A stretch of DNA of 46,635 nucleotides from Acidimicrobiia bacterium (GTDB lineage Bacteria > Acidobacteriota > Vicinamibacteria > Vicinamibacterales > UBA2999). Both the position numbers and the translations under genes were made by a program. Under the pieces are notes generated by a model. It was given only the letters and a program-made list of their open reading frames with translations. It did no database searches and was not told the DNA's origin. This document shows, one piece after another, positions 1 through 46,635 of the stretch. The stretch lies in contig VFZG01000027.1 in the NCBI GenBank assembly GCA_016871275.1, positions 1 to 46,635 of the forward strand, read 5' to 3'. Within the stretch, counting starts at the first letter, position 1. Each line of letters begins with the position of its first letter.

Positions 1-439
1 AGAACGTGCGCTCGCGATGAATGTTCTCGCCAATGCGCAGCCCTCCGCCCGGGATGCCGCGATAGCGCACGGTGAAGGTCAGCTCGTGCCCCGCCCGCGA
101 CTGCGGCGGCAGCACCAGGCGCAGCCGGTTGTTGGTGTGCGTGAAGACGATGTTCTCGCTGCGTGAGCCGGGGACATCAATCGGCCCGCCGCGCCGCACC
201 GACTGGACGGTCATGCCGTTGCCGCCGGCGAGCGACGTGAGGTCAAGCGACAAGTCCACCACGCCGTCCCGGAGGAACTTCACCGTAACCGTGGCTTCAC
301 CGGTGATCTCGTCGGAGGTGTCGGTGAGCCCGAGACGGAACACGTAGTGGAGGACATCAATGCCTGGCTGGCGAGGGTAGGTGTCCGCCGAGAGCAGGGC
401 CGGAACCAGCAGGAGCAGGGCAGCAATCCGCAAGATCAC
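1..439 (-). CDS. M1 family metallopeptidase (aminopeptidase N-like), N-terminal part
   Basis: The reverse strand from a GTG at 439 reads a signal peptide (MILRIAALLLLVPALLSA), then the beta-sandwich N-domain of M1 aminopeptidases. It ends at the window edge in the family-typical stretch YRGIPGGGLRIGENIHRERT. About 146 residues are present; the HEXXH zinc site lies outside the window. M1 enzymes remove N-terminal residues from peptides, and the signal peptide implies a periplasmic or extracellular enzyme. The gene is divergent from the riboswitch-controlled methionine genes, so its promoter must lie between 440 and about 500. GTG was chosen because it directly precedes the hydrophobic signal sequence. 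Family assignment is fairly sure; specificity is unknown. Confidence 0.75.
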   Translation of the reverse strand, partial: MILRIAALLLLVPALLSADTYPRQPGIDVLHYVFRLGLTDTSDEITGEATVTVKFLRDGVVDLSLDLTSLAGGNGMTVQSVRRGGPIDVPGSRSENIVFTHTNNRLRLVLPPQSRAGHELTFTVRYRGIPGGGLRIGENIHRERTF

Positions 440-468
440 GCCGGAATTATGGTGTGAAATGTTGGTGC

Positions 469-498
469 TTGACACGAATCATCGTATCGAAATATATT
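469..498 (+). promoter_or_regulatory. sigma70-type promoter of the hom operon
   Basis: A perfect TTGACA box at 469-474 is followed, after an 18-nt spacer, by TATATT at 493-498, in an AT-rich stretch that stands out from its surroundings. The start of transcription would be near 505, about 60 nt before the SAM riboswitch. This fits expression of the homoserine dehydrogenase leader. Confidence 0.7.
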
Positions 499-563
499 GA
501 TTAAGTGTGCCGGGCACGACCAGCCGGCCGGATGTATCGCCCCGCCGGCCGCGGGGCAGCGCA

Positions 564-662
564 CTTATCCAGAGTGGCGGAGGGACCGGGCCCTGCGATG
601 CCACAGCAACCGAGCCAAAGCGTCGGTGCTAACTCCCGCCCCAGACGCTGGGGAGAGATGAG
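564..662 (+). promoter_or_regulatory. SAM-I (S-box) riboswitch
   Basis: The leader shows the SAM-I aptamer blocks in order. CTTATC (564-569) pairs with GATGAG (657-662) as helix P1. Between them lie CAGAGTGG, GGAGGGACCGGGCCCTGCGATG, the kink-turn-side GCAACCG, GGTGCTAACTCC and a GGGGAGAG block. The aptamer binds S-adenosylmethionine and normally lowers expression of methionine and SAM genes. Here it precedes hom and a cystathionine synthase-type gene, as expected. No U-tract terminator is visible after it. The only Shine-Dalgarno-like sequence (GGGGAGAG, 650-657) lies inside the aptamer's 3' part, so control of translation initiation is more likely than termination (inference). Confidence 0.93.
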
Positions 663-669
663 ACCGTCC

Positions 670-1989
670 GTGCAGACGCTCGACTCGCCGAAGATCACGT
701 CCACCTGGCCATTGCGCGTTCGCGCGCGGAGGCCCGTTTCAACCACCTCGAAACGCGCCATCAGGATCGGGATTCTCGGCCTCGGCAACGTGGGCCAGGC
801 CGTGGCGCGGCTTGCGGCCGACCGCGGCGCGACCGCTCACGCCGGCCTCCGTTTTCATGTCGAGCACGCGCTGGTGCGGGACCTCGCCAAGCAGCGGCAT
901 TGTCCAAAGCCCGGGCGGACCAGCGTGAGCGCTGCCGCATTCCTGCGCGGCCAGTACGACGTCGTGATCGAGGCGCTCGATGCCGTCGAGCCGGCCCGCA
1001 CGCTGGTGGCCCGCCTGCTCGGGCGCGGCACGTCGGTCGTGACTGCCAACAAGGCGCTGGTCGCCGAGCACGGCGCACACCTTGAATCGATCGCCGCGGC
1101 GAACGGCTCGGCCTTCCGCTACGAAGCCACTGCGCTCTCGGCAGTGCCGTTCCTGGGCACGCTTGCGGCACGCCCGCTGGTCGCGTCGGTCGAGCGCGTG
1201 CTGGCGGTTGTCAACGGCACCTCGAACTATGTGTTGACCGCCCTCGATCAGCCGGGCGCGTCATTTGATGATGCCGTGAGTCGCGCTCAGGCGCTCGGGT
1301 ATGCCGAGCCCGATCCGTCGCGCGATCTCGACGGCCTCGATGCGGCGGACAAGCTGGTGCTGCTGACCTCGTTGTTCGGGTGGGGCAGGCTCTCCCGTGA
1401 AGCGCTCGACGTGAGTGGCATTCGCCGCGTCACCAGCGACGACCTGGCCGCGGCGCGATCGATGGGCGGGACCATCAAGGCGGTGGTGTCCGCCGAGCGC
1501 GATGCCACCGGCGTGCGCGCCTTCGTGGGCCCGGCGGTCCTCAAATCAGCCGAGCCGCTCGCGTCGTTGAGCGGCGCCCTGAACGGCATCCACCTGGATG
1601 GGCGCCACGTGCGCAACCTGTTCTTCAGCGGACCGGGCGCCGGGCCGGACGTGACAGCCGCCACGCTGCTGGACGACGCCATCCAGGCGGCCTCCTACGA
1701 ACGGCTCGCGCATGAACGGCCGGCCGCGCCCGCTCGCCCCGTCTTTCCGTCGTCTCCGGCAACGCCCTGGTTCCTGCGAATTACCTGCCCCGGGGTGCTG
1801 CCGGCATCGAGCGCGATTGCGTCGCTCGTGGGCGCCGCGGGATTGCCGGTCGAGCGCGTCGCAGACCACGCGACCGGTCGCTCCCGGTGGCTGTCCATCG
1901 GTCCGCAAGGCCGCCGGGATGTCGATGCGGCGATTGCCAGGCTCGCCAACACCCATCGGATGGCTGCCGCGGCGTTCCGGAGAATCTAA
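670..1989 (+). CDS. hom: homoserine dehydrogenase
   Basis: NAD(P)-dependent reduction of aspartate semialdehyde to homoserine, the branch point to methionine and threonine. The Rossmann motif GILGLGNVGQAVARL is followed by SVVTANKALVAEHG, VNGTSNYVLTAL and DPSRDLDGLDAADKL, all characteristic of the family. The C-terminus is a short ACT-like regulatory segment. An earlier in-frame start at 505 would translate straight through the SAM riboswitch, so a start after 662 is required. GTG at 670 is the first one, leaving about 30 residues before the Rossmann fold; a later non-ATG start is possible. The gene is 45 bp upstream of the next methionine gene and shares its riboswitch-controlled transcript. 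Confidence 0.88.
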   Translation: MQTLDSPKITSTWPLRVRARRPVSTTSKRAIRIGILGLGNVGQAVARLAADRGATAHAGLRFHVEHALVRDLAKQRHCPKPGRTSVSAAAFLRGQYDVVIEALDAVEPARTLVARLLGRGTSVVTANKALVAEHGAHLESIAAANGSAFRYEATALSAVPFLGTLAARPLVASVERVLAVVNGTSNYVLTALDQPGASFDDAVSRAQALGYAEPDPSRDLDGLDAADKLVLLTSLFGWGRLSREALDVSGIRRVTSDDLAAARSMGGTIKAVVSAERDATGVRAFVGPAVLKSAEPLASLSGALNGIHLDGRHVRNLFFSGPGAGPDVTAATLLDDAIQAASYERLAHERPAAPARPVFPSSPATPWFLRITCPGVLPASSAIASLVGAAGLPVERVADHATGRSRWLSIGPQGRRDVDAAIARLANTHRMAAAAFRRI

Positions 1990-2034
1990 CGGTGCGTCGC
2001 CGGCCGGCGCACCCTTGCGTAGAGGAACAAGATC

Positions 2035-3162
2035 ATGCATTTCGCCACTCGAGCCATACACGTTCACCAGGACAGCGATCCGCTGACCGGCGCGCTGATT
2101 GCGCCGATCTACCAGACGTCTACCTACGAACAGGAGAGCCCAGGCGTCAACCTGGGCTTCGACTACTCGCGCACCAACAACCCGACGCGCCAGCGCCTCG
2201 AACAGGTGCTCGCGGGGCTGGAAGGCGTTGAGCACTGCGCGGTGTTCGCGTCTGGGCTGGCGGCCGAGCACGCCATTCTGCACGCCTGCCTGAAACCGCG
2301 CGACCAGGTGATTGTGCCGCGTGACGTGTACGGCGGCACCTACCGACTCCTGACGCGCGTGTTTGCGGGCTACGAGTTGACGATTACGCCGGTCGATACG
2401 TCCGACCTCACGGCCGTGGAGGCCGCAATCAGCAGCCAGACGCGCCTGGTCTGGCTCGAGTCGCCGACCAATCCCCGGCTGATCGTCTCGGACATCAGCG
2501 CCATCGCGGCACTCGCGCATGCCAGCGGCGCGCTGGTGGTGGTCGACAATACCTTCGCCACCCCGGTGTACCAGCAGCCCTTCAGCCTCGGCGCCGACAT
2601 CGTGGTGCACAGCGTCACCAAGTATCTGGCCGGCCATTCGGACCTGATCCAGGGGGCAGCGCTGGCGCGCGAGGCGGCGATCTTCGAACCGATCAAGTTC
2701 CTGCAGAACGCGATCGGCGCAGTACCCGCGCCGCTGGACTGCTGGTTGACGCTGCGCGGGATTAAAACGCTCGAGCTGCGCATGCAGCGCCACGCCGAGA
2801 ATGCGTCGCGCATTGCCGGCGCCCTGAGAACGCATCCCGCAGTCACGCAGGTCTACTACCCGGGGTTTGGCGGCATGGTCTCGTTCGAGCTGGCCGGCAC
2901 GCTCCAAGACGTGACAACGTTTGTATCGAGCCGCCGGTTGTTTGCGCTCGGCGAGAGCCTGGGCGGGGTGAAATCGCTGCTGTGTCATCCGGCGCGCATG
3001 ACGCACGCCTCCATTCCAGCCGATCGGCGCGCTGCGCTCGGCCTGTCCGAGACGTTGATTCGCCTCTCGCCGGGCATCGAGCACGCCGACGATCTGATCG
3101 CCGACCTTGTCGAGGGATTGAATGCCGTGCGCGCTGCTGACCGCGCGCTCGCCACCGCGTAA
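2035..3162 (+). CDS. cystathionine gamma-synthase/lyase family PLP enzyme
   Basis: Cys/Met-metabolism PLP-dependent enzyme of 375 aa, most likely acting in transsulfuration or sulfhydrylation of an activated homoserine, since it follows homoserine dehydrogenase behind a SAM riboswitch. Family landmarks are IYQTSTYEQ near the N-terminus, YSRTNNPTR, FASGLAAEHAIL, the PLP aspartate in VVVDNTFATP, and the Schiff-base lysine in HSVTKYLAGHSD. The C-terminal LGGVKSLLCHPARMTHAS and RLSPGIEH blocks are present. Oddly, the usual segment between YPG and FGGM (about 16 residues in MetB/MetC proteins, containing an HP..H motif) is missing: the text runs VYYPGFGGMVSFEL. Whether it is synthase or lyase cannot be read from sequence alone. 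Confidence 0.87.
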   Translation: MHFATRAIHVHQDSDPLTGALIAPIYQTSTYEQESPGVNLGFDYSRTNNPTRQRLEQVLAGLEGVEHCAVFASGLAAEHAILHACLKPRDQVIVPRDVYGGTYRLLTRVFAGYELTITPVDTSDLTAVEAAISSQTRLVWLESPTNPRLIVSDISAIAALAHASGALVVVDNTFATPVYQQPFSLGADIVVHSVTKYLAGHSDLIQGAALAREAAIFEPIKFLQNAIGAVPAPLDCWLTLRGIKTLELRMQRHAENASRIAGALRTHPAVTQVYYPGFGGMVSFELAGTLQDVTTFVSSRRLFALGESLGGVKSLLCHPARMTHASIPADRRAALGLSETLIRLSPGIEHADDLIADLVEGLNAVRAADRALATA

Positions 3163-3180
3163 TCGAATGTGCGCCGGGGA

Positions 3181-3251
3181 ATGGCGAAGTACTGCGTCAC
3201 CGGCGCCACCGGCTTCATCGGCGGAGAGCTGGTCATGCCGCTGATTGGCCG
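3181..3251 (+). pseudogene. N-terminal remnant of an SDR/NAD-dependent epimerase
   Basis: After a GGGGA ribosome-binding-like sequence, an ATG at 3181 opens MAKYCVTGATGFIGGELV. This is the first strand and glycine-rich dinucleotide loop (TGxxGFxG) of extended short-chain dehydrogenases. After about 20 residues the similarity stops, and the frame continues antisense into the 3' end of rdgB on the other strand. It looks like a gene truncated by deletion or rearrangement, with the breakpoint close to the rdgB stop codon. The fragment cannot form a functional enzyme. Confidence 0.55.
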
Positions 3252-3860
3252 TCAGGCGCCTGCCAGGCTGATTGCCCCGCCTGACTCGAGCCAGCGGCGG
3301 AGGTGGCGAAAGGCGCGCGCACGGTGCGAGATCACGGCTTTCTCGTCATCCGGCAGCTGCGCCGTCGTGACGCCGAGCGGGGGATACAGGAAGATGGGGT
3401 CGTAGCCAAAGCCGTGCGCTCCGGCCGGGGCACGCGCAATCTCGCCCTCAACGGCCGTTTCGGTCTCGAACAGAATCTCGCGGCCGCGCGCGACCGCCAG
3501 GCCGGTGACAAACCGGGCGGTCCTGGGCGCGTCGCCGATGCGGCGGAAGATCTCGGTGAATCGATCGGGATAGGACGTGGCCTGGCCCATGAAGCGGGCT
3601 GAGTAGATGCCGGGTTCGCCGTTCATGGCATCCACCTCGAGGCCGGAATCCTCGGCGATGGCGACCAGCCCGCTGCCCTGCGCGTAAGCGAGCGCCTTGA
3701 GCCGCGCGTTCTCCCAGAACGTCTGTCCGGTCTCCTCCGGTTCAGGAATCGGATCGACGTCCTGCAGCGTGACCAGCTCCACGGCAAGGCCCGCCAGCAG
3801 CGGACGAATCTCGCGCAGCTTGTTCGGATTGGTGGTGGCGATCAGGATCTTAACGGCCAA
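3252..3860 (-). CDS. rdgB: XTP/dITP diphosphatase (Ham1/RdgB)
   Basis: Cytoplasmic house-cleaning pyrophosphatase that hydrolyses non-canonical purine triphosphates (dITP, XTP) to monophosphates and keeps them out of DNA. At 202 aa it has the usual family length. The N-terminal [11 protein letters not shown] substrate loop, the metal-site block [24 protein letters not shown] and the HGFGYDPIF nucleobase-specificity motif are all intact. The start overlaps the end of rph by 11 bp, implying translational coupling. rph-rdgB pairing is common in bacteria. Confidence 0.93.
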
Positions 3861-4581
3861 GGATCGGTCCGACGAACGTGCGCTGCTTCTCGATCAGATC
3901 GGCAATGCCTTTGTCGGCCAGCGACAGCAACCCTTGCAGCGTGTCGTGGCTGAATGGTTCGGCCTCGGCGGTCCCCTGGATCTCGATGAATCGTCCGGCG
4001 CTCGTCTTGACGATGTTCATGTCGACGTCGGCCTTGGAATCCTCCTCGTAGGCGAGATCGAGCAGCGGCATCCCGGCGACGACCCCCACACTGACGGCGG
4101 CCACGTAGTCCGTGATCGGCATCGTCTTGATCGATTCAGCCTTGCGGAGCTTGCCAAGCGCCATGACCAGCGCTACGAAGGCGCCGGTGATCGACGCGCA
4201 ACGCGTGCCGCCGTCTGCCTGGATGACGTCGCAGTCCAGCCAGATCGTGCGCTCACCGAGCTGATCGAGTTTCACGACCGACCGCATGGAGCGTCCAATC
4301 AGCCGCTGAATCTCCATCGTCCGGCCGCCCACCTTGCCGCTGGCGGCTTCGCGACCCGAGCGGGTCGAGGTGGCGCGCGGCAGCATGCCGTACTCGGCGG
4401 TGACCCATCCCTTGCCGGTGTTGCGCAGGAACGGCGGCACCTTGTCCTCGATGCTGGCGGTGCAAATGACCTTGGTGTGGCCGACGGCGATCAGCACCGA
4501 CCCTTCCGCGTGGATCGTGAAGTCGGGTGTGATGGTGGTCGGCCGAAGTTCGTTGGGGGCGCGCTCGTGGAGACGGGACAT
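3850..4581 (-). CDS. rph: ribonuclease PH
   Basis: Phosphorolytic 3'-to-5' exoribonuclease that trims tRNA 3' ends. The protein is 243 aa. The N-terminus is [19 protein letters not shown], followed by [20 protein letters not shown], the conserved block [20 protein letters not shown], the phosphate-site [15 protein letters not shown], and the C-terminal [12 protein letters not shown]. The ATG at 4581 gives the canonical N-terminus; upstream codons in the same frame come from an intergenic repeat. It overlaps rdgB by 11 bp and is separated from the GerMN gene only by that repeat. Confidence 0.93.
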
Positions 4582-4588
4582 CAAGACA

Positions 4589-4652
4589 GTATCCAGTATC
4601 CAGCAGCCAGTAGCCAGCAGCCCGTAGCCCGCAGCCCGCCTACGGGCTACGG
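4589..4652. repeat. GTAGCCCG/GCAGCCCG heptad repeat, copy A
   Basis: The 58-bp gap between rph and the GerMN gene, plus the last codons of the latter, is made of degenerate 7- to 10-mers: GTATCCA, GCAGCCA, GTAGCCA, GCAGCCC, GTAGCCC. It contains an inverted pair, GTAGCCCG (4624-4631) against CGGGCTAC (4643-4650). The TAG stop of the GerMN gene lies in the repeat. Similar arrays occur at 9638, 17583 and 21707. Confidence 0.75.
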
Positions 4653-5284
4653 GCCACCAGCACATCGTTCTTACGCAGCGGGCGGCGCAGGTCCACATGT
4701 CCTGCCAGCGTGTCGGCTTCCGTCCCGCCGATGAGGATTTGCACTTCCTGGAGGCTGGGCAGATTGGTGAGCACCGCGTTGACGATCGTGTAGACGGTCA
4801 TCAACTCCAACTGCGCGCCGCCGGGATGTGCGGTGCGGATCGACGGGTCGAGGTCGACGAAGACTTCGTTGCGGTCCGACACGAAGATGCCGCGCAACAC
4901 CGTGCCCTTGGGAATCGTTGATGCCAGCGGCGCCGGCGCGTCGGCCGCCAGTTGCGCCTCCAGAATCGAGCGCGCCTGTGCGACCACGCCTTGGGCGAGC
5001 GGCACTTCGCGTTCGGTCGGTACCAGGTGCAGGCCGTCCTCGGAGGCAAAGAACAGCGTCGCTTTGATCTTGGGAACCGCGGGATCCGGCGGCGGGGCCG
5101 GCGCGGGCGCCGCGGCCTCGGCGTCGGGATCCGACGGCCCCGGTTGGCTGAGCAGGCGGCTCAATGCGGTGAACACGCCTGTCGAGAAGACCGCTGCGAC
5201 CAACGCGATCGTCGCGCCGGCGATCCATTGGCGGCGTGTCAGCGCCGGCACGCGAATTCGGTACGAACGGCCGTTAGTGTTCAA
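4640..5284 (-). CDS. GerMN domain protein, membrane anchored
   Basis: 214-aa protein with one N-terminal transmembrane segment (about residues 22-42, [20 protein letters not shown]) and an Ala/Pro-rich linker (about 50-70). The C-terminal GerMN domain (about 75-210) includes [40 protein letters not shown] and [15 protein letters not shown]-like text. GerMN domains are small extracytoplasmic modules found in spore-germination GerM and in many cell-envelope proteins of non-sporulating bacteria. The start overlaps the end of the amidase gene by 11 bp, suggesting a shared peptidoglycan-related role. No catalytic function is known for the domain. Confidence 0.8.
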
Positions 5285-6782
5285 TGAACTCGCGGAACTT
5301 CATCAGCGCCTCGAGCAGCGCCTGGGCCACGTGATCCTGGTAGCTGGCGGAGGCCAGCTGCGTTTCCTGTTCGGCATTCGACAAGTAGCCGATTTCGACC
5401 AGCGCCGCCGGCATGTTGGCGCCGACCAGGACGCGGAACGGGGCCTGTTGGATGGCGCGCGGACTCATCTCCACGCGCGGCCGCAGCGCCTGTTCGATCA
5501 TGCCGGCCAGCGTCGCCGACTGTTCCAGGTGGCGCGCCTGCGCGGTTTCCCACAGGATCAGATCGATCGCTCGCGACCCGCCGCCAAGCGCCGGCAGGGT
5601 CGTCGCGTTCTCGTCGGCGCGCCTTCTCGCCTCGGCGTCGGCGCGCTCCACGGTGAGGTAGTAGACCTCGGCGCCTTTCAGTGCCGGGCGCACCGCCGTA
5701 TTGGCGTGGATGCTCAGGAACACGTCGGCGTGGTGATTGTTGGCGAACGCCGATCGATCGTCGAGTGACATCGCGCGGTCGTCTTCGCGCGTCAGGAACA
5801 CCTTCAGTCCGAGCCGGCTCTCGATCAGCGTCCGCAGCCGCCGCGCCACAGACAGCGTGACCTCTTTTTCCAGAGTGCCGCTGGCTCCCTGGGCGCCGAG
5901 CTCTTCGCCGCCATGACCCGGATCGATCACCACGGTCCGCAGTCCTGTTGAAGGGCCAAGCGTGGGAATCACCAGCCGCGTGTCCGGCGCGGCCGACGGC
6001 GGTGCCGGCGCCGGTGCCGGCGCGGTGTCGGTCGTGGCCGGCAGCAGATCGATCGTGATGCGACCCGTGCCGGCGTCTGCCTGCGTGGTGGTGACGCGGT
6101 GAGAGGCCGTGCGGGGGCCGAGCGTCATCGCAATCGTGTTCGCGGTATCGCCGGGGGCAATGCCGGTCACGAAGGTCTGCGACGGCAGCAGCGGGATGCT
6201 CAGGTCGAGCGCATCGGCATCGAACTGCACAATCAGTCGACCAGGTTGCGGATTGACGCGCGTGTCCGTGAATGGCGTGAGTTCGAACGTCACCGCCACG
6301 TTGGTGGTGCCGGCATCCACGCGCGCCACCACGCGCGGCACGCGCAGGTCGCCGACGATCAGCAGGCGCGCGGATCGTCGCCAGTCGAGCCGCACGTCCA
6401 GCGCCGATGACAACGCGCGGGGCAGGAAGTCTGCCGGCACATACCATCGCCCGTCGCGGCGCAGCGGTGGTGCCGGCAGGGTCGTGAGCCGTCCGGCCAC
6501 CGAGACCACGTTCTGGTTTTCCGTCAGGACGATCGATCGGCCCCGAGCCGTGATCGTCAGTCCGCCGGCGAGCCGATCTTCGCGCGCGGTCGTGCCGAAG
6601 GCGGCATTGATGTCGTCGACCGAGACGTAATCCTGGTTGTTGATCGACGTGACCGCGAGGGGCCTACGGCCGTCGCGCGCGACGACCGTCATCGACGGCG
6701 CCTGGGCCATCGTCTGCATCGACAGGCCGGCCATTAGCAGCAACGATGCTGATACCAGCCCAAGTGATGAGCGCCACTTCAC
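5274..6782 (-). CDS. N-acetylmuramoyl-L-alanine amidase (AMIN + Amidase_3)
   Basis: Periplasmic zinc amidase of 502 aa that cuts between MurNAc and the stem peptide, as in AmiC-type cell-separation enzymes. It has a signal peptide (residues about 1-25, ending MQTMAQA), a copper-amine-oxidase-N/AMIN-like region in the first half, an Ala/Pro linker, and a C-terminal Amidase_3 domain. Zinc and catalytic residues are visible: His in VVIDPGHGGEELG, Glu in TLEKEVTL, His in FLSIHANTA, and Glu in ALVEIGYLSN. The GTG at 6782 immediately precedes the signal peptide; in-frame sequence further upstream does not look coding. The gene leads the minus-strand amidase, GerMN, rph, rdgB group. Confidence 0.85.
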   Translation of the reverse strand: MKWRSSLGLVSASLLLMAGLSMQTMAQAPSMTVVARDGRRPLAVTSINNQDYVSVDDINAAFGTTAREDRLAGGLTITARGRSIVLTENQNVVSVAGRLTTLPAPPLRRDGRWYVPADFLPRALSSALDVRLDWRRSARLLIVGDLRVPRVVARVDAGTTNVAVTFELTPFTDTRVNPQPGRLIVQFDADALDLSIPLLPSQTFVTGIAPGDTANTIAMTLGPRTASHRVTTTQADAGTGRITIDLLPATTDTAPAPAPAPPSAAPDTRLVIPTLGPSTGLRTVVIDPGHGGEELGAQGASGTLEKEVTLSVARRLRTLIESRLGLKVFLTREDDRAMSLDDRSAFANNHHADVFLSIHANTAVRPALKGAEVYYLTVERADAEARRRADENATTLPALGGGSRAIDLILWETAQARHLEQSATLAGMIEQALRPRVEMSPRAIQQAPFRVLVGANMPAALVEIGYLSNAEQETQLASASYQDHVAQALLEALMKFREFIEH

Positions 6783-6939
6783 TCTAAGCCCATCATACGT
6801 CGCGCCGGACGCTCCGTCGACCGACCGTCCGAACGTCCGCCGCGCGTTGTCCGAACGCTCCGTCGAACGTTCGTGGTCCCCAAGTAGCCAATCGAAAAAG
6901 CCGAGGCCAGGACGCATAGCCCCATCACGAGACATTTGG

Positions 6940-6968
6940 TTGCAAGCCGCGCGCGGCTGTGTGAGAAT
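6940..6968 (+). promoter_or_regulatory. candidate promoter of the respiratory operon
   Basis: The 280-bp divergent gap 6783-7063 holds no gene that can be supported. Within it TTGCAA (6940-6945) and GAGAAT (6963-6968) are spaced by 17 nt and oriented towards the cytochrome operon. The left part of the gap is a run of degenerate CCGAACG/GCTCCGTCGA units of unknown meaning. Confidence 0.35.
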
Positions 6969-7063
6969 CCTTTGACCGCCGTCAGCAGACCTGCGGCGGC
7001 CGCCGGCCAAGCAGCAATGCAGCTTCAAACCAGAGTAGTGGCGTGAACAGGGAGAGCGCGAGT

Positions 7064-7489
7064 ATGCGTGGTGTGTGTGGACTGTTGGCGGTGGCCCTGG
7101 TGTGGGCTGTGACGTTGGCCTCGAACGTACTGGCACAGGCACCGGCCGGTCCGGCCGCGGTGCCTGCCGAAGCCAGGAAGATGAAGGCCGCGCTTGCCTC
7201 TTCGCCCGCCGCGATCGACGCCGGCAAGCAGCTCTACACGAAGTACTGCCGCTTCTGCCACGGCAACACCGGCGCTGGCGACAGCACCATGGCGCCAAAG
7301 ACGATGAAGCCGCCGAACCTGACCGACGCGGAATGGGCGCACGGCAGCAGCGAAGGCGAAATCTTCTGGGTCATCCAGAACGGCGCGCCCCCGAAGTACG
7401 ACATGAAGGGCCTGAAGGGCAAGATCACCGACGCCGACACCTGGAACCTCGTTCACTACGTCCGCAGTCTCGGCGGTGCCGGTAAGTAG
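7064..7489 (+). CDS. monoheme cytochrome c
   Basis: Exported class I-like cytochrome c of about 141 aa. After a signal peptide (ending NVLAQA) there is a single haem-attachment site, CRFCH, in a KQLYTKYCRFCHGNTGAGDS context. The likely axial methionine lies further on, in a PKYDMKGLKG stretch. It heads the operon of an ACIII/Qrc-like complex and could be that complex's electron exit subunit (ActE-like) or its soluble partner. The ATG at 7064 is preferred over an upstream in-frame GTG at 7043, because GGAGAG (7051-7056) is well placed before it and it begins the signal peptide directly. The 3' end overlaps the next gene by 14 bp. Confidence 0.85.
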   Translation: MRGVCGLLAVALVWAVTLASNVLAQAPAGPAAVPAEARKMKAALASSPAAIDAGKQLYTKYCRFCHGNTGAGDSTMAPKTMKPPNLTDAEWAHGSSEGEIFWVIQNGAPPKYDMKGLKGKITDADTWNLVHYVRSLGGAGK

Positions 7490-8132
7490 TCAGACGGCCC
7501 TGCGTGCCCGCCGCAGCGCGCTGCGCGCCGGTGGGTTGCTGGCAGCGGCCGTACTGCTGACGGTGACGGCCGCGTGCGAGCTGGCCAGTCCCGGCCAGCC
7601 CAAGTGGAACGATGCGTCGGCTGGACGATCGCGCTGGGGGACCGATCCGGTCTTTACCCCCGCGCGCGCATCCTTCGGCCAGGCTCTGCGCGAGTTCATG
7701 AGCTCGCATCCCACCGAGGTCGCGCAGCCGTTCGACTTTTCTCACCAGATTCATCTCGGTAAGGGCGTGCTGTGCACCGATTGTCACACCGCCGTCGAGC
7801 AGGGCCCCCGGGCCGGCATCCCCGGCGTCAACACCTGCATGATCTGCCACTCGCAGATCGCGACCGAGCGGCCGCTGATCCAGCAGATGACCAAGATGGC
7901 GGAGGAAGGCCGCGACTTCAGCTGGAATCGCGTCTACGCGTACTACCCGGAGTCGCACGTGCGATTCGAGCACGCGCCGCACATTCGCGCCCAAGTCGAG
8001 TGCTCGACCTGCCACGGCAACCAGCAGGAGCAGACGGTGGCGCGTCGCGCCGTCAACATGGACATGGGCTTCTGCGTGAGCTGCCACAAAGAGAAGCAGG
8101 CGTCGAACGACTGCCTGACCTGCCACTACTGA
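7476..8132 (+). CDS. pentaheme cytochrome c lipoprotein, ActA/QrcA-like
   Basis: 218-aa exported protein with five CXXCH haem sites: CTDCH, CMICH, CSTCH, CVSCH and a C-terminal CLTCH. The N-terminus has an arginine-rich start, a hydrophobic stretch and a lipobox-like VTAAC, so it is probably a lipid-anchored periplasmic protein. Pentahaem ActA passes electrons from the iron-sulfur subunit of alternative complex III towards monohaem cytochromes; QrcA of sulfate reducers is a related multihaem subunit. Position and haem number favour ActA. The GTG start overlaps the preceding cytochrome gene, and the next gene begins 1 nt after the stop, so the cluster is a tight operon. Confidence 0.85.
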   Translation: MPVSSQTALRARRSALRAGGLLAAAVLLTVTAACELASPGQPKWNDASAGRSRWGTDPVFTPARASFGQALREFMSSHPTEVAQPFDFSHQIHLGKGVLCTDCHTAVEQGPRAGIPGVNTCMICHSQIATERPLIQQMTKMAEEGRDFSWNRVYAYYPESHVRFEHAPHIRAQVECSTCHGNQQEQTVARRAVNMDMGFCVSCHKEKQASNDCLTCHY

Positions 8133-8133
8133 C

Positions 8134-10203
8134 ATGGATCGCCGTCACTTCATCAGGCTCACCGCGATCTCAGGTACCACCGCCGCGCTGACGGCCTGCG
8201 GGAATCCCGAGAACCAGCTCATCCGGTTCATTCCGGAAGAGGAACTGGTGCCCGGCCTCGCGACCTACAAGCCGAGCATCTGCCCGGCGTGCAGCGCCGG
8301 CTGCGGCGTGATTGCGCGCGTGATGGAAGGCGATGCGGAAGTGTTCCGCACGGGCCAGGCCGGCGTGATCAAGATGGGCCTGGCCAAGAAGCTCGAAGGC
8401 AATCCCGAGGATGCGATCAGCCAGGGCAAGCTGTGCGCCCGTGGGCAGGCGTCGATCCAGATCACGTATCACCCCGATCGTCTCGATCGGCCCAAGAAGC
8501 GATCCGGCGAGCGCGGCAGCGGGCACTACACCGACATCACCTGGGAAGAGGCGATCAAGGAGCTGACCGGCAGGCTGAACGAGCTGGCGGCCGCAAACGA
8601 TCAAGCCTCGCTGGCGTACCTCACGAAACCGCGGCACAATCGCCGTCTCGAACTAATTGCCAGCGTGCTGCAGAAGTTCGGCGCCACGGCCCCGGTGACG
8701 TATGAGTTCTTCTCCGACGACGTCTTGCGCCGCGCCAACGCGATCAGCTTCGGTTCGCATCAACTGCCGACGTTCGATCTCGAGCACGCACGCTACGTGA
8801 TTTCCTTTGGCGCGGACTTCCTCGGTACGTGGAACTCCGCGGTCGCGCACAGCGCGGCGTACGGCCGCATGCGGCAGGGCGGTCCGGGCGCGCGTCCGAA
8901 GTTCGTGCACGTGGATGCGCGGCTGACGCAGACGGCGGCCAACGCCGATGAGTTCGTCGCCTGCAGGCCCGGCACCGAGGGTCTGCTCGCGCTGGCGATG
9001 GCCGGTGATGAGACGGCTGACAGGGCGGCGGAGGTCACCGGCGTGCCGGTCGCGACCGTTCAGCGGCTGGCGAAGGAGTTCGCCGCGCATGGTCCGTCGG
9101 TCGCCATCATCGGCGGCGCGCCGCTGGCGCACACCAATGGCGCCTTCCATGCGGCGGCAGTGAATCGCCTCAATGAGGTTGCCAAAACGATCAATCAGCC
9201 GGGCGGCGTGTCGTTCGCGTCGCACGGAGCCTTCATCGCCACGCGGCCGCTGAGCGCCATCATCGACGCCGTGCCGACAGTGCTGCTGGTCGACGATGTG
9301 AATCCGGTGTTTGCATCGCCGGCGGCGTGGAAGGTCGAAGACGCGTTCAAGCGCGTCCCCTACATCGTCAGCTTCGGACAATTCATCGACGAAACGAGCG
9401 TGCTGGCGGATTTGATTCTGCCGGATCACTCGTTCCTCGAATCGTGGGTCGACGCGATTCCGGAGAGCGGTTCCGCGAAGGCCGCGCCGAGCAAATGTGG
9501 CCCCGTGATGCGGCCGCTCTACGACACGCGTTCGACGCCGGACGTGCTCCTGGAAGTCTCGCGTCGCCTGGCAACGCCGTTGGCGGGCCTGCCGGCCAGC
9601 TTCGAGGAGTATCTGAACCGTGAAGGAGCGGCAAGTGGCAGCCCGGCAGCCCGCAGCCCGCAACCCGCAGCTCGGCCCACCTGGACCGAGCCCTCATTCG
9701 ACGGCGAAGCGGCCCAGTATCCCTTCCATTTCATGCCGTACGCGTCGGCGCAGTTCCACGACGGCTCGCTGGCGCACCTGCCGTGGCTGCAGGAGCTGCC
9801 CGATCCAATGACGTCCGGCATGTGGTGCAGCTGGGTCGAGATTAACGAGCGGAAGGCCGAGGAGCTCGGCATCCACCAGGGCGACATCATCGAGGTCACG
9901 TCTACGCAGGGCAGCCTGCGCGCGCCGGCGTTCCTGAATCCCGGCATCGCGCCGGATGCTGTCGCGATCCCCGTCGGCCAGGGCCACACCAACTTCACCC
10001 GTTACGCCAGCAATCGCGGCGTGAACCCGATTTCGATCCTCGCGCCGGTCATCGTCGGTGACACCGGCGCGCTGGCGTGGTCGGCGACGCGCGTGAAGAT
10101 TGCGAAAGTCGGCGATGCGCAGACCTACGACAGCTTGATCCTGTTTGCCGGCGCCACGCGTGAGCGCCCTGAATGGGCGCACGGCAGGGGGGATGAGCAC
10201 TAA
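8134..10203 (+). CDS. molybdopterin oxidoreductase-like subunit (ActB1/QrcB-like)
   Basis: 689-aa exported protein. The N-terminus combines a twin-arginine-like motif (DRRHFIRL) with a lipobox (LTAC, Cys22), suggesting a Tat-exported lipoprotein. A 4Fe-4S site is retained: Cys50, Cys53, Cys57 and Cys101 (ICPACSAGCGVI and GKLCARGQA), followed by the molybdopterin-family fold (YTDITWEEAIKEL onward) and a C-terminal dinucleotide-binding barrel. In alternative complex III this module is fused to the ferredoxin part and carries no molybdenum; here it is a separate gene. Residues about 501-514 ([15 protein letters not shown]) are encoded by the intergenic heptad repeat and look like an in-frame insertion. 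It probably works as a quinone-reactive complex subunit rather than a true Mo enzyme. Confidence 0.83.
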   Translation: MDRRHFIRLTAISGTTAALTACGNPENQLIRFIPEEELVPGLATYKPSICPACSAGCGVIARVMEGDAEVFRTGQAGVIKMGLAKKLEGNPEDAISQGKLCARGQASIQITYHPDRLDRPKKRSGERGSGHYTDITWEEAIKELTGRLNELAAANDQASLAYLTKPRHNRRLELIASVLQKFGATAPVTYEFFSDDVLRRANAISFGSHQLPTFDLEHARYVISFGADFLGTWNSAVAHSAAYGRMRQGGPGARPKFVHVDARLTQTAANADEFVACRPGTEGLLALAMAGDETADRAAEVTGVPVATVQRLAKEFAAHGPSVAIIGGAPLAHTNGAFHAAAVNRLNEVAKTINQPGGVSFASHGAFIATRPLSAIIDAVPTVLLVDDVNPVFASPAAWKVEDAFKRVPYIVSFGQFIDETSVLADLILPDHSFLESWVDAIPESGSAKAAPSKCGPVMRPLYDTRSTPDVLLEVSRRLATPLAGLPASFEEYLNREGAASGSPAARSPQPAARPTWTEPSFDGEAAQYPFHFMPYASAQFHDGSLAHLPWLQELPDPMTSGMWCSWVEINERKAEELGIHQGDIIEVTSTQGSLRAPAFLNPGIAPDAVAIPVGQGHTNFTRYASNRGVNPISILAPVIVGDTGALAWSATRVKIAKVGDAQTYDSLILFAGATRERPEWAHGRGDEH
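9638..9673. repeat. heptad repeat copy B, inside the ActB1-like gene
   Basis: GCAGCCCG, GCAGCCCG, GCAACCCG and GCAGCTCG follow one another in the coding sequence. They match the units found in intergenic arrays at 4589, 17583 and 21707. They read in frame as an Ala/Pro/Ser-rich linker, so the gene stays open. Confidence 0.7.
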
Positions 10204-10315
10204 TGGCGAGCCCGCTTGTGGACGCATGCGGCTCGTTCCGACGGAACGAACCCCGGGCTGCCCGGAGCACGGTGGTTGACAGATCCACCGGCGTGGAGAC
10301 GCTCCGCTAATGGCG
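10200..10315. repeat. 107-bp insertion-like segment bounded by a 9-bp direct repeat
   Basis: CTAATGGCG occurs at 10200-10208, where TAA ends the ActB1 gene, and again at 10307-10315, where ATG starts the ferredoxin gene. Between the copies is sequence with a 17-nt palindrome (TCGTTCCG-A-CGGAACGA, 10233-10249) and a GGTGG/CCACC hairpin. Removing one repeat unit would give a direct TAATGG stop/start overlap, typical of such operons. The ATG at 10203 would now translate only a 35-codon peptide ending exactly at 10310. Confidence 0.6.
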
Positions 10316-11017
10316 TATCGATGGGGCATGGCCGTTGACATCGACAAGTGCACGGGCTGCGAAGCCTGTGTGGTCGCCTGCCATGCCGAAAACAACATCC
10401 CCACCGTGTCGGCGCAGCAGGCCTCGCGCGGCCGCGCCATGCACTGGATCCGCGTCGAGCGCTACTATGAGGGCAACTTCCCGGATGTGAAGGTGAAGTT
10501 CCGTCCGGTCCTGTGCCAGCAGTGCGACAACGCGCCGTGCGAGGCGGTGTGCCCGACCTATGCGGCCCATCACAACGAAGATGGCCTGAACGCGCAGGTC
10601 TACAACCGGTGCATCGGCACGCGCTACTGCGCCAACGCCTGCACCTACAACGTTCGCTTCTTCAACTTCTTCAACCCGGAGTGGCCGAAGCCGCTGCACC
10701 TGCAGCTCAACCCGGACGTGTCGGTGCGCGAAGTCGGCGTGATGGAGAAGTGCACGTTCTGCGTGCAGCGCATCAAGGCCGCGAAGACCGCGGCAAAGGC
10801 AGAGAACAAGACCGTCGCGGACGGAACGCTGCAGCCGGCGTGCGCGCAGGCCTGCCCGACGTCGGCGATCGTGTTCGGCGACTTGAACGATCCGAACAGC
10901 CGCGTGGCGCGGCTGGCAACGTCACCGCGCGGCAGCAAGCTGCTCGAGGATCTCGGCGCGGAGCCGAAGATCACGTATCTGGCGAAGCAACCCTGGCATG
11001 AACAGGACTCTTACTAA
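10310..11017 (+). CDS. 4Fe-4S ferredoxin subunit (ActB2/QrcC/NrfC-like)
   Basis: 235-aa iron-sulfur protein with four cysteine-rich sites: CTGCEACVVAC, CQQCDNAPCEAVC, CIGTRYCANAC and CTFCVQRI with CAQACPTSAIVFG. This is the DmsB/NrfC/PsrB arrangement of three to four clusters. It relays electrons between the quinol site at the NrfD-like membrane subunit and the haem subunit. In most alternative complex III clusters this domain is the C-terminal half of ActB; here it is separate. There is no export signal, so it would have to be carried out with the Tat-exported partner. It overlaps the next gene by 20 bp. Confidence 0.9.
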   Translation: MAYRWGMAVDIDKCTGCEACVVACHAENNIPTVSAQQASRGRAMHWIRVERYYEGNFPDVKVKFRPVLCQQCDNAPCEAVCPTYAAHHNEDGLNAQVYNRCIGTRYCANACTYNVRFFNFFNPEWPKPLHLQLNPDVSVREVGVMEKCTFCVQRIKAAKTAAKAENKTVADGTLQPACAQACPTSAIVFGDLNDPNSRVARLATSPRGSKLLEDLGAEPKITYLAKQPWHEQDSY

Positions 11018-12380
11018 GCCTTTTACGGACGACATGATTCGTCCGGTGATGAACACGACGGTCTGGTTCTGGGCCATCATGCTCGCCGCCGGCACGGTGG
11101 TGGCCTGCGGCGCCGGCGCCTGGGCATATCAGCTGTGGTACGGCATTGGCGTCAGCGGCAAGCGCTGGCCGAGCTTCTGGGCGCTGTACCTCACGAACTT
11201 CGTGTTCTGGATCGGCATCAGCCACGCGGGCACGCTGATTTCGGCGATCCTGCGCCTCGTCAATGCCGGCTGGCGTCGTCCGGTGACACGCGTCGCGGAA
11301 GTGATCACGGTGTTCGCGCTGATGATCGGTGCGATGTTCCCGATCATCCACCTCGGCCGCCCGTGGCTGGCGTTCTGGCTGTTCCCATATCCGAGCGATC
11401 GGGAAATCTGGCCGAACTTCCGCTCGCCGCTGGCGTGGGATTTCTTCGCGATCAACACCTATCTCACGGGCAGCGTACTGTTCCTGCTGCTGCCGATGAT
11501 TCCGGACTTTGCGTTGATCCGCGACAAGGCCACCGGCTGGCGCAAGAAGGTCTACGGCTCGCTGGCGCTGGGCTGGCGTGGCACCACGAAGCAGTGGAAC
11601 CGGCTCGAATCGGCGATGCAGATCATGGCGATCGCCATCCTGCCGGTGGCGGTGTCGGTGCACACCATCGTGTCGTTCGACTTCTCGATGGCCAACGTGC
11701 CGATGTGGCACTCGACGATCTTCGGACCGTATTTCGTTGCCGGCGCGATCTTCAGCGGCATCGCCGCGCTGATTATCGCCATGGCGGCGCTGCGCAAGGC
11801 GCTGCATCTCGAGCAGTACCTGCTGCCGCTCCACTTCGAGAATCTCGGCAAGCTGCTGTTGCTGATGAGCATCCTGTGGGGCTACTTCGTGTTCAACGAG
11901 CGGCTCACGGTCTGGTACGGCAACGAGCATCACGAGATGGCCGTGTTCTGGGCCACCCAGCGCGGTGAGTATGCGCCGTTCTACTGGACGATGGTGATTT
12001 GCAACTTCGTGTTGCCGATCGCGCTGCTCTCGAATCCCTACACCCGCAACATCATCGGCTGCGTCGTCGCGTCGTTAGGCGTGGTGGTCGGCATGTGGCT
12101 CGAGCGGTTCCTGATTGTGGTCCCGTCGTTGTCGTACAAGGCGCTGCCGTATTCGTGGGGCACCTACACGCCGACGCCGGTCGAGCTCATGATCATGGCG
12201 GCGACGTTCGCCGCGATGATCCTGCTCTACGCGCTCTTCGCGAAGCTGGTGCCGATCATCGCCATCTGGGAGATGAAGGCGGGAGACTTCGTGCAGGCGC
12301 CCAGGTCGGGCGTTGGCGCCGGCGACCCGCACCGCATCGCCGCCGCGGCCGAACCGTCATCGCCGGGAGCCGCGTCGTGA
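10998..12380 (+). CDS. NrfD/PsrC-family quinol-interacting membrane subunit (ActC-like)
   Basis: 460-aa polytopic inner-membrane protein with about ten transmembrane helices. The ActC/QrcD family signature is present: FWIGISHAGTLISAILRL, FPIIHLGRPW and PVAVSVHTIVSFDF. NrfD-type subunits bind quinol at the periplasmic side and pass electrons to the adjacent iron-sulfur subunit; in ACIII they may also translocate protons. Usual ACIII clusters carry a second NrfD-like gene (ActF), which is not seen here. The end overlaps the DUF3341 gene in a GTGA arrangement. A later in-frame ATG at 11034 is an alternative start. Confidence 0.9.
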   Translation: MNRTLTKPFTDDMIRPVMNTTVWFWAIMLAAGTVVACGAGAWAYQLWYGIGVSGKRWPSFWALYLTNFVFWIGISHAGTLISAILRLVNAGWRRPVTRVAEVITVFALMIGAMFPIIHLGRPWLAFWLFPYPSDREIWPNFRSPLAWDFFAINTYLTGSVLFLLLPMIPDFALIRDKATGWRKKVYGSLALGWRGTTKQWNRLESAMQIMAIAILPVAVSVHTIVSFDFSMANVPMWHSTIFGPYFVAGAIFSGIAALIIAMAALRKALHLEQYLLPLHFENLGKLLLLMSILWGYFVFNERLTVWYGNEHHEMAVFWATQRGEYAPFYWTMVICNFVLPIALLSNPYTRNIIGCVVASLGVVVGMWLERFLIVVPSLSYKALPYSWGTYTPTPVELMIMAATFAAMILLYALFAKLVPIIAIWEMKAGDFVQAPRSGVGAGDPHRIAAAAEPSSPGAAS

Positions 12381-12868
12381 AGGGCATCTATGGGCTCTAC
12401 GCCGATCCGGGCCTCGCGCAGCAGGCGGTGAATAACCTGCGCGCCGCCGGCGTGGCCGACGCCGACATTACCGTGCTGTCATCGGAGCCGTTTGAACATC
12501 TCGAGTTCGGCCATCGCGACGCAAAGACGGCCATGCCGTGGATCGCGACGGCGGCCGGCGCGATCGGCCTGGTGCTGACCTACTACCTGCTCGGCGCGTC
12601 GCAGCGCTCGTGGCCGCTGATCACGTCTGGCATGCCGATCGTGCCGCTGTGGACGAACCTGATCATTATTTTCGAGATGACGATGCTGAGCGCCATCATC
12701 GCGACGGTCATCACCTTGATCGTGACGGCGTTCATCGGTGACCGCGGCAAGTTGTACGACCCTGAGATCTCCGATGGCTACATCCTCGTCGGCGTCGAGA
12801 ATCCGGTGGATGCGTCGAAGCTCGAGCCCGCGCTCGCGATCGACGGCGGCCGTGTCAAAAGGGCGTAG
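12377..12868 (+). CDS. DUF3341 membrane protein (ActD-like)
   Basis: 163-aa protein beginning at a GTG that overlaps the NrfD stop (GTGA). The N-terminal soluble part (KGIYGLYADPGLAQQAVNNL) is followed by two transmembrane segments (about residues 55-75 and 95-120) and a soluble C-terminus. This matches DUF3341/ActD, a structural subunit found with ActC in alternative complex III. Its presence argues that the operon encodes an ACIII-type complex rather than a plain Qrc complex, which lacks it. No further act gene or terminal oxidase follows; the next gene is unrelated. Confidence 0.85.
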   Translation: MKGIYGLYADPGLAQQAVNNLRAAGVADADITVLSSEPFEHLEFGHRDAKTAMPWIATAAGAIGLVLTYYLLGASQRSWPLITSGMPIVPLWTNLIIIFEMTMLSAIIATVITLIVTAFIGDRGKLYDPEISDGYILVGVENPVDASKLEPALAIDGGRVKRA

Positions 12869-12870
12869 TC

Positions 12871-12943
12871 CACAGATTCCACCGATTACACAGATTGCGG
12901 AGCTCGCGAGCCGCGCCAGGCGCATCGGTGCAATCGGTGGATA
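12871..12943. repeat. CACAGATT/ACCGATT inverted repeat element, copy 1
   Basis: The left arm CACAGATTCCACCGATTACA continues with CAGATTGCGG (12871-12900). The right arm CATCGGTGCAATCGGTGGAT (about 12923-12942) is its imperfect inverse. Together they fill the gap between the DUF3341 gene and the DUF5916 gene. The same arm sequences bound a much longer element at 26849-27074. It could act as a transcript-end hairpin for the respiratory operon. Confidence 0.6.
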
Positions 12944-12956
12944 ATAGGTGGCTCGA

Positions 12957-15575
12957 ATGCGCGTCGGATTGGTCTTCATTTGTAGCTTGCTTGCGGTAGC
13001 AGCGTCCGCGCAAACCACCATCAACGGTTCGGCCAATCGTAAGCAGGCCACCGCCACGCGCGTGCCGAACGGATCGATTCGCATCGACGGCAGCCTGGAC
13101 GATGAGGTGTGGCAGAAGGCGGCGCCGATCACCGACTTCGTGCAGAAGGAGCCCACCGAGGGCGCGCCGCCGACAGACCCGATGGACGTGCGCATCGCCT
13201 ACGACGATGACGCGGTGTATGTCGGGGCGCGGATGTTCAGCAAGGACGGCCGCATCCAGGCGCCGCTCGGCCGGCGCGACAGTGTCGGCCAGGTCGAACA
13301 CATCCTGGTGGCGTTCGACACCTTCCTGGATCGCCGGACCGCCTCGGTCTTCGGCGTCACCGCCGCCGGCGTCCGGTTCGACCGCTATCACGCCAGCGAC
13401 AACGAGGACACGTTCGATGCCGGGTTCGATCCGGTGTGGCGCGCTGAGGCGCGGGTTAGCGGCGACCGGTGGACCGCCGAGTTCCGGATCCCGTTTTCAC
13501 AGTTGCGATTCAATCCGCGGACCGATCAGACCTGGGGTTTGAACCTCTCTCGCATCCGGCCGACGCTCGACGAGGAGGACTACTGGATCCTGATCCCGCG
13601 TACGGTGCGGGCCTGGTCGTCGCGGTTCGGCGATCTCACGGGCATCACGGGCATTGTCCCGCCTCGCCGCATCGAGGCGCTGCCGTACGTCGCCGGCGGC
13701 TCGACCGTGAACGCCGATCGGGATCGGAACGATCCGTTCGATGACGGCAAGAACCTCGGCGGCCGCATCGGTGGCGACATCAAGATGGGGTTGGGGCCCA
13801 ATTTGACGCTGGAGACCACCATCAACCCCGATTTCGGCCAGGTCGAGGCCGACCCGGCGGAAGTGAACCTGACCGCATTCGCGACGCGCTTTCCCGAGAA
13901 GCGTCCGTTCTTCACCGAAGGCGCGCAGCTGTTCAACATCGGCCACCCGAACTTCTACTATTCGCGCCGCATCGGCCAGCGGCCGATCGGTCCGGCGACC
14001 GGTGACTACGCCGACTACCCGGACGCCAACTCGATCGTCGCGGCGGCGAAGCTGACCGGCCGGTTGCCGTCCCGGACCTCCATCGGGTTCCTCGCCGCGG
14101 TGACGGATGACGAGACTGCCCGCGTGGCGTCGGGGCAACCGCTGTCGCTGCGCGACGTCGACGTCGCACCGCATGCGACGCACGTGGTCGGACGCGTGCT
14201 GCAGGAGTTCGGGCAATCGGCATCGACTGCCGGCTTCATCGTCAATTACCTGCATCGCACCCTCGAGGAGGGCAGTCCGCTCGCCGATCTGTACTCCCGT
14301 AACGCGCTGGCGGTGGCTGGCAACACCCTGTTGCGATTCAGTGGCGGCCTCTACGAGTTCCGGGCTTCGGGCGGCGGCTCGTTCCTGAACGGCACCGAAC
14401 GGGCGGTTGAGCGCTGGCAGCGATCGAGCTCGCACTATGCGCAGCGACCCGATCGCGATTACCTGCCGCTCGATCCGACCAAGACCTCCATGACGGGCTG
14501 GTCGCTCCAGGTGAACTTCGACAAGACCGGCGGCCGCCACTGGTTGTGGGGCGCCAACACCAAGATCGACTCCGAGGACTTCGAGGTCAACGATCTCGCG
14601 CAGTTGAATGGCGCCGACGGCTGGATGACCAACGCCAATATCCGCTGGCGCGAGACGCAGCCGGGCAAGGTCTTCCGCAGTTATTTCGTGCAGCTTGACG
14701 CCCAGACCGACACGACGCTGCGGCAGTTGATGCAGACCGGGCGCGTGCGCGGGCAGGTCAACGTCACCTGGTTGAATTACTGGACCTCCAGCGTCCAGGT
14801 GTCTCGCGATCTCGCCGCGACCAGCGTGTCGCTGACCCGGGGTGGTCCGCTGATGGGCCGCGGTCCCGGTTGGACCACGAGCGTCAACTTCGGTAATCGC
14901 GCCAGCAATCGCACCCGCGTGAGCGGGAACCTCTACCGTCAGGTCAACGATGACGGTCTGGACGTCACGCGCATCGAGGGCACGCTGTCGATGCGCCCGG
15001 GCCCGCGGTATCAGTTCTCGGTGTCGCCGTACTACGATCGCGTCACCGAGCCGCAGCAGTACGTGAGCACGCAGGCGGGCGGCCGTCCGGAGACTTATCA
15101 CAGCCGTTACATTTTCGCGTTCATCGATCGCAGCACGATGTCGATGGAGTATCGGCTCGGGCTGACGCTCCGGCCGGATCTGAATCTCGATGTGTATGCC
15201 GAGCCGTTTGCGGCGTCGGGCCGCTATTACGACTACGGCGAGTTGCTCGCGCCGCGCAGCCGCGAGCGCCTGAAGTATGGTTCCGGCGGCACCTCGCTGA
15301 CCGTCAATGCCGACGGCAGCCGGGTGGTGACCGCCAATGGCGCGTCGTTCAACCTGCGCAATCGCGACTTCAACACCTTGTCGTTCCGCAGCAACGTGGT
15401 GCTGCGCTGGGAATGGCGCAGCGGATCGACGCTCTACATGGTGTGGCAGCAGGATCGCGCCGGCACCGACGTGGTGGGATCGCGTATCGGCATCGGCGAC
15501 GCCTTCCGCTCGCTCACAGCCCCGGGCCCGAACATCTTCCTGATCAAGACCTCCTTCTGGATTCCGGTGCGGTGA
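12957..15575 (+). CDS. carbohydrate-binding family 9-like / DUF5916 outer-membrane protein
   Basis: 872-aa exported protein. After a signal peptide (ending AVAASAQ), residues about 40-220 form a CBM9-like domain (IRIDGSLDDEVWQKAAPITDF, VRIAYDDDAVYVGARM, WTAEFRIPFSQLRF). The rest is a DUF5916 region with the hallmark NPDFGQVEADPAEVNLTAF and EKRPFFTEGAQLF, ending in beta-rich repeats likely to form an outer-membrane barrel. The family is widespread in Acidobacteriota and Bacteroidota; its substrate is not established. The ATG at 12957 follows AGGTGG and opens the signal peptide. The gene ends 4 bp before the left REP of the RAYT element. Confidence 0.85.
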   Translation: MRVGLVFICSLLAVAASAQTTINGSANRKQATATRVPNGSIRIDGSLDDEVWQKAAPITDFVQKEPTEGAPPTDPMDVRIAYDDDAVYVGARMFSKDGRIQAPLGRRDSVGQVEHILVAFDTFLDRRTASVFGVTAAGVRFDRYHASDNEDTFDAGFDPVWRAEARVSGDRWTAEFRIPFSQLRFNPRTDQTWGLNLSRIRPTLDEEDYWILIPRTVRAWSSRFGDLTGITGIVPPRRIEALPYVAGGSTVNADRDRNDPFDDGKNLGGRIGGDIKMGLGPNLTLETTINPDFGQVEADPAEVNLTAFATRFPEKRPFFTEGAQLFNIGHPNFYYSRRIGQRPIGPATGDYADYPDANSIVAAAKLTGRLPSRTSIGFLAAVTDDETARVASGQPLSLRDVDVAPHATHVVGRVLQEFGQSASTAGFIVNYLHRTLEEGSPLADLYSRNALAVAGNTLLRFSGGLYEFRASGGGSFLNGTERAVERWQRSSSHYAQRPDRDYLPLDPTKTSMTGWSLQVNFDKTGGRHWLWGANTKIDSEDFEVNDLAQLNGADGWMTNANIRWRETQPGKVFRSYFVQLDAQTDTTLRQLMQTGRVRGQVNVTWLNYWTSSVQVSRDLAATSVSLTRGGPLMGRGPGWTTSVNFGNRASNRTRVSGNLYRQVNDDGLDVTRIEGTLSMRPGPRYQFSVSPYYDRVTEPQQYVSTQAGGRPETYHSRYIFAFIDRSTMSMEYRLGLTLRPDLNLDVYAEPFAASGRYYDYGELLAPRSRERLKYGSGGTSLTVNADGSRVVTANGASFNLRNRDFNTLSFRSNVVLRWEWRSGSTLYMVWQQDRAGTDVVGSRIGIGDAFRSLTAPGPNIFLIKTSFWIPVR

Positions 15576-15578
15576 TTT

Positions 15579-15601
15579 GTAACGGGGACTGACCCCGCAC
15601 C
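15579..15601 (-). repeat. REP sequence, left copy
   Basis: Core hairpin CGGGG-TCAGT-CCCCG read on the minus strand, with flanks GGTG and TTAC. The 23 bp are identical, in inverse orientation, to the copy at 16318-16340. It begins 4 bp after the stop codon of the DUF5916 gene. Confidence 0.85.
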
Positions 15602-15655
15602 GCCCGATTCTGTTGAAGTTCTAGCCAGTCGCAGCTCGTAGGCATCGCAGAATCC

Positions 15656-16222
15656 TCAATATCGCTTCAGCGACCTGTGGATTTCCTGTTCATCGCAGTT
15701 GGCGAGCGGCAGGTTCACGAGCTCGCTCCAATTGCTCGGCAAGCCTGGATCAGGTGAGAGTAGCCCGCGGCCATTACCGAGTCGTTCACCGAGACTGGAC
15801 CATCGCCAATCCCCTGCGTTGCGCACCAGGCCCGCCTTCAGCGGATTCTGTTCAACGTAGCGCACGCAATTGAAGTAATACCGCTCACTGAAGACCGTCA
15901 CGCCCTTGAATCGGTCCCCATACACGTGGCCTTCGCCGACGGTGTCCGTCTCCCTCCGCCACCTGGCCGCATGCGTCGTCGTCAGTCGGTGCAGGAAGGC
16001 CGAGACATCCCACTCAACCTCGATCCAGAAGACGAAATGCCAATGGTTGCTCATGATGCAGTACGCAATAATTCGCACGGGGCATAGACTCTTCGCCCAG
16101 GCCACCAACCGAAGAAATTCCTCGAATTTCCAGGCGTTCTGAAACAGCGGACGCTTGTCGTTCCCGCGATTGACTACGTGGACGATAGAACCGATTGGCA
16201 GATTCCGCGAATGCCGGGCCAT
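15656..16222 (-). CDS. REP-associated tyrosine transposase (Y1_Tnp family)
   Basis: 188-aa IS200/IS605-like single-strand transposase of the RAYT group. The N-terminus GSIVHVVNRGNDKRPLF, the HUH metal-binding motif in MSNHWHFVFWI, and VRYVEQNPLKAGLV carrying the catalytic tyrosine region are all intact. So are the basic KGVTVFSERYYF and DWRWSSL blocks. The ATG at 16222 has a strong GGAGGT sequence 5 to 10 nt upstream. It is flanked on both sides by inverted REPs, its probable recognition sequences. No sign of decay is seen, so it may be active. Codon use is less GC-biased than in neighbouring genes, consistent with acquisition. Confidence 0.93.
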   Translation of the reverse strand: MARHSRNLPIGSIVHVVNRGNDKRPLFQNAWKFEEFLRLVAWAKSLCPVRIIAYCIMSNHWHFVFWIEVEWDVSAFLHRLTTTHAARWRRETDTVGEGHVYGDRFKGVTVFSERYYFNCVRYVEQNPLKAGLVRNAGDWRWSSLGERLGNGRGLLSPDPGLPSNWSELVNLPLANCDEQEIHRSLKRY

Positions 16223-16317
16223 GAGACACCTCCGGCGAGCGGATCAAGCAATCGCCAAGCCAACAGCCCAGGCTGAGCCACAGGCGCCCCGTCGCAGAAA
16301 CTGCATCAAAAACAGGG

Positions 16318-16340
16318 GGTGCGGGGTCAGTCCCCGTTAC
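16318..16340 (+). repeat. REP sequence, right copy
   Basis: Same 23-bp REP as at 15579-15601 in opposite orientation (core CGGGG-TCAGT-CCCCG). Its last bases supply the TAA stop codon (16337-16339) of the minus-strand DUF6986-like gene. Confidence 0.85.
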
Positions 16341-17575
16341 ATTTGCCGGGCGGCGAGAATGGATTTGAAGGAGCGGCCGTCGAACTCTTCCGCAGACAGG
16401 CCGGTCTCCGTCGCCTCCGTGAGCGTAATCGCCCCAGAGCTGATCGCGCGATTGAAGTAGTTCACCAGCGCCTGTCCCGTCGCCGCATCGTCAAATGCTG
16501 CGCCCGCCCTGGCGGCCTTCGTGAAGAAGTTGCTCAGCCGCGCGGTGGCGGCGGCGCGGGTCGACAGGTAGAACGCGTAGATTGCCGCGTAGCGCGTGGG
16601 CAGGTGGCCGGGATGCAGATCCCAACCCTGGTGGAAGCCGTTCACCAGCGAGTGCGTCACGTCGTCAAAGTGCCGCTTCCACGCCTGCTGCACGTGCGGG
16701 TGAACGGGGAGGATGTTGCTCGATCCGTCCGACAGCATAACGCCGGTCTGCGCGAGCGACATGCGCATCATCTCGCGCGCGACGTCGCACGCCAGGTGCC
16801 GTGGATGCTGCCAGGCGGCGGTGATGCCGCAAAGCGCGGTGTAGTCGTAGACGCCGAAATGCGCGCCGCGCACGCGGCCCCGGCCGGCCTTGACGAGGGC
16901 GGGCAGCGCCACGCGGCCATCAGGCGCAAGGATCGATTGCGGGGTCTCGATCATCAGCTCGAGCTGAATCGCGTGCTGCTTCAGCTTCAGCCGGCGCTCG
17001 AGCGCCGCGCATTTCTGGGCGACGGCGCTCACATGCGCCGGCGTCATGACTTTCGTGGCGGTGACGGCAAAATTCAGCGGCAGGCGGCGCGCCGTCTTCA
17101 CCAGCGTCGTGACAAAGATGTCGAGCGTGCGCAGACTGCGGGCGTGAAGCTCGCGCGACATCGGCTTGATGCGGATGCCAATGAAGGGCGGCAGCGTGCC
17201 GCCCTGCATCCCGGCCGCGATTTCAATCGCCGCCGATTCGGCATGCCCGTCTTCTTCGGCGCCAGGGCGGCTGCCGTAGCCATCCTCGAAGTCGAGCCGG
17301 AAGTCCTCGATCGGCTCGCGCCGCAACTTGTCGACCACCCGCGCGCGGACGGTCTCGGCAAGCCCCGGGTCACCTGCGGGCAGATCGAGGATCTTCGCCA
17401 AGGCCTGCGCCGTCGATGCGCACGCCTCCAGCAGCTCCAGGGCCTGCCGGCCGGCGTGTTGTGCGGAGTCACTCCGAAAGGCATCGGCGCCGCCGATGAA
17501 GGTGTGAACGGGCTGACGCCCGACTGCATCACCGGGGTAGAGCCTGGCGAGTGTCTTGTTGGCCGATGTGAGCAC
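16337..17575 (-). CDS. DUF6986-like aldolase/citrate-lyase-fold protein in the urate cluster
   Basis: 412-aa TIM-barrel protein related to the HpcH/HpaI/CitE/malate synthase superfamily and most like DUF6986 proteins. Barrel motifs seen are DFRLDFEDGYGSRPGAEE, PFIGIRIKPMS, QLELMIETPQSIL and GAHFGVYDYTALCG. The acidic residues EDGY and IETP are in the positions expected for Mg ligands. Its minus-strand position directly downstream of HIU hydrolase and allantoinase suggests a role in using the C2 product glyoxylate or a related ureido compound, but no reaction is established. The GTG at 17575 is chosen because upstream frame is repeat and uraH antisense. The stop codon is supplied by the REP element, so the native C-terminus may have been altered. 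Confidence 0.68.
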   Translation of the reverse strand: MLTSANKTLARLYPGDAVGRQPVHTFIGGADAFRSDSAQHAGRQALELLEACASTAQALAKILDLPAGDPGLAETVRARVVDKLRREPIEDFRLDFEDGYGSRPGAEEDGHAESAAIEIAAGMQGGTLPPFIGIRIKPMSRELHARSLRTLDIFVTTLVKTARRLPLNFAVTATKVMTPAHVSAVAQKCAALERRLKLKQHAIQLELMIETPQSILAPDGRVALPALVKAGRGRVRGAHFGVYDYTALCGITAAWQHPRHLACDVAREMMRMSLAQTGVMLSDGSSNILPVHPHVQQAWKRHFDDVTHSLVNGFHQGWDLHPGHLPTRYAAIYAFYLSTRAAATARLSNFFTKAARAGAAFDDAATGQALVNYFNRAISSGAITLTEATETGLSAEEFDGRSFKSILAARQM

Positions 17576-17582
17576 TGTCCTC

Positions 17583-17612
17583 CGCAGCCCGCAGCCCGTA
17601 ACCCGCAGCCCT
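17583..17612. repeat. heptad repeat copy C
   Basis: Four units (GCAGCCC, GCAGCCC, GTAACCC, GCAGCCC) fill the 37-bp gap between uraH and the DUF6986-like gene. They match arrays at 4589, 9638 and 21707. Confidence 0.7.
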
Positions 17613-17957
17613 CTACGTCCCTCGATACGTGCTGAAGCCGAATGGCGAGAGCAGCAGCGGCACGTGATAGTGCTTCTCGCCCGGCGCCGTTTCGAACACC
17701 ACCACCACTTCCGGATAGAACGCGCGCACGCCGTGCGTCTCGAAATAGCGCGCCGTGTCGAACGTGAGACGGTAGACTCCCGGCGCCAACGGCTGACCGT
17801 CAGGATGCAGCGAGCGCAGGCGGCCATCCAGGTCGGTCGTGCCGCGGCTCATCGACTGCCAGTCGCCGTCCTCACCGCGAAACTCCAGCAGCACCTGCAC
17901 GCCGGCGGCGGCACGTCCTCGCGACGTATCGAGAATGTGTGTCGTGATTGCGCTCAT
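17613..17957 (-). CDS. uraH: 5-hydroxyisourate hydrolase
   Basis: Transthyretin-like enzyme of 114 aa that hydrolyses 5-hydroxyisourate, the uricase product, to OHCU. The N-terminal THILDTSRGRAAAGV, the central VYRLTFDTARYF, and the C-terminal HYHVPLLLSPFGFSTYRGT (active-site His and the YRG[ST] end) are diagnostic. The ATG at 17957 overlaps the allantoinase TGA by one base (TGATG), so the two are translationally coupled. It lacks a signal peptide and should act in the cytoplasm. Confidence 0.95.
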   Translation of the reverse strand: MSAITTHILDTSRGRAAAGVQVLLEFRGEDGDWQSMSRGTTDLDGRLRSLHPDGQPLAPGVYRLTFDTARYFETHGVRAFYPEVVVVFETAPGEKHYHVPLLLSPFGFSTYRGT

Positions 17958-19279
17958 CAGCGTGACAGCAGTTCTCCTCGTGGTGGACCCACGCACTCAC
18001 CGTGCTCGAACACTACGTTCCCGCCTACCATCGTCATCGTGACCAGGCCCGTCAGGCGGGCGCCGTCGTACGGCGTCACCGCATGCCGATGATACAGGCG
18101 CGACGCGTCCACCGCCATCCCGCGATCGGGATCGATCACGACCAGGTCGGCATCGCGTCCTACGGTGATGGCACCCTTTCGCGAGCTCAGCCCGGCAAGG
18201 CGCGCCGGCGCCGCCGACATCCACCCCGCCAGCCGCTCGATTGGAATGGCGCGGAGCCGGGCCGCCGTCTGCATCACCGGCAACGAGATCTGCAGCGAGG
18301 CAATGCCACCCCAGGCCGCGATGAAATCACCTCCGCCCAAGTCCTTGAGCGCCGGCGGCGCAGGGGAGTGATCGGTGGCCACCAGGTCGATGTGTCCATC
18401 GAGCAAGGCCCTCCATAACCGTTCGCGATGATCGCGCTCACGAATCGGCGGCGCACACTTCCAGGCGGTCGCGCCATCCCGAATCTCCTCCGCACAGCAG
18501 GTGAGGTAGTGCGGACACGTCTCGACCGTGACGGGAACGCCGGTCGCGCGCGCATCGATCACCAGCGGCAGCGCGTCGGCTGATGCCAGGTGAACGATGT
18601 GGACGTGCGCGCGGGTCCGGGCAGACAGCTCGATCAGTCGATCGATGGCGTCGTGCTCCGCGACCGGAGGCCTACTGTTCAGCCAGGTCGAGTAGCGATG
18701 CGGGTCGGCGTGCGGATCGACGGGCCGCAGGCTGGCCGGCCACTCGGCGTGGACCAGCAACGGCAGCCCCAGCGACGCGACGTTCGGCATCGCCCGCTGC
18801 AGATCGGCGTCGCCGACATTGTCGAACTCGTCCACGCCTGAAGGACTCAGGAAGCACTTGAAGCCGAGCGCGCCGGCGCCGGCAAGCGGCTCGAGATCCG
18901 CCTCGTTGCCGGGCACCACGCCGCCCCAGAAGCCCACGTCCACCTGGCATTTGCCCCGCGCGGCATTGCGCTTCAGTTCGAGCGCGGCCGCCGTAGTCGT
19001 GGACGGAATGCTGTTGAGCGGCATGTCGACCAGCGTGGTGATGCCGCCGGCCGCCGCCGCACGCGTCGCGGTCTCGAAACCTTCCCAGTCGGTGCGTCCT
19101 GGCTCGTTGATGTGGACGTGGGTATCGACCAGCCCCGGCAGGATTGTCATCGCTCCCGCATCGATGTCGGGCTGGCCATCGGCGAACCTTTCAATCGCCG
19201 CGATCCTGCCGCCGTCAATTCGGATGCTCGCCGGGCGCGTCCCGTCCGGCAGCACGACCCGCTGGCTGCGAATACGCAT
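17957..19279 (-). CDS. allB: allantoinase
   Basis: 440-aa amidohydrolase converting allantoin to allantoate. The dinuclear metal site is readable: HVHINEPGRTDWEGF (two His), the carbamylated lysine in GFKCFLSPSG, His in LLVHAEW, His in HIVHLASADAL, and Asp in LVATDHSP. Length and order match bacterial AllB. It lies between uricase (11 bp upstream) and uraH (overlapping) on the minus strand, giving a uaZ-allB-uraH order that covers non-consecutive steps of one pathway. Confidence 0.94.
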   Translation of the reverse strand: MRIRSQRVVLPDGTRPASIRIDGGRIAAIERFADGQPDIDAGAMTILPGLVDTHVHINEPGRTDWEGFETATRAAAAGGITTLVDMPLNSIPSTTTAAALELKRNAARGKCQVDVGFWGGVVPGNEADLEPLAGAGALGFKCFLSPSGVDEFDNVGDADLQRAMPNVASLGLPLLVHAEWPASLRPVDPHADPHRYSTWLNSRPPVAEHDAIDRLIELSARTRAHVHIVHLASADALPLVIDARATGVPVTVETCPHYLTCCAEEIRDGATAWKCAPPIRERDHRERLWRALLDGHIDLVATDHSPAPPALKDLGGGDFIAAWGGIASLQISLPVMQTAARLRAIPIERLAGWMSAAPARLAGLSSRKGAITVGRDADLVVIDPDRGMAVDASRLYHRHAVTPYDGARLTGLVTMTMVGGNVVFEHGECVGPPRGELLSR

Positions 19280-19290
19280 GGCTCAACGTG

Positions 19291-20145
19291 TCAGCGAGGC
19301 CTGCTGAGCGTCGCCTTGATCAGCCCGTGCGGTTCCTCGGTGGCGACGAACACTTCGTTGCGGTTCTCCATGCCGAACTTGGTGAGATCGATCGGCAGGT
19401 GATGACGGTTCGGCATTTCGAGGCGGATGCTGCGCACCACATCGACGGCGTCGAGCACCACCTGGCCCATCGCGTGCAGCGTGTGCTGCACCGACAGGCT
19501 CACGTGCTGCGCAAACGTCTCGAGCAAGGTCGTCCGCACCGATCGGAACGTCGCGGCGTAATCGATGTCCGGCTCGTCGTAGGTCCAGGTTGCGGTGAGC
19601 GAGGTGACAAACAGCCGATCGTGCGTCTCCGGCAGGGTGGTGAACTCATCGCGCGGATAGCCTGCGAACGCGGACTTCGACGTCTTGGCGATGATCAGGT
19701 CGCCGATGCCGGCGGTCACCGTGACGCCCTGCCGGCCAGTGACGACCCGCGCGGTGCGCACCTCTGGCCCGCGCCGGACGAAGGCGCTGCCGTGGTCGCG
19801 ATCGCCGATCGTCACGCGGCTCCAGCCGTGATCGACCAGATCGACGACCACGCGATCGAGCTTCGGGTTTCGCGCGATGAAATGGCGGCCAAGCGCCGCA
19901 CCGAATTCCTCGGGCTCGCCGACGCCGTCGCGCGCGGCCAGCGCGTAGACGGTGTTCTTCATGGTGTCGGTCGGCAGCACGTCGGTGTTGTCGCCGTCCG
20001 AGTAGGAGGTGTCGTACCTGCCCTCGAAGGCGACGGCAACCGTGAAATCACGCAGCTGGTGACGATCGCCGTGACGCGTCACCCGCACCAGGCGGATGCG
20101 TGACTTGCCGTACGAGGTGTCAGACAGCGTGCACGGTGAGGGCAT
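19291..20145 (-). CDS. urate oxidase (uricase)
   Basis: Cofactor-free T-fold enzyme of 284 aa that oxidises urate to 5-hydroxyisourate. Conserved parts are YGKSRIRLVRVTRHGDRH at the N-terminus, the active-site PTDTMKNTVYALA, the C-terminal NRHHLPIDLTKFG, and NRNEVFVATEEPHGLI. The ATG at 20145 gives the usual N-terminus; the frame upstream is antisense to allantoicase. It is the first gene of the minus-strand urate operon and diverges from allantoicase across a gap of only about 70 bp, suggesting a shared control region. No regulator gene is nearby. Confidence 0.94.
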   Translation of the reverse strand: MPSPCTLSDTSYGKSRIRLVRVTRHGDRHQLRDFTVAVAFEGRYDTSYSDGDNTDVLPTDTMKNTVYALAARDGVGEPEEFGAALGRHFIARNPKLDRVVVDLVDHGWSRVTIGDRDHGSAFVRRGPEVRTARVVTGRQGVTVTAGIGDLIIAKTSKSAFAGYPRDEFTTLPETHDRLFVTSLTATWTYDEPDIDYAATFRSVRTTLLETFAQHVSLSVQHTLHAMGQVVLDAVDVVRSIRLEMPNRHHLPIDLTKFGMENRNEVFVATEEPHGLIKATLSRPR

Positions 20146-20201
20146 AAGGACTCTCAACGGTGATCGACGAGCAAAGTGTCCCCGGCCGAGCCTTTCGCTG
20201 A

Positions 20202-20207
20202 TACGCT
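20202..20207 (+). promoter_or_regulatory. candidate -10 box of the allantoicase gene
   Basis: TACGCT inside TGATACGCT lies 7 nt before the GTG at 20215. The same TANNNT-to-start distance (6-8 nt) recurs at four other genes in the window, suggesting leaderless transcription. No clear -35 box is seen. Confidence 0.35.
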
Positions 20208-20214
20208 CCGTCGG

Positions 20215-21237
20215 GTGGCTACAACGACGACTGCGCCTGAGTTTACCAACCTTGCGGATCTTGCGTCGGCGACAGTCGGCGGCCGGGCGATTGCCGCCAA
20301 CGACGACTTCTTCGCGTCCAAAGCCGGGCTGGTCAAGGCCGAGCCGCCGGTCTGGATACCGGACAAGTACACGCCTCGAGGTAAATGGATGGACGGATGG
20401 GAGTCGCGCCGCCGGCGCGTTCCCGGCCACGACTGGTGCATCGTCCAGCTCGGCATGCGGGGCGTGATTCGTGGCGTTGACGTCGACACCAGCTTCTTCA
20501 CCGGCAATTTCCCGTCGCACTGTTCGATCGAGGCGGTCGACCAGCCGTCAGCGCCGCGGGCCGCGGTGCACGCCGTTGACGGACCGCCCTGGACGACGAT
20601 TCTCGAGACGACGGCGCTGCGGGGGAATGGCAGCAACTTCCTGACGGTCGACGACCATCGTCCGTGGACGCATCTGCGGCTGAGCATCTACCCAGATGGC
20701 GGTGTGGCGCGCCTGCGGGTCTACGGGGAGGTGTCGGTTGATTGGGATCGCGTGGCACCACCGGGCAAGGCCGTGGATCTTGCGTCGATCAAGAATGGCG
20801 GGTTGTTTCTGGCCGCCAGCGATACGCACTACGGCACTCGCGGTGCGCTGCTGATGCCGGATCGCGCGAAGCACATGGGTGATGGCTGGGAGACGAAGCG
20901 AAGCCGCGACCTCAACCACCGCGACTGGGCAATCATCCGGCTGGGTGCGCCCGGGCACGTGTCGAAAGTGGAGATTGACACCAACCACTACAAAGGCAAC
21001 TACCCGGACCGCGCCTCGCTCGAAGGCGTCATGGCGCCAAACGTGGCGACCGGCAACCTCGCGGGCATGGGCTGGACCACCATCCTGCCTGAGACGAAAT
21101 TGTCGGCCCACAAGCGCCATTTCTATTCCGGCATGCAGCTCGCACGCATGGGGCCGTTCTCGCATGTGCGGCTGAACATCTTTCCCGACGGCGGCGTGAG
21201 CCGCTTGCGCGTCTATGGCACGCTCGCACGAGATTGA
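20215..21237 (+). CDS. alc: allantoicase
   Basis: About 340-aa enzyme hydrolysing allantoate to ureidoglycolate and urea. It consists of two homologous jelly-roll halves. The first half has LGGRAIAANDDFF-like text, KWMDGWESRRRR and GHDWCIVQLG; the second has FLAASDTHYG, HMGDGWETKRSR, HRDWAIIRLG and IDTNHYKGNYP. Both repeats end in FPDGG/YPDGG-[VIL]-RLRVYG, typical of the family. GTG at 20215 is preferred because of the adjacent TANNNT box; an in-frame GTG at 20176 would add 13 residues. The 3' end overlaps uraD by 23 bp. Confidence 0.9.
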   Translation: MATTTTAPEFTNLADLASATVGGRAIAANDDFFASKAGLVKAEPPVWIPDKYTPRGKWMDGWESRRRRVPGHDWCIVQLGMRGVIRGVDVDTSFFTGNFPSHCSIEAVDQPSAPRAAVHAVDGPPWTTILETTALRGNGSNFLTVDDHRPWTHLRLSIYPDGGVARLRVYGEVSVDWDRVAPPGKAVDLASIKNGGLFLAASDTHYGTRGALLMPDRAKHMGDGWETKRSRDLNHRDWAIIRLGAPGHVSKVEIDTNHYKGNYPDRASLEGVMAPNVATGNLAGMGWTTILPETKLSAHKRHFYSGMQLARMGPFSHVRLNIFPDGGVSRLRVYGTLARD

Positions 21238-21709
21238 TAGCGGCGACGAAGCTGCTGCCCGCGCGATCCTGTCGCGCGCCTGTGGCTCGTCACGATGGGT
21301 CGACCGCATGATGGCGCGCCGGCCATTCAAGTCGGACGCCAGGCTGTTGTCTGCCGCCCGCATCGAGTGGTTCGGATTGACCGAGCCGGATTGGCTCGAA
21401 GCCTTCTCTCACCATCCCAGGATTGGCGATCGCGCCGCGCTGGCCGCGCGGTTCCCCGCGACGCACGATCTCTCGGCGAAAGAACAGTCGGGCGTTGGCG
21501 CCGCACGCGCCGATGTCATCGATGCCCTCGCGCGAGACAACGAGACTTACCTCGAGCGATTCGGCTTCATCTTCATCGTCTGTGCGACGGGGAAAAGCGC
21601 TGAAGAGACGTTGCAGCGGCTGCGCGATCGTCTGTCGAACGATCGCGCAACCGAACTGCGCATTGCGGCCGAGGAGCAGGCAAAGATCACGGCGCTCCGC
21701 TTACAGTAG
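21215..21709 (+). CDS. uraD: OHCU decarboxylase
   Basis: 164-aa enzyme that decarboxylates OHCU to S-allantoin, completing the conversion from urate. The catalytic His is in EAFSHHPRIGDRAAL, followed by the conserved AKEQSGV glutamate region and the YLERFGFIFIVCATGKSAEE block. It overlaps allantoicase by 23 bp and should be co-translated with it. The TAG stop lies at the first unit of a heptad repeat array. With uricase, HIU hydrolase, allantoinase and allantoicase, every step from urate to ureidoglycolate is encoded here; ureidoglycolate lyase and xanthine dehydrogenase are not in the window. Confidence 0.93.
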   Translation: MARSHEIDSGDEAAARAILSRACGSSRWVDRMMARRPFKSDARLLSAARIEWFGLTEPDWLEAFSHHPRIGDRAALAARFPATHDLSAKEQSGVGAARADVIDALARDNETYLERFGFIFIVCATGKSAEETLQRLRDRLSNDRATELRIAAEEQAKITALRLQ

Positions 21710-21744
21710 CCCGTAGCCCGCCGCCCGTATCCCGTAGCCCGTAG
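21707..21744. repeat. heptad repeat copy D
   Basis: Five units (GTAGCCC, GTAGCCC, GCCGCCC, GTATCCC, GTAGCCC) cover the gap between uraD and the convergent PQQ dehydrogenase gene. The TAG stop of uraD is part of the first unit. Related arrays lie at 4589, 9638 and 17583. Confidence 0.75.
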
Positions 21745-21747
21745 TGA

Positions 21748-23766
21748 CTAGTCCCCGAGCTTGTAAACCAGCAACTCGCCCGGGTAGCCCGGGCCGCTGA
21801 CCGCCACCGCGAGGTACTGCGTGCCGTTCAGCGAATACGTCATTGGCGATCCGGTCTGCGGCGCCGGCATGAAGACCTGGCCGATGTCTGCGCCGGTGGC
21901 TTTGTCGTAGGCGCGCAGGTAGGCGCCACGACCCTCGGGATACGTGGCGAATCCGCCTTCACCGGCGATCAGCAGCGTCTTCGTGGTCAGCACGCCGATG
22001 CGGCCGGGTCGGCCGGTGCGGGGAATCGTCACGCCTTTCAGCGCCGGGTTGTTCTTGATGTTGTCCGCCGTCTCGCCATGCGGGATGCGCCACATCTGCT
22101 CGCCCTTGTTCATGTCGATGGCGGTAATCGTCGCGTAGGGCGGCTTGATCAGCGGCAGGCCGCGCACGTTGAGGCCGCCACCGCCGCCAGGACCGGCTGG
22201 TTTCGCCGTCGGGTCCGGATTGCGGGCGATTCCGCGCACGTAGAGCATGTCTGACGCGTTGTCCTCGGGCGGCACCAGGTTGAGCGACGTGATGGCGACG
22301 TTGGTGAAAATGTAGAAGCGTTTCGTTTCCGGATCGAACGAACCACCCTGCCAGTTGGCACCGCCGGTCACTTCGGGAATCATCAGCGTGCCGCGCGGGC
22401 CTTCCCATTTGCTGACCACGGGCGGCGTGAAGATCGGCCCCATCTTGTACATCGACGCGACCTTGATCGCCTCGGCGCGAAGTTCCGGCGTCCAGTCCAA
22501 CAGGTCGTCGACCGTCACGCCCTGGCGCTCGTACGCCGGCGGCTTCGTCACGAACGGCTGCGTCGGCGAATACCACTCGCCGGGAACATCGCCCTTTTCC
22601 ACCGGGCGCTCTTCGATCGGCCACACCGGCTTGCCGGTCGCGCGATCGAAGACGTACAGCCAGTTCTGCTTCGTCGGCTGCGCCACCGCTTTCACCGGCT
22701 TGCCGTCGACCACCAGGTCCATCAGGATCGGCGCGCACGGAATGTCGTGATCCCAGATGCCGTGATGCACGAGCTGGTAATGCCACTTGCGCTGTCCGGT
22801 CTTGATGTCGAGCGCGAGCAGCGTCTCGGAGAACAGCGACGTGTCGGGCGAGCCCTTCTTGTTGCCCCTGCGGTGACCGCCGTAATAGTCGCCGGTCGGC
22901 AATTCGACGGGCATGTAGACGATGCCGAGCTCTTCGTCGGCGCTCATCTGGGCCCAGACGCCGGTGTTGCCGGTATACGCGGCCGCGTCCGGATCCCACG
23001 TGTCGTAGCCGAACTCGCCCTTCAGCGGGATGGTGTGGAACACCCAGACGCGCTTGCCGGTGCGCACGTCGAAGCCGCGGATGTGCCCCTTGACGTTGGT
23101 CTTGCTGCGGGGCGCGCCGCCTTCGCGGAGCGCGGCACCAATCACGATGATGTCCTTCGAGACGATCGGCGCGGCGTGCAGGCCAATCTCCGCGGTCGTG
23201 AGGTCGAGGCCTTCCTGATCGAGTCCGAGCTTCAGGTCGACGATGCCGCCGGTGCCGAAGCCGTTGATGCGCTGGCCGGTCACTGCATCGAGCGCGATCA
23301 TCTGGTAACCGGCGGTGACGTAGATGATGCGCTCCTGCTTGCCGTCGCTCCAGTAGGCAAGACCGCGGCCCGACAACTGGCGCGGCGCCGCTTCGCCGCG
23401 TTTGCCCTCGTTGATGCTGTGCATCCACAACTGCTCGCCGGTGGCCGCGTCCATGGCCACCACCGCGCGCCGCGTGCCCGCGGTCGTGAACAGCCGGCCG
23501 TTGACCATCAGCGGCGTGCCCTGGAACTGGAACTCCGGCCGCGGGCCGAAGTGCTCGGTGCGGAATCGGAACGCCAGCTGCAGCTTGCTGAAGTTGCTCG
23601 CGTTGATCTGATCGAGCGGGGAGTAGCGCATACTGGCGAGGTCGCCGCCATAGGTCGCCCATTCACCAACCTTGGGTGCCCATTGCCCGCGCATCGACAC
23701 CGTCGCGGTGCCGACGAACAGGGCCACAACACAGAGCTTCGTAATCCAGCGGCGCAGTCGAGTCAT
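21748..23766 (-). CDS. PQQ-dependent dehydrogenase, quinoprotein glucose dehydrogenase-like
   Basis: 672-aa exported eight-bladed propeller enzyme without a membrane or haem domain. A signal peptide (residues about 1-27) precedes EWATYGGDLASMRYSPLDQIN. Repeated tryptophan-docking motifs include MDAATGEQLWMH, DVRTGKRVWVF and DIKTGQRKWHYQ. The stretch VHHGIWDHDIPCAPIL carries the conserved PQQ-pocket Asp/His pattern of membrane glucose dehydrogenases. Family members oxidise alcohols, aldoses or polyols in the periplasm. The start lies 8 nt from a TATACT box in a palindrome shared with the divergent PEBP gene. PQQ biosynthesis genes are not in the window. Confidence 0.85.
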   Translation of the reverse strand: MTRLRRWITKLCVVALFVGTATVSMRGQWAPKVGEWATYGGDLASMRYSPLDQINASNFSKLQLAFRFRTEHFGPRPEFQFQGTPLMVNGRLFTTAGTRRAVVAMDAATGEQLWMHSINEGKRGEAAPRQLSGRGLAYWSDGKQERIIYVTAGYQMIALDAVTGQRINGFGTGGIVDLKLGLDQEGLDLTTAEIGLHAAPIVSKDIIVIGAALREGGAPRSKTNVKGHIRGFDVRTGKRVWVFHTIPLKGEFGYDTWDPDAAAYTGNTGVWAQMSADEELGIVYMPVELPTGDYYGGHRRGNKKGSPDTSLFSETLLALDIKTGQRKWHYQLVHHGIWDHDIPCAPILMDLVVDGKPVKAVAQPTKQNWLYVFDRATGKPVWPIEERPVEKGDVPGEWYSPTQPFVTKPPAYERQGVTVDDLLDWTPELRAEAIKVASMYKMGPIFTPPVVSKWEGPRGTLMIPEVTGGANWQGGSFDPETKRFYIFTNVAITSLNLVPPEDNASDMLYVRGIARNPDPTAKPAGPGGGGGLNVRGLPLIKPPYATITAIDMNKGEQMWRIPHGETADNIKNNPALKGVTIPRTGRPGRIGVLTTKTLLIAGEGGFATYPEGRGAYLRAYDKATGADIGQVFMPAPQTGSPMTYSLNGTQYLAVAVSGPGYPGELLVYKLGD

Positions 23767-23774
23767 AGCCGCAA

Positions 23775-23782
23775 AGTATACT
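23775..23782. promoter_or_regulatory. palindromic shared -10 box of two divergent genes
   Basis: AGTATACT reads as TATACT on both strands. On the minus strand it lies 8 nt before the PQQ dehydrogenase ATG; on the plus strand it lies 17 nt before the PEBP ATG, which also has a GGAGAGG ribosome-binding site. Symmetric -10 elements are known to drive divergent transcription. Confidence 0.5.
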
Positions 23783-23799
23783 CAAGTTGGAGAGGATTC

Positions 23800-24366
23800 A
23801 TGCGACTTGCAAATGTTATCCATGCCGCGCTTATCTTGACCGTGGCGTCCGCGGCCGCGGCGCAGACACCCGCGGCGTTGACCGTGACGAGCCCCACCAT
23901 CAAGGCGAACGAGACCATCCCCGTCGATCACACGGCCGACGGCAAGAACGAATCGCCGGCCCTGATGTGGAGCGGCGCGCCGGCCGGCACCAGGCAGTTC
24001 GCGCTGGTCTACGACGATCCGGACGTGGTGTTCGGCGGACAGACCTTCGTGCACTGGGTGGTCTACAAGATTCCCGGTACCGCAAAGGGGTTGCCGGCCA
24101 ACCTGCCGATCGATCAGGTCGCGTTGACCGCCCCGGCCGATATCGCCGGATCGATCCAAGGCCTGTCAGGCTTCAAGCGTCCGTACTACCGCGGCCCGGC
24201 CCCGCCGCCAGGCAAGCCGCATCACTACACCTGGACGGTCTACGCCCTTGATGCGGAACTGCCGCTGGTTGAAGGCCTTACGCGCAACCAGTTGATGGAA
24301 GCGATCAAGGGCCACATCATCGGCCAGGGCGCGCTGGTCGCGATTTATGAGAGGAAGCCGAAATAG
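23800..24366 (+). CDS. YbhB/YbcL family PEBP-like protein, exported
   Basis: 188-aa phosphatidylethanolamine-binding-protein fold (Raf-kinase-inhibitor-like). A signal peptide ending SAAAAQ precedes LTVTSPTIKANETIPVDHT. The family core follows: ESPALMWSGAPAGTRQFALV, DPDVVFGGQTFVHWVVYKIP and the C-terminal HHYTWTVYALDAELPL. Bacterial members bind small anionic ligands, but their role is mostly unknown. The ATG at 23800 has GGAGAGG just upstream and opens the signal peptide; the open frame upstream of it is antisense to the PQQ gene. It is transcribed divergently from that gene. Confidence 0.9.
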   Translation: MRLANVIHAALILTVASAAAAQTPAALTVTSPTIKANETIPVDHTADGKNESPALMWSGAPAGTRQFALVYDDPDVVFGGQTFVHWVVYKIPGTAKGLPANLPIDQVALTAPADIAGSIQGLSGFKRPYYRGPAPPPGKPHHYTWTVYALDAELPLVEGLTRNQLMEAIKGHIIGQGALVAIYERKPK

Positions 24367-24382
24367 ATGAACCTGTGGATCT

Positions 24383-24438
24383 CTCGATCGGTTGATCAGC
24401 TGACCTAGATCAACAGGTCACCAAGTCGACCGATCGAG
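24383..24438. terminator. nested inverted repeat between convergent genes
   Basis: CTCGATCGGT (24383-24392) is the exact inverse of ACCGATCGAG (24429-24438), and inside it TTGATC (24392-24397) pairs with GATCAA (24408-24413). It lies between the convergent ends of the PEBP and GMC genes and could stop transcription from both sides, though there is no T-run. Confidence 0.45.
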
Positions 24439-24441
24439 CGA

Positions 24442-26145
24442 TCACGCCGTCACGCCTCGCCAGTTCCTGGCGAGATATTCCGCCGTCCGCCATGCTAGCG
24501 CCTGCACCGTGAGCGTGGGGTTCCGCGCGCCGCTCGTGCCCATGACCGACGCGCCCAGCACGCCGAGGTTCGGCACCTCGTGAGAGAAGCCCCACTCATT
24601 GACGACATTGGTCTCGGGGTTGCGGCCCATGCGCGTGCCGCCGTAGGCGTGCGTGCTGGGTCCCATGGAGCCGAGTGGATTCGCCTGGGTCTCAATCGCG
24701 CCCGCCGCGCGATACCACTCCGACATCTTTTCCTGGGTGTGCGCCATGATGCGCCGCTCGTTGTCCTTGAAGTCGGCGGTGATGCGCAGCACCGGGAAGC
24801 CCAGCGGATCCTTCGCGACCGGATCGAGATCGCAGTAGTTGTCCTCGTAGGGCAGCGTGGTCTTCTGGATGTAGGCGGTGTTGGTGCGATCGGCGTTCTC
24901 CATCACGAACTTCTTCCACGCCGGCCCCCAGGCCGGCGCCTTGCCGAACGTGCCCATGCCGGCCGCCGAAATGGGACGGCGGTCCGACATCACCCACAGG
25001 TTGCCGCCGCCGATGAAGTCGTGCGCGCCGTGATCGAAGTTGTCGTCGGCGAAGTTGTCCACCGCCACGCCCTGTGCGGGCAGGCCGTACCAGGAATTCA
25101 GGTTGAACGGGAACAGCGCGGTGACGCCGCCACCCTGCGCGTGGCTCAGGTAGTGACGCCCGACCTGGCCCTGGTTGTTCGACAGGCCCTTCGGATGCGC
25201 CGTTGATGTCGAGAGCAGCAGCAGCCGGATGTTTTCGTAGGTGTAGCTGGCGAGCAGCACCACCTTGGCCGGCTGGAAGAACTCTGCCTTGTCGGTCACG
25301 TAGGTCACGCCGGTCACGCGGCCCTTGTCGTCGGTGTTGATCCGCGTCGCGTGCGCGCGCGTCACCACCTGCAGGCGGCCCGACTGTTGCGCGCGCGGAA
25401 TCGTGGTCAGGTGAGGGCCGTTCTTCGCATCCACGTGGCAGCCGCCCTTGTTGCAGAAGCCGTGATACATGCACGCGGCGCGGTTCTGGTACGGCCGTGA
25501 GTTGATCGACGCCGGGCCGGGGAAGGGATGCCACCCGAGGTTGCGGGCGGCCTCCGCCATGCGATCGATGAAGCCGGTGCTGCGCAGCGGCGGCATGGGG
25601 AACGCGCGATGGCGCGGACCTTCGAAGATGTTGCCGCGCTTGTCGATCGCGCCCTTGATGTTGCCGGCCTGGCCCGAGACGCCGGTCTCGTACTCGACCT
25701 TGTCGTAGTACGGCTCGAGCTCTTCGAGCCCGAACGGCCAGTCTTCCACCGTCGATCCGGCGGGGATGCGCGCAGCACCGTAGCGTTTGGTGGTGTCGCT
25801 GACGACCCTGAAGTCCCACGGATTGAGCCGCCAGCTCTGCGCCCAGTAGTGCAGCGTGGTGCCGCCGACCGCGTTCATCATCGGATGGCTGCCGGCGCGC
25901 GTGGTGCTGGCCTTGGCGTTGACGCGCTGCGTGGGCACTTCCAGTTGCGCCTTCTGCACCGCCATCGGCCAGTCGCGCACGTTGTTGCGAAGTTCATCCG
26001 GCGCGAAGTCGCGCCTGGTGAGCCACGTGCCGGCTTCAAGGCCGACCACGTCGATGCCGGCCTGGGTGAGCGGCAGCACGGCCACGCCGCCGGCCGCGCC
26101 GAGTCCGACCACCACGACATCCGTGGGCTTCAGATTAGTGGTCAT
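24442..26145 (-). CDS. GMC-family oxidoreductase (gluconate 2-dehydrogenase-like large subunit)
   Basis: 567-aa FAD enzyme. The N-terminal dinucleotide fold VVVGLGAAGGVAVLPL is followed by the GMC-type GGTTLHYWAQSWRLNP. A cysteine-bearing segment, RAACMYHGFCNKGGC, resembles those in gluconate and sorbitol dehydrogenase large subunits. The C-terminal catalytic region has HAYGGTRMG and LGASVMGTSGARNPTLT. Together with the Tat-exported small subunit upstream, which overlaps it by 11 bp, it forms a periplasmic sugar or sugar-acid dehydrogenase. The usual multihaem cytochrome subunit is not encoded next to it. ATG at 26145 gives the proper N-terminus. Confidence 0.88.
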   Translation of the reverse strand: MTTNLKPTDVVVVGLGAAGGVAVLPLTQAGIDVVGLEAGTWLTRRDFAPDELRNNVRDWPMAVQKAQLEVPTQRVNAKASTTRAGSHPMMNAVGGTTLHYWAQSWRLNPWDFRVVSDTTKRYGAARIPAGSTVEDWPFGLEELEPYYDKVEYETGVSGQAGNIKGAIDKRGNIFEGPRHRAFPMPPLRSTGFIDRMAEAARNLGWHPFPGPASINSRPYQNRAACMYHGFCNKGGCHVDAKNGPHLTTIPRAQQSGRLQVVTRAHATRINTDDKGRVTGVTYVTDKAEFFQPAKVVLLASYTYENIRLLLLSTSTAHPKGLSNNQGQVGRHYLSHAQGGGVTALFPFNLNSWYGLPAQGVAVDNFADDNFDHGAHDFIGGGNLWVMSDRRPISAAGMGTFGKAPAWGPAWKKFVMENADRTNTAYIQKTTLPYEDNYCDLDPVAKDPLGFPVLRITADFKDNERRIMAHTQEKMSEWYRAAGAIETQANPLGSMGPSTHAYGGTRMGRNPETNVVNEWGFSHEVPNLGVLGASVMGTSGARNPTLTVQALAWRTAEYLARNWRGVTA

Positions 26146-26824
26146 GACGATCCGCCTTGGTGAACAGGTCGTTGTCGTAGGCGGAACGGTGCGTCGGCTC
26201 GAGCTTGGCGCCGAGCGCCTGGTCAGCCTGCGAGACGTTGAGCCGGATGCCGGGATAGCCGAGCAGGTCCCAGCCAACGAAGTTGCGGTTGCCGCCATAG
26301 TAGGGATCGCCGAACGTGCCCTGCAGCGTGTGTGTCCGCACCATGTTGAAGAACTGCGTGGAGCTGCCCGCGAAGCCGGTGGCGGCGCCGATCTCGACGT
26401 CGATCAACGCCGAGTCCTGGTCGCGCGGCGACAGGTTTGCAAACGCATCGCGGCGCGATGAGCGCACGTAGCGATCGAACGCGGCCAGGCCGGAGCGATA
26501 CGCGTCGCGCTGCTCCCTGAGCGCGCCGCCGAGCGCGCGATCGATGTAGTGCGCGGCCCGCGCTTCGCGCGCGCCCGGGCCGTTGGCATCCGACGGGATC
26601 AACTTGGCGCAGATCAGCTCGAGGAGGTCCATCTCTTCGGCGGTGAGATTCTCGAGCGGCTCACGTCGCGGCGGCGTCTGTTGCTCGAGGTCCGGCGCGG
26701 CGGCCGTCGCATCCGCCACGCCGGCCGGGATCGCCGGTGTGAGCGGTATCGTCAATGCGGCGCCGGCCCATCCGGCGCGCTTGAGCAGATCGCGTCGCGA
26801 AACGCCCCTGGTGTCGTCTGCCAT
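26135..26824 (-). CDS. gluconate 2-dehydrogenase subunit 3 family protein
   Basis: 229-aa protein with a clear Tat signal (SRRDLLKRAGWAGAAL, residues about 9-24). A helical domain starts with LTAEEMDLLELICAKLIPSD, the signature of gluconate 2-dehydrogenase subunit 3. The subunit is thought to carry its GMC partner, which lacks a signal peptide, through the Tat pathway. Its 3' end overlaps the GMC gene by 11 bp. Upstream is the large hairpin element 26849-27074. Confidence 0.88.
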   Translation of the reverse strand: MADDTRGVSRRDLLKRAGWAGAALTIPLTPAIPAGVADATAAAPDLEQQTPPRREPLENLTAEEMDLLELICAKLIPSDANGPGAREARAAHYIDRALGGALREQRDAYRSGLAAFDRYVRSSRRDAFANLSPRDQDSALIDVEIGAATGFAGSSTQFFNMVRTHTLQGTFGDPYYGGNRNFVGWDLLGYPGIRLNVSQADQALGAKLEPTHRSAYDNDLFTKADRHDH

Positions 26825-26848
26825 GCCGCGCAGCTTAAATCAACTGCC

Positions 26849-27074
26849 GACAGATTTCACCGAATTACACAGATGCATGACTCGGGAGTCACCTGATGGG
26901 AGGAGCCGCATCGCCGGTCGCAGACCGGTGACCGAACAGCGAGGGGGGGGAATCGAAAGACCCATGCATCGGTTCGAGTCGGTCTTTCGATTCCGCCCCG
27001 TCTCGCTGTTCGTGGCGGGCCTTCGGCCCGCTGCGGCTCCACGGCCATCTGTGGAACCGGTGTCATCGGTGGAT
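26849..27074. repeat. composite hairpin element with CACAGAT/ACCGAT-type ends
   Basis: The divergent gap 26825-27102 is mostly this element. Its outer ends (about 26850-26876 and 27045-27074) are imperfect inverted repeats related to the arms of the element at 12871-12943. Inside, GGAGCCGCA (26902-26910) pairs with TGCGGCTCC (27032-27040), and GAACAGCGAG (26934-26943) with CTCGCTGTTC (27002-27011). GGAATCGAAAGACC (26949-26962) pairs exactly with 26981-26994 across an 18-nt loop. Two side hairpins, CCGGTC-GCA-GACCGG and GCGGGCC-TTC-GGCCCGC, sit between the helices. The whole could fold as a branched RNA or extrude as a cruciform. Confidence 0.75.
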
Positions 27075-27102
27075 AGCCTTTCAAATCGAGTAGCATCTGC
27101 GC

Positions 27103-27888
27103 ATGAACCGTGTCTGCTTGACGCTTGGTCTGCTGTTCATCGCTTCTGCCGCCAATGCTCAGGTCCTCGATCTGTGGCCGCAGGGAAAAATCGCCTTCGG
27201 CGTCTACGCGCCCAGCGAAGCCGAGCGCGGCAAGCCGCCGGTCTACACCGCGGATGGTGCCGCCAAGGTCGCGGCCAATGCGCTCTACGACTTCGTGTTT
27301 CTCAACCTCGAAGGCGCCTACGATCCGGCGGCCGTGAAGGCGTACGGCTCCGGCCTCAAGAAGGCCAGCAAGAAGACGCTCATCGTCCGCATCCCGCCGA
27401 TTCCGAAGGACGGCGCCGACGCGACCCGGGCGCGCGTCAAGGAGATCCTCGATGCCGGCGCGGATGGCGTCACGATTCCGCACATCCGCGACCTCGACGA
27501 AGCAAAGCTCGCGCTCGGTTTCTTCCTAGCGGCGAAGGCCGACGTGTGGTCGCCGAGGAATCCGAAGGGCACCAAGCTCGCGATGCTGATGCTCGAAGAT
27601 CCCAAGGCGATCGCGCAGCGCAAGGAGATCGCCGAGCTGCCGCACCTCAGCATCCTGGCGTGCGGCATCGGCAGCCTGACCCAGGCCCTCGGCGGCGATC
27701 GCGCCGGCGCCGAAGCCGCCACGCAGCAGGTGCTTGCGGAAACCAGGCGGCTGAAGATTGGCAACATGCTGCCGGCCACCGTGAAGGATGTGGCGCAGCG
27801 CGTCACAGAGGGCTTCAACGCCGTCTTGGGGAACGGACCGCAGGCCGACGAGATGATCAAGATCGGCCGAGCCGCCGCTGGTCGATAA
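27103..27888 (+). CDS. exported HpcH/HpaI aldolase-like protein, apparently degenerate
   Basis: 261-aa protein with a signal peptide (LTLGLLFIASAANAQ) followed by a single HpcH/HpaI-type barrel: IAFGVYAPSEAERG, YDFVFLNLEGAYDP, LIVRIPPIP, GADGVTIPHIRDLDEA, and LMLEDPKAI through ACGIGSLTQALGG. Class II hydroxy-acid aldolases of this family use a His in the D.EHG motif and a metal-binding Asp in GP.DL. Here these read LEGAY and GIGSL, so both residues appear lost, while the arginine of VRI and the glutamate of LED remain. Export is unusual for this family. A TAGCAT box 6 nt upstream suggests a leaderless transcript. A paralogue lies at 35217-36218. Binding rather than catalysis is possible (inference). 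Confidence 0.8.
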   Translation: MNRVCLTLGLLFIASAANAQVLDLWPQGKIAFGVYAPSEAERGKPPVYTADGAAKVAANALYDFVFLNLEGAYDPAAVKAYGSGLKKASKKTLIVRIPPIPKDGADATRARVKEILDAGADGVTIPHIRDLDEAKLALGFFLAAKADVWSPRNPKGTKLAMLMLEDPKAIAQRKEIAELPHLSILACGIGSLTQALGGDRAGAEAATQQVLAETRRLKIGNMLPATVKDVAQRVTEGFNAVLGNGPQADEMIKIGRAAAGR

Positions 27889-28404
27889 ATGATCCGCCTG
27901 CTGACGCCGGCGTTTGTCGGATCGGTGCTGCTGGCGCTGCTCAGCACCATCGCCGACTACGTGTGGTTCCTCGACATCCCCCAGCACCAGGTGGCATCAG
28001 GCTCGATCCACGGTGCGACGCTGTTCGCCGCGCTCGGCGCGTATCTCGGCTGGCGCAAAGGCAAGCTTGCAATCGGCGCGGTTGGCGGCTTGCTGAGCGG
28101 GCTAGTCGCCGCCCTGTCGTTCTACGTGCTGGCGCCGCTCGGCGGCTACAACATGATGCTGGTGTCGTGGCTGATTCTCTGGATCATGCTGGCGGGACTC
28201 CAGACGCATCTCGACGGCCGGCTCGACGTCGCCAGGGCCATCGGCCGCGGCCTCGTGACCTCGATCGTGGCCGCAATCGGGTTCGGCGTGGTCCTGTTCG
28301 AGCTGTATGGTAATTGGCCGCCCACCAGCTTTTCGATCTTCAAGCACTTCATCGCCTGGTCGATGGCGTATCTGCCGGGTCTGTATGTCTTGCTCAAACG
28401 ATAG
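27889..28404 (+). CDS. unknown four- to five-helix membrane protein
   Basis: 171-aa integral membrane protein whose ATG follows the stop of the aldolase-like gene with no spacing. Hydrophobic segments lie at about residues 5-25, 38-55, 60-85, 90-108 and 118-140, with a short basic C-terminus (LLKR). No family is recognised with confidence. The direct linkage suggests co-expression with the exported aldolase-like protein. Confidence 0.7.
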   Translation: MIRLLTPAFVGSVLLALLSTIADYVWFLDIPQHQVASGSIHGATLFAALGAYLGWRKGKLAIGAVGGLLSGLVAALSFYVLAPLGGYNMMLVSWLILWIMLAGLQTHLDGRLDVARAIGRGLVTSIVAAIGFGVVLFELYGNWPPTSFSIFKHFIAWSMAYLPGLYVLLKR

Positions 28405-28495
28405 CGGCCGCCGGGATCTTGTTGCCCCCCGAGATCTGCGTGCGCGCGTATCCGATACTCCGATGGCCGATTCGTGACGCGGCGTTCTGAGCCGG

Positions 28496-29506
28496 ATGAT
28501 GTTCGACGAACGGCTGAAGACTGGCCCGGTCCTGGCGCTGGCGCCCATGCAGGAAGTGACCGACGGCGCGTTCTGGACGCTGGTGCATCAATACGGCGGC
28601 GCCGACGTCTACTGGACCGAGTACTTCCGCGTGCATTCCTCGTCGACGCCGGAGACGCGGATCATCCACGCGATCAACACCAACACCACCGGCCGGCCGG
28701 TCATCGCGCAGATGATCGGCAACGATCCGGCGGAGCTGGCACGCACGGCGAAGTTCCTCCAGCAACTGCCGATCGCGGCGATCGACCTGAATCTTGGATG
28801 CCCGGCGCCGATCGTCTACCGCAAGTGCGCCGGCGGGGGATTGTTGCGCGAGCCGGAGCGCATCGACGCGATTCTTGGCGCGCTCCGCGACGCGGTGCGG
28901 ATCAAGCTCACCGTCAAGACGCGCCTTGGGTTTGCGTCGGCCGATGAGTTCGATCGGTTGCTGGCGGTGTTCGCGAAGCACTCGCTGGATGCGTTGACGG
29001 TGCACGCGCGCACCGTGGCCCAGAGGTATCGGTTGCCGGTGCACTACGACCGCATCCGCCAGGCGGTACAGACCATGAACTGCCCGGTGATCGCCAACGG
29101 CCATGTGTACTCGGCCGAGCAGGCAGAGGCGCTGCTCGCCGAGACCGGCGCGCGCGGCTTGATGATTGGCCGCGGCGCGATTCGCAGTCCGTGGCTGTTC
29201 ACTCAGATCCGGCAGCGGCTGCGGGGCGAAGCGGTGAGGCATCCGACCGGTCGCGACGTCGGCGGCTACATTCGTGCGCTGTGGGATACGCAGGCGTCGT
29301 TCGCGACCGCGGAGAAGACGCACTGCGATCGCATGAAGAAGTTCCTCAACTACCTGGGCGAGGGCGTGCCGGGTCCGTTCCTGCAGCAGGTCCGCCGGTC
29401 GCAGACCGCCGCGGAGTTCGAGCGCATTTGCCGCGATTTTCTCGACCACGATCGCCCTATGCCGCTGCTGCCGGCTGAGCTGACACACGAGTTGGTGTCG
29501 GCCTGA
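28496..29506 (+). CDS. tRNA-dihydrouridine synthase
   Basis: 336-aa FMN enzyme that reduces uridine to dihydrouridine in tRNA D-loops. The barrel carries APMQEVTDGAFW, AIDLNLGCPAPIVYRKCAGG (with the catalytic cysteine in RKC), LTVKTRLGF, LTVHARTVAQRY, VIANGHVYS and GLMIGRGAIRSPWLF. The C-terminal helical domain recognises tRNA. It is a Dus-family protein; DusA, DusB or DusC type is not clear. Two adjacent ATGs (28496 and 28499) could both serve as start. Confidence 0.92.
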   Translation: MMFDERLKTGPVLALAPMQEVTDGAFWTLVHQYGGADVYWTEYFRVHSSSTPETRIIHAINTNTTGRPVIAQMIGNDPAELARTAKFLQQLPIAAIDLNLGCPAPIVYRKCAGGGLLREPERIDAILGALRDAVRIKLTVKTRLGFASADEFDRLLAVFAKHSLDALTVHARTVAQRYRLPVHYDRIRQAVQTMNCPVIANGHVYSAEQAEALLAETGARGLMIGRGAIRSPWLFTQIRQRLRGEAVRHPTGRDVGGYIRALWDTQASFATAEKTHCDRMKKFLNYLGEGVPGPFLQQVRRSQTAAEFERICRDFLDHDRPMPLLPAELTHELVSA

Positions 29507-29611
29507 TTCGCACGGGCTCCGGGAAAAAGGCGCTCGTATCCGTTCATCCGCGCCGTATGGGCCGCCTGCAGGTGTCACCGGATGTCTCTGTAGGCACAGC
29601 ACTTAGTCGGC

Positions 29612-29617
29612 TATACT
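29612..29617 (+). promoter_or_regulatory. -10 box of the DUF1592 operon
   Basis: TATACT lies 18 nt before the ATG at 29636, after a gene-free 129-bp gap, with only a weak -35 (TGTAGG) 17 nt further upstream. The implied leader is about a dozen nucleotides with AAAGG near the start. Confidence 0.4.
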
Positions 29618-29635
29618 GGCGCCAAGAAAGGCACC

Positions 29636-32071
29636 ATGACACGAGTCCTTATCGCAGTGGCCGTTGCTGCGATTCCGGCCCTTCAACTGCACGCGCAGAC
29701 TCAGGCAGCGCCTGCCATGCCGCCGGCTCCAAAGCCAGCCGTTGCTCGCGCACCAGCCTTCGGCCCGGTCGAACAAAGCGCGATGGTGAAGCAGTACTGC
29801 GTCACCTGCCATAACGATCGTGCCAGGGCCGGTCAGCTCTCGCTGGTCGGATTCGATGCCGCCCGTGCGGCCACTCCCGAACACCTCGTCACCACCGAAA
29901 AGATGATTCGCAAGCTGCGCGCCGGCATGATGCCGCCGGTGACCGCGCGCCGGCCGGCGGCCGAGCAGATTTCGTCGCTGGCCACCGCGCTCGAGACGCG
30001 CGTCGATCGCGCGGCGCTCACGAATCCGAATCCGGGCTCGCGCCCGTTCCAGCGGCTGAATCGCGCCGAGTACGGCCGCGCCATCAGGGACCTGCTCGGC
30101 CTGGACGTGGACGTCGAGGGCCTGCTGCCCGCCGACACGATCAGCAACGGCTTCGACAACGTCGCCGACTCACAGGCGTTCTCGACGACGCTGATGGAGA
30201 GTTATTTGCGGGCGGCGGCCAAGGTCACCGCGCTGGCGATCGGCGACAGGAACGCGCCGGCCACCGAAACCAACTACCGCATCCCGAAGACCGCATCGCA
30301 GTTGACGCGGGCCGACGGCGCGCCATTCGGCACGCGCGGCGGCATCTCCACGCCGCACACGTTCCCCGCCGACGGCGAATACGTCTTCAAGGCGGAGTTG
30401 CACAGCAACGCGTGTGGTGTGCTGTTCGGCGGCCCGACTGACGGCGAGCAGATCGAGATCTCGGTCGATGGCGAGCGCAAGGCGCTGCTGCGCATCGATC
30501 CGCGCATGGCCGAGACGACCACCGGCCTGTCGCTGAAGACGCCGGCGATTCACGTATCCGCCGGCGAGCATCGTGTCACCGCGGCGTTCATCCAGCGCTT
30601 CGAGGGGCCGGTCAACGATTTGATCGCGCCGATCGATCACACGCTGGCCGACACGCAGATCGGCGTCGCGATCGGCATCACCACGCTGCCGCACGTCAAG
30701 GACTTCAGCATCGTCGGGCCCTACAACGTCACCGGCATCTCCGATACGCCGAGCCGCCGGAAGATCTTCGCGTGCCGGCCGACGTCGGCGGCCGACGAGC
30801 CGGTGTGTGCGGGCCGCATCATCCGTGCGCTGGCGTCGCAGGCGTTCCGCGGTCCGGTCGGCGATCGCGACTTCACCGCCCTGATGAAGTTCTATTCGGA
30901 CGGCCGGAAGGAAGGCGACTTCGAATACGCCATTGGCGGCGCCATCGAGGCCATCCTCGCCAGCCCGCAGTTCCTGTTCCGTCTCGAGAGCACGCCCACG
31001 ACGCTGCGCGCGGGACAGTCGTTCCGTCTTGGCGACGCGGAACTGGCGTCGCGGCTGTCGTACTTCATCTGGGGCTCGGCGCCGGATGCCGAGCTGACCA
31101 AGCTGGCCGCATCAGGCCGCTTGAGCGCGCCGGGCGTGTACGAGAAGCAGGTGGCGCGATTGCTCGCCGATCCGCGATCCGAAGGCCTGTCGAAGCGCTT
31201 TGCGCGCCAGTGGCTGCGGTTGGGCGACGTGGACGGCGTGCTGCCGGACGCGGTGGCCTACCCGTACTTCGATCGCACGCTGGGTGATGCGTTCGTCAAG
31301 GAGTCGGAGCTGTTCTTCGACAGCCTGGTGCGCGAGGACCGCAACGTCCTGGATCTGCTGACCGCGGACTACTCGTTCGTCAACGAGCGCATCGCGCGCC
31401 ACTACGGCATTCCCAACGTGACCGGCAACGCCTTCCGCCGCGTCACGCTGCCGCCCGAGCGGCGCGGCATCCTGACGCATGGCAGCGTGCTGGTGCTGAC
31501 GTCGGTGGCCGATCGCACGTCACCGGTGATGCGTGGCAAGTGGGTGATGGAAGTGATGATGGGCTCGCCGCCGCCGGCGCCGCCTGCCGACGTGCCGGCG
31601 TTCGACGAGACCAAGGGCCAGAACGACGGCAAGGTGCTGACGGTTCGCGAGCGCATGGAAGTGCATCGCGCCAACCCGACCTGCATGTCGTGCCATCGCG
31701 TGATCGATCCGATTGGCCTGGCGCTCGAGAACTTCGATGTCACCGGCAAGTACCGCATCAAGGATGCGGGCACTGGTGTCGACACGACCGGCGTGCTGTA
31801 TGACGGCCAGCAGATTACCGGCGCCGCGGGATTGCGTGGTGCGCTGATGCGTCACCAGGACGTGGTGCTGCTCAGCTTCACGGAGAACCTGTTGACCTAT
31901 GCGCTCGGCCGCCGCGTCGAGGCCCAGGACATGTGGGGGGTGCGCCGCGTGATCGGCGACGCGCAGAAGAAGGGCCTGAAGATCTCAGCGTTCGTGCAGG
32001 GAGTGGCGACCAGCCCGTTGTTTACGATGGGTCGAGTCGCGGAGCCGGTTCACGCCGCAGCGGAGCGATAA
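29636..32071 (+). CDS. diheme DUF1587/DUF1592/DUF1588/DUF1585 exported protein
   Basis: 811-aa secreted protein of the type often called planctomycete-cytochrome-associated. A signal peptide (ending ALQLHAQ) and a Pro/Ala linker precede a first haem site, CVTCH (55-59). Then come DUF1587 (RPFQRLNRAEYGRAIRDLLG, about 140-205), DUF1592 (ELASRLSYFIWGSAPDAEL, about 450-580) and DUF1588 (RRGILTHGSVLVLTSVADRT, about 600-670). A second haem site, CMSCH (683-687), sits in a CHRVIDPIGLALENFD context, followed by DUF1585. It always seems to be paired with a DUF1552 gene, as here (start abuts the stop). Electron transfer outside the cytoplasm is likely; the substrate is unknown. Confidence 0.9.
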   Translation: MTRVLIAVAVAAIPALQLHAQTQAAPAMPPAPKPAVARAPAFGPVEQSAMVKQYCVTCHNDRARAGQLSLVGFDAARAATPEHLVTTEKMIRKLRAGMMPPVTARRPAAEQISSLATALETRVDRAALTNPNPGSRPFQRLNRAEYGRAIRDLLGLDVDVEGLLPADTISNGFDNVADSQAFSTTLMESYLRAAAKVTALAIGDRNAPATETNYRIPKTASQLTRADGAPFGTRGGISTPHTFPADGEYVFKAELHSNACGVLFGGPTDGEQIEISVDGERKALLRIDPRMAETTTGLSLKTPAIHVSAGEHRVTAAFIQRFEGPVNDLIAPIDHTLADTQIGVAIGITTLPHVKDFSIVGPYNVTGISDTPSRRKIFACRPTSAADEPVCAGRIIRALASQAFRGPVGDRDFTALMKFYSDGRKEGDFEYAIGGAIEAILASPQFLFRLESTPTTLRAGQSFRLGDAELASRLSYFIWGSAPDAELTKLAASGRLSAPGVYEKQVARLLADPRSEGLSKRFARQWLRLGDVDGVLPDAVAYPYFDRTLGDAFVKESELFFDSLVREDRNVLDLLTADYSFVNERIARHYGIPNVTGNAFRRVTLPPERRGILTHGSVLVLTSVADRTSPVMRGKWVMEVMMGSPPPAPPADVPAFDETKGQNDGKVLTVRERMEVHRANPTCMSCHRVIDPIGLALENFDVTGKYRIKDAGTGVDTTGVLYDGQQITGAAGLRGALMRHQDVVLLSFTENLLTYALGRRVEAQDMWGVRRVIGDAQKKGLKISAFVQGVATSPLFTMGRVAEPVHAAAER

Positions 32072-33463
32072 ATGCATCTCATCACTCACCAGCCTCTTCA
32101 TCGTCGGACCGTGCTTCGTGGACTCGGCGCCACCGTGGCGTTGCCGTTCCTCGACGCGATGATGCCCGCGCGCGCATCGGCGCAGACTCGCAAGGTGCGC
32201 CTGGTGGCCATGGAGATGGTGCACGGCTCGGCCGGCAGCACCGCGTTCGGCGCCACCAGGAACCTGTGGGCGCCTGCCGCCACCGGCTCGGCGTTCGACC
32301 TGAGCCCGACCGCGATGGCACCGCTCGAGCCGTGGCGCGACTACCTCACCATTGTCAGCAACACCGACGTGCGGATGGCCGAGGCGTTTTCGCCGCCCGA
32401 GATCGGCGGCGATCACTTCCGATCGGCCTCGGTGTTCCTGACGCAGTCACATCCGAAGCAGACGCAGGGCTCCGACCTCAAGGTCTCCACCTCGCTCGAC
32501 CAGTTGTACGCGCAGAAGTTCGGCCAGGAAACGCCGATGCCGTCCATGCAGTTGTGCGTCGAGAACGTCGACCAGGCCGGTGGCTGCTTCTACGGCTACT
32601 CGTGCGCCTACACCGACTCGATCAGCTGGAAGACCGAGGAAGAGCCGCTGCCGATGATCCGCGACCCGCGCGCGGTGTTCGACCAGTTGTTCGGCATCGG
32701 CGCCACGCCCGAAGCGCGCGCCAGCCGCCGCCGCCGCGATCGCAGCATCCTCGACTGGGTGACGGAATCATCGAAGCAGTTGAAGGCGCAACTCGGCGCC
32801 GCCGATCAGATCCGGCTGGCGGACTACCTCGAGGACGTGCGCGAAATCGAGCGGCGCATCCAGAAGGTCGAGGCGCAGAACACCTCGGGCGAAGCGCGCG
32901 CCATACCGGGCGCGCCGATCGGCGTGCCGGACTCCTACGACGAGCACGTCAAGCTGATGTTCGACATGCAGGTGGTGGCGTTCGCCTCCGACGTCACGCG
33001 CGTCGTCGCCTTCAAGTTGAGCCGCGACGTGTCGAATCGTGTCTACCCGGAGACTGGCGTCAACACCGGCTTCCACATTGCATCGCACCACGGCGAGCGT
33101 GAGGATCGCATCATCGATCTGGCGAAGATTAATCGCTACCACGTCGGCCTGGTGCCGTACTTCATGAAGAAGCTGAAGGAGACGCCGGACGGCGACCGCA
33201 ACCTGCTCGAGAATTCGCTGTTGATCTACGGATCGCCGATGGGCAACTCGAACGTGCACAACCATAAGCGCTGCCCGCTGTTCCTTGCCGGCCATGCCGC
33301 CGGCGCGCTCAAGGGCAACCTGCACATCAAGGCCGCCGACGGCACGCCGATGGCCAATGCCATGCTCGGCGCGCTGCGCGGTATCGGCCTTGACCTGCCG
33401 TCGTTCGGCGACAGCAACGCAGTGATGGATCTCAATAAGGCTCCGGAGGCGACGGTAGCGTGA
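32072..33463 (+). CDS. DUF1552 Tat-exported protein
   Basis: 463-aa protein beginning with a twin-arginine signal (HRRTVLRGLGATVALPF). The DUF1552 body contains the typical HGSAGSTAFGAT, DHFRSASVFLTQSHPKQT, SMQLCVENVDQAGGCFYGYS, and a C-terminal LLIYGSPMGNSNVHNHKRCP block. The fold is related to the DUF1501/alkaline-phosphatase-like group, but no activity is established. Its ATG directly follows the stop of the diheme DUF1592 gene, and its TGA overlaps the ankyrin gene (TGATG). The three are one transcription unit and probably a functional set in the cell envelope. Confidence 0.9.
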   Translation: MHLITHQPLHRRTVLRGLGATVALPFLDAMMPARASAQTRKVRLVAMEMVHGSAGSTAFGATRNLWAPAATGSAFDLSPTAMAPLEPWRDYLTIVSNTDVRMAEAFSPPEIGGDHFRSASVFLTQSHPKQTQGSDLKVSTSLDQLYAQKFGQETPMPSMQLCVENVDQAGGCFYGYSCAYTDSISWKTEEEPLPMIRDPRAVFDQLFGIGATPEARASRRRRDRSILDWVTESSKQLKAQLGAADQIRLADYLEDVREIERRIQKVEAQNTSGEARAIPGAPIGVPDSYDEHVKLMFDMQVVAFASDVTRVVAFKLSRDVSNRVYPETGVNTGFHIASHHGEREDRIIDLAKINRYHVGLVPYFMKKLKETPDGDRNLLENSLLIYGSPMGNSNVHNHKRCPLFLAGHAAGALKGNLHIKAADGTPMANAMLGALRGIGLDLPSFGDSNAVMDLNKAPEATVA

Positions 33464-35133
33464 TGCAGACCAACAAGTTGTGCGCAGTGCTCCTCGCGGC
33501 GACTCTGAGCACCGCGGTCGCGGCATCGGGTCCTGCTGACATTGCGAATGCCGCACAGGCGAAAGATGCGGCTGCCGTCAGGAAGCTGTTGAAGGATGGC
33601 GCCGACGTCAACGCCGCGCAGGGCGACGGCATGACGGCGCTGCACTGGGCCGCGCTCAACGGCGATGCGGAGCTGGCGTCCATGCTGTTGTATGCGGGCG
33701 CGAATGTCGGCGCGAAGACGCGTATTGGCGGCTACACGCCGCTGCACCTGGCCGCCCAGGTCGGTGCCGCGAACGTGATCGCGCCGCTGATTGCATCCGG
33801 TGCCCCGGTGGCAGCTGCGACATCAACCGGCGCCACCGCGTTGATGCAGGCCGCCCATTCCGGCAGCACCGAAGCGGTGCGCATCCTGATCGAGAACGGT
33901 TCGGACGTGAACGCGAAGGAGACCGCCAACGGCCAGACGGCGTTGATGTTTGCCGCCGCCTCCGATCGCACCGACGTCGTGAAGATGCTGCTCGCGCGCG
34001 GCGCCGACCTTGCCGCCACCTCGCGTGTCCAGGACTTCTCGGCCCTGACGACAAGCGCGCAGGTGGATCAGGCTGGTGTGCCGGTTCAGGCGCAGGCCGC
34101 GCAGCGCGGCGACGTGCCCGGCGTGACGCGGCCGTTCAACTACAACGAATTGATCGGCAAGCACGGCGGCCTGGCGGCGCTGCACTTTGCGGCACGGCAG
34201 GGCTCGATGTCGGCGGTCGAGGCGCTGTTGGCCGCCGGCGCCGACGTGAATCAGCGGTGTGCCGGGGACCAGACGACGCCAATCATCGTGGCGGCGGTGA
34301 ACGGCCATTTCGACCTGGTCAGCTATCTGCTGGACCAGGGCGCGAATCCGAACCTGGTGAGCGAAGGCGGCATGTTCCCGCTCTACGCGGTGCTCAATAC
34401 CCAGTGGCAGCCGCGATCGTTCTATCCGCAGCCCCGCGCCTATCTGCAGCAGAAGACGGACTACCTGACGTTGATGAAGAAGCTGCTCGACAAGGGTGCC
34501 GATCCCAACGCGCGCATCTATCGCAAGCCGTGGTTCACCGAGTACAACTTCGAGCTGCTGCGCACGGACGATTCAGGTGCGAGCGCGTTCTGGCGCGCCG
34601 CCTGGGGCGCCGACATCGCGGCGATGAAGCTGCTCGTCGAGCACGGCGCCGATCCCAACATCCGCACGATGAAGATCGCCTCCCGCGGTTTCGGCCAGGG
34701 CGGCACGCGCGGCGGCAGCGACACGGATCCGCTGGGCCGAGCCCCGATGCCGACTGGCGGCCCCGGCGCGACGCCGCTGATCGCCGTCGCCGGCACCGGC
34801 TATAGCGAGGGCTTTGCCGGCAATGCGCATCGCTACGCGCCGACCGGCTTGCTCGCCGCCGCCAAGTACCTGGTGGATGAACTGAGTGCCGACGTCAATG
34901 CCGAAGACGAGGACGGTAACACCGCGGTGCACAACGCCGCCTCGCGCGGCGACAACGAGATGATCCTGTACCTGGTGTCGAAGGGCGCCGACGTGAAGAA
35001 AATCAACCGGCGCGGCCAGACCACGGTGGACCTGGCCAACGGCCCCGTGCAGCGCACGCAGCCCTATCCAGAGACGATCAAGCTGTTAGAGGGGATGGGC
35101 GCGAAGAACAACCACAAGTGCGTGAGCTGCTAG
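33463..35133 (+). CDS. exported ankyrin-repeat protein ending in CXXC
   Basis: 556-aa protein with a signal peptide (ending STAVAAS) and about ten ankyrin repeats in two blocks (roughly 25-190 and 220-540). Examples are DGMTALHWAALNGDAELASM, GYTPLHLAAQVG and NTAVHNAASRGDNEMILYL. Between them and in the middle lies a non-ankyrin insert rich in Gly/Pro. The last six residues are HKCVSC, a CXXC that stops one residue short of a haem motif. Ankyrin repeats bind proteins, so it may tether the DUF1592/DUF1552 pair. The ATG overlaps the DUF1552 stop by one base. Exported ankyrin proteins next to this pair appear to be a lineage feature (inference). Confidence 0.88.
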   Translation: MQTNKLCAVLLAATLSTAVAASGPADIANAAQAKDAAAVRKLLKDGADVNAAQGDGMTALHWAALNGDAELASMLLYAGANVGAKTRIGGYTPLHLAAQVGAANVIAPLIASGAPVAAATSTGATALMQAAHSGSTEAVRILIENGSDVNAKETANGQTALMFAAASDRTDVVKMLLARGADLAATSRVQDFSALTTSAQVDQAGVPVQAQAAQRGDVPGVTRPFNYNELIGKHGGLAALHFAARQGSMSAVEALLAAGADVNQRCAGDQTTPIIVAAVNGHFDLVSYLLDQGANPNLVSEGGMFPLYAVLNTQWQPRSFYPQPRAYLQQKTDYLTLMKKLLDKGADPNARIYRKPWFTEYNFELLRTDDSGASAFWRAAWGADIAAMKLLVEHGADPNIRTMKIASRGFGQGGTRGGSDTDPLGRAPMPTGGPGATPLIAVAGTGYSEGFAGNAHRYAPTGLLAAAKYLVDELSADVNAEDEDGNTAVHNAASRGDNEMILYLVSKGADVKKINRRGQTTVDLANGPVQRTQPYPETIKLLEGMGAKNNHKCVSC

Positions 35134-35150
35134 AGGATGGGGGTCGGGGT

Positions 35151-35220
35151 TTAAGGGCTTAGGGGCTTAAGGGCTTAGAAACCTCTGGGCCCATAGGCTC
35201 CTAAGCCCCTAGGCCCCTAA
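35151..35220. terminator. long inverted repeat between convergent genes
   Basis: TTAGGGGCTTAAGGGCTTAG (35159-35178) matches the inverse of 35201-35220 at 18 of 20 positions, with a 22-nt loop containing GGGCCC. The left arm is made of tandem GGGCTTA units. It separates the ankyrin gene from the convergent aldolase-like gene and includes the latter's TAG stop. A bidirectional terminator function is plausible. Confidence 0.55.
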
Positions 35221-36218
35221 TTCCTCCCACCCGCTTTCTTCCCGATCTCGATCGCCTTGAATCCCGCATCGCCCCAGTTCATCACGAACACGCTGAAGCC
35301 CTGCTTCATGCGCATCTCGATGTCGGTGGGTGAGGCGGGGTAGCCGCACGGCACCTTGAACTCCTTGCACGCGGCCAGCACCTTCTGAATCGATGCTTCC
35401 CACGCCGCTTCATCGAGCTGGCGCGTGCCGTCCGGCTGCTGGGTCGTGAACAACCCGCGCAGCGTGCCGGCGCCCGGCCACAGTACGCCGACGCCCTTCA
35501 CGGCGGCGATCTCGCGCACCTTGTCGAGGCCAGCCTTGCTTTCGACAATCGTCCAGTTCACCAGCTCGCCGTTCCGGTTGAGCGGCCACAGGTCGGCCTT
35601 TTCCTTGTAGTCTTTCTCGCTCATGCCCCAGAACGCCGGCGCGTTGCCGACGTTGTCCGAGCGCGTGCCGCCCTTGGACGCGAAGCGCATTGCGTTGATG
35701 CCGGTCTGCACTTCCTCGGCGCTCTCGGCGCTGACGAACATGATGCCGGTGACGCCCATGTTCAACTGGCGTCCGATGTTCTCGGCGGCTTTGGGATTGC
35801 CGGCAATCTCGTTCATCTTCACGACGACGGACTTGGCGAGGCGCGGCTGCGGTGCCTTGAGCAGGAGGCCGGCGGTGGCCATGCCGTTCATCAACTGCTG
35901 GAACTGGGTGGCGGCGCTGTCGAAGTTGCCTTCCATGCTGCCGTCGAAAATGAAGTCGCTGTTGGCGAACCCGACGGCTTCCTTGGCGATCTCGGCCGGT
36001 GACTTCGGAGGCAGCGCGTCGGCAGGAGGCGTGGCGGGGCGGGCGGCGCCGGAGGGACCGCCGCCACCGAAGCGGCGATTGCTCGGCGCATAGAGCCCGA
36101 ACACGGGCTTCTTGGCGGCCAGCAACTCAACCATCGGGTTGAATCGCGTTGGGGCCTCGGCGGTTGCGAGCGTTCCCGCCGCCACCGCAACAATCGTGAT
36201 CGCCAGAACTGCACGCAT
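35217..36218 (-). CDS. exported HpcH/HpaI aldolase-like protein, apparently degenerate
   Basis: 333-aa protein with a signal peptide (LAITIVAVAAGTLATA) and an aldolase-superfamily barrel. It starts PMVELLAAKKPVFGLYAPSN, followed by a Gly/Pro/Ala-rich loop, SDFIFDGSMEGNFDS, KSVVVKMNEIAGNP, VTGIMFVSAESAEEV, WTIVESKAGLDKV and VLWPGAGTLRGLF. The family's catalytic His (EHG) and metal-site Asp (GP.DL) positions read EGN and PGAGTL, so both seem missing; the VRI arginine is replaced by Lys, while the ESK glutamate is kept. It is a distant paralogue of 27103-27888 and converges on the ankyrin operon. The ATG at 36218 follows GGAGAAG. Confidence 0.8.
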   Translation of the reverse strand: MRAVLAITIVAVAAGTLATAEAPTRFNPMVELLAAKKPVFGLYAPSNRRFGGGGPSGAARPATPPADALPPKSPAEIAKEAVGFANSDFIFDGSMEGNFDSAATQFQQLMNGMATAGLLLKAPQPRLAKSVVVKMNEIAGNPKAAENIGRQLNMGVTGIMFVSAESAEEVQTGINAMRFASKGGTRSDNVGNAPAFWGMSEKDYKEKADLWPLNRNGELVNWTIVESKAGLDKVREIAAVKGVGVLWPGAGTLRGLFTTQQPDGTRQLDEAAWEASIQKVLAACKEFKVPCGYPASPTDIEMRMKQGFSVFVMNWGDAGFKAIEIGKKAGGRN

Positions 36219-36258
36219 GGTCTTCTCCACGTACGCAGAGACCGCATCGAATTCCGCT

Positions 36259-36281
36259 GGTGCGGGGTCAGTCCCCGTTAC
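36259..36281 (+). repeat. solitary REP sequence
   Basis: All 23 bp match the REPs that bound the transposase at 15579-16340 (core CGGGG-TCAGT-CCCCG); the flanking ACAAA is shared with the left copy only. It stands alone about 20 kb from the transposase, upstream of a decayed ankyrin gene, as expected of a non-autonomous REP dispersed by the RAYT. Confidence 0.88.
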
Positions 36282-36422
36282 AAACGGCAGTATATGCTGC
36301 AAACAGTGAAGGAATTGCGATGGCGGGTGGCGGTGACAAGAGAAGACGAACGGGGCGGAGCCCTGCATCGCGCCCTCGAGGATGCGTTGCACTGAGCGCG
36401 CTGCTGATACTCGCGGCCGAGC

Positions 36423-36927
36423 CTGGCGGCGCACGTCGAGACCGTCGGTCATCCAGGTTCGCCGGTCCACCGCTTCGCGCGCGCCATCGAGGCAGTGATT
36501 GACGGCGACCTGACCACGCAGCCCAACGGCGCCGGCCATTGGACATCGCCCATTGAGACAGCGCTCGTGTTCAACATGCTCGAGGGGGTTCATCGGCTGG
36601 TGGAGCGAGGTGCTGCGGTGGAGCGCCTTGCCGTGGCCGCCGGTCTCGGCCGTCTCGATGACGTCAGGCGGATGTTGCCGGCGGCGTCTGCCCTCGACCG
36701 CCGGCGAAGATCCCAATCGATTCAATCCGCCGGGCACGCACGCCCACACTCGGCCCCTGCACCAGGCCGTCGCGGCCGGTCATCTGGACGTGGTGAAAGT
36801 GCTCATCGAACGTGGCGCCCGCCTCGACATCCGCGACACGATCCATCACGGCACGCCGCTTTGTTGGGTGCAGTACTGCGGCCAGCCGGCGATCGCCGAA
36901 TACCTGGAATCCTGCGGCGCGGCCTAG
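36423..36927 (+). pseudogene. decayed ankyrin-repeat gene
   Basis: One frame reads LAAHVETVGHPGSPVHRFAR, then IEAVIDGDLTT, SPIETALVFNMLEGVHRLVE and GLGRLDDVRRMLP up to about 36700. Similarity then continues in another frame, GEDPNRFNPPGTHAHTRPLH, VAAGHLDVVKVLIERGARLD and GQPAIAEYLESCGAA, ending at 36927. This shows at least one frameshift. Upstream of 36407 the first frame is stopped and no start is found, and the expected central repeats are absent, so there was probably also an internal deletion. The 36282-36422 stretch shows nothing else that can be supported. It belonged to a cytoplasmic ankyrin family without signal peptide. Confidence 0.65.
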
Positions 36928-36973
36928 CGTCACCCGTCCCCGCGCGGGAGCGAGTCGGGCTAGACTGCCTCGC

Positions 36974-39900
36974 ATGCGAACCCTTCTGCTCGTGGCGCTC
37001 TCGGCGGCTGCTGTCTCTGCCCAGTCGTCCGGCGGCGTTGTGCCCCGCCCGTATTTCACCGAGCCGGCCATCTCGCCGGACCGCAGTGAAATCGCCTTCG
37101 TCTCGGGAGGCGATATCTGGGCGGTGTCGGCCGGCGGCGGGGAAGCGCGGCTGCTGCTGTCGCACCCCGCCAACGAGTCGCGGCCGTTCTACTCGCCCGA
37201 CGGCAAACGGCTCGCGTTCATCTCGAATCGCACCGGCGGCGGCGACATCTATCTCCTGACGTTCGCGACCAGCGAAGTCATCCGGCTGACCTTTGACGAT
37301 GGCCATGAGCAGTTGGATGGATGGTCGCGCGACGGGAGGTGGATCTACTTCTCGTCGACCAGCCACGACATCGCCGGGATGAACGACGTGTTCCGCGTCA
37401 GCGCCGACGGTGGCACACCCATGGAAATCGCCGCCGATCGCTACACGAACGAGTTCTTCTCAGCCGAATCACCGAATGGCTCCGCGATGGCGATTACGGC
37501 GCGGTCCACCGCCTCCGGCCAGTGGTGGCGCAACGGCCGCAGCCATCTCGACGAAGCGGAAGTGTGGATTGCTCGTGACGGGGCGGCGCCGTCGTATCAA
37601 CCCGTCACGACCGGCGGCGCCAAGGAGATGTGGCCGATGTGGGCGGCCGACGGCAACGCGCTCTTCTACGTCTCCGATCGCGGCGGCGTTCAGAACGTCT
37701 GGAGCAAGGCGGTCACTGGCACCGCGGCGCCCCGCCAACTCACGAACTTCACGCGAGGGCGCGTGCTGTGGCCGTCGCTCTCAGCGGATGGGCGGTTGAT
37801 GGCGTTCGAGCATGACTTCGAAATCTGGACGCTGGACACCACGACGAACGCGGCTTCGCGGGTCGCCATCACCAGGCGCGGCGCCCCGGCGGCGACGGGC
37901 GTCGAGCACGTGACGCTCACCGAGGGCTTCACGGATCTCGCGCTGTCGCCGGACGGACGGAAAGTCGCCGTCGTCGTTCGCGGTGAAGTGTTTGCGGCTT
38001 CGTCCAAGGACGGCGGCGATGCGACGCGGCTGACGCGGACGGTTGAGAGCGAAGCGCACCTGGCGTGGTCACCCGACAGCCGCACGCTGGTCTACTCGTC
38101 CGATCGTGATGGCGCAACGCGCCTGTTTCTCTACGACTTCACGCAACGCAGCGAAACCCCGTTGACCACCGGTGCCGACACCGACCATTCGCCGCGGTTC
38201 TCGCCTGACGGCAAGCGCGTCGCGTTCATTCGGGGAGATGCCGAGCTGCGTACCGTCGATGTGGCGTCGAAGGCCGAACGCGTCATTGCCCGCGGGATGT
38301 TCGATCGTCCGCCGTTTGCGGCTGAGCCGCCGTTTGCGTGGTCGCCCGATGGCCAATGGCTGGCGTTTCTGACCACGGGGGCGAAGGCCTTCACCAACGT
38401 CAGCATCGTCGATGCCGACGGCAAGAACGCCAGGGCCGCGAGCTTTGTGGCGAACGCGTTTGCCAACACCATTTCGTGGGCGCCGAACGGCAGGGCGATC
38501 TATTTCGATACGGGTCAACGCACCGAGCAGCGGCAGATCGCCCGCATCGACCTGACGCCCCGGACGCCGCAGTTCCGCGAGGATCAGTTCCGCGACCTCT
38601 TCCGCGAGGAGCCGGCCAAGCCGGTGCCGACCGCGCCGAAGCCCGAGCCTGCGGCGCCCGTGGTCGATCCCGCGCCTGCGCCAGCATCCGGCGAGCCGAT
38701 CGTGTTCGAGGGTATCCGCCAGCGGCTGTCGCTGCTGCCAACGGGCATCGATGCCGGTTCGCAACGCATCAGCCCTGACGGAAAGACCCTGCTGCTCAAC
38801 GGGCGCGCGGCCGGGCAGCAGAACCTCTACACGTTTTCGATCGATGAGCTGTCGACGGACGCACCGGTTGCGCGTCAGTTGACGTCGACCCCCGGCAACA
38901 AGAGCGACGCCGACTTCACCCCTGACGGCAAGGAGGTCTACCTCCTCGAGCAGGGCCGCATCAGCATCGTCACCGTGGAAAACCGCCAGTCACGCCGCCT
39001 GGCCATCGCCGCCGAGATGGATGTGGACTTTGCGAAGGAGAAGGTCGCGATCTTCCAGCAGGCGTGGGCGTTCCAGCGGCACAACTTCTTCGATCCCAAG
39101 TTCAACGGCGTGAACTGGAACACCGTGCGCGAACAGTATGCGCCGCTGATCTCCGGCGCATCGACGCGCGATGAAATGCGCCGGCTGCTCAACCTGATGG
39201 TCGGCGAGCTCAACGCATCGCATTTGGGTGTGAACGCCCCGGCGGGTGGAGCGCCGGTGGTTGGCAAGCTTGGACTGCGTTTCGATCGGAGGGTCTACGA
39301 ACAGAGGGGCCGCTTCAGAGTCACCGACGTCATTCCGCTGACGCCGGCGTCGGTGGCCGGCATTCGGGCCGGGGAGTATCTCTTCTCGGTGGATGGGACG
39401 GTGCTGGGGGCGCGCGTGAGTCTCCAGCAGGTGTTGAGCCACACCATCAACCGGCGCATTGACCTGGTGGTGGCGACCGACGAGGCCGGCGCCAATCGCA
39501 GGACGGTCGCGGTGCGGCCGACCAACCAGGCGACCGAGAAGAATCTGCTTTACCGGCAGTGGGTCGAGCAGAATCGCGCCTATGTGGCCAAGGCCAGCGG
39601 CGGCCGCCTGGGCTACGTGCATATGTTCGACATGTCGGACGTGGCGCTGAACCAGTTGAACATCGATCTCGATACCGAGAATCACGCCCGCGACGGCGTG
39701 GTGATTGACGTGCGCAACAACAACGGCGGTTTCGTGAACATGTATGCGCTCGACGTGTTCGCGCGCAAGAACTACCTGACCATGACGTCGCGTGGCGGTC
39801 CGTCGGCGCCCGGCCGCAGCGTGCTGGGGCAGCGCGCGCTCGGCGCGCCGACCGTGCTGGTGACGAATCAGCACTCGTTGTCGGATGCGGAGGATTTCAC

Positions 39901-40183
39901 CGAGGGCTACCGCGCGCTGAAGCTGGGAAAAGTCGTGGGCGAGCCGACCTCGGGATGGATCGTCTACACGTCGAACATGCCGCTGATCGACGGCACCATT
40001 CTTCGCATCCCGAGCACCCGCGTCGACGATGTCAACGGCAAGATGATGGAGCAGGCCCCGCGGCAGGTTGACGTCGCGGTGAAGCGGCCGGTGGGTGAGT
40101 CGTACACCGGCCGGGACATCCAGCTCGATGCGGCGGTGAAGGAGTTGCTGGCGCAGTTGGGCGGCCGCCAAGCTACGCCGTAG
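36974..40183 (+). CDS. tricorn protease homologue, S41 family
   Basis: 1069-aa exported peptidase. A signal peptide (MRTLLLVALSAAAVSAQ) precedes a WD40/PD40-like propeller region (about 20-630) with repeated SPDGKRLAFISNR-type motifs. An Ala/Pro linker, a further short propeller, then the C1/PDZ/C2 catalytic core follow (about 690-1060). The putative catalytic His750 (NASHLG) and Ser970 (QHSLSDAEDF) lie in the tricorn positions; TSGWIVYT follows. Tricorn-type enzymes cut peptides into short products. The ATG at 36974 begins the signal peptide and is preceded by TAGACT only 7 nt upstream, suggesting a leaderless mRNA. The open frame extending upstream belongs to the ankyrin remnant region. Confidence 0.9.
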   Translation: MRTLLLVALSAAAVSAQSSGGVVPRPYFTEPAISPDRSEIAFVSGGDIWAVSAGGGEARLLLSHPANESRPFYSPDGKRLAFISNRTGGGDIYLLTFATSEVIRLTFDDGHEQLDGWSRDGRWIYFSSTSHDIAGMNDVFRVSADGGTPMEIAADRYTNEFFSAESPNGSAMAITARSTASGQWWRNGRSHLDEAEVWIARDGAAPSYQPVTTGGAKEMWPMWAADGNALFYVSDRGGVQNVWSKAVTGTAAPRQLTNFTRGRVLWPSLSADGRLMAFEHDFEIWTLDTTTNAASRVAITRRGAPAATGVEHVTLTEGFTDLALSPDGRKVAVVVRGEVFAASSKDGGDATRLTRTVESEAHLAWSPDSRTLVYSSDRDGATRLFLYDFTQRSETPLTTGADTDHSPRFSPDGKRVAFIRGDAELRTVDVASKAERVIARGMFDRPPFAAEPPFAWSPDGQWLAFLTTGAKAFTNVSIVDADGKNARAASFVANAFANTISWAPNGRAIYFDTGQRTEQRQIARIDLTPRTPQFREDQFRDLFREEPAKPVPTAPKPEPAAPVVDPAPAPASGEPIVFEGIRQRLSLLPTGIDAGSQRISPDGKTLLLNGRAAGQQNLYTFSIDELSTDAPVARQLTSTPGNKSDADFTPDGKEVYLLEQGRISIVTVENRQSRRLAIAAEMDVDFAKEKVAIFQQAWAFQRHNFFDPKFNGVNWNTVREQYAPLISGASTRDEMRRLLNLMVGELNASHLGVNAPAGGAPVVGKLGLRFDRRVYEQRGRFRVTDVIPLTPASVAGIRAGEYLFSVDGTVLGARVSLQQVLSHTINRRIDLVVATDEAGANRRTVAVRPTNQATEKNLLYRQWVEQNRAYVAKASGGRLGYVHMFDMSDVALNQLNIDLDTENHARDGVVIDVRNNNGGFVNMYALDVFARKNYLTMTSRGGPSAPGRSVLGQRALGAPTVLVTNQHSLSDAEDFTEGYRALKLGKVVGEPTSGWIVYTSNMPLIDGTILRIPSTRVDDVNGKMMEQAPRQVDVAVKRPVGESYTGRDIQLDAAVKELLAQLGGRQATP

Positions 40184-40270
40184 CGCTCGGGATGCCCCTG
40201 TCAGTCTTATGGATGTATTACATAAAGCCTCGTAAATCGTTGCAAGTAGAGGTGTTAAGGCTGTAACCGA

Positions 40271-40345
40271 GGTTGGATCGGTGGCATCCAACCAAGTGTC
40301 TGGCTGTCTCGCCGTAGCGCGCAGGCGCGAAGGCAGATAAGCTGG
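40271..40345. repeat. palindromic element containing TGTCTCGCCGTAGC, copy 1
   Basis: In the 222-bp gap before the tmRNA gene, GGTTGGAT (40271-40278) and ATCCAACC (40286-40293) form a hairpin. They are followed by TGTCTCGCCGTAGC (40305-40318) and GCGCGAAGGCAGATA. The same 14-mer followed by GGCGAAGGCGGACA occurs at 46456-46502. The rest of the gap (40184-40270) has only a loose TTATG/CATAA palindrome; the tmRNA promoter must lie here but no convincing boxes are seen. Confidence 0.5.
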
Positions 40346-40405
40346 GACCGTCAGTACGTGATCCAACCCGCCTGCGCGGCTGTGACGCTGGGGCGAGGAC
40401 CTCAT

Positions 40406-40754
40406 GGGGGCGATTTGGCTTCGACGGGGGTGCGGGATCGCGGAACGCGTGCCGAGGCCCATGCACCTCGTTAAACCCGTGGAAAAACAACGTAACTGCG
40501 AACGCAGACTACGCTCTCGCTGCTTAATAACCAGTGAGCGATCAACTCGAGAGTGCCTGCGGCTCGGGATTGATCGTCATTAAGTAGGCTGGTGGCCACG
40601 TTCCGACCTGAGGCGTGGCCATGAGACATATCGGGGATGGCGGCCGGGGCACTTGGCTCCGTTTCTAACCGGCTGCGACACGAGAACGGAGACACGCACG
40701 TAGTGATCTGCGACGACGTGTTCTCGGACGCGGGTTCAACTCCCGCCGCCTCCA
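40406..40754 (+). ncRNA. ssrA: transfer-messenger RNA
   Basis: 349-nt tmRNA that rescues stalled ribosomes by trans-translation. The 5' end GGGGGCGATTTGGCTTCGAC is canonical, and the acceptor stem pairs GGGGGCG (40406-40412) with CGCCTCC (40747-40753). The T-arm GGTTCAACTCC lies just before the 3' end. CCA is not encoded. The tag reading frame (40498-40527) encodes ANADYALAA followed by TAA TAA, ending in the LAA proteolysis signal. Pseudoknot-forming segments such as GGCTGGTGGCC lie between the tag and the 3' part. Confidence 0.97.
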
Positions 40755-40770
40755 CTACTTAACTGACTGA

Positions 40771-40797
40771 CTGCGTTGAAGTTCTACTTCGACGCAG
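40771..40797 (+). terminator. ssrA terminator hairpin
   Basis: CTGCGTTGAAGT and ACTTCGACGCAG form a 12-bp stem (one G-U pair) with a 3-nt TCT loop, 16 nt after the tmRNA 3' end. A modest pyrimidine-rich tail (TGTCCGTCTCC) follows. Confidence 0.65.
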
Positions 40798-40912
40798 TGT
40801 CCGTCTCCATCATGTCTCCACACCCATGCGGGTCGAGACGTCGGGTGGCCTGTGGGGGGGGAACTCCTGGAAACGAGCGGACACACGACGGCATCACCTG
40901 TTGGAGGAACGT

Positions 40913-41515
40913 ATGACCACAATACCGAAGGACGGGTTTATGAGCAGTATGTGGATCCGCGTAGCGTTGGCCAGTGCAGCACTCACGCTGACAGCGCCTA
41001 TGCAGATCCATGCGCAGACGTCTTACGACTATCGCGTGCTGGCTACGTCGAAGACGTCCACGCTCGAGAAGGAGATGAACGAGGCGGCGGGCGCCGGATT
41101 CCGGTTCTCGTTCGTGATGGGCGGGGAGACCGCCGTGGGCGGAAGCGAAGGCGTTGCCGTCCTTGCCCAGACCGGCCAAAGTGGGAGGTACTCGTACAAG
41201 CTTCTCGCCACGTCAAAGACGTCCACGATGCAGAAGGAGCTGCAGGAAGCGGCAGACGGAGGATTCGAGTATCGCGACCAAACGGTGTTCAAGTCTATGT
41301 TTGGCGGGCAGGAGGTCGTGTGCATCCTTGAGCGAGACAAAGAGGCGCCTCCCTCCAAGTATGACTACAAGCTCCTGGCGACCACCAAAACGTCCACTCT
41401 GGAGAGGGAACTCCGGGAAGCAGGGGCGGCCGGTTATGAAGTGGTGGGCATGACGGTATCGAAAACCGCGCTTGGCGGTAAGGAGCTGGTCGCCATTACG
41501 CGCAAGGCCAAGTGA
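40913..41515 (+). CDS. secreted protein of three tandem about 55-residue repeats
   Basis: 200-aa protein with a strong GGAGG ribosome-binding site, a signal peptide ending QIHAQ (about residue 35), and three copies of one unit. The copies (about 37-87, 92-141 and 149-197) share YDYKLLATTKTSTLEREL, EAAxxGFE and GGxExVxIxxR patterns. The unit resembles DUF4177-like small alpha/beta domains, but this is not certain. The stop overlaps the next gene (TGATG). It opens a four-gene block directly downstream of ssrA with visibly lower GC than its neighbours. Function is unknown. Confidence 0.82.
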   Translation: MTTIPKDGFMSSMWIRVALASAALTLTAPMQIHAQTSYDYRVLATSKTSTLEKEMNEAAGAGFRFSFVMGGETAVGGSEGVAVLAQTGQSGRYSYKLLATSKTSTMQKELQEAADGGFEYRDQTVFKSMFGGQEVVCILERDKEAPPSKYDYKLLATTKTSTLERELREAGAAGYEVVGMTVSKTALGGKELVAITRKAK

Positions 41516-42168
41516 TGCGACTGCCATACCTGTTTGTGGCGATGACTGTGATGGCCCTTGTCCTGTCCGCCGTGGCACAGGATACGGGTTCCAAGGCGTC
41601 CTACCTCACGTGGAGCGCGGCCCAGGCAGAACGAATTGCTAAGGCGACGCGCGTCAACGGACGCGTCGGAGGATTTTTCGATCTCCGCGTCGTTCACACC
41701 GAGCATTCGTACAACTACAAGCTTCGAGCAACCTGGCTCACGAAAGACGTGATTCAGGCTACGGCACGCCTGCTGCAGTTATCCGAGCGATTGACAGACA
41801 GTCAGACAGAGGACCTGGTTCAGGAGGCGACTGCGGCGGGCGATGTCGTGATCATGGTGGAAGTCGACCCCCGTGAGGGTTCGGGTGTCATCCCGAACGA
41901 CTGGTCCGTTTTCTTGGGACCGTCCGGGAATGACAGGGATGTCGCACGGGGAACAAGTAGCCCGGCTCTCGAAAAGCTGAAGGCTCTGCGTGGTGGCTAC
42001 CGCCGGGACTTCAACTACGAGCTGTTCTGGGTCGTGTTCCCGCTCAAGACGGCCAACGGAGAGCCGCTCTTTCCGATTGGCGTCGCGCAGGCGGCGCTGA
42101 CCGTCCGTATCTCCGGCAAAGAGGGGCGTGTTTCGTTTATGATCCCGACGTACCTGCATGCGAAATGA
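41515..42168 (+). CDS. secreted protein of unknown function
   Basis: 217-aa protein with a signal peptide (MRLPYLFVAMTVMALVLSAVAQ). The mature part has TEHSYNYKLRATWLT, GDVVIMVEVDPREGSGVIP and FELFWVVFPLKT-like beta-rich text. No family is recognised. The Tyr-Asn-Tyr-Lys-Leu stretch loosely echoes the repeat of the preceding gene. ATG overlaps the upstream stop, indicating coupling, and the next small gene starts right after its stop. Confidence 0.75.
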   Translation: MRLPYLFVAMTVMALVLSAVAQDTGSKASYLTWSAAQAERIAKATRVNGRVGGFFDLRVVHTEHSYNYKLRATWLTKDVIQATARLLQLSERLTDSQTEDLVQEATAAGDVVIMVEVDPREGSGVIPNDWSVFLGPSGNDRDVARGTSSPALEKLKALRGGYRRDFNYELFWVVFPLKTANGEPLFPIGVAQAALTVRISGKEGRVSFMIPTYLHAK

Positions 42169-42351
42169 ATGGCGACGATACGCCGTATTAGCGGCCTCTG
42201 GTTCACCGAACGGCGGTTCGCAGACCCAGCCGATGCCTCCAGTACAGGCAAGTTCGAAATCATCCGCCTCGACAAGGGGGATGTGACCATGGCGCTGTCA
42301 ACCCTGGAGGCCGACACGGGCATCAAGGTCGAACGATCGGAGGAGAAGTAG
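42169..42351 (+). CDS. small protein of unknown function (60 aa)
   Basis: A 60-codon frame whose ATG follows the preceding TGA directly (TGAATG) and whose TAG directly precedes the next start. It is basic at the N-terminus (ATIRRISGLWFTERRF) and acidic towards the C-terminus (MALSTLEADTGIKVERSEEK), without signal peptide or membrane segment. Its exact fit between two genes supports a real gene, but no homology is recognised. Confidence 0.5.
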   Translation: MATIRRISGLWFTERRFADPADASSTGKFEIIRLDKGDVTMALSTLEADTGIKVERSEEK

Positions 42352-43806
42352 GTGCGGACGCGCACGCCGTTTCCGAGCCTGACGCTGCTCGGCGCATTGA
42401 TGCCGGCCGATGTCGACCGGCTGCTCGGCGTGAGCCGTGAGCAGCAGGTCATCTCGGGACACCTGGCGGTACGGGCCGGGGGGGCACCCTCAGCCATGTT
42501 CATCGTGCTTGAGGGGCTCATGGAGGTGGTGTCCCCACGCACCCGCGAGGTGCTGGCCACTCTTGGGCCAGGGGAAATTTTCGGCGAGATGGGCTACGTG
42601 CAGCAGCAACCCGCGTCGGCCGACGTCCGAGCCAGGGAAAATTCGCTGCTGCTGGTCATCGGCACGGCCGAGCTCGACGCATTGAGCGTTGAGGATCCGC
42701 CGCTCGGCATGCGCGTACACCGTGCGCTGGCAGCCACACTGGCGGCGCGCCTCCGGGTGTCGAACGAGCGACTGGACCGGGCACTGGCGCTCAGGCCCGA
42801 CACCGGCACGCCTGACGATTTCGATGCGGTCACGCGGCTCTTTGCGCACATCACGGACATGAAGACCGAACTGGTGGCCGTCGACCGCGCCGCCCTCAAG
42901 GCCGACGGCATCGTCGCCGAGGCGACGGCGACTGTCGTGCGCGAGGCATTTACGTCCCTCGTGCACGAGATGAACGCCGTAGTCGCCGATCTTGACGACG
43001 AACTACAGCGTTCGCGAGTGGGCGCCAGGCTACAGGCCGAGCTGCTGCCCTATGTACTGTTGAGCGACTTGGGCGAGCGAATGTACGCCAAGCCCCGTGG
43101 GTATGCCGGTGATTACCTGACCATTGCCCAGCTGTACGCCGATGTGCCCTCGGGCAGCGGTCGCCTCGGCCCGCTGTTGGATCGCTGCCTCCGTGACCAG
43201 TCAGCGGCTGCAGCCGTGCGGAATCGGCGGCCGTTGCTGGCGGAGGAAATCGGCCGCGCCATCGCTGGTCGTGCCGGGCAGCTGACACGCGTCACGAGCC
43301 TGGCTTGCGGGCCGGCGCAGGAACTCTTCGATGTGTTCGCCTCGTTTGACGATCCCTCGACCCTGCAGGCCACCTGCCTCGACATCGATGCCGAGGCACT
43401 GGCCTACGTGCGCGCGCGGCTCGATGACCGGCTCGCTCCGTGCGTGCGCCTTGAGCAGGCCAATCTGGTGTATCTGGCGCTCGGACGCACGAGCCTCGAA
43501 CTTCCGCCGCAACATCTCATGTATTCGATCGGTCTCATCGACTACTTCAATGACCGGTTCGTGGTGAACCTGCTCAATTTCATCCACGGCTGTCTTGCGC
43601 CGGGCGGGCAGGTGATTCTCGGCAACTTCCACCCGTCGAATCCCGCACGTGCCATGATGGACGAGGTGCTCGACTGGCCGCTGATTCACCGCTCCGAGGA
43701 CGACATGCATCGCCTGTGTGCGCAGTCCGCGTTCGGGCAGCCGTGCGACCGCATTCGCTTTGACCCGAGTGGCGTGAACCTGTTCGCTATCGCTTCCCGA
43801 CGATGA
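42352..43806 (+). CDS. cNMP-binding domain fused to a PhcB-like SAM methyltransferase
   Basis: 484-aa cytoplasmic protein. Residues about 15-130 form a cyclic-nucleotide-binding-type beta-roll (FIVLEGLMEVVSP, LGPGEIFGEMGYVQQQPASA). A helical linker leads to a class I methyltransferase domain (about 210-484) with YAKPRGYAGDYLTI, VTSLACGPAQELFDVF (SAM motif) and ATCLDIDAEALAYVR. The latter resembles proteins annotated as extracellular-factor (3-hydroxypalmitate methyl ester) biosynthesis enzymes such as PhcB. The CNB phosphate-binding arginine is not obvious, so the ligand is uncertain. GTG at 42352 follows GGAGGAGAAG. It may sense a nucleotide and make a methyl-ester signal (inference). Confidence 0.8.
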   Translation: MRTRTPFPSLTLLGALMPADVDRLLGVSREQQVISGHLAVRAGGAPSAMFIVLEGLMEVVSPRTREVLATLGPGEIFGEMGYVQQQPASADVRARENSLLLVIGTAELDALSVEDPPLGMRVHRALAATLAARLRVSNERLDRALALRPDTGTPDDFDAVTRLFAHITDMKTELVAVDRAALKADGIVAEATATVVREAFTSLVHEMNAVVADLDDELQRSRVGARLQAELLPYVLLSDLGERMYAKPRGYAGDYLTIAQLYADVPSGSGRLGPLLDRCLRDQSAAAAVRNRRPLLAEEIGRAIAGRAGQLTRVTSLACGPAQELFDVFASFDDPSTLQATCLDIDAEALAYVRARLDDRLAPCVRLEQANLVYLALGRTSLELPPQHLMYSIGLIDYFNDRFVVNLLNFIHGCLAPGGQVILGNFHPSNPARAMMDEVLDWPLIHRSEDDMHRLCAQSAFGQPCDRIRFDPSGVNLFAIASRR

Positions 43807-44003
43807 TTCGGGGCGGCATACCCCCTGCGGTTACTTGAGTTCCACGATCACCGCCCGCGGTGCGCCGGGACGATAGACTGTATTAGCGACCGCAACTGTT
43901 AACGGAACGCTTGCTCTCAGACCCTGCCGGTGTTCGCGGGGTAGATCGCGGTATCGACGGAGGTGCGGTTCGGCTGCCCGCGCCAGTGCCACCGCGGATC
44001 GTT

Positions 44004-44009
44004 TAGAAT
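44004..44009 (+). promoter_or_regulatory. -10 box of the ABC transporter operon
   Basis: TAGAAT lies 6 nt before the GTG at 44016, implying a leaderless message. The 209-bp gap 43807-44015 before it shows no other gene or clear motif. Confidence 0.4.
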
Positions 44010-44015
44010 TCGCCC

Positions 44016-44783
44016 GTGGCTCCAGCGTCGCCCCGCTTTGCGTTCGTTGTCACTTTTTTCGTCCTGGCCGCCGCCACCGCGGCGGCGCAGTCGCGGCCGC
44101 TCGTCGTCGGCTCGAGCGCCACGTATCCGCCGTTCGCCTACGAGACGCCGGCGAAGCAGATCGTCGGGTTCGACGTCGATGTGATTCAGGCGGTGGCGAG
44201 CAAGGTCGGGATTACGGTGCGGCTCGTCAACACGCCGTTCACCGGTGTGTTCGCCTCGCTCGACAATGGCGACCTGGATCTGGTGATCTCGGGCGTGACG
44301 ATCAGCGACCGGCGCCGGCAGTCCTACGACTTCACCGCGCCGTACTTCGAAGCGCGCCAGCTCATTGCCGTGCCGGTGGCCAGCACGGTGCGCAACCTTC
44401 AGGACTTGGCCGGCAAGAAGGTGGGCGTCGTCACCGGCAGCACGGCCGACGAGGTCGCCTCGCGCACCTTCGGTCGCACCAGCGCCAACATCCGCCGCTT
44501 CGACACGACGCCGCTCATCATCGCGGAGCTGGTCTCTGGCGGCCTGGACGCGGCGATCGGCGACAACGGCGTCATTGCCTATCGCGCGCAGGAACACAAG
44601 GGGCTGAAGACAGTGAACGACCCCGGCTTCCCCAAGGAATACTTCGGCATCGTCGTGAAGAAGGGCAACACGGCGCTGCGCGACCGGCTCGACAGCGGCC
44701 TGAAGGCGATTGTCGCCGACGGCACCTACGCCCGCATCTATCGCACGTGGTTCAAGACCGAGCCGCCGCTACCCACGCCGTAG
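44016..44783 (+). CDS. polar amino-acid ABC transporter substrate-binding protein
   Basis: 255-aa SBP_bac_3 protein with a signal peptide (ending AATAAAQ). Family landmarks are LVVGSSATYPPFAYETP, IVGFDVDVIQAVASKVG, DLVISGVTISDRRRQ, YDFTAPYFEARQLIAVP and LAGKKVGVVTGSTADEV. It binds a polar amino acid, probably Gln, Glu, Arg or a relative, in the periplasm and delivers it to the permease encoded next. The GTG start has a TAGAAT box just upstream. The permease start lies about 25 bp downstream. Confidence 0.93.
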   Translation: MAPASPRFAFVVTFFVLAAATAAAQSRPLVVGSSATYPPFAYETPAKQIVGFDVDVIQAVASKVGITVRLVNTPFTGVFASLDNGDLDLVISGVTISDRRRQSYDFTAPYFEARQLIAVPVASTVRNLQDLAGKKVGVVTGSTADEVASRTFGRTSANIRRFDTTPLIIAELVSGGLDAAIGDNGVIAYRAQEHKGLKTVNDPGFPKEYFGIVVKKGNTALRDRLDSGLKAIVADGTYARIYRTWFKTEPPLPTP

Positions 44784-44808
44784 GGCGGGTGCCGCCGCGG
44801 TGCCGCTG

Positions 44809-45582
44809 ATGGAGCCGGAACCGATACTCTGGTTCGGGTGGTTCCGCGCCGACATCATCGCGGAGTACGCGCCGCTGTTCTGGCAGGGGCTTAGGATGAC
44901 GATCGGCGTGACCGTCATCGGCATCACGTTCGGCGCCCTGCTGGGCCTGCTCGTCGGGATGGCGCGGCTGGCCAACGCGCGCCACGCCCCGGCCCGGCAC
45001 CTGACCCGCTTCCTGCTGCGCTGGCCGGCCACCGTGTATGTGAGCTTCTTCCGCGGCACGCCGCTGTTCGTCCAGATCATGCTGATGCACTTCGCCGTGG
45101 TGCCGCTGCTGATGAACCCGGCCGACGGGCTGATCGTGTCGGGCGAACTGGCCCGCACCCTGCGCCAGGACTACGGCGCGCTCCTTTCAGGCGTGCTGGC
45201 GCTCACGCTCAACGCCGGTGCCTACATCTCGGAGGTGTTTCGCGCCGGCATCCAGTCGATCGACCGCGGCCAGGTGGAAGCGGCTCGGTCACTCGGCCTG
45301 TCCTACCGCCGCACGATGTACCACGTGGTGCTGCCCCAGGCGTTCCGCCGCATGTTGCCGCCGCTCGGCAACAACGCCATCGCCCTGCTCAAGGACTCGT
45401 CGCTAGTCTCGGCGGTTGGGCTGTCGGAGCTGGCCTACGCCGCTCGCACCGTCGCCGGGGCGTACTCCCGCTATTGGGAGCCGTACCTCACCATCGCCAT
45501 GATGTACTGGATACTCACCCTGGCGCTCGCCTACGCCGTGCGCCGACTCGAACACCGTTATGGCCGCGGCGATACGCGTTGA
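44809..45582 (+). CDS. polar amino-acid ABC transporter permease
   Basis: About 257-aa inner-membrane permease of the HisMQ type with five to six helices. The conserved blocks are [35 protein letters not shown] and the ATPase-docking [29 protein letters not shown] split over adjacent text. The ATG at 44809 is preferred; an in-frame GTG at 44800 is the alternative. It overlaps the ATPase gene by 23 bp. As only one permease gene is present, it probably acts as a homodimer. Confidence 0.92.
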
Positions 45583-46291
45583 CGCGCTGACGAAGCAGTT
45601 CGGCACCCTGCCGGTGCTGCGCGGCGTCAGTTGCGAGGTACAGCCGTCGGAGGTGGTGTGCGTGATCGGGCCGTCTGGCTCGGGCAAGAGCACGCTCCTG
45701 CGCTGCCTGAACGGGCTGGAGGAGGCAACCAGCGGCCGGGTCACGGCCCTTAGCGTGCCGGTGCACGACCCGGCAACCGATCTCGATGCGCTACGCGCCG
45801 AGATCGGCATGGTCTTCCAGCGCTTCAATCTGTTCCCGCATCGCACGGTGCTGCAGAACCTCATCCTGGCGCCGGTCGCGGTTCGCGGGCTCGCCCCGGC
45901 TGAGGCCCGTGAACGGGCGGAGGCGCTACTCGACAAGGTGGGGGTGCTCGACAAGCGCGACGCATGGCCAAATCAGTTGTCCGGCGGCCAGCAGCAGCGC
46001 GTCGCCATCGCCCGGGCGCTGGCGATGCAACCCAAGGTGATGCTGTTCGACGAGCCGACCTCGTCGCTAGATCCCGAGATGGTCGGCGAAGTGCTGGCGG
46101 TGATGCAGGCGCTGGCCGACGAGGGCATGACGATGGTGGTCGTCACGCACGAGATGGGATTTGCGCGCCGGGTCGCCGACCGCGTGCTCTTTCTCGACGA
46201 GGGTCTGCTCGTCGAGGAGGGCGCGCCCGACGAGCTGTTCGACTGTCCGCGCGAAGCGCGCACGCGCCGCTTCCTGAGCAAGGTGTTATGA
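45560..46291 (+). CDS. polar amino-acid ABC transporter ATP-binding protein
   Basis: 243-aa GlnQ-type ATPase. Walker [11 protein letters not shown]-loop [11 protein letters not shown], signature [15 protein letters not shown], Walker [16 protein letters not shown] and the H-loop [14 protein letters not shown] are all intact. It energises uptake through the adjacent permease and binding protein. It overlaps the permease by 23 bp, and its stop overlaps the following short frame (ATGA). Confidence 0.95.
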
Positions 46292-46416
46292 CTCCGGCTC
46301 TCCGACTCGCATCGCTGCTCGGCTGGGCGCTCCCGCTGGCCCTAATGCTGCTGACCTCGACTGCCATAGCTCGGTCGCAGTCGGTTCCGCGGTATGAAGG
46401 TGCGGCCGATGTGTAG
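46288..46416 (+). pseudogene. truncated secreted ORF (42 aa)
   Basis: The ATG overlaps the ATPase stop as ATGA and opens a clean signal peptide (LLGWALPLALMLLTSTAIA) followed by only RSQSVPRYEGAADV before a TAG. The start of the mature part, SVPRYE, resembles N-termini of exported NHL-type proteins of this group, and a palindromic repeat begins 5 bp later. It is probably the remnant of an exported protein cut off by the repeat; a genuine small secreted peptide is the alternative. Confidence 0.45.
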
Positions 46417-46510
46417 CTTGACGACCATGGTCGTGCGCCGAGGGCTATGGCGAGATGTCTCGCCGTAGCCGCGCCAGAATTCAGCGCGCGGCGAAGGCGG
46501 ACAGTCCCAA
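46417..46510. repeat. palindrome cluster with TGTCTCGCCGTAGC, copy 2
   Basis: Three palindromes follow one another: ACGACCATGGTCGT (46421-46434); GCTATGGCGAGA-TG-TCTCGCCGTAGC (46444-46469, a 12-bp stem with a 2-nt loop); and CGCGCC against GCGCGCG around 46470-46491. The TGTCTCGCCGTAGC motif and the following GGCGAAGGCGGACA match the element at 40305-40345. It lies between the truncated ORF and the convergent isomerase gene. Confidence 0.6.
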
Positions 46511-46531
46511 AGTCCGGACCCCTCTTCTGAC

Positions 46532-46635
46532 CTACGCGAAGGCCTTGCGCAGGAGCTCCAGGCTCTTCGGCACCGCGGTGTCGGCCGGCTCCTTGCCCTC
46601 CATCTCGAGCGACACCCAGCCCTTGAAGCCCGCCT
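46532..46635 (-). CDS. sugar-phosphate isomerase/epimerase-like protein, C-terminal end
   Basis: The reverse strand ends ...[32 protein letters not shown] before a TAG at 46532-46534. This is the typical C-terminus of xylose-isomerase-like TIM-barrel proteins. Only 34 codons are inside the window, so activity cannot be judged. Confidence 0.7.

Follow-up and report, generated by a model that had tools for sequence, protein, structure and literature searches.

A co-inherited DUF1592-DUF1552-ankyrin gene trio with an almost invariant C-terminal CxxC motif, a candidate periplasmic redox module

The window (the whole stretch of DNA analysed, 46,635 nucleotides) encodes a DUF1592-type diheme protein, a DUF1552 protein and an ankyrin-repeat protein, which very probably work together as a genuine functional unit of three proteins, the CxxC tail of the ankyrin protein being under selection. 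Many bacteria of soil and water inherit this trio as a single cassette. We put a probability of roughly 0.4 on the trio being one undescribed periplasmic electron-transferring oxidoreductase module, in which the three proteins would form a complex. The relevant genes and motifs are as follows:

27103..27888, plus strand: upstream HpcH/HpaI aldolase-like gene (ALD2) with a signal-like N-terminus (Pfam E 6e-6)
29636..32071, plus strand: putatively exported diheme cytochrome of the DUF1592 type (PSD3-PSD5-PSD4-PSCyt3-PSD2), 811 aa (Pfam, ORF, CxxCH conservation)
29798..29812, plus strand: first CxxCH haem motif, residues 55-59, in 99/100 trio-type and 47/47 other relatives
31682..31696, plus strand: second CxxCH haem motif, residues 683-687, in 100/100 trio-type and 47/47 other relatives
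32072..33463, plus strand: DUF1552 (HXXSHH) protein with a putative twin-arginine signal and a predicted alkaline-phosphatase/sulfatase fold, 463 aa (Pfam, model, VIA-align)
33074..33091, plus strand: HXXSHH motif, residues 335-340, with H335 and H339 in 121/121 trio-type and 56/56 other relatives
33272..33274, plus strand: codon of Cys401, a cysteine in 105/121 trio-type DUF1552 proteins and 0/56 others
33460..35133, plus strand: putatively exported ankyrin-repeat protein, 557 aa (Pfam, model, conservation)
35119..35130, plus strand: terminal CVSC, residues 554-557, the last four codons before the stop (DNA; CxxC in 118/119 homologues)
35217..36749, minus strand: convergent HpcH/HpaI aldolase-like ORF (ALD), whose true start is probably internal (Pfam E 2e-7)

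The three trio ORFs, each confirmed by Pfam, follow one another in the order DUF1592, DUF1552, ankyrin. The TAA stop of the DUF1592 gene ends at 32071 and the ATG of the DUF1552 gene begins at 32072, while the TGA of the DUF1552 gene ends at 33463 and the ankyrin gene starts either with GTG at 33460, giving a 4-base overlap, or with ATG at 33463. The absent or overlapping spacing reported in a preliminary description of this DNA is thus visible in the junctions themselves. A promoter and terminator scan of positions 29000-35700 yielded nothing above shuffles. Judged by eye from their N-termini, the trio proteins are probably exported.

In the window's own genome, an ankyrin gene lies directly behind all eight DUF1592-DUF1552 pairs, and 33 of 34 Ank_2 hits fall in these eight ankyrin genes. 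Across the loci sampled, a CxxC ankyrin follows 109 of the 114 assessable DUF1552 genes of the window's subfamily (hereafter trio type), as opposed to 0 of 52 assessable genes of other subfamilies. The 59 loci chosen by DUF1552 contain 12 trio-type DUF1552 genes, three of which are cut by a contig end, and a CxxC ankyrin lies behind eight of the remaining nine. Every one of the 112 distinct CxxC ankyrins for which 1 kb or more of upstream sequence is available has a DUF1552 gene directly upstream, and this DUF1552 gene is preceded by a DUF1592 gene, counting fragments, in 85 of the 87 cases where 3 kb or more can be seen. Intergenic gaps are short, with medians of about 20 and 13 bases when measured from extrapolated starts. 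Among 82 trios, ankyrin divergence correlates with that of DUF1552 (r 0.93) and of DUF1592 (r 0.95); within-genome shuffles give a mean of 0.70, and 0/2000 reach the observed correlation. Gene fusions, which would have been evidence of contact between the proteins, do not occur among 572 hit ORFs.

These counts depend on how the loci were gathered. L047-L076 and L097-L168 were found with an ankyrin query and L083-L096 were taken from the same list; for many loci the ankyrin queries used search patterns in the C-terminal part, so that raw co-occurrence is inflated and intact C-termini may be favoured. L191-L250 (without L243) are an author-chosen spread from DUF1552 lists of best matches rather than a random sample. 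DUF1552 ORFs covering fewer than 350 profile positions were excluded from the subfamily and ankyrin counts; seven excluded ORFs below 650 bits (L122, L128 twice, L142, L150 twice, L163) are cut or frame-broken gene pieces adjoining a CxxC ankyrin. At L144 a frame break divides a single ankyrin gene into two parts, the latter of which ends in CVSC; this gene was counted as carrying CxxC (109, not 108) and treated likewise in the tree.

The trio is present in Acidobacteriota and Gemmatimonadota, a phylum range that is a lower bound from the best 80 matches, and gene order is conserved in both phyla. One record among these 80 matches (L112) is titled Cyanobacteria. Among the matches listed, many Acidobacteriota genomes carry large numbers of DUF1592/DUF1552 genes, and some relatives contain more DUF1552 copies than the eight cassettes found here. 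If the trio is indeed a new type of oxidoreductase, such paralogous cassettes would represent separate systems for different substrates. Ankyrin genes also lie directly downstream of other DUF1552 subfamilies, where 0/22 encode a CxxC, and the basic machine can therefore run without this motif. The tree, built with FastTree, has long branches and requires eight changes of the label "any ankyrin near".

The ankyrin protein has a hydrophobic, signal-like N-terminus, repeats recognized by Pfam and the final residues NNHKCVSC. Its predicted model (pLDDT 82.4, pTM 0.80) shows a solenoid with Z up to 30.9 against ankyrins, and tail residues 551-557 are of low confidence (mean pLDDT 54). NCBIfam returned only models under their cut-offs for this protein, mostly ankyrin effectors. 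Terminal CxxC is encoded in 118 of the 119 strong homologues (distinct ORF sequences above 400 bits), with the second cysteine forming the exact end in 113 and the other five tails extending one residue beyond it; counted by its last 100 residues, the same set comprises 117 sequences, of which 116 contain CxxC and 111 end exactly with it. Position -6 of the 118 tails is occupied by His in 99 and by Asn in 15. Across 24 aligned ankyrins, the two tail cysteines form the only columns in which at least a quarter share a cysteine. Of the remaining 12,495 ORFs in the six frames of these loci (mostly non-genes), just 19 have an exact CxxC end, versus 113/119 strong ankyrin ORFs. Selenocysteine incorporation or stop-codon read-through after the CxxC was rejected because stop codons are mixed (TGA 64, TAG 46, TAA 9). 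The motif differs from a thioredoxin-type CxxC, which lies inside a thioredoxin fold: Pfam identified no thioredoxin domain in the protein, and the CxxC is located in the low-confidence tail of a solenoid. The preliminary description held that its proposal would fall if the ankyrin gene lacked conserved linkage with the pair or if the terminal CxxC was not conserved. Neither was found, since the three genes form a conserved unit by the cross-genome count it had proposed, are inherited together and co-diverge, and the CxxC at the end hardly varies.

The window's DUF1592 protein combines PSD3, PSD5, PSD4, PSCyt3 and PSD2, each above its Pfam cut-off, and the earlier label "diheme" fits its sequence because of the two conserved CxxCH motifs. 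Neither this protein nor the DUF1552 protein had a match in NCBIfam or PHROGs, and a sequence search of solved structures gave no meaningful homologue of either. The DUF1552 protein matches PF07586 (E 3e-85). Its twin arginine R11R12 is kept in 177/177 aligned relatives, in agreement with the Tat signal proposed earlier, and histidines 115, 340 and 396 are present in 174 to 176 of the 177. The predicted model (pLDDT 82.7, pTM 0.86) aligns with sulfatases and nucleotide pyrophosphatases at VIA-align Z 14.8-16.1 over 240-288 residues with 7-13% identity (50 entries listed), while Foldseek returned no match at E <= 0.001 (best 1.2e-3); an alkaline-phosphatase/sulfatase fold is therefore a prediction from the model. 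Cys401, the third cysteine of trio-type DUF1552, together with the active-site signature E48, H51, K315 and D319, provides subfamily markers. As 15 trio-type DUF1552 proteins adjoining a CxxC ankyrin lack a visible Cys401 (9 Val, 5 Ala, 1 gap), its candidacy as the obligatory partner of the tail is weakened. The sole strong ankyrin without CxxC adjoins a DUF1552 protein that also lacks Cys401.

We propose that DUF1552, exported in the folded state via Tat, could hold a substrate in its sulfatase-like pocket and would possess a histidine-rich site of its own, probably for metal. Electrons might be shuttled between this site and the respiratory chain by the diheme DUF1592 protein. As a dedicated partner, the ankyrin solenoid may hold or select DUF1552 and DUF1592, and its flexible CxxC-ended tail would serve as a swinging arm that might, most likely as a dithiol, exchange electrons or disulfides with the pair. 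The two conserved haem motifs speak for a redox role of the trio, and weaker support comes from the cytochrome genes that follow a distant pair in Sphingobium. That the ankyrin tail acts as a redox arm is a tentative suggestion, and we regard as doubtful the bolder version in which a sulfatase-fold protein has turned redox enzyme and the dithiol arm moves back and forth between the active site of DUF1552 and the diheme DUF1592 cytochrome.

Other explanations of the tail were considered. Somewhat less probable than a redox arm is an H/N-x-C-x-x-C metal site that gives or completes a metal centre of DUF1552 or DUF1592, for instance one of copper, iron or zinc; the prevalence of His or Asn at position -6 fits a metal as well as a dithiol, and the DUF1552 histidines are invariant (H335 and H339, 177/177) or nearly so (115, 340 and 396). 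However, this His varies whereas both cysteines are invariant, and DUF1552 carries a twin-arginine signal, while Tat cargo usually takes up its metal before export. It is unlikely that the ankyrin protein is simply a scaffold or substrate receptor whose CxxC is a structural tether, forming an intermolecular disulfide by which the trio is locked together or fixed in the envelope. The solenoid fold, the exactly C-terminal position of the CxxC in 113/118 tails and the third cysteine of trio-type DUF1552 would suit such a tether, yet a single cysteine would suffice, and Cys401 is unseen in the 15 proteins mentioned above. With 113/118 tails stopping at the second cysteine and the others one residue on, the motif could also be a C-terminal processing or sorting signal with no working part in an enzyme complex, but this is improbable, as such a signal would be expected on other proteins and exact CxxC ends are rare among the other ORFs of these loci, the only part of the genomes covered by that count.

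Chance placement of an unrelated ankyrin gene is scarcely credible. In tandem arrays, four trio-type pairs (L096, L119, L132, L162) lack an ankyrin gene that belongs to them, and no ankyrin lies near 21 of the 52 assessable DUF1552 genes of other subfamilies, but chance linkage is rejected by the 8/8 pairs of the own genome, the order kept in two phyla, the 109/114 trio-type genes, co-divergence exceeding all within-genome shuffles and the 112/112 upstream DUF1552 genes. The oxidoreductase module remains our preferred reading, and the third protein with its almost invariant terminal CxxC offers a concrete handle on it, namely a defined three-protein unit with two mutable residues.

Of the undescribed envelope redox system envisaged in the preliminary description, the redox setting agrees with the two haem motifs and the trio stands as a conserved, co-inherited unit, while the suggestion that the convergent aldolase-like gene may belong did not hold up. 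ALD occurs in 8/92 loci (L077-L168), all of which are orthologous trios of the same genus and some of which represent the same contig twice; ALD2 occurs in 14 of these 92 loci. Both are absent from the stretches around the genome's other seven trios, and we therefore rejected the aldolase-like genes, linked locally only, as core parts. Among the 45 largest clusters of neighbours, an outer-membrane barrel with a CarboxypepD_reg domain (17/93 loci) and a DUF5916 protein (8/93) are recurrent; the census is noisy because high-GC shadow ORFs make up the largest clusters.

The DUF1592/DUF1552 pair is already described in print, and at least one of six of its domain terms appears in each of PMC5615132, PMC8981238, PMC6004670, PMC2754498 and PMC7789669; our literature searches turned up neither a paper on the ankyrin partner nor one that combines DUF1552 or DUF1592 with ankyrin. 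The relevant passages of PMC5615132 describe PSCyt3/PSD genes of Verrucomicrobia, of unknown function, that adjoin an unknown gene family. They resemble the trio in domain set, haem motif and a conserved adjacent second gene, which we read as DUF1552 although these passages leave the family unnamed; an ankyrin partner and a CxxC tail are not mentioned there. A DUF1587 domain occurs together with two single-haem domains in Cbp2D of Cellvibrio japonicus, which was investigated for a possible role in supplying LPMOs with electrons (PMC8981238), but this protein differs by its carbohydrate-binding and YceI-like domains, and the passages on it mention no DUF1552 or ankyrin partner. Unlike the trio, a pair on a Planctomyces plasmid (L254) has no ankyrin nearby. 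In Sphingobium (NZ_CP020539.1, AP027328.1), two genes of the same families occur in the same order near a TonB receptor and are followed by genes annotated as cytochrome c or c' and cytochrome b561 or b/b6 as third and fourth genes of the operon, without an ankyrin. Its standing as a close analogue is weakened by the motif check, as the DUF1552 protein (about 26% identical) lacks the HXXSHH pattern and the short DUF1592 protein has one CxxCH. A related trio with the same gene order, ankyrin included, is encoded on a plasmid of Novosphingobium sp. KACC 22771 (NZ_CP117882.1, L251; a complete record), with two CxxCH motifs in DUF1592 and HMLSHH in DUF1552. Its ankyrin protein ends in QASPAT rather than CxxC, and its DUF1552 protein is 38.9% identical to that of the window.

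On contig C27 of the 3.96-Mb genome, the window encodes a gapless, same-strand run of three genes, delimited from ORFs, Pfam matches and DNA junctions:

29636-32071 (+), DUF1592-type diheme protein
32072-33463 (+), DUF1552 protein with a twin-arginine signal
33460-35133 (+), ankyrin protein with a signal-like N-terminus and the C-terminus ...NNHKCVSC

These coordinates bear out the abutting or overlapping arrangement given in the preliminary description. The genome contains eight DUF1552 and eight DUF1592 matches, every one in a pair, and an ankyrin gene lies directly behind all eight pairs (that of the window and the other seven); contig C19 harbors three such trios head to tail. Of 34 Ank_2 matches genome-wide, 33 fall within the eight trio ankyrin genes, and ankyrin repeats are thus practically a speciality of the module in this genome. 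A CxxC end is present in six of the eight ankyrins, including that of the window, and absent from the copies on C37 and C67, which are more distant. The sole Ank_2 match outside the trio ankyrins belongs to a 124-aa ORF (36553-36927, +), which overlaps an antisense aldolase-like ORF.

Named relatives among the best 80 ankyrin matches derive mostly from Acidobacteriota, including Vicinamibacterales, as well as from Gemmatimonadota, which makes an acidobacterial host probable. Within the family, 38 of 43 genomes match the ankyrin protein at E <= 0.001, a threshold also within reach of other ankyrins; a strict match is found in 29 of the 43, all of them among the 36 genomes with DUF1552 as tallied across two tables. 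At the level of the order, 91 of 162 genomes match the ankyrin profile at E <= 1e-60. The DUF1592-DUF1552-ankyrin order is repeated in 72 loci on named genome contigs wherever the contig stretch suffices, often in tandem.

The co-occurrence count proposed in the preliminary description revealed a conserved linkage from both sides. Wherever 1 kb or more of upstream sequence was available, DUF1552 is encoded directly upstream of the CxxC ankyrin (112 of 112 distinct ankyrins). In CxxC cases with 3 kb or more visible, DUF1592 is located upstream in 85 of 87. Trio-type DUF1552 proteins (well covered and scoring at least 650 bits with the trio profile; n = 121) include seven at contig edges or beside a cut ankyrin; a CxxC ankyrin follows directly in 109 of the 114 assessable cases (108 by script, plus locus L144), many of these loci having been picked through the ankyrin. 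Among the remaining five, four are without their own ankyrin and the fifth, L232, has a CxxC-less one. In the subset of 59 loci picked through DUF1552, a CxxC ankyrin accompanies eight of nine assessable trio-type proteins, with three more cut by contig ends. Among DUF1552 proteins under 650 bits (n = 56, four at edges or cut, 52 assessable), an ankyrin gene is located directly downstream in 22, upstream in nine and nowhere near in 21, and none of the 22 downstream ankyrins has a CxxC end. When 'CxxC ankyrin downstream' was mapped as a label onto a FastTree phylogeny built from 176 DUF1552 proteins, it required three changes versus a shuffled mean of 47.

Across 82 trios, all complete and representing 48 genome labels, pairwise ankyrin distances correlated with those of DUF1552 (0.93) and DUF1592 (0.95). 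Shuffling ankyrins within the same genome gave a mean of about 0.70 and reached the observed value in 0 of 2000 trials, which indicates that an ankyrin usually goes with its own pair. Furthermore, DUF1552 and ankyrin name the same nearest foreign trio in 37 of 56 cases. That the trio is a real functional unit is well supported. Some individual loci deviate: in L144 (2032-3793), from a metagenome-assembled genome, a frame break leaves the trio ankyrin gene as two ORFs, and tandem arrays in L096, L119, L132 and L162 each include one DUF1592-DUF1552 pair without its own ankyrin, as if using that of a neighbor. Four genomes of one family (f8; G107, G112, G094 and G079) show a large paralogue expansion, with 41-48 first-look DUF1552 candidates per genome, 17 of which were scored in each.

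Of the 119 strong ankyrin ORFs that are distinct and include a stop, 118 conserve the terminal CxxC that the preliminary description had singled out; as background, 19 of 12,495 other six-frame ORFs have a CxxC end. The protein ends exactly at the second cysteine in 113 tails and one residue later in five, with the consensus NN-[HN]-[KRN]-C-[VIL]-[ST]-C (both cysteines 118/118, His at -6 99/118). In 24 aligned ankyrins, no cysteine column besides the tail pair was common to a quarter of the members. The predicted structure is a confident solenoid whose final helix stops at residue 545, followed by low confidence at residues 551-557 (mean pLDDT 54).

The trio-type DUF1552 proteins are marked by E48 (121/121 versus 2/56 other DUF1552), H51 (121/121 versus 5/56), K315 (121/121 versus 2/56), D319 (121/121 versus 6/56) and C401 (105/121 versus 0/56), while HXXSHH, H115, H396 and the pair C172/C178 are common to most of both groups. 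The predicted DUF1552 model (pLDDT 82.7, pTM 0.86) aligned with sulfatases and nucleotide pyrophosphatases among the 50 entries listed (Z 14.8-16.1, rmsd 3.4-5.6, 240-288 residues); Foldseek alone returned no match for it at E <= 0.001. By eye, residues 387-403 may resemble the part of sulfatases that surrounds their last metal histidine. In DUF1592, two CxxCH sites are kept and M99 and H677 are invariant and may be further ligands.

As the likeliest reading, we propose that the trio operates as a periplasmic three-protein oxidoreductase, in which DUF1552 would bind the substrate, DUF1592 would move electrons and the ankyrin protein would join the two or pick the substrate. Its flexible CxxC tail may exchange electrons or disulfides with both partners, a chemistry that, unlike the unit itself, is not well supported; the preliminary description had suggested that the ankyrin protein could dock or redox-couple the pair. 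A tail that binds metal, or one that acts as a tether through a disulfide, would fit nearly as well as the proposed exchange.

Related pairs are located on plasmids of Sphingobium and Novosphingobium:

L252:13352-17498 and L253:13307-17497, Sphingobium pairs matching DUF1592 and DUF1552, then cytochrome c and b genes
L251:12398-17623, Novosphingobium sp. KACC 22771 DUF1592-DUF1552-ankyrin trio, with no feature in the plasmid table there

The pair of Sphingobium herbicidovorans and of Sphingobium sp. TomTYG64 is a distant one; it precedes genes annotated as cytochrome c or c' and as cytochrome b/b6 or b561, and a TonB receptor is encoded nearby. By analogy, these cytochromes would point weakly to electron exchange with the membrane, since the Sphingobium DUF1552 lacks the HXXSHH pattern and the short DUF1592 has one CxxCH. 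The Novosphingobium pair contains both heme motifs and HMLSHH and is followed by a CxxC-less ankyrin gene; the ankyrin partner therefore either has a wider distribution than the CxxC tail or was acquired repeatedly. In Verrucomicrobia, PMC5615132 places a PSCyt3-type cytochrome beside an unknown gene family and notes that their function is not known. We regard the pair as already known though uncharacterised and rate the ankyrin-partnered version as new, because our search of open-licence papers found none on DUF1552 or DUF1592 together with ankyrin.

Upstream of the first of two aldolase-like genes (27103-27888, +), the window carries an oxidation cluster:

21748-26824, PQQ dehydrogenase, GMC oxidoreductase and gluconate 2-dehydrogenase subunit 3 genes

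The subunit-3 gene is found again beside orthologous trios within the genus, in 6 of 93 loci. Together with the aldolase-like genes, the GMC oxidoreductase and PQQ dehydrogenase suggest an oxidative metabolism of carbohydrates or alcohols at this particular locus. All of these genes fall outside the conserved unit, including the convergent aldolase-like gene (35217-36749, -) that the preliminary description considered a possible member. Between it and the ankyrin gene (35140-35215), repeated TTAAGGGC/GGGCTTAG units face CTAAGCCCCTA on the other side, which looks like a two-way terminator or a small repeat.
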